Below, in pieces: positions 1 to 34,670 of a DNA stretch of 34,670 nt. The notes beneath the pieces are model-generated. The model had not been told where the DNA came from. It saw only the letters and a program-made list of their open reading frames with translations, and made no database searches. Source of the stretch: Bacteroidales bacterium. Lineage in GTDB: Bacteria > Bacteroidota > Bacteroidia > Bacteroidales > P3. The stretch lies in the NCBI GenBank assembly GCA_017480145.1, contig JAFVBF010000037.1, positions 1 to 34,670 of the forward strand. The letters run 5' to 3'. The stretch's first letter is position 1; each line of letters starts with the position of its first letter. Position numbers and translations under genes: made by a program.

Positions 1-156
1 GTTGGAAAAATCCCAATCGTCATAACCCTGAGAAGCCCAAAACTGACTCATTTGCCAATCACTTGGCAACTGATCCAGCGGATAATGAACCGCATCCTGA
101 GCGAACACCGACAGCCCAAAGAAAAGGGCTATCGCAAATGATAACATTTTCTTCAT
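1..156 (-). CDS. Secreted protein, N-terminal fragment (window edge), paralogue of the next gene
   Basis: The reading frame starts at an ATG on the minus strand (base 156) and runs off the left edge after 52 codons. Residues 1-20 look like a signal peptide: a KK start, a hydrophobic core and a cleavage site after VFAQ. The mature start contains LPSDW, then WASQGYDDWDF. The next gene upstream has LPANW and WASTGYDDWDF at the same distance from its signal peptide, so the two are probably tandem paralogues. The function is unknown. By analogy with its neighbour it may be a choice-of-anchor type beta-sandwich protein exported by T9SS, but the diagnostic C-terminus is outside the window. The start is well supported by the signal peptide. 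Confidence 0.75.
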   Translation of the reverse strand, partial: MKKMLSFAIALFFGLSVFAQDAVHYPLDQLPSDWQMSQFWASQGYDDWDFSN

Positions 157-385
157 AAATGATTTTTTTTTAATTAATTAATAAAATTTATTCCAATTTG
201 AAATTTTGCTAAAAATACAAAAAAATTATCTCTTACCCCTTTTTTAACATTTATAATGAAACATTATGTCCCTCCTACCCCATCCGCAGACCATAGATAA
301 ACACTAAAATAATGCGGTTCAAGCTCCTACTGCAGGTTGCAAAACAAACACTTTCGCTCGAATTGTAAACCAGATGGGGAATGGC

Positions 386-3355
386 CTATCGCTTCACGAT
401 TTTACGAAGAACCGTGCCTTCAGCGGTTTCGACACGAAGCATATAGGCGCCAGAGCGTAAAGAAGAGACATCAAGCATGGATTGTTCATCCACAGAAGCA
501 ACCACACGCCCCATAAGGTCAAGAAGAGAGAGCCGCTTGACACTTACGCCCTCCACATGCAGCTGGTCTACCACGGGGTTTGGATACACAACAAGGGAGG
601 CTGCCTCAACAAATCCAATCCCATCAGGAACATCTTTGACCCACACAGCGTAGTAGCGCATATCCGACAAAAAGTTGCGTCTATATCCTGGCAGGCAGAT
701 AACCCCTGTACCTTCTGCATCCTCACTCCACCCTAAAAAGGTATAGCCATCGCGGGTGAAGCCACAGGACGGCAAAGCATAATACTGATCAGACCAAACG
801 ATCATGGGGGACATAGAGCCATCTCCTCCATTGGCATCAAACATTACTGTATACGAAACAACAGGCACGACGACCTGCCACTGGGCATATAAGGTCACAT
901 CGCCGCTGTCGTAGAAATAAGCCTCGCCCACCGAATAGCCAGTCCCCGTGCCATCAGCCTTCGTGTTCCACCCTATGAAAACATGGTCGGCATAGTCAAA
1001 CACACAGACAGGCAATAGGTAAGAGTCTGTGGATTGCAAGGTAACCGAAGGCATTGAACCACTACCACCATTAGCATCAAAGGATATGGTGTAGGTAGGA
1101 AGCCACTGGGCATAGAGAATGACCACCTCGTCAGAAAAACTGACTACGGCAACGTCATCATAAGCCGTGCCACTGCCATCTGGCTCGGTATTCCACCCCG
1201 TGAAAACATAGCCCTCACGAGTAAAAAGGCAGAGCGGTAATGGAAAATCAACGTCGGAGGCGACCAGCGTGTCTTCCATAAAACCTTCATCGGCACCATT
1301 ACCCTCAAAAACGAGTAAGGTCGTATAGATTTCCTGCCACTGGGCATAGAGGGCAACCCCATATTCAGCATCGTCTACATCAAACACCACCGTCTGACCA
1401 GGAAGGTAACTATCGCCCTCACCATCCACCTCAGTATTCCAGCCAGCGAAAGTGTGCCATTCGTAAGTATAATCACACTCTGGTATTGTATAGCTATCGC
1501 CAGGCCATACATACTCATCCTCCATCTCGCCATCGCCATCATTAGCATAGAATGTGATACGGATTTTCTCGGCCCACTGGGCATAAAGAGTGACTTCCTC
1601 ATCATCAGGATAGAAAATCAAGGTCTGTCCTGGCTGGTAACGACGTCCATTACCGTTCCAATCCGTATTCCAACCAATAAATACGAAGCCTTCGTTTTCA
1701 AATGCGCACTCCGACACCGTGAAGGTTTCACCAGGCATAATATAGACATCCTCCATTTCCCCATCACCCCCGTTGGGGTCAAAAATGACATGCGACATAG
1801 CAATCCATTGCGCATAAAGGGTCATCTCATCCTCACCAGCGGCGAAGGTAATTGTCTGCCCCGGAACGTAACTATCGCCATCGCCATCCCAGTCAGTATT
1901 CCAGCCAGCAAAGACATGTCCCTCGTATTCAAACTGGCACTCGGGCACGGTGAAGGTTTCGCCAGGAGCAACCTCAACATCATCCATTTCGCCATCGCCA
2001 TATCCGGCATCAAAAGAGACTGTAGTGGTTCCGAGCCATTGAGCGTAAAGGGTAATGTCGTCCCAATTATTGAAATGCACTGTCTGACCCGGAGTATAGC
2101 TTACGCCCTCGCCATCCCAATCGGTGTTCCAGCCGGCAAAAACATGACCTTCATATACAAAACGGCATCTGGGAATAGTGTACGCTGCACCGAGTTCAAC
2201 CTCAACATCATCCATTTCGCCATCGCCATCGTTGGCATCAAAAGACACCGTGATAGGGTCATCAGCCTCTTCCCACTGGGCATAGAGGGTGATAGAGGAG
2301 GCCAGCAGATTACCATCCTCATCGGTATTGTCAAGTTCATCTTCCGGCCAATAATCATCGCCCTCTCCATTTGCCTGAGTATTCCAGCCATAGAAATAGT
2401 AACCACGTCGATAGAACTGACAGTCAGGTACGACATAAGGCAAATACTGTGTACCATGCTGGGCAGCCATCGTTCCTGAGCCACCGTTGCTACGGAAGTT
2501 GACCGTAAAAGAGGATCCATAGACGGGCACTAAATAAGAATCCCAGACAACCCCATCCTCTTCGTTCACCTCAAGCATATGCTGCGGCCACATTGTCCCA
2601 TCTGCATCAATATTAGAACCCAACCGCACATCGTATAACTCCCAATAAACAAAGCTCTTTCCTGCAGGAGGCTCAAAAGTGGGTTCTGGAGCAATGTAAT
2701 TTTCACGATAGGCAAAATAGTCCATTGAGCCAGAACCTTCCCCTGCCACAAGGACAATCATCCGCCCCTCCGTCTCAATCAGTCCGAAATTGAAAATACG
2801 GCAGGCCCCATCGGCACCTTCTTGCCACTCGTGAGTAATAAGAAAATTATAAGAGTGGACGTCTCCGTCATCAATGTCAGGCAACTCGTACAACCCGATT
2901 TCGAACGACTCACCAGCGCCCCAGACATCATACTCCGAAGAGACCTCATAATCCTTTAATTCGATAATTTCTTCATTATCAACAAGCACGTATATTTTGA
3001 GATGAGAAACACTTGCGGCACCACCTTCATCAAGGGAGACAGAAGCCGCACGGAAAAAAAGATGCCCATCTTGATTGGAACTGGACAGGGAGAAACTGGG
3101 AGACACCAAAAAGGTATTGACCGTGTCGTTGGCAGCGCAGGCCGATGAAGCCCAGCCTGTTTCGAAAAAGGCCCAACCGCTCTCAAAATCCCAGTCGTCA
3201 TAGCCTGTAGAAGCCCACACATCACTCTGCAGCCAATTGGCAGGCAGACTGCCTCCATCAAAGGTGCAATAGTAGGATCTTACATTCTGAGCAGAGACCG
3301 TCAGACCAACAAAAAGAACAAAAAAGAAGCCTAAAATTCGCCCTATTCTACTCAT
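386..3355 (-). CDS. T9SS-sorted secreted protein with eight InlB-type (Listeria-Bacteroides) repeats
   Basis: This is a 989-residue exported protein. I start it at the ATG at base 3355 rather than the in-frame codon seven residues upstream, because MSRIGR then leads directly into a hydrophobic signal peptide ending at VSAQ. Residues ~25-190 resemble a choice-of-anchor J beta-sandwich. Residues ~280-905 hold eight repeats of about 75-80 residues. Each has a VxFDANGGxGxM-like start, a central FxGWNT motif and a closing LYAQW (YYAVW in the last), the Flg_new/InlB B-repeat pattern. A degenerate ninth copy may precede them. The last ~80 residues (VYPNPVVDQL, then LLDLMGRVV, SGAYMLRV, KIVKR) form a type A T9SS sorting domain, so the protein is probably moved through the outer membrane and surface-anchored or released. 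The repeats are unusually Asp/Glu-rich. An adhesive or structural role is inference; no catalytic domain is visible. Confidence 0.85.
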   Translation of the reverse strand: MSRIGRILGFFFVLFVGLTVSAQNVRSYYCTFDGGSLPANWLQSDVWASTGYDDWDFESGWAFFETGWASSACAANDTVNTFLVSPSFSLSSSNQDGHLFFRAASVSLDEGGAASVSHLKIYVLVDNEEIIELKDYEVSSEYDVWGAGESFEIGLYELPDIDDGDVHSYNFLITHEWQEGADGACRIFNFGLIETEGRMIVLVAGEGSGSMDYFAYRENYIAPEPTFEPPAGKSFVYWELYDVRLGSNIDADGTMWPQHMLEVNEEDGVVWDSYLVPVYGSSFTVNFRSNGGSGTMAAQHGTQYLPYVVPDCQFYRRGYYFYGWNTQANGEGDDYWPEDELDNTDEDGNLLASSITLYAQWEEADDPITVSFDANDGDGEMDDVEVELGAAYTIPRCRFVYEGHVFAGWNTDWDGEGVSYTPGQTVHFNNWDDITLYAQWLGTTTVSFDAGYGDGEMDDVEVAPGETFTVPECQFEYEGHVFAGWNTDWDGDGDSYVPGQTITFAAGEDEMTLYAQWIAMSHVIFDPNGGDGEMEDVYIMPGETFTVSECAFENEGFVFIGWNTDWNGNGRRYQPGQTLIFYPDDEEVTLYAQWAEKIRITFYANDGDGEMEDEYVWPGDSYTIPECDYTYEWHTFAGWNTEVDGEGDSYLPGQTVVFDVDDAEYGVALYAQWQEIYTTLLVFEGNGADEGFMEDTLVASDVDFPLPLCLFTREGYVFTGWNTEPDGSGTAYDDVAVVSFSDEVVILYAQWLPTYTISFDANGGSGSMPSVTLQSTDSYLLPVCVFDYADHVFIGWNTKADGTGTGYSVGEAYFYDSGDVTLYAQWQVVVPVVSYTVMFDANGGDGSMSPMIVWSDQYYALPSCGFTRDGYTFLGWSEDAEGTGVICLPGYRRNFLSDMRYYAVWVKDVPDGIGFVEAASLVVYPNPVVDQLHVEGVSVKRLSLLDLMGRVVASVDEQSMLDVSSLRSGAYMLRVETAEGTVLRKIVKR

Positions 3356-3408
3356 AAACAAAATATTATAATCCAAAGCGGATTATTATGATTCATTAAC
3401 AATTGTGG

Positions 3409-3416
3409 CAAAATTA
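3409..3416 (-). promoter_or_regulatory. Possible -7 element for the InlB-repeat gene
   Basis: On the minus strand this reads TAATTTTG, matching the Bacteroidota -7 consensus TAnnTTTG, about 53 bases upstream of the ATG. I see no good -33 TTTG at the expected 19-base spacing, so support is weak. Confidence 0.3.
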
Positions 3417-3496
3417 CAAAAAACAAAACGATTGTTTTTCATTTTCTTTGCCAAGCAAAGGCTACCTGAGCAATAGGATAAGCGAGAATTGGGGAG

Positions 3497-4462
3497 TCAG
3501 AGGGTATCTATTTGACGTTTGACTTTGCGACGATGGCTGTTGTTGAACCACTGCCCGTAAACCTCGCTAACGTTACCAGCGGTGGTAAAGGCATTGATTT
3601 CGTTGTCGCGGATAAAAGCCATAAGCGAGGAGAATTCGTCTTTGCTGAGGAGGGTCTGAAGTTCGATAGACTTCTCATTGGAATAGCCTCCGATAACCTC
3701 GTAGAGAGTGCAGCCTCGATGCAACTTTTCAATGATGAAACGACGGATACGGTCATGCTCCTTGGAAACGATGCAGACTCGCTTGCGATTGTTGAGCATG
3801 GCAGTGAAATAGTCGATTACCAAACCGTTAATCCAAGTACCGATAAGACCAACAACAACCATGCGAAAGGGATTGATGAAGAACGCCGTACAGCAGATGA
3901 TGGCCCCGGTAATGCTAACTGCGGCCCCCATATCGAAATGCATATATTTATTGACTATCTTGGCCAAAATGTCAAGGCCACCAGTAGAAGCGTTGATTTG
4001 GAAGAGCATGGCCTGCGCGGCACTAAGCAGAAGCACGAAACAGCAGAGGTCGAGCCATGGGTCCCCCATGACGGAGGCTATATGGGTCATAGGGTTTTCG
4101 ACAGCCAGTTTTTCCCACGGGAGAACCAATGCCCAAAAATCGGTGAGTGGTCCCAATACAAGAGACGCATAGACGGTCTTGACACCAAACTCTTTGTCAA
4201 CCAAGAAATAGGCAAGAACGAGCAATAGCACGTTGATGAAGGTAATCATGACCGAAAGGCTGACTGGCAAGCCTGCCGCACCGAGGACCTGGCACAACAC
4301 GATGGCCAGACCAGAGGTGGTACCGATGATGAGCTGACTGGGCACAAGAAAATAATAAACAGAGGCCGCCGTGACAGCCATGCCGAGGGTCATGATGATT
4401 AGCTCTTTCCAAAACTTGGCCGTCTTGACGGCCGCAATACCCTGAGATAGTTTTCCCATCAT
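3497..4462 (-). CDS. YitT family membrane protein (DUF161/DUF2179)
   Basis: A 321-residue integral membrane protein. About five to six hydrophobic segments fill the first ~230 residues, including GTTSGLAIVL and NASTGGLDILAKIV, which are typical of the YitT/DUF161 family. The soluble C-terminal domain (~residues 230-315, from KRVCIVSKEHDRIRRFI to FTTAGNVSEVYG) fits DUF2179. No transport substrate is firmly established for the family, so no function is assigned. I chose the start at the double ATG (4462/4459) because it directly precedes MMGKLSQG and the first helix, and the length then fits the family. The frame stays open 37 codons further upstream, but that extension overlaps a promoter-like element and looks non-coding. 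The gene is monocistronic and divergent from the dcw operon. Confidence 0.85.
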   Translation of the reverse strand: MMGKLSQGIAAVKTAKFWKELIIMTLGMAVTAASVYYFLVPSQLIIGTTSGLAIVLCQVLGAAGLPVSLSVMITFINVLLLVLAYFLVDKEFGVKTVYASLVLGPLTDFWALVLPWEKLAVENPMTHIASVMGDPWLDLCCFVLLLSAAQAMLFQINASTGGLDILAKIVNKYMHFDMGAAVSITGAIICCTAFFINPFRMVVVGLIGTWINGLVIDYFTAMLNNRKRVCIVSKEHDRIRRFIIEKLHRGCTLYEVIGGYSNEKSIELQTLLSKDEFSSLMAFIRDNEINAFTTAGNVSEVYGQWFNNSHRRKVKRQIDTL

Positions 4463-4570
4463 TTTATGCCTTAATTTTTTATGCAACGTCGGCCAGCAAG
4501 CCCAACTCTGAGCAAAGATAACGATAATTTCAGAAATCCCGCCGTATCCCAACCACACAATTCCCATTAT

Positions 4571-4578
4571 CAAACATA
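4571..4578 (-). promoter_or_regulatory. Possible -7 element for the YitT gene
   Basis: The minus strand reads TATGTTTG, an exact TAnnTTTG, about 110 bases upstream of the chosen ATG. No clear TTTG lies 19-20 bases further upstream, so this is tentative. Confidence 0.3.
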
Positions 4579-4850
4579 AAGAGTTTTATGAAACATTTTC
4601 GATAAACGGAGGACTGACGAGCTTGGCCGTATTGCGAGACAAGGCAACAGCCAACGGAACAAAACCGTCCCGCAATGAGGCAAACCAGAACAGACCATCT
4701 GACCAAGAGGGTCATGCGAGTTAGCACTTTAATAAAATGCCATCAGGATCCAATTGATTAACAGCACAAAGAGCACCATTTTTTGACACTGAATAATCTC
4801 AAATGAAACTTTTTGGAAGGGGCTGCGTTAAAGGGTTATAAGGAAACTTT
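4579..4850. other. Intergenic region between YitT and mraZ
   Basis: This is the central part of a 471-base gap between divergent genes. I see no gene, tRNA or convincing terminator. The one pattern noted is near its right end: GAAACTTTTTGGAAGG (4805-4820) is almost repeated as GAAACTTTTGGAAGTT (4844-4859). The second copy contains the first of the phased TGGAA boxes upstream of mraZ. Confidence 0.5.
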
Positions 4851-4895
4851 TGGAAGTTTTCAACAATTAATGGAATTTATTGGAGGTTTTTGGAA
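4851..4895 (+). promoter_or_regulatory. Probable MraZ operator: TGGAN boxes in 10-bp phase
   Basis: TGGAA, TGGAG and TGGAA start at 4871, 4881 and 4891, each separated by five bases. A fourth TGGAA starts at 4851 on the same 10-bp register, with the slot at 4861 unoccupied. In E. coli, MraZ binds three TGGGN repeats with five-base spacers just upstream of its own gene. Here the third G is replaced by A, but geometry and location match. The boxes overlap the -33 region of the candidate mraZ promoter, which fits autorepression. The assignment is inference from spacing and context. Confidence 0.7.
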
Positions 4896-4910
4896 AAAGT
4901 TCTACTTTTA
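4879..4910 (+). promoter_or_regulatory. Candidate promoter of the dcw operon (PmraZ)
   Basis: ATTG (4879-4882), a 20-base spacer and TACTTTTA (4903-4910) approximate the Bacteroidota consensus TTTG-N19-TAnnTTTG, with one mismatch in each element. A transcript would begin roughly 15-20 bases before the mraZ ATG. The -33 element sits inside the TGGAN box array. Confidence 0.5.
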
Positions 4911-4933
4911 CAAAACAAACAAGAGGCATAGAA

Positions 4934-5401
4934 ATGTCGTATCTCCTTGGTATAGAACACTGTAAAGTGGACACAAACGGCCGCTTCAAACTCCCGATAG
5001 CTTTAAAAAAGCAATTGGGCACGGAAGACAACCGTTTCGTGGTGCGCCGCAGCATCTATGCCGACTGCCTGGAGCTGTGGACCTACGCCAGTTTTGAGGA
5101 AGAGGTAGCACTTTTGACCAAAGAACTCAACCGCTACAAAAAGGAAGATGTGGAACTGCTGCGAAAGTTGGTGCGATGCAACGTGATAGAGTTGGACACC
5201 AACGACCGCATGCTGATCCCCCCTGAGCAAAAACCGCTTCTTAAATCGGCAAAGGAAATCGTTTTGCAGTCCGTTGGCAAGTTCATCGAAATCTGGGATT
5301 ATGACACTTACGCCAAGATGGATGCCGAACCTACAGACTTCGCATCGCTGGTAGACCAGCGATTGGGAGGACTGAAAGGCGAGGTCAAGGAAGACTGCTG
5401 A
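4934..5401 (+). CDS. mraZ: Transcriptional regulator MraZ
   Basis: A 155-residue protein with the two SpoVT-AbrB-like DNA-binding repeats of MraZ. The first is around DTNGRFKLP (residues ~16-24); the second is around LDTNDRMLIP (~residue 95). MraZ forms ring-shaped oligomers and represses the dcw operon, which it heads here. I chose the ATG at 4934 because MSYLLGIEHCKVDTNGR matches the usual MraZ beginning. The in-frame TTG at 4880 would add 18 residues encoded by the operator and promoter region. The 3' end is 5 bases from rsmH, so the two are probably translationally coupled. Confidence 0.93.
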   Translation: MSYLLGIEHCKVDTNGRFKLPIALKKQLGTEDNRFVVRRSIYADCLELWTYASFEEEVALLTKELNRYKKEDVELLRKLVRCNVIELDTNDRMLIPPEQKPLLKSAKEIVLQSVGKFIEIWDYDTYAKMDAEPTDFASLVDQRLGGLKGEVKEDC

Positions 5402-5406
5402 AAAAG

Positions 5407-6315
5407 ATGACCCCAAACTACCACCAGCCGGTAATGCTCACCGAATGTATCGAAGGGCTGAACATTCGCCCAGAGGGAACGTATGTGGACGTAACCTTTG
5501 GCGGTGGTGGTCATTCGCGTGCCATCATGGAACAGTTGAACCAAGACGGACAACTGGTGGCTTTTGACCAAGATGCCGATGCGCTGGACAATAGCATCGA
5601 TGACCCACGCTTCACTCTGCTGCATGAAAACTTTAGACACTTGAAGAGTTTTCTACGACTGCATGGCATCCGTCGCATTGACGGACTATTGGCCGATTTG
5701 GGCGTTTCTTCTCACCAGTTCGACGAGGGAAGCCGGGGCTTCTCCACACGCACGGACGGTCCATTAGACCTACGAATGGACCAACGGCAAGAACTATCAG
5801 CCAAAGAGCTGGTGAACAGCAGCGAAGAGTCTGAACTATCTCGAATACTAAGGCTCTATGGCGAACTACCAAACGCGGCACAAATGGCAAGAGCCATTTG
5901 CGCCGCCCGCAGGGAGAAAACTATTGAAACTACTTTCGAATTAAGAGCCGCCGTAAGCCGCCATCTACCTAAAGGGTATGAAAACAAGTATTTGGCCATG
6001 CTTTTTCAAGCACTTCGCATAGAGGTGAACGGCGAACTGGAAGCACTTCGACAAATGCTGCAACAGGCATCAGAGGTGCTAACCGAGGGTGGACGGCTGG
6101 TAGTCATGTCTTATCACTCGCTGGAGGACCGGCTGGTAAAGAACTTCATCAAGGCCGGCAATTTCGAAGGCCATCAGGAGAAGGATTTCTATGGCAACGT
6201 GATAGCCCCACTGCGAGCCGTGAGTCGTAAGGCCATCATGCCCTCCGAGGCAGAACTGCAGAGAAACCCCCGATCAAGAAGTGCGAAACTGCGCATCGCC
6301 GAAAGAACAAAATAA
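5407..6315 (+). CDS. rsmH: 16S rRNA (cytosine(1402)-N(4))-methyltransferase RsmH (MraW)
   Basis: A 302-residue SAM-dependent methyltransferase that modifies N4 of C1402 in the 16S rRNA decoding centre. The family start HQPVMLTECIEGL is followed by the SAM-binding loop VDVTFGGGGHS (residues 27-37). LLADLGVSSHQFD, the GFSTRTDGPLDLRMD signature, ALRIEVNGEL and YHSLEDRLVKNF follow in the expected order. The length is normal. It is the second gene of the dcw operon, which is its usual position after mraZ. Confidence 0.95.
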   Translation: MTPNYHQPVMLTECIEGLNIRPEGTYVDVTFGGGGHSRAIMEQLNQDGQLVAFDQDADALDNSIDDPRFTLLHENFRHLKSFLRLHGIRRIDGLLADLGVSSHQFDEGSRGFSTRTDGPLDLRMDQRQELSAKELVNSSEESELSRILRLYGELPNAAQMARAICAARREKTIETTFELRAAVSRHLPKGYENKYLAMLFQALRIEVNGELEALRQMLQQASEVLTEGGRLVVMSYHSLEDRLVKNFIKAGNFEGHQEKDFYGNVIAPLRAVSRKAIMPSEAELQRNPRSRSAKLRIAERTK

Positions 6316-6331
6316 TCACAATACTCGCGCC

Positions 6332-6784
6332 GTGGCAAATAGATTCAGAAACATAGAGCCTCCCGTATTTGAGGAAGAGACCGAGCTGCTACGTACTCCA
6401 AAGGTGCCTGAGAGCACCGAGAGCCAAGCAGAACCTGCGTCCTCTGGCGAGTCCATGCAAGAGTCCACGAACAGCAAGACTGCCTCTTGGAGCCGCAAAC
6501 TGCTGGGTGGTGAAATGCTCACCACGCGAAAGGCACTGAAGCAGTTTCCGCTGATTGTACTAATAGTAGTCTGCGCTATATTGATGGTGAACAACAGATA
6601 TGCCGTAGAGCGACTGAGAAAAGAAGTGATTGCCACTCACAAAAGGATAGACCAACTTAGCCTGGAGCAGATACAGCTAAAAAGCCAGTACCAACAATCC
6701 ATCAAGATATCATCCATCGCCCAATCTCTTGACACAATCGGCATACACTTGATAACCGAGCCCCCCTTGACGCTGAAGAATTAA
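6332..6784 (+). CDS. ftsL: FtsL-like cell division protein
   Basis: A bitopic membrane protein of about 150 residues. A Glu/Ser-rich cytoplasmic part (~70 residues) is followed by one membrane helix (FPLIVLIVVCAILMV, ~72-86). The periplasmic part starts NNRYAVERLRKEV and has a heptad-like coiled coil (RIDQLSLEQIQLKSQ). This topology, and the place between rsmH and the PBP gene, fit the Bacteroidota FtsL-like family, which with FtsB/FtsQ activates FtsW/FtsI. The start is uncertain. There is no ATG; the GTG at 6332, 16 bases after the rsmH stop, gives MANRFRNIEPP. A GTG at 6281 would overlap rsmH by 35 bases. Confidence 0.8.
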   Translation: MANRFRNIEPPVFEEETELLRTPKVPESTESQAEPASSGESMQESTNSKTASWSRKLLGGEMLTTRKALKQFPLIVLIVVCAILMVNNRYAVERLRKEVIATHKRIDQLSLEQIQLKSQYQQSIKISSIAQSLDTIGIHLITEPPLTLKN

Positions 6785-6812
6785 GTAATAAGCAAGCACC
6801 GAAGTACAGCCT

Positions 6813-9017
6813 ATGAGCCAGCAAGCCCAGAACCAGCCCAGCCTAAAAAAGATGTTAGGCATCTTCCTGCTCATCGCCGTGAGCGGAGGCGGGCTGCTGC
6901 TGTACGGGTTTATAGACACACAGGCCGTGAGAGGCTCTTATTGGCGCGACATGTCCAAGCAGCGCAAAGTAACGGAGTTGCGGGACCCCGCCAAACGAGG
7001 CGACATCTATTCCAGTGATGGCAAAGCCCTGGCTACGACCATCACCGTATGTGACCTCTATATCGACTTAGGGCACCGCCAAGTACGCACTCGCGACGGA
7101 GTAGTGAAAAAAGATAAACACGGTAACGCTGTAGTAGATACGGCCATCTCAGTAAAAGCTTTTGCAGCAAAAATTGACACCGTATGCATGCTACTGCATC
7201 AAGGCAGGCCACAAATGTCGGTAGCAGAATACAAGCAGCGCATCGTAAACGAACGACGCAAAGCCAAACCCAGTCAGTGTTTCTTGGTAGCAAAAAACAT
7301 ACCCTATACCACATGGCTGGAGTTATTGCACGTGGAGGGCTGGAGCCGCGGAATCATCCAACAATTGGTGGACGACAACGGCAACTACCAAGATGTTCGC
7401 CACCAAATGCGAATCAGGATTTATCGAAGCCTTGGGGCCAACATCATTGGCTATCGCAATGGCGTGAGCGACCGTTATACCGGTCTGGAGGGCTACTATG
7501 ACAGCATCTTACGCGGACAAGATGGCATTTACATGGGGCGCCGATTGACCCGCGGAGTGTGGCTGCCCACGCTGACTGACGACTCTCTAAACGCAAACGG
7601 GACAACGCAACAGGCCAAGATTGATGGAGGCAGCATTACCTCCACCATCGACATTCGGCATCAAGATATTGCCGAAAACGCTTTGCGCCAAGAACTGAAG
7701 CGGTGCAAGGCACGGGCAGGGTGCGTGATACTTATGGAGGTTGAGACGGGCTATGTTCTAGCCTGTGCCAATCTTCATAAAGAGAACACAGACCAGTATA
7801 ACGAGCGTATCGATGGCAACATTGCCTGCTCTGGATGGCTACAGCCTGGCTCGACATTCAAGCCCGTCATTGTTGCGGCCGCCATGAGCGATGACTCTAT
7901 ACGGATTGACACAGCCATGCGCCTACGAGCCAGAGTGAAAAACTTTGACGGCACTCCGGAAGGAGAGATTATAGACGAACATGATTATGGCGACTCTATG
8001 ACCATCGCTCAGGCCATCATCAACTCCTCCAACGTGGCCATGGCAGAGCTGGGATGGCAATACTATCGGAAACGCCGTCCCGCATTAATCCACCAAGTGC
8101 AACAGGTGTTTCCATCAGATGCTCTCTACATAGACCTACGAACCTTCGAGCGTCCCCAGAGCCTCAGCACCCTGAAATACACCCGCGACATGACGAACTT
8201 CTGCTTTGGCTATGGCACTGCCGTTTCGCCCTTGCAATTGCTAACTTTCTACAACGCCATAGCCGCCAACGGCCGCATGGTAAAACCGCTATTCTGCAAA
8301 TCCATCACAACCGCTGAAGGGACAACAACACTACGCCCCGTGGTGATGAACTCCCATGCCTTTAGCAAAAAAACGGCCAAATACCTACAGGGGGTGCTGG
8401 CACAGGTGGTAACAGACGGTACAGCAAAAACCATTAGCAACAACAGCTATGGCATTGCCGGAAAGACAGGCACGGCAAAACTAAGGGCACAAGGTTTCAG
8501 TGCCAACGATGCCTATTTCGTAGGCTATTTCCCCACCGATTCCCCCAAGTACAGCTGCCTGGTACTGATAGACAGCACCTATGGTTCGGGAGGAACGGCC
8601 GCAGCTCCCGTTTTTAAGAAAGTAGCCGACGGCACCATGGCTTTGGACAAGGATCTTGGACGCATCAAACTGGAACGTATTGAATGGAACACTCCCGAGA
8701 ACAGTCGCACACCAAATTGCAAAAAAGGATACCGTTCTGATATAGCTGACAGTTACGAACAGCTGGGAATCAAATTCCCTATGGCAGACTCGTCATATCG
8801 CTGGATTTCCTACCGAGACGGATTTATGCCCTACGCACCCAAAAGCAACATCATGCCCGACTGCACAGGCATGACCATTAAGGATGCATTGCGCCTGCTG
8901 GACGATTTAGGCATCACAGCCAAATTCAGTGGATGCGGCAAGGTAGTACGGCAAAACCCAAAAGCACGTACCCCCATGCGCAAAGGAAGCACCGCCATAC
9001 TGGAACTGGGATACTAA
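6813..9017 (+). CDS. ftsI: Septal penicillin-binding protein (FtsI/PBP3-like transpeptidase with PASTA domain)
   Basis: A 734-residue class B PBP that cross-links septal peptidoglycan and works with FtsW. One N-terminal membrane helix (residues ~14-33) precedes the pedestal domain, which begins with the RGDIYSSDG motif. All three transpeptidase motifs are intact: S347-T-F-K350 with the nucleophile serine, S405-S-N407 and K551-T-G-T554. A single C-terminal PASTA domain (~680-734, from MPDCTGMTIKDAL) ends the protein. The gene begins 28 bases after ftsL and is followed by murE. Confidence 0.93.
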   Translation: MSQQAQNQPSLKKMLGIFLLIAVSGGGLLLYGFIDTQAVRGSYWRDMSKQRKVTELRDPAKRGDIYSSDGKALATTITVCDLYIDLGHRQVRTRDGVVKKDKHGNAVVDTAISVKAFAAKIDTVCMLLHQGRPQMSVAEYKQRIVNERRKAKPSQCFLVAKNIPYTTWLELLHVEGWSRGIIQQLVDDNGNYQDVRHQMRIRIYRSLGANIIGYRNGVSDRYTGLEGYYDSILRGQDGIYMGRRLTRGVWLPTLTDDSLNANGTTQQAKIDGGSITSTIDIRHQDIAENALRQELKRCKARAGCVILMEVETGYVLACANLHKENTDQYNERIDGNIACSGWLQPGSTFKPVIVAAAMSDDSIRIDTAMRLRARVKNFDGTPEGEIIDEHDYGDSMTIAQAIINSSNVAMAELGWQYYRKRRPALIHQVQQVFPSDALYIDLRTFERPQSLSTLKYTRDMTNFCFGYGTAVSPLQLLTFYNAIAANGRMVKPLFCKSITTAEGTTTLRPVVMNSHAFSKKTAKYLQGVLAQVVTDGTAKTISNNSYGIAGKTGTAKLRAQGFSANDAYFVGYFPTDSPKYSCLVLIDSTYGSGGTAAAPVFKKVADGTMALDKDLGRIKLERIEWNTPENSRTPNCKKGYRSDIADSYEQLGIKFPMADSSYRWISYRDGFMPYAPKSNIMPDCTGMTIKDALRLLDDLGITAKFSGCGKVVRQNPKARTPMRKGSTAILELGY

Positions 9018-9063
9018 TCTATAGCACAACACCATATATTGAACAAACAAAAAGTATTATATT

Positions 9064-10521
9064 TTGAAACTTACCGACATACTGCAAGGCTCCAACGCAA
9101 CAATTAGCGGAAATTGCGACATTGAGATAGGAGATATCGCGTTCGACTCACGTAAGGTTCGAAAAGGCAGCCTATTCATAGCCCAACGAGGGGTGCATAC
9201 CGATGGGCATCAATATATAGGTATTGCCGTAAACAACGGAGCCTCTGCCATTGTGTGCGAGCAGATGCCAAAGGAGCAGGCCAATGGAGTATGCTACATA
9301 CAAGTGGAGGACAGCAGCAAGACCCTCGGATTAGTTGCCGACAACTTCTACCAACATCCCTCTCGCCAACTACATCTGGTGGGCATCACGGGCACCAATG
9401 GCAAGACAACAACCGTAACATTACTACACCGCATGTTCCGCATGGCAGGATTTCATGCCGGCCTACTGTCCACCATCGTCAACAAGATTGATGAAGAAGA
9501 ATATCCCACTCAACACACCACGCCCGATGCATTAGAGACCAACCAAATGCTACGCAAAATGGTGGATGCAGGATGCCAGTACTGCTTCATGGAGGTGAGC
9601 AGTCATGCCGTAGTGCAGGGTCGCATTGCAGGACTGTCCTTCGCCGGAGCCATTTTCAGCAATCTGACCCACGACCATCTGGACTATCACAAAACCATGG
9701 CGGGATACATTGCCGCAAAGAAAGGCTTCTTCGACAACCTGAGTAAAGAAGCTTTCGCCTTAGTGAATATTGACGACCGTAACGGCATGGTAATGGTGCA
9801 GAACTGTGCCGCAACGGTGAAGACCTACAGCCTGCAACGCATGGCAGACTTCCATTGCAAAATCATAGAGGACACCTTTCAGGGACTCTGTCTCCAAATC
9901 AATGGCAAAGAAGTTTGGACTCGCCTTGTAGGTCGATTCAATGCTTATAATCTGACAGCCATCTATGCCACTGCCATTCTCTGCGGACTGGCAGAGGATG
10001 AGACGCTCCGGATGCTCAGCCAATTGGAGGCCGCCGAAGGGAGATTCGAGTATGTCAGCGGACGCGGTATTACGGCCATCGTAGACTATGCCCATACGCC
10101 CGACGCACTGCAAAATGTGCTGCAAACAATCAACAGCATACGGCAGAAAAGACAGCGGCTGATTACCGTAGTAGGCTGTGGCGGCGACCGCGACAAAACC
10201 AAACGACCCGAAATGGCACAGATTGCCGCCCAACAGTCTGACAAACTGATACTGACATCTGACAACCCAAGAACAGAAGACCCCGAGCAGATACTGAACG
10301 ACATGGAGGCAGGATTGAATGCCGATGCGAAATGGAGCACATTACGCATCACCGACCGACGCCAAGCCATACGCACGGCTTGCATGATTGCCGAAGAAGG
10401 AGACATCATTCTGGTAGCAGGCAAAGGCCACGAGAAGTATCAAGAAATCAACGGTAAACGAAGTCACTTCGACGACAAAGAGGAACTCCGCACCCTTCTA
10501 AACGCAGAAGAAACAAAATAA
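9064..10521 (+). CDS. murE: UDP-N-acetylmuramoyl-L-alanyl-D-glutamate--2,6-diaminopimelate ligase MurE
   Basis: A 485-residue Mur ligase that adds meso-diaminopimelate to UDP-MurNAc-L-Ala-D-Glu in the cytoplasm. The ATP-binding P-loop is G110-T-N-G-K-T-T116. The C-terminal motif D400-N-P-R403 is the signature of mDAP-specific rather than lysine-specific MurE. The central domain has EVSSHAVVQGRI and LTHDHLDYH. The start codon is TTG at 9064: KLTDILQ just after it is the expected beginning, and no ATG is suitably placed. The gene begins 46 bases after ftsI and lies 12 bases before mraY. Confidence 0.95.
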   Translation: MKLTDILQGSNATISGNCDIEIGDIAFDSRKVRKGSLFIAQRGVHTDGHQYIGIAVNNGASAIVCEQMPKEQANGVCYIQVEDSSKTLGLVADNFYQHPSRQLHLVGITGTNGKTTTVTLLHRMFRMAGFHAGLLSTIVNKIDEEEYPTQHTTPDALETNQMLRKMVDAGCQYCFMEVSSHAVVQGRIAGLSFAGAIFSNLTHDHLDYHKTMAGYIAAKKGFFDNLSKEAFALVNIDDRNGMVMVQNCAATVKTYSLQRMADFHCKIIEDTFQGLCLQINGKEVWTRLVGRFNAYNLTAIYATAILCGLAEDETLRMLSQLEAAEGRFEYVSGRGITAIVDYAHTPDALQNVLQTINSIRQKRQRLITVVGCGGDRDKTKRPEMAQIAAQQSDKLILTSDNPRTEDPEQILNDMEAGLNADAKWSTLRITDRRQAIRTACMIAEEGDIILVAGKGHEKYQEINGKRSHFDDKEELRTLLNAEETK

Positions 10522-10533
10522 GATTTTCTAGTA

Positions 10534-11712
10534 ATGTTATATTATCTATTTGACTGGCTTAATGAGAACTGGAATCTTCCAGGGGCAGGGGTGTTCAAAT
10601 ACATCTCGTTTCGTGCAGCCTGCTGTTTCATCCTCTCGCTGCTGACGGTGCTTATCTTCGGCCATCCGTTTATCAGAATGATGCAACGCAAAGGCATCGG
10701 AGAGAACGTTCGCGCTGATGAAATGGAGAAACAAGGAACTCCGACTATGGGCGGGGTACTGATTCTCACAGCAATCATTGTTCCCACCTTACTGTTTGCC
10801 AGACCCGATAACATATATATACTCATCATGCTTGGAACCACGCTATGGCTGGGTCTGATAGGATTTATTGACGATTATATCAAAGTATTCAAAAAGGACA
10901 AGGCAGGATTACCTGGCAAATTCAAAGTAGTCGGACAGGTGACACTCGGCCTCGCTGTAGGATTACTGCTCTCCCTACACCCCGACATCGCCTCAACAAA
11001 AACAACTATCCCTTTTGTAAAAAACATTGATTTCGACTATGCATGGCTCATCAGCTGGATGGGGGACGGCGCAGCACAATGGGGCTGGGTAGTCTATGTG
11101 CTGATGTGTATCTTTGTCGTCACCGCAATCTCCAATGCAGCCAACCTTACCGACGGCATAGATGGTCTATGCACCGCCTCGGCCGCCATCATGGGAGGCA
11201 CCCTGGCCATCATTGCCTGGCTAACAGGCAACATAGTCATGGCCAATTACCTCAACATCATGTATCTGAGCGACATTGGAGAACTCACCATGTTCATATC
11301 CTCATTTGTAGGTGCGCTACTGGGATTTCTGTGGTTCAACACTCACCCCGCAGCCATATTCATGGGCGATACGGGCTCTCTCTCCATCGGTGGCATCATA
11401 GCCGTGTTCGCCCTATTAATTCGCAAAGAACTCCTGCTACCTATCCTATGCGGCATTTATGTCATCGAAAATGCTTCCGTAGTCATACAGCACACCTACT
11501 GCAAATGGTATCGTCACAGATACAAACTCCCCAAAGGACAACTGGTGCCAGTAGAGAAACGCCCATTCTACTATACCCCGCTGCACCATCACTATCAAAG
11601 CAAGCACCGACCCGATGGCAAGGGCCTTTCTGACGAGAAAATCGTGCAACGATTTTCCATCATCGGCATATTGCTGGCCATCCTTACAGTTATATCATTC
11701 AAACTGAGATAA
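10534..11712 (+). CDS. mraY: Phospho-N-acetylmuramoyl-pentapeptide-transferase MraY
   Basis: A 392-residue polytopic inner-membrane enzyme with about ten helices. It transfers phospho-MurNAc-pentapeptide to undecaprenyl phosphate to give lipid I. Visible family motifs are KQGTPTMGGVLIL near residue 70, FIDDYIKVFKKDKAGL, N-x-TDGIDGL (D207 and D210), MGDTGSLSIGG with D279, and the cytoplasmic histidine loop FYYTPLHHHYQ. Bacteroidota MraY is longer than the ~360-residue E. coli enzyme, and this length fits. Product flow runs on to MurG four genes downstream. Confidence 0.95.
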   Translation: MLYYLFDWLNENWNLPGAGVFKYISFRAACCFILSLLTVLIFGHPFIRMMQRKGIGENVRADEMEKQGTPTMGGVLILTAIIVPTLLFARPDNIYILIMLGTTLWLGLIGFIDDYIKVFKKDKAGLPGKFKVVGQVTLGLAVGLLLSLHPDIASTKTTIPFVKNIDFDYAWLISWMGDGAAQWGWVVYVLMCIFVVTAISNAANLTDGIDGLCTASAAIMGGTLAIIAWLTGNIVMANYLNIMYLSDIGELTMFISSFVGALLGFLWFNTHPAAIFMGDTGSLSIGGIIAVFALLIRKELLLPILCGIYVIENASVVIQHTYCKWYRHRYKLPKGQLVPVEKRPFYYTPLHHHYQSKHRPDGKGLSDEKIVQRFSIIGILLAILTVISFKLR

Positions 11713-11756
11713 AGAAAGTAAACACAATACAACAACACACAATACATCTTATCATC

Positions 11757-12296
11757 ATGACAATAGACGTTTTAGCAAAGCAAGGACGAAAACAGATTCC
11801 AACCACATTGGCAGAGGTAAACACCAACAGACTGAAACAAATGCGCAATGCAGGCCTGCGCTCCTGCTTCGAACACTTCAACGAGATGCGCTATCGCATG
11901 GAATTTGTGGCTCGCATCAATGGCAAGACCTTCATTAACGATGCCTCTTCTCGCAATGTAAATGCTACCTGGTTTACTCTGGAAAGCATGAATGGAAGCC
12001 TTATCTGGATTGCTAACGGCAACGACTCCACCGCCAACTATAGTCGCCTCCGTCCTGCCGCATTACGTAAGGTCCACATCCTCTACTGCGTCGGTGATAA
12101 CAACGAAAACTTGCACAAAAGCTTCGAAGGAATCATTCCGACCATCATTGATGTGCCCACATTGGGCGAAGCCGTAAACCAAGCCTTCTATAGCGACATG
12201 GAAACCGCCAGCGTAGTCTATTCTCCTGCCAGCGACAACGGCCTGACCGCCAAGGAGAATGGCGAGCGTTTTCGCATGGAAGTGAACGAACTTTAA
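11757..12296 (+). CDS. MurD remnant: isolated, degenerate C-terminal ligase domain
   Basis: A 179-residue frame in the operon slot normally held by full-length MurD (~440 residues). From about residue 30 it aligns with the MurD C-terminal domain: YRMEFVARINGKTFIND for the usual HRLE...INDS, NVNATWFTLESM for NVxSTxxAL, and SPASDNG where SPACASxD is expected. The N-terminal UDP-binding domain and the ATP-binding P-loop domain are absent; only 44 bases separate it from mraY. Positions that bind D-Glu in MurD are changed: NDSKATN reads NDASSRN, the GGxDK lysine is lost, and the CAS serine is lost. It therefore cannot be a working D-glutamate ligase. Full MurD must be encoded elsewhere or replaced. 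The frame is intact and closely coupled to ftsW (3-base gap), so it may be expressed; any present role is unknown. Confidence 0.75.
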   Translation: MTIDVLAKQGRKQIPTTLAEVNTNRLKQMRNAGLRSCFEHFNEMRYRMEFVARINGKTFINDASSRNVNATWFTLESMNGSLIWIANGNDSTANYSRLRPAALRKVHILYCVGDNNENLHKSFEGIIPTIIDVPTLGEAVNQAFYSDMETASVVYSPASDNGLTAKENGERFRMEVNEL

Positions 12297-12299
12297 CCC

Positions 12300-13511
12300 T
12301 TGAGAAACTTGAAGAAAATCGGTCAGTTGTTTAAGCTGAAGGGAGACCCCGTAATCTGGGCGATTTGCATCATTTTGAGCTGCATATCGCTCATTGCCGT
12401 GTATAGCTCCATCGGCTACACAGCCATCACCAAAATGAACACCACGCCGACATTGGCATTCGTAAAGCACGCTTTCTTCATCATTATTGCCTATGCAGCG
12501 GCCTTGGTTGTATCAAACCTTAACTACCAATTATTCTCTCGGATATCCACCATACTGTATTTATGTACAGTAGCCTTGATATTCCTTCTCATGCTCACCA
12601 AGAGCAGATGGTTTCATATCCCCTTTATTGGTTCCGTCCAACCCTCCGAGTGGGCAAAAATCTGCGCCATTATTTTCACTGCCCGAACACTCACATTGCA
12701 TAAAGATGACTATGGCAGCGGAAAATTATTCTGGATAAGCCTCCTTCCCATGTCGCTTATTGCGGCACTTATCATGCCAGAGAACTTATCCACCGCCCTG
12801 CTGGTTTTTGCCGTAGGCCTTATCATGATGTTTTTAGGAGGCGTGAGGACAAAACACATACTTATTACAATTGGTATTCTAATCGTCATTGGCTCCTTAT
12901 CACTGACGCTTTCCTATAAAATATTCCATAGCGAGTTAGCCGTATATGCACGCGAAAGCCCTCTGAAACGTGCGGAAACATGGAGCAACCGCATAGACCA
13001 CTGGCTCAATCCCGACGAGGCATCCATCACACAAGAGAACATGGCCAAAATGGCCATTGCCGATGGCGGCCTGCTACGCATGAATATAGGGGGAACCGTT
13101 CATGCCCGACTCATGACGCAAGCCAACAACGACTTCATCTATGCTATCATTGTCGAGGAAACGGGCAGCATCGTCGGCATCATTATCTTCTTACTCTACA
13201 CCATATTATTCTACCGATGTATCATGCTGTCCTACTGGAGCGGGAGACGATATGGCGGACTTTTAATTATCGGGCTGGGAACCTCAATATACCTCCAAGC
13301 CATCGTTCATATGTGCGTCTGTGTAGGTATCATACCTGTCACGGGACAAACACTCCCCCTAATCAGTACGGGAGGTACAGCATACCTACTAACAGGTTTC
13401 AGCATTGGGCTGATACAATCAGTGGTACGCAGTACCAGCAAGAAGAAAAAAAGTAATATGCCACAATCCGCAGCGGACAAAGACATCCAAACCCACTCCT
13501 TAACATCATAA
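12300..13511 (+). CDS. ftsW: Septal peptidoglycan glycosyltransferase FtsW (SEDS family)
   Basis: A 403-residue SEDS protein with about ten membrane helices that polymerises lipid II at the septum in partnership with the class B PBP. Motifs include GSVQPSEWAKI (PSE motif), ENLSTALLVF and the periplasmic loop NNDFIYAIIVEETG. D278 in that loop matches the essential aspartate of SEDS enzymes. PVTGQTLPLISTGGTAYL near the C-terminus is typical. The start is a TTG at 12300, 3 bases after the preceding stop, which suggests coupling. No better start leaves the basic N-terminus and first helix intact. Confidence 0.93.
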   Translation: MRNLKKIGQLFKLKGDPVIWAICIILSCISLIAVYSSIGYTAITKMNTTPTLAFVKHAFFIIIAYAAALVVSNLNYQLFSRISTILYLCTVALIFLLMLTKSRWFHIPFIGSVQPSEWAKICAIIFTARTLTLHKDDYGSGKLFWISLLPMSLIAALIMPENLSTALLVFAVGLIMMFLGGVRTKHILITIGILIVIGSLSLTLSYKIFHSELAVYARESPLKRAETWSNRIDHWLNPDEASITQENMAKMAIADGGLLRMNIGGTVHARLMTQANNDFIYAIIVEETGSIVGIIIFLLYTILFYRCIMLSYWSGRRYGGLLIIGLGTSIYLQAIVHMCVCVGIIPVTGQTLPLISTGGTAYLLTGFSIGLIQSVVRSTSKKKKSNMPQSAADKDIQTHSLTS

Positions 13512-13513
13512 AT

Positions 13514-14626
13514 ATGAAAGCCATTATCAGCGGAGGCGGCAGCGGCGGACACATATTCCCCGCCATTGCCATAGCAAATGCAATACGACAGAGACACCCC
13601 GATGCCGACATCTTATTTATCGGTGCAGAAGGCAAGATGGAAATGGAGAAGGTGCCCGCGGCAGGCTACCCCATAAAAGGACTGCCCATAGACGGACTGC
13701 ATCGACAACTGAATTGGACAAACATCAAAAGAAACATAAAGTTACCGTACAAGATACTGAAGAGTAACCGAATGGTGAAATCCATCATCACAGAGTTCCA
13801 GCCAGACATCGTGATTGGCGTTGGAGGATACGCCTCTGAACCTACACTGAAGACAGCGGGCAGGATGGGCTTCCCCACCCTGATACAAGAACAGAACTCC
13901 TATGCAGGACTGACCAATAAGATGCTCTCCAAACAGGCGCAAAAGATATGCGTCGCCTACGAAGGCATGGAACGCTTCTTTCCTGCCGAAAAGATAGTGA
14001 TGACAGGCAATCCCGTACGGCAAGACATCGAAAACATGACAGCAACACGAGAAGAAGGCTGTACCTACTTCCATCTCAACCCCGAACGGCAAACAGTACT
14101 TTCGGTAGGTGGGAGTCTGGGGGCGAGGAGCATCAACACCATGTTGCTGAACCATATTGAAGAATTTGAAAAAAACAACCTGCAACTCGTGTGGCAAACC
14201 GGACGGTGGATGTACGAGCAAGTGTCAGAAGCCGTACGCAAAGCAGGTGCCGAAGAATGGGTGAAAGTTCATCAATTCATCAACCGCATGGATCTGGCTT
14301 ATGCAGCCGCAGACATAGTCATCTCGCGTGCAGGAGCCATTGCCATCTCCGAATTATGCCTTATCGGCAAGCCCATCATACTGATTCCATCGCCCAATGT
14401 GGCCGAAGACCACCAAACAAAAAATGCACAAGCCCTTGTTAATAAAGGAGCTGCAATTTTGGTCAAAGATTCGGAATGCAATGAGCAAGGAATACATAAG
14501 TTATTAGAACTGAGCAACTCAAAGGAATTGCAGGCAAAAATGAGTACCTCATGCCTTGCCATGGGCAAGAGACAAGCGGCGCAAAAAATCGCCGATGAGA
14601 TTGATAGAATCGTCCAAAAATCGTAA
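13514..14626 (+). CDS. murG: Undecaprenyldiphospho-muramoylpentapeptide beta-N-acetylglucosaminyltransferase MurG
   Basis: A 370-residue GT28 enzyme that converts lipid I to lipid II at the inner face of the membrane. The N-terminal glycine loop is G7-G-G-S-G-G-H13. GVGGYASEPTL, LIQEQNSYAGLTNK, the second glycine motif VGGSLGARSIN and SRAGAIAISELCLIGKPIILIP (UDP-GlcNAc site) follow in order. It lies 2 bases after ftsW. The stop codon at 14624 coincides with a promoter-like TAATTTTG. Confidence 0.95.
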   Translation: MKAIISGGGSGGHIFPAIAIANAIRQRHPDADILFIGAEGKMEMEKVPAAGYPIKGLPIDGLHRQLNWTNIKRNIKLPYKILKSNRMVKSIITEFQPDIVIGVGGYASEPTLKTAGRMGFPTLIQEQNSYAGLTNKMLSKQAQKICVAYEGMERFFPAEKIVMTGNPVRQDIENMTATREEGCTYFHLNPERQTVLSVGGSLGARSINTMLLNHIEEFEKNNLQLVWQTGRWMYEQVSEAVRKAGAEEWVKVHQFINRMDLAYAAADIVISRAGAIAISELCLIGKPIILIPSPNVAEDHQTKNAQALVNKGAAILVKDSECNEQGIHKLLELSNSKELQAKMSTSCLAMGKRQAAQKIADEIDRIVQKS

Positions 14627-14631
14627 TTTTG
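14600..14631 (+). promoter_or_regulatory. Candidate internal promoter before murC
   Basis: ATTG (14600-14603), a 20-base spacer and an exact TAATTTTG (14624-14631) lie in the 3' end of murG, about 36 bases before the murC ATG. It fits the Bacteroidota consensus with one -33 mismatch and could give murC-ftsQ-ftsA-ftsZ extra transcription. The TAA is also the murG stop codon, so chance is possible. Confidence 0.4.
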
Positions 14632-14666
14632 CAGATTTATAATACATTATAAAAAAGTAACCACAC

Positions 14667-16058
14667 ATGAAATACTATTTCCTCGGCATAGGAGGCATAG
14701 GCATGAGTGCCTTAGCTCGCTTCTTTAAACAGCGAGGCGATAGCGTGTGCGGATACGACCACACAGCAAGTCCGCTAACACGGCAGCTGGAGGCGGAAGG
14801 CATTGAAGTCCATTATGATGACAATCCCGAAAAGATTCCCTCAGATATTGACCTATGCATCTACACCCCTGCCGTACCCAAAGAGACTTCTGAATACCAA
14901 TACATCGCATCAAAGAGTATCCCCATCTGCAAGCGTTCTCAAGTTCTTGGAGAACTGACCCGGGGCAAGAAATGTATTGCCGTAGCCGGCAGCCATGGCA
15001 AAACCACGACATCTGGACTGATTGCCCACCTGCTACGCAGTGCCAATATTCCGACAAGCGCATTTCTGGGCGGTATCAGCAAAAATATCGGCAGCAACAT
15101 GTGCTACAACCCACATAGCGAATATGTGGTCGTCGAAGCCGACGAATACGACCGCTCCTTCCTCCAACTCTATCCCCACTACTCCGTCATCACTTCCACC
15201 GACCCCGACCATTTGGACATCTACGGCTCGCACGCCAACCTACTTCAAGCATTTCTCCAGTATGCGAAACAAACTGATGCCACTGGACATCTATTCATCA
15301 ACAAAAATTCCTCACTGCTGAAACACTGCATGGAGGGAAAAACGAGCCTTACAAACTGTTTAACCTGCCAGACAAGCCAATATGGCGGCATCCACAGTCA
15401 GGCAGAGTACCGAGCAGAACGACTACACATTGACAACGGGACTATCAGCTTCGACTATATTGCTCCTAACGGAAACAGCCTGCAAAATCTTAAACTCTAC
15501 CGCTCAGCACCCTACAATGTGGAAAATGCCGTGGCTGCCATAGCCGTTGCACAACAGTGCGGAGCCTCAGAAAAACAAATCAAAGAAGGTCTCGCCACTT
15601 TTACCGGCATTCAACGTCGCTTTGACTATAGGGTATCGAATGCCAATATCATCTACATTGATGATTACGCCCATCACCCTGCCGAGATAGCCGCCAGCAT
15701 ACAGTCTGCTCGAACTCTTTTCCCAAACAAAAGAATCGTAGGAATATTCCAGCCCCACCTGTACAGCCGCACGGCAGATTTCGCCGACGACTTCGCCAAA
15801 GTGCTGTCAACGCTGGATGGCATCGTCATGATGGACATCTACCCAGCGCGAGAGCACCCCCTGCCCGGGGTCACCTCCCAGATGGTGCTTGACAAAATAG
15901 CCAATATAAACAAACGGCTATGCACCAAAGAGGAAATACCATCAATTATTTCCGAATTGCAAGCCGACGTCCTAATGACACTCGGCGCAGGAGACATAGA
16001 CCGCATAGTACCCGAGATAGAGAAACATCTCACACAAAATACTACTACACACAAATAA
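14667..16058 (+). CDS. murC: UDP-N-acetylmuramate--L-alanine ligase MurC
   Basis: A 463-residue Mur ligase that joins L-alanine to UDP-MurNAc, the first peptide step. The N-terminal nucleotide-binding loop is FLGIGGIGMSALA (G7-G12) and the ATP P-loop is G108-S-H-G-K-T-T114. EADEYDRSF, STDPDHLDIYG, YIDDYAHHPAEI and FQPHLYSRT are characteristic MurC blocks. Full length with all three domains present, which contrasts with the murD position upstream. Confidence 0.95.
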   Translation: MKYYFLGIGGIGMSALARFFKQRGDSVCGYDHTASPLTRQLEAEGIEVHYDDNPEKIPSDIDLCIYTPAVPKETSEYQYIASKSIPICKRSQVLGELTRGKKCIAVAGSHGKTTTSGLIAHLLRSANIPTSAFLGGISKNIGSNMCYNPHSEYVVVEADEYDRSFLQLYPHYSVITSTDPDHLDIYGSHANLLQAFLQYAKQTDATGHLFINKNSSLLKHCMEGKTSLTNCLTCQTSQYGGIHSQAEYRAERLHIDNGTISFDYIAPNGNSLQNLKLYRSAPYNVENAVAAIAVAQQCGASEKQIKEGLATFTGIQRRFDYRVSNANIIYIDDYAHHPAEIAASIQSARTLFPNKRIVGIFQPHLYSRTADFADDFAKVLSTLDGIVMMDIYPAREHPLPGVTSQMVLDKIANINKRLCTKEEIPSIISELQADVLMTLGAGDIDRIVPEIEKHLTQNTTTHK

Positions 16059-16140
16059 ACGCCTTATCAAACTCAAAAGGAACATAGTACGCAACGCCCT
16101 CATCTTTCTCGGCATCATTGTCGTAGTCATAGTATTCAAC

Positions 16141-16869
16141 GTGATGAGGAGCAACTCCGTGGTGCGCGGCATCAAGGTTAGCATCAACTATGCCGGCAGC
16201 GATACTCTCACTACCGCACTGACCTTAGAGAAAAACCTGCTGACCAATATGCCCACACTTACCTCGCTCAAAATAAAAGAAGTGGACACCAAGGCCATAC
16301 AGACACAAATACTGACATCACAATATATCCACGACTGTCAGGCTTATGTCAGCATACTGGGCAACATTGTAGTCAAAGCCCGCCAATGTCAGCCATTGCT
16401 ACACGTCTATTACCATGGCAAAGAATTTTACATAGACCGGGAGGGGAAGCAGCTATCCTTGTCCAAAGAAGGCAAAAGCCATGTGATGGTAGCCAACGGA
16501 CACTTCACGCAAAAAGACACAGTACTGGCCGCCATTCCGAATATCCATACAGCAGAAAATGACAGCCTGCGAAGCAACTACGACATCGTCAAGTTGTGGC
16601 AACTGGCACACTATCTTGACAAAAAAGACTACCTTGCGCTGTTTGACCAAATCTATATCGACAGGCAGGGCGACTTGCTTCTCACACCCAAATTGGGGAC
16701 ACACGTGGTCAACGTAGGAAGCCCCGACAACCTTGACACCAAGTTCAAGCACCTCATGGCGTTGTACAAACAAGCCTTGCCAAGAGTAGGATGGGACAGA
16801 TACAATCTGGTGACATTGAAATTCAAAGACCAATTGGTCTGTCAGAAGAAAGAAAGAGCACGAACATAA
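16141..16869 (+). CDS. ftsQ: Cell division protein FtsQ (start uncertain, membrane anchor encoded upstream)
   Basis: From the first usual start (GTG 16141, followed by ATG 16144) there are 242 residues of a periplasmic FtsQ-like protein. A POTRA-like segment (VVRGIKVSINYAG...NMPTLTSLKIKEV) is followed by the FtsQ beta domain (VYYHGKEFYIDREGKQ to the C-terminus). Position between murC and ftsA supports FtsQ. The same frame continues upstream without a stop to 16021. It encodes a basic stretch (KRLIKLKRNIVRN) and a clear membrane helix (ALIFLGIIVVVIVFNV) at 16054-16143, exactly the anchor FtsQ needs. No ATG, GTG or TTG exists in that extension. A rare start (for example ATC 16066, giving KLKRNIVRN) is likely, unless the base sequence is wrong. 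Confidence 0.8.
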   Translation: MMRSNSVVRGIKVSINYAGSDTLTTALTLEKNLLTNMPTLTSLKIKEVDTKAIQTQILTSQYIHDCQAYVSILGNIVVKARQCQPLLHVYYHGKEFYIDREGKQLSLSKEGKSHVMVANGHFTQKDTVLAAIPNIHTAENDSLRSNYDIVKLWQLAHYLDKKDYLALFDQIYIDRQGDLLLTPKLGTHVVNVGSPDNLDTKFKHLMALYKQALPRVGWDRYNLVTLKFKDQLVCQKKERART

Positions 16870-16911
16870 CATTGCATTTCATTTGATCTTACGAACAAAA
16901 CAATATACATC

Positions 16912-18324
16912 ATGGATAGAATTGTAGTAGGCGTAGATATTGGCACAACAAAAATTGCCTGTTTCATCGGAAAGAGAGGCAGCTCGCCCAACAAAGTCAA
17001 AATACTGGGCTTCGGACGCTGTGCATCCAACGGGGTGCGCTATGGCGTTGTTGAAAACCTACATGAGACCTCAGAGTCCATCAGAAAGGCTATCGAGGAG
17101 GCCAGCGAAAAAGCCAATGTTACTGTAGAGGAAGTTTACATCGGTGTTGCGGGAATGCACATTCACTCCTATCCGATGGAGGCTAATATTGCTATCCCGG
17201 AAAATGAGTTTCAAATTATCAGCAAAGAAGACATTGAGCATCTGACCCACACGCTACGCGACACAGCAACCACTCAGGATGGAGAGGAAATCATACATAT
17301 CTTTCCCCAGTCATATAGCGTGGATGGACAGGAACTCAGCCCCGACATATCGCCTGTGGGCGTTTGCGGCAAGGTACTGAAAGGCACCTTTAACGTCGTC
17401 ACTGGCAACTGCAAGGAGATTCGCAAACTCATCAACAGCGTCACCATGGCAGGCTACAAGGTGAAAGACGTCATCCTCGAACCCGTCGCATCTGCTTATG
17501 CCGTACTCAACGAGAGCGACATACGCGATGGCGTGGCACTGGTGGACATCGGAGGAGGCACCACCGACATCGCAGTCCTGATGGATGACAATGTTCGATA
17601 CACATCAGTACTGGCCGTGGCAGGCAAAATCATCACCAACGACATCAGCAAGGAATGCCAGATTGTACCCAAATATGCAGAGAAACTAAAAGTACAGTTC
17701 GGCTCATGCCTTCCCTCGGCAGTGGATGCCAACACACATATATCCATACCATTCTCCCACGGACAGCCCCCACGCGAAATCAACCTAAGGACACTGGCAG
17801 AAATTATTAAGCCTCGTGTCGAACTGATTTTTGACTTGGTGACATCTGAACTGGTTGACTCCAAATACATAGGTCATCTTGTGAACGGCATTGCCCTGAC
17901 CGGTGGAGGAGCCAACATGGCCAATATTCAAGAAATTGCCATGATGCGAACTGGCGTGCACTGTCATATCGGTCGCCCCAGCATTCACCTTGAACCCATT
18001 GATGACAACAAAGACCACGTGTTGCAGATGAAGACGTACGACGACACGATGTATGCCACCAGCATTGGTCTCGTCATCTATGGACTGTCCCAAGAGGAAC
18101 ACGACGAAGCGGCAAAAGCCAAGGAAACGGCAAAGACATCGGGCCAACAACCAGCCATGGAGGAAAGGCCCAGAGAGACATCGACTACCACCTTGGACGA
18201 AATAACACCAAAGGCCGAGACAGCGCCATCTGACGAGGATAAGGGAAATCCGAAACAAGGTGGATTTAGAAAGACTTTCCGTGACTGGATAAACAAGACT
18301 TTCATCGCCCCAATGGACGAATAG
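16912..18324 (+). CDS. ftsA: Cell division protein FtsA
   Basis: A 470-residue actin-like ATPase that tethers FtsZ filaments to the membrane. Phosphate-1 motif VGVDIGTTKIACFIG lies at the N-terminus, the phosphate-2 motif V211-D-I-G-G-G-T-T-D219 in the middle, and the adenosine motif LTGGGANMANI follows. After a charged linker (~395-450) the C-terminus has the amphipathic segment FRKTFRDWINKTFIAP, which resembles the FtsA membrane-targeting helix. It starts 42 bases after ftsQ and ends 75 bases before ftsZ. Confidence 0.95.
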   Translation: MDRIVVGVDIGTTKIACFIGKRGSSPNKVKILGFGRCASNGVRYGVVENLHETSESIRKAIEEASEKANVTVEEVYIGVAGMHIHSYPMEANIAIPENEFQIISKEDIEHLTHTLRDTATTQDGEEIIHIFPQSYSVDGQELSPDISPVGVCGKVLKGTFNVVTGNCKEIRKLINSVTMAGYKVKDVILEPVASAYAVLNESDIRDGVALVDIGGGTTDIAVLMDDNVRYTSVLAVAGKIITNDISKECQIVPKYAEKLKVQFGSCLPSAVDANTHISIPFSHGQPPREINLRTLAEIIKPRVELIFDLVTSELVDSKYIGHLVNGIALTGGGANMANIQEIAMMRTGVHCHIGRPSIHLEPIDDNKDHVLQMKTYDDTMYATSIGLVIYGLSQEEHDEAAKAKETAKTSGQQPAMEERPRETSTTTLDEITPKAETAPSDEDKGNPKQGGFRKTFRDWINKTFIAPMDE

Positions 18325-18399
18325 CCCGAGTCTCCAACCCAGATTACCAACCCCGCACAAAGCACAGAAAATACATAATAAAGAAATAAATAAGCCGTT

Positions 18400-20160
18400 A
18401 TGCCAGATTTTGAAAATTTTACTTTTGTAGAGACAGAAGAGAACGCAGCTCCCATCATCAAGGTGATAGGCGTTGGCGGAGGTGGCAGCAATGCCGTGAA
18501 CAATATGTGGAATAAGGGTATCAAGGATGTCGAATTTGCCATCTGCAACACCGACCAACAGGCATTGAAAAGCAGCCCCATACCCGAAAAGATATCCATC
18601 GGTACACGTGGTGCTGGCGGCAATCCTAAAGTGGCAGCCGCAAAGGCACGCGAGAACAGCGAAGTCATCATTCAATCCTGTACCGGCAATACTCGCATGG
18701 TGTTTCTCGCAGCCTGCATGGGAGGCGGCACCGGCACGGGAGCCTCTCCTGTCATTGCCGAGACCATCAAACAGATTGAAATCAATGATGAGGAGACGAA
18801 TGACATCCTGATTGTCGCCATCGTTACCATGCCGTTCTCATGGGAAGGCAAAAAACGTATTGAGAATGCCAAGGCTGGCATAGCGGAATTAAAAAAATAT
18901 GCCGACTCTGTCATTGTGATTAACAACGACAAACTAAGAAGTTTTGGAAACAAAACCATGCCTGAGTTATTCCGCCTTGCCGACGAAATACTGCTGACGG
19001 CTACCCGGAGCATCGCAGAGATTATCACCAACAACCTATATGTCAATATTGACTTCCAAGATGTCTATTCCATCATGTCGGGAAGCAAGACGGCCCTTAT
19101 GGGTTGTGGTGTGGGCGAAGGCGAACACCGTGCAGAACAAGCCATCAATGCAGCTGCCAATTCGGTATTGTTAGATGACCAAAACATTCATAATGCCAAA
19201 GGATGCCTTCTGAGCATTACATACTCCAGCGACCATGCCGTAACAATGGATGAGTTTGAACTCATCAACAGCTATGTCAGCAACGAGATTATAGACAACG
19301 AGGACCCCGACTCCAATGTCATTTGGGGTACCGGTATTGACGACAGCCTGGGAGAGAAACTACAGGTGACACTGATTGCCACAGGTTTTAACCGCGACGA
19401 CCAAGGGACAATGACGACCATAGCTACCCCAGAGGCTCGCAAAATCGAAAAAGAAGAGGTTGCCCCAAAAGAGACTATCGTTTTAGAGACTGAACCGATA
19501 CAGACTGAGCCAGCAATAGTGGAGGCAGAAGCCCCCGCTGCCGCTGCCGAAACCGAAGAAGAACCCGAACTGGAGCTGAAGGTTGTCACCGTCAATCCCA
19601 CAGAGACCAAAACCGTGATAGAGAATCCCGTTGAGAAGAAAATCATCATTGATATTGACGACAACGACATCTCCATGAAGGATGAAGAAGAGGAAACGGT
19701 ATCATTTCATCCTCAAGAGCAGATGGAAGAGGACGATATCAAGGTTGTCACCCCCGCTCCTCATGTGGCATTTGATGCAGAAACGACAAAAGTTCCAACT
19801 GACATACATCACCAGCCCAACCAACCTGTCAGCCATCACGAAAACATGGGGACTAACATCACCATCGAGAATCTGGGCATCAGAAACTCTGAACCCAAAA
19901 GCGATGTAAGCACCCCCAAAGCAGGGGAGACAAGGGGGCTGACCGAAGACGACTTCCAGCAACGCATGGCGCGCATGAAGAGCCTGAAGGACATCCTCAT
20001 GCAAGGTACTGACGGCATAGAGAAAATTGCCAACATGGACCTTGTGCATGGCAATGCCTATCAGTCACTACATTCCAGTGTCTCCGAGGTGTCAAACTCC
20101 AACATCTCTACCGATGGCAGCCTTGGCATTAATGCCTCGGTTTTCGGAAATCCTGATTGA
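18400..20160 (+). CDS. ftsZ: Cell division protein FtsZ
   Basis: A 586-residue tubulin-like GTPase forming the division ring. IKVIGVGGGGSNAVNNM starts the GTPase domain, the tubulin signature loop is G108-G-G-T-G-T-G114, and the T7 catalytic loop is N216-I-D218-F-Q-D221. About residues 330-510 form a long acidic, Thr/Glu-rich linker that looks disordered. The C-terminal ~75 residues include a basic amphipathic piece (DDFQQRMARMKSLKDILMQG). They lack a recognisable D/E-IPxFLR-type conserved peptide, so the FtsA contact may differ from the E. coli one. It is the last gene of the dcw operon, followed by a terminator 17 bases on. Confidence 0.95.
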   Translation: MPDFENFTFVETEENAAPIIKVIGVGGGGSNAVNNMWNKGIKDVEFAICNTDQQALKSSPIPEKISIGTRGAGGNPKVAAAKARENSEVIIQSCTGNTRMVFLAACMGGGTGTGASPVIAETIKQIEINDEETNDILIVAIVTMPFSWEGKKRIENAKAGIAELKKYADSVIVINNDKLRSFGNKTMPELFRLADEILLTATRSIAEIITNNLYVNIDFQDVYSIMSGSKTALMGCGVGEGEHRAEQAINAAANSVLLDDQNIHNAKGCLLSITYSSDHAVTMDEFELINSYVSNEIIDNEDPDSNVIWGTGIDDSLGEKLQVTLIATGFNRDDQGTMTTIATPEARKIEKEEVAPKETIVLETEPIQTEPAIVEAEAPAAAAETEEEPELELKVVTVNPTETKTVIENPVEKKIIIDIDDNDISMKDEEEETVSFHPQEQMEEDDIKVVTPAPHVAFDAETTKVPTDIHHQPNQPVSHHENMGTNITIENLGIRNSEPKSDVSTPKAGETRGLTEDDFQQRMARMKSLKDILMQGTDGIEKIANMDLVHGNAYQSLHSSVSEVSNSNISTDGSLGINASVFGNPD

Positions 20161-20177
20161 GACACTTTATAAGGAAC

Positions 20178-20216
20178 AAAAAAAAGGGATGCTTTGCAGA
20201 AAGCATCCCTTTTTTG
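20178..20216 (+). terminator. Intrinsic terminator of the dcw operon
   Basis: A 10-bp stem GGGATGCTTT / AAAGCATCCC (20186-20195 and 20200-20209) with loop GCAG is flanked by an A tract (20178-20185) and a T tract (20210-20215). This is a textbook rho-independent structure 17 bases after the ftsZ stop. Confidence 0.92.
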
Positions 20217-20494
20217 TATTTCCGCACAAAGTTCCTATGAGTAATTCATGGTCAAAACGAGCTCTTAGGGAAAGATATTGAAAAAAAATGTAATTTTGTA
20301 AACGTTTCAATCGTGTTGGCCTACAAGAAGCAGCAAATACAGAACAACGTAAACAACAAAGACATTTAAAATCAAACTCATACAAACCAATTCAAGATCC
20401 TGAAAAAGAACAAGACAACACAATTTGCATATAGGAGCCATGTAGCCCTGCCGAACAACAGTCCAATTAGTTATTAAATTTATATCTAACAATT
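20217..20494. other. Intergenic region and possible promoter before the phosphoesterase gene
   Basis: No gene is visible. TAATTTTG at 20291-20298 (plus strand) is an exact TAnnTTTG -7 element and would give a leader of roughly 190 bases. No TTTG lies 19 bases upstream (TTG at 20278-20280 is too close), so the promoter call is weak. The A/C-rich remainder shows no hairpin I trust. Confidence 0.35.
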
Positions 20495-21907
20495 ATGACA
20501 AGAACAAGATTATTTGCGTTTTTTGCAGTCATACTGCTGCTGACCACTATGCCATTGACGGCTCGCACCGTCACAGGGACGGTGAAGGGTGCCGGGAAAC
20601 CTTTAGACGGAGTCCTGGTCACGGATGGATATTCCATCGTACAGGCCAATTACAAAGGTGAATACACGATAGAGTTGAACGAGAAAGCAGAGTTCGTCTA
20701 TATCATCACGCCGCAAGGATACGTGGCTCCATACGAGACAGGAACCCCGCAATTCTATCAACGGCTTAAAGAAGACAAGCAAGTGTATAATTTCGACCTG
20801 CTCAAAATGAAGGGCGATCCACGCCACTATGTGATGGTAACGATGGCAGACCCACAAGTGGACACCAAGCAGGACTTTGACAAATTGATGAGCGAGGCAC
20901 TGCCAGACATCAAAGAGACCGCGGCACAGTTCCCAGACGCCCAAGTGGCAGGCATCATGCTGGGCGACATTTCGTGGGATGTATATAGCAACAACGAACT
21001 GGTAAAGGATTTCTGCCGTCAGGCAGGATTTCCAATCTATCCCTGCATCGGCAATCACGACTTTGATAAATACCTAAAACCTTCCGACAGCGCAGACTAC
21101 GCATGGCAGTACAAACGTGATTTCGGACCCGTTTACTACGCCTTCCAGCTTGGAGAAGCCTACTATGTAGTGCTGAACGACATGCTTTATACTGGGTACA
21201 AAGGCTACAAGGTGACCCTTGACCTGCACGACCAAATGCGCTGGCTGGAGCGGTTGCTGCGCACGGCCTGGAACATGGGAAACCGCGTCTATATCTGCTG
21301 CCACGCCCCAGTAAAATCCTCACCTGAATCAGCTTTCATCGGAGGAGCAGAACACATCTTCAACATGCTGGCCTACAAGTTTGAAGCCGCCTTCTTAACA
21401 GCACACTTTCACCACAACAGCAATAAAGATCTGGGAGCCAATATCATGGAGCACAACATCGGTGCATTGTGCGGCAACTGGTGGTATCCTCCTGTAGCCA
21501 GTGATGGAACACCGCGCGGTTATCAGGTATTCGAGGGCTACGACCGCGACATCGTGCAATGGTACTTCAAAGCCACTGGCTATCCACGAGACTATCAGTT
21601 CAAACTTTTTGCTCCTGGACGTGTGGGAGACCGCCCCAAGTCTGTTGTTGCCAAAGTGTGGAACTGGGACAGCGCATGGCACATCCATTGGTATCAGGAC
21701 GGCAAATTCATGGGAGATATGGAACAATTCTACTCTTTCGACCCCGAGTATCTGGAATACGTAAATGGTGCCCGCGTGGTTGACGACTATTTCCCCGTCC
21801 GACACAATCGATTTTTCTCCGCCACCCCCACCGAAGGTGCCAAAGAAATCAAGGTAGAAGTTATAGACCGATTCGGCAAAACCTATACCGAAACCATAAA
21901 GTTATAA
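20495..21907 (+). CDS. Secreted calcineurin-like phosphoesterase
   Basis: A 470-residue exported metallophosphoesterase. Residues 1-23 are a signal peptide. Residues ~25-105 (TVTGTVKGAGKPLDGVLVTDG...) form a carboxypeptidase-regulatory-like N-terminal domain of the MetallophosN type. The catalytic domain has D119-P-Q121, G157-D158, G186-N-H-D189, H270 and H304-F-H306, the dinuclear-metal ligand pattern. The first motif has Gln where classical enzymes have DxH. The last ~150 residues match a MetallophosC-type domain. The substrate cannot be read from sequence. It stands alone between two hairpin terminators. Confidence 0.85.
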   Translation: MTRTRLFAFFAVILLLTTMPLTARTVTGTVKGAGKPLDGVLVTDGYSIVQANYKGEYTIELNEKAEFVYIITPQGYVAPYETGTPQFYQRLKEDKQVYNFDLLKMKGDPRHYVMVTMADPQVDTKQDFDKLMSEALPDIKETAAQFPDAQVAGIMLGDISWDVYSNNELVKDFCRQAGFPIYPCIGNHDFDKYLKPSDSADYAWQYKRDFGPVYYAFQLGEAYYVVLNDMLYTGYKGYKVTLDLHDQMRWLERLLRTAWNMGNRVYICCHAPVKSSPESAFIGGAEHIFNMLAYKFEAAFLTAHFHHNSNKDLGANIMEHNIGALCGNWWYPPVASDGTPRGYQVFEGYDRDIVQWYFKATGYPRDYQFKLFAPGRVGDRPKSVVAKVWNWDSAWHIHWYQDGKFMGDMEQFYSFDPEYLEYVNGARVVDDYFPVRHNRFFSATPTEGAKEIKVEVIDRFGKTYTETIKL

Positions 21908-21925
21908 AGATTATTCTCTAATGGG

Positions 21926-21973
21926 AATGATAGCGGGTGGTTCTGTAACGCAGAGTCACCCGTTATCATTTTC
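21926..21973 (+). terminator. Hairpin terminator between convergent phosphoesterase and prmC
   Basis: AATGATAGCGGGTG (21926-21939) pairs with CACCCGTTATCATT (21957-21970) with a single G-T pair. The intervening TCTG/CAGA extends the stem inward. It ends in ATTTTC. It lies 19 bases after the phosphoesterase stop and about 100 bases from the prmC stop, so it may serve both directions. Confidence 0.75.
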
Positions 21974-22075
21974 AGCATCAAGCCAATTATTTCGAAAAAG
22001 AGGAGGAATCGCCATACTCCGTGGTTCCCCCATGCCAATCTACGGCTGAAGAGCCAACAGACGATGCAGACGACT

Positions 22076-22984
22076 TCAAAGCCTATGGCAAATAACAAAT
22101 CGTTCCTTGCCTCGAAAATCGACGATAACCTCGCCACCAAAACCAAAATCGCGCATTAGAGCAACGGTATCAGCAGCCAAATGTTCATTGACTTCCAACA
22201 TCAATAGGCCCTTTGGAGACAGGTTATTCGCAGCAAAAAGCCCTATGACACGATAAAAGAGCAATGGATTATCGTCGGAGACAAACAAGGCTAATGCGGG
22301 GTCATAGTCGAGCACATTGCGATGCATTTCCGCCCGCTCTTTCTCCATAACATAAGGCGGATTGCTCAGAATCAAATCAAACCGCTTGCCATAATAATAG
22401 GAAAGCAGGCCCTTACTATCAGAAACATCCACATTATCAAAATGCACTGAGACGTGGTTCTGAACGGCATTTCTACGGGCGATGTCAAGTGCTTTGTCAG
22501 AAATATCACACCCACAAACATCTGCCTTCGGCATCGCCTTTGCCAAAGCAATGGCAATACATCCACTCCCAGTGCATAAATCCAGAACTTTAGGAGACGA
22601 CAAAGCATCACAGCACGAGGCAAACCTTGATAGAGCAAACTCTACCAACTGAGCCGTCTCGGGACGAGGTATCAGCACATCGGGAGAGACCTCGATTCGA
22701 CAGCCGCAAAACTCCGTATAGCCTATGACATGCTGAATCGGACGGAAGCGTTTCAAATCCTCCACCGCCCAATGGAAACGAAGCAGGTCGGATTGGTTAA
22801 TCGTACTGCCATTGTTCAACAGCAACGTAATTGTATCCCAGCCCAGAAAAGCTTCAAACAACATTCTCGACATACTCTCCACCTCGGGAGCCCCATAGAG
22901 ACCGTCAAGCTCGGCATGACAATAGCGACGGATGTCGGAAACCCTATTCGACGGGATTCTCATATCAACTGTATTCTTAGCCAT
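22076..22984 (-). CDS. prmC: Peptide chain release factor N(5)-glutamine methyltransferase PrmC
   Basis: A 302-residue SAM-dependent enzyme that methylates the GGQ glutamine of release factors 1 and 2. An N-terminal helical domain is followed by VLIPRPETAQLVEF (residues 103-116), SAM motif I VLDLCTGSGCIAIAL (133-147) and catalytic N208-P-P-Y211. The start at MAKNTVDM (22984) is the first in frame; M8 at 22963 is possible. It is transcribed towards the phosphoesterase gene. No promoter of consensus type was seen upstream. Confidence 0.93.
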   Translation of the reverse strand: MAKNTVDMRIPSNRVSDIRRYCHAELDGLYGAPEVESMSRMLFEAFLGWDTITLLLNNGSTINQSDLLRFHWAVEDLKRFRPIQHVIGYTEFCGCRIEVSPDVLIPRPETAQLVEFALSRFASCCDALSSPKVLDLCTGSGCIAIALAKAMPKADVCGCDISDKALDIARRNAVQNHVSVHFDNVDVSDSKGLLSYYYGKRFDLILSNPPYVMEKERAEMHRNVLDYDPALALFVSDDNPLLFYRVIGLFAANNLSPKGLLMLEVNEHLAADTVALMRDFGFGGEVIVDFRGKERFVICHRL

Positions 22985-23170
22985 CTGTATACTCTGTGTT
23001 GTAAGGATTCCGATATGTCCAGCCTTATGGACTGATATTCACTCCGCCCCATCGTTCTTTCACCTATATGGATTGCGTGCATCCAACAATAATTTCCGTG
23101 TTATCCCCTCCCCTTGAGGCACATCATGCCATAAAGAGATCCCCGTCCACATAACGTTCTATATCAAGCC

Positions 23171-23836
23171 TTACTTCCTGCCAAAATCGGCAGGAATCTC
23201 TCCCCAACGGTCAGTGTCCCACTTGCGGATTTCCGTCGTATAAGTATTGCTCTGTAGCCACTGTTCGGCACGATGTACATAATCCCACAGTTCCTGCGTT
23301 TTGGTATTGAGCGGCAGTTTGCTCTTACAGACCTTCTGGCGAACCCAATTTATAGCATTCACAGAGTCACTATACATAATCAGATTTAGATTGTGCTTTT
23401 TCAGATAGGCAAGCCCATGCACAATACCCAAAAACTCGCCAATATTGTTAGTCCCTAACGGAGATTTGTAATGAAACACCTGCGTATGCGAGGCAACATA
23501 TACCCCCTGATACTCCATCACGCCAGGATTGCCACTACAGGCAGCATCCACGGCAAGACTGTTGAGCTCTGGACCATCAATGGTTCCCGGCTTCAGCCGA
23601 ACAACACCATCCTCCCCCACCTCAAGAACACCGACACGCTCCTTTTTGGGATGCCCCGTACCTATCGTGGGCGTATAGCCATTCTTGTAGGCGTTCTCTG
23701 CCTCTTGGCGCGTTTCGTACGACTTATATTGCGCACCAGCAACCCCCTTTATCTGCTTCTCACATTTGCGCCAGTCCTCATAGATACCAGGCTCTTTGCC
23801 GCGCCAAACCACATAATATTTCTGTTTCTTTGCCAT
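23171..23836 (-). CDS. rnhA: Ribonuclease H with viroplasmin-like N-terminal domain
   Basis: A 221-residue protein that should cleave the RNA strand of RNA-DNA hybrids. Residues ~5-50 (KYYVVWRGKEPGIY...SYETRQEAENAY) are the caulimovirus viroplasmin / RNase H1 N-terminal hybrid-binding domain, which is common in Firmicutes and Bacteroidota RNases H. The catalytic domain follows from ~94, with acidic residues D97 (AVDAACSGNPG), E134 (NIGEFLGIVHGL), D157 (YSDSVNAI) and probably D217 (WGEIPADFGRK). It lies between prmC and tsf as a separate unit. Confidence 0.92.
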   Translation of the reverse strand: MAKKQKYYVVWRGKEPGIYEDWRKCEKQIKGVAGAQYKSYETRQEAENAYKNGYTPTIGTGHPKKERVGVLEVGEDGVVRLKPGTIDGPELNSLAVDAACSGNPGVMEYQGVYVASHTQVFHYKSPLGTNNIGEFLGIVHGLAYLKKHNLNLIMYSDSVNAINWVRQKVCKSKLPLNTKTQELWDYVHRAEQWLQSNTYTTEIRKWDTDRWGEIPADFGRK

Positions 23837-24000
23837 AATCAGGCAGTGTTATAAATACTAATACCGTGTCAAAAAGACAAACGGGGAAGACCGTCCACAA
23901 TCACCAAGGGAAGCCCTTCCGGACGCATAATACTCCTCTCATTATTAAACCCGACTGAGAAACTATTGAGGGCATAGGGAAACGCCAAAATGAGATTAAC

Positions 24001-24035
24001 AAAAAGCGGCTGCGAGCAATCGCAGCCGCTTTTTT
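24001..24035 (-). terminator. Terminator of the ribosomal protein/tsf operon
   Basis: AAAAAGCGGCTGCG (24001-24014) pairs perfectly with CGCAGCCGCTTTTT (24021-24034) around a six-base loop. It lies 22 bases past the tsf stop. The A and T tracts on the two arms make it able to act in both directions. Confidence 0.9.
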
Positions 24036-24056
24036 ATCAAATAAGCAATTTTGAAA

Positions 24057-25049
24057 TTATGCCCCGAGTTCGAGACGCTTGAAATCAACAACCTTCAGGT
24101 CCTTGTCTTCCTTGGCGATAGAAGCCTTCACATTGCTCTTATCATCGCTGTCAACATACTCCTGAAGCATGAGAGCGTTCTCCTGAATGTATTTGTTAAC
24201 ACGGCCATTAGCAATGTTCTGAATCATCTGCTCGTTGAGCTGACCAGCCTTTTCAGCAGCCACTTTTTCCTTAATCTCACGAGCCTGAGCCGCCTGCTCC
24301 TCGGTGATCCAGCCTTTACCCATATTGCTGTTTATATGGTCCTCTGTATCAACATGAGCGGGATTGATGCCAGCCTTCTTGAGGGCAGCCTCAACAGCCT
24401 TCTGCACCATTTCCTCCTTGGTTTTTTCGATAGCGACCTTCATCTCATTGTCTTTCACGTTCTGCGGGACACTGGTCTCGTCAAGGAACAGCGGACGCAT
24501 GGCGACAACGTGCATGGCGATGCCATGACCGAGTTCATCATGACCCTCCTTATCCAGACCCACAATGGAAGCCATACGATTGCCCGGATGCACATAGGCA
24601 TAAACTTTGGTAGCTTCGACAGACTCATAATGAGCCAATTCAATTTTTTCACCAATCTTGGCAATCTGATCGGTGATAGCATCAGAGACCTTGCGGCCTT
24701 CAAGTTCCATGTCAAGGACAGCCTCTTTGGCGGTAAGGTGCTTGGCCATAGCGCCGTCAAGAATGCTGGTAGCGAAAGCCACGAAGTCAGCATTAGTGGC
24801 CACGAAGTCGGTCTCGCAGCTCAGCATCAGGATAGCACCGTAGTTGCCAGCACTCTTGGCCAGAACACAGCCTTCATTAGCATCGCGGTCAGCACGCTTG
24901 GCAGCCATTTTCTGACCTTTCTGACGCAGATAGTCGATAGCCTTCTCGAAATCGCCATCGCACTCCACGAGAGCCTTTTTGCAGTCCATCATACCCACGC
25001 CTGTCATCTGGCGCAGTTCATTCACCTGTTTTGCGGTTATATTTGCCAT
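24057..25049 (-). CDS. tsf: Elongation factor Ts
   Basis: A 330-residue guanine nucleotide exchange factor for EF-Tu. The N-terminal UBA-like segment VNELRQMTGVGMMDCKKAL is followed by AIDYLRQKGQKMAAKRADR and the EF-Tu contact motif TDFVATN. Bacteroidota EF-Ts is longer than the ~283-residue E. coli protein because of inserts in the C-terminal half, as seen here. It is the last gene of the rplM-rpsI-rpsB-tsf set and is separated from rpsB by a hairpin. Confidence 0.95.
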   Translation of the reverse strand: MANITAKQVNELRQMTGVGMMDCKKALVECDGDFEKAIDYLRQKGQKMAAKRADRDANEGCVLAKSAGNYGAILMLSCETDFVATNADFVAFATSILDGAMAKHLTAKEAVLDMELEGRKVSDAITDQIAKIGEKIELAHYESVEATKVYAYVHPGNRMASIVGLDKEGHDELGHGIAMHVVAMRPLFLDETSVPQNVKDNEMKVAIEKTKEEMVQKAVEAALKKAGINPAHVDTEDHINSNMGKGWITEEQAAQAREIKEKVAAEKAGQLNEQMIQNIANGRVNKYIQENALMLQEYVDSDDKSNVKASIAKEDKDLKVVDFKRLELGA

Positions 25050-25080
25050 GAGGTTCTTTTGTTTAATCTTTTTTTAATGA

Positions 25081-25104
25081 GGAGACGCAATTGCTTGCGT
25101 CTCC
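25081..25104 (-). promoter_or_regulatory. Perfect hairpin between rpsB and tsf
   Basis: GGAGACGCAA and TTGCGTCTCC form a perfect 10-bp stem with a 4-base loop, in the 136-base gap between rpsB and tsf, about 32 bases upstream of the tsf start codon. On the transcribed strand no U tract follows, so it is not a standard terminator. Processing, stability or attenuation are possible roles. Confidence 0.6.
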
Positions 25105-25185
25105 ATAAAATTCACCGTTTTTGCTTTATCTGGTACAGGGAGAACATCTAACGCTCTTCCTGACAAGAACAGCGACCACTCATAT

Positions 25186-26016
25186 TTACTCAGCAGCCGG
25201 GGCCTCGGTCTCAGAGGCTTCAGCCTTGGCCTCATCAGCCTTGGCTTTGCGAGGGCGAGTCTTCTTCTCAGCCACAACAGTCTCAGCAGACTCAGCAGCC
25301 TCCTCAGCCGTGTTGGCATCCTTGTCAAGCATACGCTCATTGAGACCCTCTTGAATGGCTTCAGCCATGTGCTTCAAGATAGCAGCAATGGACTTTGAAG
25401 CATCATCGTTAGCAGGGATGGGGAAGTCAATCAATTCAGGATTGGTGTTGGTATCAACCAAAGCAAAGGTGGGGATGTTCAAGCGACGTGCCTCAGCAAC
25501 AGCGATGTGCTCCTTATTGATATCAATGACGAACAGAGCACTTGGCAAACGATTGAGGTCAGCGATGCTGCCCAGATTCTTGTCGAGTTTGGCACGCTCG
25601 CGCTGGACCTGAAGACGCTCACGCTTAGAGATGTTATTGAAATCCTTATCGCGCATCAGCTGGTCGAGAGAGTTCATCTTCTTAACAGCCTTGCGAATTG
25701 TTGCAAAATTGGTCAGCATACCACCAGGCCAACGCTCGGTGACGAAAGGCATATCGACGCTCTTAGCGATTTCGCTAACCACTTCCTTGGCCTGTTTTTT
25801 AGTAGCCACAAAAAGAACCTTTTTGCCAGATTTGGCCAATTGGCGCAAAGCGTTAGCGGCCTCATCAGCCTTGGCGATAGTCTTTTGCAAATCTATAACA
25901 TGAATACCATTATGCTCCTTGAAAATATAGGGAGCCATCTTAGGATTCCATTTTCTCTTGAGGTGACCGAAATGACAACCTGCATCCAGTAATTCCTCGA
26001 ATTTTAATTCTGTCAT
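25186..26016 (-). CDS. rpsB: 30S ribosomal protein S2
   Basis: A 276-residue small-subunit protein. LLDAGCHFGHLKRKWNPKMAPYIF near the start, VLFVATKKQAKEVV, ERWPGGMLTNFATI and PALVDTNTNPELIDFPIPANDDA-like blocks are classic S2 (the present sequence has FALVDTNTNPELIDFPIP). The last ~45 residues are an Ala/Glu/Lys-rich tail not needed for the core fold. A structured leader precedes it in the 227-base gap after rpsI, and tsf follows, the usual rpsB-tsf pair. Confidence 0.96.
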   Translation of the reverse strand: MTELKFEELLDAGCHFGHLKRKWNPKMAPYIFKEHNGIHVIDLQKTIAKADEAANALRQLAKSGKKVLFVATKKQAKEVVSEIAKSVDMPFVTERWPGGMLTNFATIRKAVKKMNSLDQLMRDKDFNNISKRERLQVQRERAKLDKNLGSIADLNRLPSALFVIDINKEHIAVAEARRLNIPTFALVDTNTNPELIDFPIPANDDASKSIAAILKHMAEAIQEGLNERMLDKDANTAEEAAESAETVVAEKKTRPRKAKADEAKAEASETEAPAAE

Positions 26017-26054
26017 TGTTACTTTATTTTTTTGTTTACATTCCTTTTAATTCA

Positions 26055-26157
26055 GGGGTTACCCCCTTTTACCAATGACTGGGTAGTCCTTTGGGCAGGG
26101 TTTTTCGGCACTATCATGCTGCCGAACTGGCAACCTTGCGGAGCATCCCAGTCATTT
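26055..26157 (-). promoter_or_regulatory. Structured leader before rpsB (candidate S2 autoregulatory RNA)
   Basis: In the 227-base rpsI-rpsB gap, AATGACTGGG (26074-26083) and CCCAGTCATT (26147-26156) are exact 10-base complements. They enclose a second hairpin, TTCGGCA / TGCCGAA (26104-26110 and 26120-26126). A further GGGG-TTA-CCCC hairpin (26055-26065) lies about 39 bases before the rpsB start. A closed branched fold ahead of a ribosomal protein gene suggests feedback control. That role is inference. Confidence 0.55.
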
Positions 26158-26243
26158 GGATGCTAAACATCTGGGAGAAAGAGGCAGTGGCTAAGCGAAA
26201 GGGCATCGTATAACCCCTCGCAGGACTGCCATACATCCCAATA

Positions 26244-26630
26244 CTAACGCTTGCTGAACTGGAAGCGTTTGCGAGCCTTGGGCTGACCGGGTTTCTTACG
26301 CTCAACCATACGCGGGTCACGCATCAAGAAACCTTCCTTCTTCAATGCAGGACGATCCTCAATGTTGTTCTCGCACAGGGCGCGAGCAATAGCCATACGC
26401 AAAGCCTGAGCCTGGCCAGTGATTCCGCCACCGTCAAGATTTGCCTTGATATCCCACTTGCCTTCGGCATTGGCCACCTGCAGAGCCTGATTGACGATGA
26501 ACTGCAACGGGCCAGTAGTGAAATACTCTTTGTAGTCTCTATTATTGACAACGATTTTGCCAGTACCCGGAGTCATATAGATACGGGCGACAGCAGTCTT
26601 TCTTCTACCAATGGTGTTGATAACTTCCAT
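26244..26630 (-). CDS. rpsI: 30S ribosomal protein S9
   Basis: A 128-residue small-subunit protein whose C-terminal tail reaches the P-site tRNA. TIGRRKTAVARIYMTPGTG at the N-terminus, GGGITGQAQALRMAIARAL in the middle and the basic end KKPGQPKARKRFQFSKR are diagnostic. It begins 8 bases after rplM, the conserved L13-S9 pair. Confidence 0.97.
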   Translation of the reverse strand: MEVINTIGRRKTAVARIYMTPGTGKIVVNNRDYKEYFTTGPLQFIVNQALQVANAEGKWDIKANLDGGGITGQAQALRMAIARALCENNIEDRPALKKEGFLMRDPRMVERKKPGQPKARKRFQFSKR

Positions 26631-26638
26631 ATCTTCTT

Positions 26639-27094
26639 TTATCTAATGTCGTTAATGTTAATGGCTTTGGGATTCTGACCCTGATGAGGGTGCTCGCTGC
26701 CAGCATAGACATGCAGGTTGCGATACAGAGCTGCACCCAATCTGTTCTTAGGAAGCATACCACGGATGGCATGTTCGAGGACGCGTTCAGGATGCGTGGC
26801 CAGAACTTTAGCGGGCGTAGTCTCACGCTGACCGCCAGGATAGCCTGTGTAGCGCTGGTAAATCTTATCGGTCATTTTCTTGCCCGTGAAGACCACCTTT
26901 TCGGCATTGATGATAATAACGTTGTCACCGCAGTCAACGTGCGGAGTGAAAGAGGGCTTGGTTTTGCCTCTCAGGATGTTGGCGACTCTCGTGGCCAAAC
27001 GTCCTACGGTCTGTCCTTCTGCGTCAACGAGCACCCATTCCTTTTGGACGGTGTTCTTGTTGGCAGAGATAGTTTTGTAACTTAAGGTATTCAT
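26639..27094 (-). CDS. rplM: 50S ribosomal protein L13
   Basis: A 151-residue large-subunit protein. WVLVDAEGQTVGRLATRVA, GDNVIIINAEKVVFTGKK, RYTGYPGGQRE and RGMLPKNRLG followed by LHVYAGSEHPHQGQNP match L13. I chose the ATG at 27094 (MNTLSYKTIS) because the length fits the family. The frame is open for 31 further codons upstream, but those fall in the transcribed leader. It is the first gene of the operon. Confidence 0.96.
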   Translation of the reverse strand: MNTLSYKTISANKNTVQKEWVLVDAEGQTVGRLATRVANILRGKTKPSFTPHVDCGDNVIIINAEKVVFTGKKMTDKIYQRYTGYPGGQRETTPAKVLATHPERVLEHAIRGMLPKNRLGAALYRNLHVYAGSEHPHQGQNPKAININDIR

Positions 27095-27258
27095 GTTGTT
27101 TATACGATGATGTTTTTCTTTGAAGCGGGCCATAAGGGCCTCTGGTTCCGTGGCTTGTACATGATGCCATCGGAGGACGGTCTCCACTGGCTTCTATGTA
27201 ACGCCTGACATTCAGCACCTTGAACGGGCAAACAAGACTGCCTCATGCCACTTTACGG
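27095..27258 (-). promoter_or_regulatory. Long 5' leader of rplM
   Basis: The consensus promoter upstream places the transcript start near 27258, leaving about 160 untranslated bases before the rplM ATG. On the transcribed strand several short stems are possible. CCG(A)UGGC pairs with GCCACGG around an 11-base loop (about 27150-27175). GGAG pairs with CUCC around ACCGUC. GGCC-CUUAU-GGCC lies closer to the start. A length and structure like this before L13-S9 suggest a ribosomal-protein leader; the regulatory role is inference. Confidence 0.5.
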
Positions 27259-27263
27259 AGGTG

Positions 27264-27294
27264 CAAAGTTACGATATATATTTTTATTGACAAA
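27264..27294 (-). promoter_or_regulatory. Consensus Bacteroidota promoter of the rplM operon
   Basis: On the minus strand: TTTG (27294-27291), exactly 19 bases, then TAACTTTG (27271-27264). This matches both halves and the spacing of TTTG-N19-TAnnTTTG without mismatch, and it drives rplM-rpsI and possibly rpsB-tsf. Confidence 0.88.
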
Positions 27295-27479
27295 ATTTGT
27301 TTAAAAAAAACGGGGTTTGCAGAGTTGCAAAAATGCCAAATCCAATCCCGCAAGGAACATCAACGAACTATTATTCTTATCCTTAGGACATCATGTCTAA
27401 CAGGTTGAATCCCTCGCACTGTATCCAATAAAAATAGATATGGCCAACCATGGGATAAACAGAGAGCAACGGTGAGAAT

Positions 27480-27525
27480 ATATACAACAAGAGGGACGCT
27501 GTATTGTGTCCCTCTTGTTGTATAT
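27480..27525 (-). terminator. Long perfect inverted repeat, likely terminator after the T9SS protein gene
   Basis: ATATACAACAAGAGGGAC (27480-27497) and GTCCCTCTTGTTGTATAT (27508-27525) are exact 18-base complements around a 10-base loop, 53 bases past the stop of the upstream gene. The U-rich outer arm (UUGUUGUAUAUAUU) could aid release. There is no pure U tract, so it may instead be an mRNA-stabilising stem. Confidence 0.65.
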
Positions 27526-27577
27526 GTAGCAGGAATTGCGATGCAAAACTGCTACCGTGTTCTTGTCATATCAACAA

Positions 27578-30331
27578 TTAGCGAACAATGAGTTTTTCAA
27601 CCTTTGAGAAGTTGCTATTGGTGATGCGGACGAAGTAGGCACCCTTAGCCAAGCCAGAAAGGCTGATGGTCTGGGGAGTTTCGGCGTTAATCTTGTTGTT
27701 GTAAACGATGCGGCCGCTCATGTCGATGAGGCAGCAATCAAGCATACCGCTGACACCCTCAACAGCGAGACGCACCTGAGAAGTGGCAGGATTGGGCTGG
27801 AGGCTCATGCTGACCTGAGAAGCAAAATCATTGATACCGGTGCGGGTACGGCCTTCGGCATACCAGACCTCGATAGCGTGTCTCTCGGTAACATTGACGA
27901 AGTCGATAGCCACAATAGAGTCGCCACGAGCAACCATATCCTCGGCATAGTCGGATTCCTCATTGATGCCGCCATGGTGAGCAGACCAAACAGGCTCGCC
28001 ATCGATGGCGATAGAATCGACACGGCACTCAACACCAGCGCGGAAAGAATAGCCGCTGGTAGCACCCTTGGTAACGGAGTCAGTGCTGTTGCAAACATCA
28101 ACGTTTGCATCGTTGTAGGCGGTACCATTTTCTTCACCAACCTCGTAGTTACATTCAACCTCAATGGCAACTTTATCCTTCTTCACCTTGGGTCCGATGA
28201 TAAGGTGAATCATGGGGTAGAAACCATTGTAGTGAGAAGCCCAGAGGGACTCGTCGACTACGTTGTCATAAATACGGACATCGTAGGGGTTGTCAAGCAT
28301 ACCAGCCTTAGCGGTACGAGAAGCATATTTGGAGGTACCCTCGCGAACAGTGTCGTTGAAAGCATAGTAATGGATGCTGTCGGTACGACCTTCGTGAAGC
28401 CAAGTGTAGTAGTAGCTGGGGGCGGAAGCAGCGACGGCGAATTTGCCAGCCTCGGCCAACTGATATCCAACACGGTAGGACATACCAGCCTTAAGTTCGG
28501 GCTGCTCAGGGAACTCAACGAAAATGGCACCATCCTTGTAATCGTCACGAGTCAAGAAACCGTTACCTTTGGACTGAGTGAGCAGGAAGTCGTTAGTGAA
28601 CAGTTCGGAAAGATCCTCACCATTCTTCTTGTAGGTCTCGTCGGTGATGTTGACGTTAGAGGCACCCGTACGAACGTTGTTGAAAAGGACGCTATTGGGA
28701 GAGCCGGGGATGCAGGAGTCGACCGTAAGGGTCGGAATGATGGTAGCATTACCATTGCGGATGCCAGTATCAGTAGAGGGAACATATTCCACACCACGGA
28801 TGACCAGCGGATTGCCATCGGCATCAACCGGGACTTTGTCGCCAAGAGTGTAGCGGACGGAGACCGAATAGCCAGCAGACTTATAGTCGGCAGAGGCGTC
28901 GGTGATGTAGTTGTTGCCATTGGAAACAACATATCCATAGATGTAGGCACGACCAGCGGTGATAACACCATTGTCATGTCCCCAAACGAAGTTGCCATTC
29001 TCATCAGCATCATTGACACGATAGTAAATAGTGTCGAAAGTCTTGCTGACCTCATCACCGCCTTCGGGTCTTGCAGTCACATTAGCGTAAACATAGTAGT
29101 CTCCTACCTGTTTGGTATTGACCTTGTTGTCGTAGCCAGCGGTGGCGCGTTTGATATTCTGGCTCATGCAGAACCAACCATAAGTGGTGTCGTCAGCACG
29201 AAGACCGGCGGGGTCAACATAAGCATCGATGTTGGTGCCACGTTCGAGGTTGCCGACACGGTTCTGAGAAACGATAGAGGCAGTGCCACCTTCAGCATAG
29301 TTGTAAATGGAAGCCGTCACACCAGTCTGGTCCACAGAGCCAGCATTGGCGACGCGGGCGTGCCAGAAGAGAGGCAGTTCCATACCCTTGGGCATAAGCT
29401 GGTAAACACCCTCGGTGTAGTACTGGGGCTGAACATTGATACGGCTTTCACCACCAGCGATGACCTTGAAGTCATCGACCATCCATGCATAGCCATAACC
29501 GGCAAAGGTAGACTTGACATTGCTATACCAACGAAGACGGAGACGGATGTTGCCATCGTTATCGTTGTTAGCCTTGCGGATAGCCTGATAAGGCAACGTG
29601 TAAGTATAGGTACCATTGATGCTGCCGTTGACGATGACATCGACATTGGTGACATTGATTTCAAAAGAAGTCCAGGAGTCACCATTGTCGAAGCTGTAGT
29701 CCACAAAGCACTGATCGTAGAACTTCATATACCACTGATAGAGCTGTACGTCGGCCGTAGGATTGCCCTGGAGGTTGAACTGCTTGAAGGCGATATAAGC
29801 ATTGAAAGCAGAGCCGCCGATGGTGGTCTGATCGAAGACCTCCATGAACATCCAACCATTGTTGGAGGAGCAGTTGTTAGAGTCCATAGCGTTGGCCAAA
29901 GACTGAGCCATACCACCATTGTACCAGTTGGAGATAAGAGGATAGGTGTTGCCCAAAGACTTGCGGACTAAGTAGCCATTAGTAGCACTGTCGAAGCGCT
30001 CCCAGCGGCCATATTTTCCCTGCTGGGTATGAGCCTCTTCGTTAGTAACATCCTTGCCATCCAAGCGGTCATCGACCTGAACAGTACGAGAGGTGAATAC
30101 ACCATCTTGCTGTTCCTCGTAGGAGAACTCGCAGGAGAAAAGCACATCACCTTCTGCCTTGGAGAAGATGGAGGCGTTGTAACCCACGGTTGGTTTGGCA
30201 GCGGGGATAGCCTCATTGAAAGAAGCCACCTGCTGCTTGCCACTCTGCTTAATGGCAGCAGTGTGACGGGTCTGCGCAAATGCGATGGTGCCGCATAGTG
30301 CGAGGCAGACAACCATTACAATTTTTTTCAT
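27578..30331 (-). CDS. T9SS-sorted secreted protein of unknown function
   Basis: A 917-residue exported protein. Residues 1-20 are a signal peptide (MKKIVMVVCLALCGTIAFAQ). Residues ~60-295 resemble a large beta-sandwich of the choice-of-anchor/MAM-like kind, from VLFSCEFSYEEQ to YGYAWMVDDFKVIAGG, with CFVDYSFDNGDSWTSF between. A long region of likely beta-rich repeats without catalytic motifs follows. The last ~80 residues (MSLQPNPATSQVRLAV, LIDMSGRIVYN, GLAKGAYFVRI, EKLIVR) are a type A T9SS sorting domain. It has its own promoter and terminator-like stem, so it appears monocistronic. Surface or extracellular location is well supported; function is not. Confidence 0.85.
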   Translation of the reverse strand: MKKIVMVVCLALCGTIAFAQTRHTAAIKQSGKQQVASFNEAIPAAKPTVGYNASIFSKAEGDVLFSCEFSYEEQQDGVFTSRTVQVDDRLDGKDVTNEEAHTQQGKYGRWERFDSATNGYLVRKSLGNTYPLISNWYNGGMAQSLANAMDSNNCSSNNGWMFMEVFDQTTIGGSAFNAYIAFKQFNLQGNPTADVQLYQWYMKFYDQCFVDYSFDNGDSWTSFEINVTNVDVIVNGSINGTYTYTLPYQAIRKANNDNDGNIRLRLRWYSNVKSTFAGYGYAWMVDDFKVIAGGESRINVQPQYYTEGVYQLMPKGMELPLFWHARVANAGSVDQTGVTASIYNYAEGGTASIVSQNRVGNLERGTNIDAYVDPAGLRADDTTYGWFCMSQNIKRATAGYDNKVNTKQVGDYYVYANVTARPEGGDEVSKTFDTIYYRVNDADENGNFVWGHDNGVITAGRAYIYGYVVSNGNNYITDASADYKSAGYSVSVRYTLGDKVPVDADGNPLVIRGVEYVPSTDTGIRNGNATIIPTLTVDSCIPGSPNSVLFNNVRTGASNVNITDETYKKNGEDLSELFTNDFLLTQSKGNGFLTRDDYKDGAIFVEFPEQPELKAGMSYRVGYQLAEAGKFAVAASAPSYYYTWLHEGRTDSIHYYAFNDTVREGTSKYASRTAKAGMLDNPYDVRIYDNVVDESLWASHYNGFYPMIHLIIGPKVKKDKVAIEVECNYEVGEENGTAYNDANVDVCNSTDSVTKGATSGYSFRAGVECRVDSIAIDGEPVWSAHHGGINEESDYAEDMVARGDSIVAIDFVNVTERHAIEVWYAEGRTRTGINDFASQVSMSLQPNPATSQVRLAVEGVSGMLDCCLIDMSGRIVYNNKINAETPQTISLSGLAKGAYFVRITNSNFSKVEKLIVR

Positions 30332-30443
30332 GACTTTGTGTGTTTGATTAATAAATTATTTTCTCATCAAAAGACTCCAAAACCGAACAAAACCAAGCAC
30401 ATAGAATCGATGGTTTTGATTTACCGTTTTTTCGGAGTGGATG

Positions 30444-30474
30444 CAAATATAATTAATTCCAGCAAACTGACAAG
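30444..30474 (-). promoter_or_regulatory. Promoter of the T9SS protein gene
   Basis: On the minus strand CTTG (30474-30471), 19 bases, then TATATTTG (30451-30444). The -7 element and spacing are exact and the -33 has one mismatch. A leader of about 105 bases would precede the ATG at 30331. Confidence 0.65.
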
Positions 30475-30961
30475 AGAAAAATAAGTCTTTTTATGTGTTG
30501 GAGAAAGAACATTTGATACTTTAGTACCACATGCCCAGAAAAACTTTTCACCCCCCATTGGGGTCAGCCTTATTTTTGTCGAAAAGACATCACAAATGAC
30601 AAACAATGATAAGGCGGTGTCTGCTGACACACGACAGATGATGCAAGGCCATATGAAACAAATGGTATTGACACCTCCTGAGCAAAGCTGCTCAGAAGCT
30701 CGCTGAATGCAGGACCATACGAAACAAATGGTATTGACACCAAGACTGACACCATGTGGGTCCTACTGCTGACGCAAAGATGCGCGAAAACCGAAGCCGC
30801 AAGGGATGGCTATTGGCTGCGAAGCAACTGCTGACGCCAGACCACAAGAACATTGATGCGCCGGCAAGATGCACAATAGACAAAGACTGGGCAACGAACT
30901 ATGCGTTTGAGAGAAGCAGCATTTGTCCTCCGAAAGGCTCTAAGTCGCAGAGCGAATTTAA
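30475..30961. other. Gene-free region between T9SS protein gene and hmuV
   Basis: About 490 bases without a convincing gene. It holds a CCCC-ATT-GGGG mini-hairpin near 30555, a GAGCA/TGCTC hairpin near 30680, the two 27-bp direct repeats described separately, and a weak GCTCT/AGAGC stem (30937-30953) just past the hmuV stop. That last stem might end the hmu operon transcript, but it lacks a good U tract. Confidence 0.45.
30649..30741. repeat. Two 27-bp direct repeats, 66 bp apart
   Basis: The copies at 30649-30675 and 30715-30741 begin CCATA(T/C)GAAACAAATGG and end TATTGACACC. They differ at one base, and imperfect similarity continues to the left. The 39 bases between include a short GAGCA/TGCTC hairpin. 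The function is unknown. Confidence 0.75.
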
Positions 30962-31306
30962 TCAGAGAGCATCGTCGGGGACGTAGATAATCTGGCCATT
31001 TTCGAGTTGATAGGCAGTACCCAGTCGTTTGCCCTGCTGCCCACTGCCGTCGGTGGTTTGACCCGTAGCCTTATAAGTATTGATTTCCTTACCTTCCTTG
31101 GTAATGATTTCCATGTTGTCCTTGCCCGGATTTTTGACAATGGTGAAGTCATCTTTGCCAAAGACCTCGGTCATATTCATGTGCATGACCATGGCGACCA
31201 TAAGAGAGACGGCAAAGACCATGGCCACATCAAAGAGATTGACAACGACACTTAGCGGGTCGCCGTCATCTTCCTGTAAAAAACTGGTTCTACGCTTCTT
31301 TCTCAT
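30962..31306 (-). CDS. hmuV: HmuV-like DUF2149 membrane protein
   Basis: A 114-residue protein with a basic N-terminus (MRKKRRTSFLQ), the motif DDGDPLSVVVNLFDVAMVF and one membrane helix (~residues 23-43). An extracytoplasmic part of ~70 residues follows. This is the DUF2149 pattern, with the single-helix layout of ExbD/TolR-like stators. It overlaps the 3' end of the ExbB-like gene by 17 bases, as expected for partners made together. In Porphyromonas gingivalis the last gene of hmuYRSTUV encodes such a protein. The biochemical role is unproven. Confidence 0.8.
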   Translation of the reverse strand: MRKKRRTSFLQEDDGDPLSVVVNLFDVAMVFAVSLMVAMVMHMNMTEVFGKDDFTIVKNPGKDNMEIITKEGKEINTYKATGQTTDGSGQQGKRLGTAYQLENGQIIYVPDDAL

Positions 31307-31895
31307 AACCGTTCAGATACACTTGTGAGACAAATTCCAATTGATTAACATCCTTGGCATACCATCGGCTCTTGAGCTGCTGGGTAAAGAGTCCAACGGC
31401 ACTGATGACCAGTCCGACAACGGTGGCAGAGAAGACCACTTGCATATTGTAGGCCATGCCGGAGATGTCGCCCGTGGAGAGGCCGACGAGAGCCGGGGAC
31501 ATAGAAATGAGTGTGCCAATAAGGCCCAAAACGGGCCCCAGTTTGGCCAACAGACGCGAGAGGTTGATATCCTTGGCAGCCTCGGTCTCGTAGTGGCTGA
31601 TAACGAAGTCGGCATACGCCTCACTGGCAGGATGAGACAGAAGGTCATTGAGATAACGAATAAAAAGAGAATCAGGTTTTTCGGGGATTGCATCCCGCAA
31701 TTGAGGTACGCCCTCGGGACGGAGTTCCTTGATGGTCTGAGAAAGCAGTTTGCTATTTCTGCGACGGATGATGAACTGGCTGTAGGTTTCTCCGAGGAGG
31801 ACAAGTGCTCTGATGAAGAAAAAAATCAGGAGAATGATGTCGGGGATGAGGAGGGAGTTGGCAATCCCGAAGAGTGCTTTTGAGATGATTTCCAT
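31290..31895 (-). CDS. hmuU: HmuU-like MotA/TolQ/ExbB proton channel family protein
   Basis: A 201-residue inner-membrane protein with three helices. One is near the N-terminus (LLIPDIILLIFFFIRALVL). Two follow in the conserved C-terminal block (KLGPVLGLIGTLISMSPAL, then MQVVFSATVVGLVISAVGLFT), with a cytoplasmic domain between. That block is typical of the ExbB/TolQ/MotA family, which uses the proton gradient. Placed between HmuT- and DUF2149-like genes it matches hmuU of the Porphyromonas/Bacteroides haem operon. It starts 9 bases after hmuT. Confidence 0.85.
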   Translation of the reverse strand: MEIISKALFGIANSLLIPDIILLIFFFIRALVLLGETYSQFIIRRRNSKLLSQTIKELRPEGVPQLRDAIPEKPDSLFIRYLNDLLSHPASEAYADFVISHYETEAAKDINLSRLLAKLGPVLGLIGTLISMSPALVGLSTGDISGMAYNMQVVFSATVVGLVISAVGLFTQQLKSRWYAKDVNQLEFVSQVYLNGYEKEA

Positions 31896-31904
31896 GATGG
31901 TAGA

Positions 31905-32588
31905 TTATTTGTTACGTTTCCATTTGATTCTATTAAAAAGGTAGCCAAGGGCGGCGAAAGCGACGAAAAAGAGTAATGTGAGGGAAAGCGAGCCCCAATT
32001 GATAGGGGATTCACGAACGGCATAAATGATGCGTCCATTTTGGGTAGAAATGAGACCGAGGATGCATACGAAGGTGACAAGAAGCAGATAGAGTTCCACC
32101 CGACTGGCATCATCAGGGAGTAATTTGATTGTCCCAAAAGACATCAATGGCAAGAGGATGGCGATGGCTGCTGCAAAAAGCAAGGCCGTGGTTTGGAAGC
32201 TAACACCTGTGGCGGTAAAAACGACCTGCGTAAGGAGGTAGAACACCACGGGGAACATTAGCAACGAAGGATACCCCCAAAGCAATCTGCGGATGACGCG
32301 TCGATGAGAGCCCACCTGTTTACCCTCACCAAGCCATGAAAGGGCATAGGTAAGCCCTACAGCAGACTCAATGGTGACAAGGATAGCCATATTTTGCAAT
32401 GTGGCTGTGTTCTGCAAATAATCGGCCAACTGGGTTTTGGACTGCATGACAGCATAACGGACACTCCACCAAGCAAAAGCCGCCAACAGCAAACTATAGA
32501 GCAGCTGCTGCCACCATTTCATCATACTGAGTTTAAAGACACAACTCAGTATGATGAAGAGGATGAGCAAGTCTATGATATATTCCAT
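31905..32588 (-). CDS. hmuT: HmuT-like polytopic membrane protein
   Basis: A 227-residue hydrophobic protein with about six membrane helices (YIIDLLILFIILSCVFKL, LLYSLLLAAFAWW, a segment around AILVTIESAVGLTYALSWL, LLMFPVVFYLLTQVVF, ALLFAAAIAILLPLM, LLLVTFVCILGLI, LTLLFFVAFAALGYLF). I see no recognised catalytic motif. The identity as hmuT rests on its place between the CobN-like and ExbB-like genes. I start it at ATG 32588, 16 bases past the hmuS stop. A start at 32630 would overlap hmuS and add 14 poorly hydrophobic residues. Confidence 0.7.
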   Translation of the reverse strand: MEYIIDLLILFIILSCVFKLSMMKWWQQLLYSLLLAAFAWWSVRYAVMQSKTQLADYLQNTATLQNMAILVTIESAVGLTYALSWLGEGKQVGSHRRVIRRLLWGYPSLLMFPVVFYLLTQVVFTATGVSFQTTALLFAAAIAILLPLMSFGTIKLLPDDASRVELYLLLVTFVCILGLISTQNGRIIYAVRESPINWGSLSLTLLFFVAFAALGYLFNRIKWKRNK

Positions 32589-32604
32589 GTGCTGAGGGAT
32601 ACTC

Positions 32605-34670
32605 CTACTTGCGGTAACGCCGCAGGACAACGACTAAGACAACGAAAAGGATGAGCACAATGGCAACGACAATCAGACCACCTCCGAAAGAGCCACCTGC
32701 GGGCTGCGCATCCGACTGGGATAGCGTCTGTTTCTCCATCACCATACCCTTAGCACTGGAAGAGGTAATGCTCTGTTGCATACGCTGGCGGTAGCCCTGG
32801 GCTTGCTCGGCAGGAGCCTGACTGGCTATATAGGCCTGGAGCTGAGGATTGCCGGCCTCGAAGGAGGAACCCGAAGGGCCAAAACGATTGACCAAACCCG
32901 TATGAACGGCAGCAATGTCGGCCAACTGCTCAGGAGAAGCCTTCCAATAGCCTTTTCGCGCCGTCTCCATCATAGTGGCCGTCAACTCCTGCATGGCAGC
33001 CGGATTGACCATGGCAAATTGCTCCTGTACCCCCAACTGATATTTATCCTTGACATAAACCTCATAAATCTCGTCCCACATCTCGTTGTCGATATTGGCT
33101 GGCTTCATGACATTCCAACCATAAGTGTTGCGCACCATCTCGGAAATCTCATCGGTATAGAGGTCCCCTCCTTTCAATGCGTTCTTGATGTAGGAAGGGT
33201 TGAAAAGTTTGGTACGAGCCTCGACGCCGATGGCCTCCTTAGAGTCCTGCATACGATAGTTGTTTCGGTTTCGATAGTCACAGAAGACAGCTTCCGGATC
33301 CTGTCCGGTCACCTGCCTAACAGCCAGACTCATGCCACCCATAAACTCATAGACATGGTCGAGCGACAATGCCCCCCACGTATTGTTCTGCCGAGGCTGA
33401 ACCACCATATCGGTACGAGTCAGAGCAGCCGTGAAAGCCTCGTGCATATCGGCCATCCAATTGTCCTGCTCGCCGTAGAAAGCACCCATATTATTCATAT
33501 AAATATCGGCGATCTGCTGCTCGCTATCCCAGGCGCTGCCCCGTTCTACCAGTGACTGTATGCCGGTGCCATAGTTGCCACCCGCACCTCCAAACACACG
33601 GTAGCGGGAGGCCTCACGCGCATACTTGGGAGAGACACCATGGTCAATCAAATAGCGTTCGCTCTCGTCCACGCCCGCTTTTACACCATTCTCATACTGA
33701 TCATCATCGGCATCGGCAGCCATGCGCACGGCCCTGCTAATCAAGAACAGCCGAGAGGCAGCTAAATCGCGAAGCTGACCAGAGGTCTGCACCACCACAT
33801 CGATACGCGGGCGTCCCAACTGTGCGGATGGTATAAGCCTCAAGTCGCTGACACGACCGTAACGGTCGCGCACAGGCTCGACTCCAAGCATATAAAGAAC
33901 TTGCGCAATGGTGGCTCCACCGGTCTGGATAAACTCGCCCGACCAAAGCGTGTAGCTAACCTTGCGGGGATAAGCGCCATCATGCCGAAGCTGATATTCG
34001 GCGATGGTGGCCTTGGCCAAGGCCATTCCTTTCTCCCAAGCGTCGGCAGTAGGAGTTTCCTCAGCATTGATAGAAAATAGGTTACGACCCGTAGGCAGCG
34101 TGTTGGGATTGACAATGAGGTCGCCACCGGGCGAAGGAACCGTATAGCCGCCATTGAGGCCGTTGACCAATGCATCCATCTCCATCTTCGGACTTTCGGA
34201 CAACAGGCGTCGGTAGCGTCCAACATTGCTCAAAGCCGTGCGGACCTCGTCGATGGCATGAGACATCTGTAAAGTCTGCTGATCAAGACTCACATGCTCC
34301 ATAGCCCCTCCCCTACGGACCGTCTTGCTGCTGTCGGGAATACCCATCTGCTTCTTGAGTGCGGCCTCCATTTTTTTCAAAGCCTCCTCGCTGGCCCCCA
34401 TCTTTCGGGCCACCGCCAACATACGCGACGGGTCTTTCTTGGCAAGCATTTTGCGCATATTATGCTGCATGAGCTTAGCCATGGGGTTGCGCTTGGCCTG
34501 AGGGATATCGGACGTATCATTCTTCATACGTTCCATCATCTGCATCATGGCCGACGGAGCCGCAGAAGCAGAGTCGGTCTTGCCCCCCTGCTTGCGAGAG
34601 GCAGCCATCATCATAGCCATCATGCCCTTAGGAGCCTTCTGAGCCACGGAGATGCTGTCGGCACGGGCGA
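32605..34670 (-). CDS. hmuS: HmuS, CobN/Mg-chelatase-like haem-processing protein (C-terminal part, window edge)
   Basis: At least 688 codons, open at the right edge; full-length homologues are roughly twice as long. CobN-family blocks include KVSYTLWSGEFIQTGGATIA, LYMLGVEPVRDRYGRV, RVFGGAGGNYGTGIQ, YMNNMGAFYG, SLDHVYEFMGGMSLAVR and VEARTKLFNPSYIKNALKGG. These belong to the large subunit of cobaltochelatases and, in Bacteroidales, to HmuS, reported to release iron from haem anaerobically. Two additions stand out. A Met/Lys/Ala-rich stretch lies near the right edge (about 18 Met in 100 residues, 34320-34640). A C-terminal Gly-rich linker leads into one membrane helix (GLIVVAIVLILFVVLVVVL) and RRYRK, so it is membrane-tethered. 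The hmuT, hmuU and hmuV genes follow and make haem use far likelier than cobalamin synthesis. Confidence 0.85.
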   Translation of the reverse strand, partial: ARADSISVAQKAPKGMMAMMMAASRKQGGKTDSASAAPSAMMQMMERMKNDTSDIPQAKRNPMAKLMQHNMRKMLAKKDPSRMLAVARKMGASEEALKKMEAALKKQMGIPDSSKTVRRGGAMEHVSLDQQTLQMSHAIDEVRTALSNVGRYRRLLSESPKMEMDALVNGLNGGYTVPSPGGDLIVNPNTLPTGRNLFSINAEETPTADAWEKGMALAKATIAEYQLRHDGAYPRKVSYTLWSGEFIQTGGATIAQVLYMLGVEPVRDRYGRVSDLRLIPSAQLGRPRIDVVVQTSGQLRDLAASRLFLISRAVRMAADADDDQYENGVKAGVDESERYLIDHGVSPKYAREASRYRVFGGAGGNYGTGIQSLVERGSAWDSEQQIADIYMNNMGAFYGEQDNWMADMHEAFTAALTRTDMVVQPRQNNTWGALSLDHVYEFMGGMSLAVRQVTGQDPEAVFCDYRNRNNYRMQDSKEAIGVEARTKLFNPSYIKNALKGGDLYTDEISEMVRNTYGWNVMKPANIDNEMWDEIYEVYVKDKYQLGVQEQFAMVNPAAMQELTATMMETARKGYWKASPEQLADIAAVHTGLVNRFGPSGSSFEAGNPQLQAYIASQAPAEQAQGYRQRMQQSITSSSAKGMVMEKQTLSQSDAQPAGGSFGGGLIVVAIVLILFVVLVVVLRRYRK

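Follow-up and report, generated by a model that had tools for sequence, protein, structure and literature searches.

In this work we describe a short gene that occupies the murD position of a Bacteroidales genome and encodes a stand-alone copy of MurD domain 3, here called the stump or MurD-C. MurD is a textbook essential enzyme and drug target. On balance we think it slightly more likely than not that MurD-C is a functional, non-catalytic protein, kept as a second product of murD while the enzyme part of the gene was repeatedly lost. Two points had not been foreseen in the initial annotation of this DNA, which was made from sequence alone: the ligase of this genome looks MurD2-like and is accompanied by a MurL-like protein with no MurI, and the start of the stump corresponds to an internal methionine of full-length MurD.

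A stand-alone MurD domain 3 between mraY and ftsW

The window, by which we mean the whole stretch of 34,670 nucleotides analysed, is one entire contig (C29) of an assembly that comprises 86 contigs and is 81% complete. The features discussed here are the following.

9064..10521, + strand: murE, full length (485 aa); frame list
10534..11712, + strand: mraY, adjoining the stump upstream; frame list and synteny
11713..11756, + strand: gap of 44 bases from the mraY stop to the stump ATG; sequence
11757..12296, + strand: the stump (MurD-C), a stand-alone MurD domain-3 protein of 179 aa, ATG start and TAA stop; frame translation, profile and predicted fold
11757..11822, + strand: N-terminal tail of the stump, residues 1-22; low model confidence alone, high conservation in the genus
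11937..11957, + strand: NDASSRN where MurD has NDSKATN; motif comparison
12222..12242, + strand: SPASDNG where MurD has SPACASF, the S415-type serine being gone; motif comparison
12300..13511, + strand: ftsW, adjoining the stump downstream; TTG start as listed, 3 bases past the stump stop
13514..14626, + strand: murG, full length; frame list
14667..16058, + strand: murC, full length (463 aa); frame list and MurC-like match

The initial annotation had read the murD slot as a 179-residue frame with only the C-terminal fold of MurD, coupled to ftsW and set among full-length Mur genes, and this description stands: MurE, MurC, MraY, FtsW and MurG are complete, ftsW as listed opens directly past the stump stop, and the stump matched only positions 258-419 of the 441 of the MurD model TIGR01087. 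Its score of 82.5 bits lies below the cut-off of 211.95 for this equivalog of the MurD ligase, and model positions 1-257, which cover the UDP-MurNAc-binding and ATP-binding domains of the three-domain enzyme, are absent. Since only 44 bases separate the mraY stop from the stump ATG, there is no room for a hidden N-terminal part; in full-length relatives the place of this gap is taken by approximately 800 bases of murD encoding domains 1 and 2. The Pfam model Mur_ligase_C scored 21.8 on the stump, under its cut-off of 28.4. Descent from MurD domain 3 is nevertheless recognisable in profile, operon place and fold: an HMM built from the stumps of the genus matches full-length MurDs in their C-terminal part, modelling of the genus alignment with AlphaFold2 gave a confident domain (mean pLDDT 86.6, with residues 1-20 at about 48), and a Foldseek search with this model returned MurD domain 3, the top match being P. 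aeruginosa MurD (7u35; E 1.3e-10 over 141 columns).

In fold, ancestry and dcw place between mraY and ftsW the stump is thus like a MurD ligase; it is unlike one in having neither domain 1 nor domain 2 and in its ligand residues. The domain-3 ligand residues, which we take to be K319, K348 and S415 and whose positions were located by motif, are all three missing from the window stump, where the motif changes described initially (NDSKATN to NDASSRN, and loss of the GGxxK lysine and of the SPACAS serine) are all present. Across the genus, alanine occupies the S318 position in 36/36 stumps and arginine the T321 position in 33/36, and the K348- and S415-type positions are no longer conserved; where the catalytic site had been, the aligned residues show a new conserved set and not random letters. 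Full-length MurDs of the MurI and MurL-like genomes introduced below keep K319, K348 and S415 in 41/41 rows. Relatives carrying the same short form with its catalytic residues in place, a case for which the initial annotation had allowed, do not occur in the genus, where the K319-type lysine is found in 0/36 stumps; in other families they do in part: of the 22 stumps from beyond the genus, G051 among them, 16 keep this lysine and 14 the S415-type serine. Ranging from an intact active site (e.g. G041, G094, G160 and G109) to a lost one, these 22 stumps read, by their residues, as a series that leads from truncation to remodelling. The mean majority fraction in the genus is 0.75 over residues 1-22, compared with 0.64 over residues 23-44 and 0.62 over residues 45-179, and as the first 22 residues are conserved yet not confidently folded alone, we read this tail as a putative binding peptide.

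The stump was found in 36 of the 37 genomes of the genus (our own and 36 others). In all 36 the order is murE-mraY-stump-ftsW, the first ATG past mraY opens a frame of 176-181 aa, and the start falls within one codon; stop codons seen in some of the genus matches sit upstream of the stump ATG, from which the frames are open onward. The one genome without a stump, G026, also has no mraY match and only a weak ftsW-like match. A related-locus search with the window protein alone gave no match. Scanning named genomes with a stump-derived probe gave 60 loci, each with mraY before and ftsW after (60/60) and a frame of 176-186 aa; at least 17 of these are genus contigs already counted, which leaves about 43 new ones, and many of the 60 come from ruminant or horse gut samples. 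One record, titled Christensenella sp. UBA1214 (L292), carries a Bacteroidales-type mraY-stump-ftsW locus and is probably mislabelled or a mixed assembly. Stand-alone domain-3 frames also occur in 17 other families of the order. Loss of the N-terminal domains through assembly error, which had been raised at the outset, is ruled out, since these independent assemblies share the short gene and its position.

Two of the checks proposed for the fragment, comparison of the locus in close relatives and dN/dS, speak for a maintained gene. The four closest genus pairs have ratios of 0.04-0.06 and the 14 closest ratios of 0.04-0.13, and pS exceeds pN in 630/630 pairs. Most pairs have a high or saturated dS, and among the 101 pairs with dS below 1.5 the ratio reaches up to 0.64. 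Within the genus, stumps are 42-59% identical to the window protein, a range close to that of the FtsW proteins of the same loci (38-49%). By these comparisons the genus stump is under purifying selection. Recent decay, which the initial annotation had preferred as the simpler reading, is ruled out for the genus by the dN/dS values and the genus-wide conservation of length, start, place and sequence, and the option that it had ranked second, retention for another role, is the one favoured by the data. The loss of the catalytic residues in the genus and the coverage of the enzyme step elsewhere in the genome would both suit a murD fragment that has been decaying since a takeover by MurD2/MurL and is open by chance, but the intact frame at one place in nearly every genus genome, the absence of any pair with pN at or above pS, and the conversion of the catalytic site into a new conserved set leave such a recent pseudogene next to no probability.

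Probable replacement of the ligase step and distribution of the stump

MurD activity had been expected to reside in a complete enzyme elsewhere, and the genome search found a single MurD-family protein above the TIGR01087 cut-off, a 462-aa enzyme on contig C15 (253.5 bits). An overlapping frame encodes a second 462-aa protein, which matches NF041275 (MurL) with 257 bits (E 2.5e-76). The cut-off of this model, MurL_Xanthmoales, is 700 bits, which neither this protein nor a protein of any of the 149 order genomes surveyed (0/149) reaches, and because the model name limits it to Xanthomonadales we call the gene MurL-like. As described in PMC8788868, MurD2 of Xanthomonas adds L-Glu, which MurL then epimerises, and specificity is set by two exchanges, which in the numbering of the E. 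coli enzyme are D182 to E and K348 to R. Both residues, E at the D182 position and R at the K348 position, were found in 25/25 MurD2 rows, our own genome included, which suggests that the C15 enzyme is likely of the MurD2 type and a predicted L-Glu ligase. Strong correlations point to a ligase step carried out by this MurD2-type enzyme with L-Glu and completed by the MurL-like epimerase, which would yield D-Glu.

These correlations hold within the genus and beyond it. MurI was found in 0/37 genus genomes and in 0/53 of the MurL-like genomes of the order, and MurL-like matches occur in 33/37 genus genomes, the exceptions being G012, G017, G018 and G035. In G017 MurD2 begins at a contig edge, and G012, G018 and G035 have no MurL-like gene, no MurD2 and no MurI, possibly through assembly gaps. 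MurL-like and MurD2 genes are adjacent in our own genome and lie on different contigs in G037. A D-amino-acid transaminase as a different source of D-Glu in MurL-like genomes was rejected: it scored above its cut-off of 277.45 in one of the 149 genomes, a MurI genome, and the best MurL-like genome reached 140.2 bits. Among eight loci examined, three that had been chosen for their long frames (G034 L045, G005 L060 and G020 L051) have MurL-like and MurD2 fused in one frame of 890-922 aa, and G033, G115 and G143 have frames of similar length (885-949 aa) that suggest further fusions.

The order-wide survey covered 149 genomes of 133 genera, drawn evenly from the order, with thresholds of E <= 1e-10 for MurL-like and E <= 1e-25 for MurI, and the co-occurrence tally was compiled by hand from per-gene lists. 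MurL-like genes were found in 53 genomes, MurI in 89, both in none and neither in seven. The domain-3 gene of the 53 MurL-like genomes is a stump in 22, full length in 26, missing in three and at a contig edge in two; the 89 MurI genomes have no stump, 88 full-length genes and one without; and the seven genomes with neither have one stump (G051), five full-length genes and one at an edge. Stumps thus occur in 22/48 scorable MurL-like genomes versus 0/88 MurI genomes (Fisher p 2e-12, with kinship ignored). The stump counts leave out G088, G131 and G143, which lie at contig edges. The place past mraY and before ftsW was confirmed for 22/22 stumps, and the 88 full-length genes of MurI genomes were inspected in place in 15 cases and otherwise scored by frame length. 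One of them, the murD of the MurI genome G042, was scored as full and is split over two contig ends; the two pieces (L089 and L218) overlap in the domain-3 part, and the genome looks stump-like only because of this assembly split. The 26 full-length MurDs of MurL-like genomes retain K319, K348 and S415 in every case (26/26), together with the domain-2 P-loop lysine and the K198, H183, N138 and E157 types (26/26).

Four genomes scored without domain 3 (G026, G056, G165 and G053) have no mraY match and only weak ftsW-like matches; their assemblies thus probably do not include the dcw locus. The MurL-like genome G113 was scored as having none, its sole domain-3 match being weak (E 9.6e-10, place not listed), and represents a real absence: its dcw cluster is split and no domain 3 is found at either junction, from which it follows that the stump function can be lost. 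At its two loci (L309 and L311), ftsW has no mraY or murD piece before it, and mraY is followed by another gene, which we take to be ApbE-like. G051, which is 98% complete and has its stump at L090 5552-6058, has neither MurI nor a MurL-like gene, nor does any MurD-family match exceed the cut-off.

This distribution bears on the question of whom MurD-C serves. Stumps are confined to genomes with MurL-like genes, except in G051, and stumps outside the genus often keep the K319-type lysine (16/22) and S415-type serine (14/22), as could be expected if MurD-C regulated MurD2/MurL or joined them as a subunit, perhaps one for glutamate sensing or for assembly, instead of being a general Mur/FtsW adaptor. 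Such a partnership is a serious rival, but we regard it as rather improbable, given that MurD2 has a complete domain 3 of its own, that 26 of the 48 scorable MurL-like genomes have a full-length MurD instead of a stump, that the genus stumps are without the Glu-binding residues, and that the internal-start signal described below is present in MurI genomes too.

Probable repeated truncation and a proposed internal start codon in murD

Phylogenies of the flanking genes and of domain 3 itself give different views of how often murD was truncated. The flanking-gene tree, built from five proteins at 72 loci by a quick method with SH-aLRT support only, has 11 changes of stump state, eight of them forced by starred branches, and places the stump genome G070 and the full-length genome G184, members of the same genus, as sisters. 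Holding 18 stumps as one clade against 41 rows was rejected by an AU test on the flanking genes (lnL 374 lower, p 3e-7), in which 13 of the 72 rows had been dropped (two at contig edges, three poorly filled, three from the genus and five with long branches or otherwise odd). Domain 3 alone does not reject a single stump clade (AU p 0.26 and 0.21). In the larger domain-3 tree a starred branch (97/95) joins the genus stumps with G039, G158, G070, G051, G137 and G115, in contradiction to the flanking genes and with long branches in play, and the stumps G041 and G160 pair with the full-length G076 and G084 (91/73, unstarred). The thinned tree, which leaves out of 90 rows five long stumps, three edge rows, ten from the genus and five MurD2, pairs the stump G176 with the full-length G076 and G084 (92/77) and G097 with G146 (86/73), again unstarred, so that the stump and full-length pairings differ between the two free trees.

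We favour repeated truncation, and regard the spread of one short allele as a rival to be taken seriously: one or few truncations may have been followed by recombination between mraY and ftsW, in which case the shared start would reflect common descent and not a pre-existing internal start. We consider this unlikely, although it accounts for the single clade tolerated by domain 3, for the starred union of stumps from several families, including G070 with flanking genes sister to those of a full-length genome, and for the similar start position and length across families. It is opposed by the flanking-gene tree, with its rejected single clade and eight forced changes, by the pairing of some stumps with full-length MurDs in the free domain-3 trees (unstarred, and different ones in each), and by the codon signal in MurI genomes, which have no stump.

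Derivation of the stump from MurD2 was considered and is not favoured, since in the larger domain-3 tree the MurD2 rows make up a clade (100/100) separate from the stumps; in the thinned tree the MurD2 pair grouped with one stump, G130 (85/79, unstarred). The thinned tree also places domain 3 of 15 MurI-genome MurDs and of one from a genome with neither gene in one clade (99/97), apart from the MurDs of MurL-like genomes, and in the larger tree the MurI-genome MurDs are not one clade.

Most stumps begin at the same position. In an alignment of 58 stumps with 43 full-length MurDs, 47/58 stumps start at one column, and the other 11 start elsewhere, including four at the next column. The stump-start column is Met in 41/43 full-length MurDs and Leu in E. 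coli; the two of these 43 without it are G134 (ATA) and G184 (ATT), the latter being the full-length sister of the stump genome G070. Two other Met columns are nearly as conserved (40/43 and 39/43). Translation in the phylum is tuned by mRNA structure and by A at -3, which promotes initiation (PMC6847099). At the internal Met, A is found at -3 in 71% of cases, and at -6 in only 10% versus 52% at stump starts, and the mean folding energy is -1.9 versus -5.3 kcal/mol at 251 other Mets. Compared with synonymous shuffles, the internal Met has 1.24 kcal/mol less structure around it (p 4e-7), unlike the other Mets when pooled.

A scan of 429 murD codon columns placed the 25 best only near the true start (columns 80-85) and around the internal Met (columns 350-375, that is, from just before it to about 14 codons past). 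Column 367, six past the internal Met, ranks first of the 429 (+2.10 kcal/mol, t 6.9), with an excess of 2.19 in MurL-like and 2.03 in MurI genomes. The internal Met column itself ranks 18th (+1.18, t 5.7), or 48th in MurI genomes alone, and its A-excess 34th, the avoidance of structure peaking 3-9 codons downstream. In control scans of MraY (41 rows), MurC (40), MurG (37) and MurE (31), no column reached 1.8 with t of at least 5; MraY, MurG and MurE peak at the gene start and MurC has no start peak, and internal columns were at most 1.16 among the top 12 listed for each gene. Beyond the order, where 30 of 60 matching genomes were used, 14 genomes of other orders of the class reach up to 1.46 near the site and 1.45 and 1.34 at two other places, and 16 genomes outside the class have the Met in 12/16 with no signal at it and other columns of up to 2.02, a sign of how noisy small samples are. 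Taken with the Met conservation and the controls, the codon bias points to a conserved in-frame start codon with start-like context, the A at -6 and the rank of the Met column being among the weaker points. This suggests that full-length murD in the order carries a predicted internal start, and that the stump may be what remains when only the product of that start is kept.

Other causes of a low-structure stretch were weighed. The A-rich region could be an internal promoter or a compositionally biased linker instead of a start, with deletions ending there because the site is prone to recombination or marks a domain boundary; ahead of the Met there is indeed a stretch encoding a polar loop of variable sequence, in which N, K, D and T abound and A-rich codons predominate, and the peak lies downstream of the Met. 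Against this, the excess is measured relative to synonymous shuffles with the same residues and reaches conserved codons past the Met, as it does at the true starts of murD and mraY, and the Bacteroidetes promoter motif TAnnTTTG is not enriched (1/43 versus 21/1397 control windows), which makes a promoter or linker rather improbable. A device for translational coupling or re-initiation of ftsW, in which the short frame would be a leader whose protein sequence hardly matters, appears very unlikely. It would suit an mRNA signal at the nucleotide level and an ftsW that opens a few bases past the stump stop in the window, but the amino acids are conserved over all 179 residues, the gap to ftsW varies among relatives, a far shorter leader would suffice, and the signal lies some 540 bases upstream of ftsW.

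A proposed second role of murD and its relation to known systems

The reading that we favour, MurD-C as a retained second product, can be set out in five steps. As the computed comparisons show, MurD-C is a MurD domain 3 maintained by purifying selection in the genus and standing alone in 17 other families. As strong correlations suggest, MurD2-type and MurL-like enzymes may have taken over and MurI been lost, which would have made domains 1 and 2 of the old murD dispensable. The flanking-gene tree points to many independent deletions of the 5' part of murD, most of which spared the same piece, and the codon bias to an intact ancestral murD that already made the domain-3 piece from an internal start codon, so that each deletion would have removed the enzyme and left the second product. 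Least surely, MurD-C may act as an adaptor in a membrane-side Mur assembly of MraY, MurG, FtsW and Mur ligases, which it would bind with the conserved tail at its N-terminus and with the face, now remodelled, that once held the active site. This adaptor role is suggested by where the gene lies in the operon, by the conservation of the tail, by the missing ligase residues and by the published binding of Mur ligases to MurG and MreB. More generally, and tentatively, since we judge it somewhat short of an even chance, murD of the Bacteroidales, perhaps class-wide, may be a two-product gene in which an internal start yields a MurD-C with a non-catalytic Mur/FtsW job, with repeated collapse to that product once MurD2/MurL frees the gene from its ligase duty. 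The presence of the internal-start signal in MurI genomes would make this role older than the MurD2/MurL route.

The pairing of MurD2-type and MurL-like genes is like MurD2/MurL of Xanthomonas oryzae as presented in parts of PMC8788868 and PMC5808125 (an adjacent pair, no MurI and both specificity residues), and unlike it in being widespread in one order of Bacteroidia and in the retention of the old murD remnant. In those same parts, the distribution of MurD2/MurL is given as gamma- and alphaproteobacteria and actinobacteria, with low-similarity orthologues elsewhere, and neither text mentions Bacteroidetes. An intact murD with an internal start would be like the bacterial N-terminal proteoforms of PMC11005335, in the portion consulted, where one gene gives a long and a short protein; here, unlike there, the short form would outlive the long one after loss of the 5' part of the gene. 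Non-catalytic use of Mur ligase surfaces is likewise known: MurD, MurE and MurF bind MurG and MreB in Thermotoga maritima, as cited in the excerpted text of PMC6420597 on MurG oligomers, although the ligases are bound there as whole proteins and the adaptor considered here would be an isolated domain 3. The MurD2/MurL route is known in other phyla. Among the matches listed in the open literature we found no paper that deals with MurL of Bacteroidetes or with a MurD that is truncated or internal, and none that describes how widely the route occurs in the order, the reduction of murD to a single domain or the second product proposed here.

If the C-terminal domain of MurD is also a separate structural protein, widespread gut bacteria would be natural separation-of-function mutants, with the enzyme deleted and the second function kept, and the long-suspected scaffold role of Mur ligases would become directly testable. 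MurD2/MurL would likewise be a major alternative in the order, mutually exclusive with glutamate racemase in the sampled genomes, and inhibitors of MurI or MurD might therefore miss such species. The MurD2-type gene (L009 1584-2972) scores 253.5 bits, above the TIGR01087 cut-off of 211.95 for the D-Glu-adding MurD, and automatic annotation would therefore probably label this likely L-Glu ligase as a D-Glu ligase.
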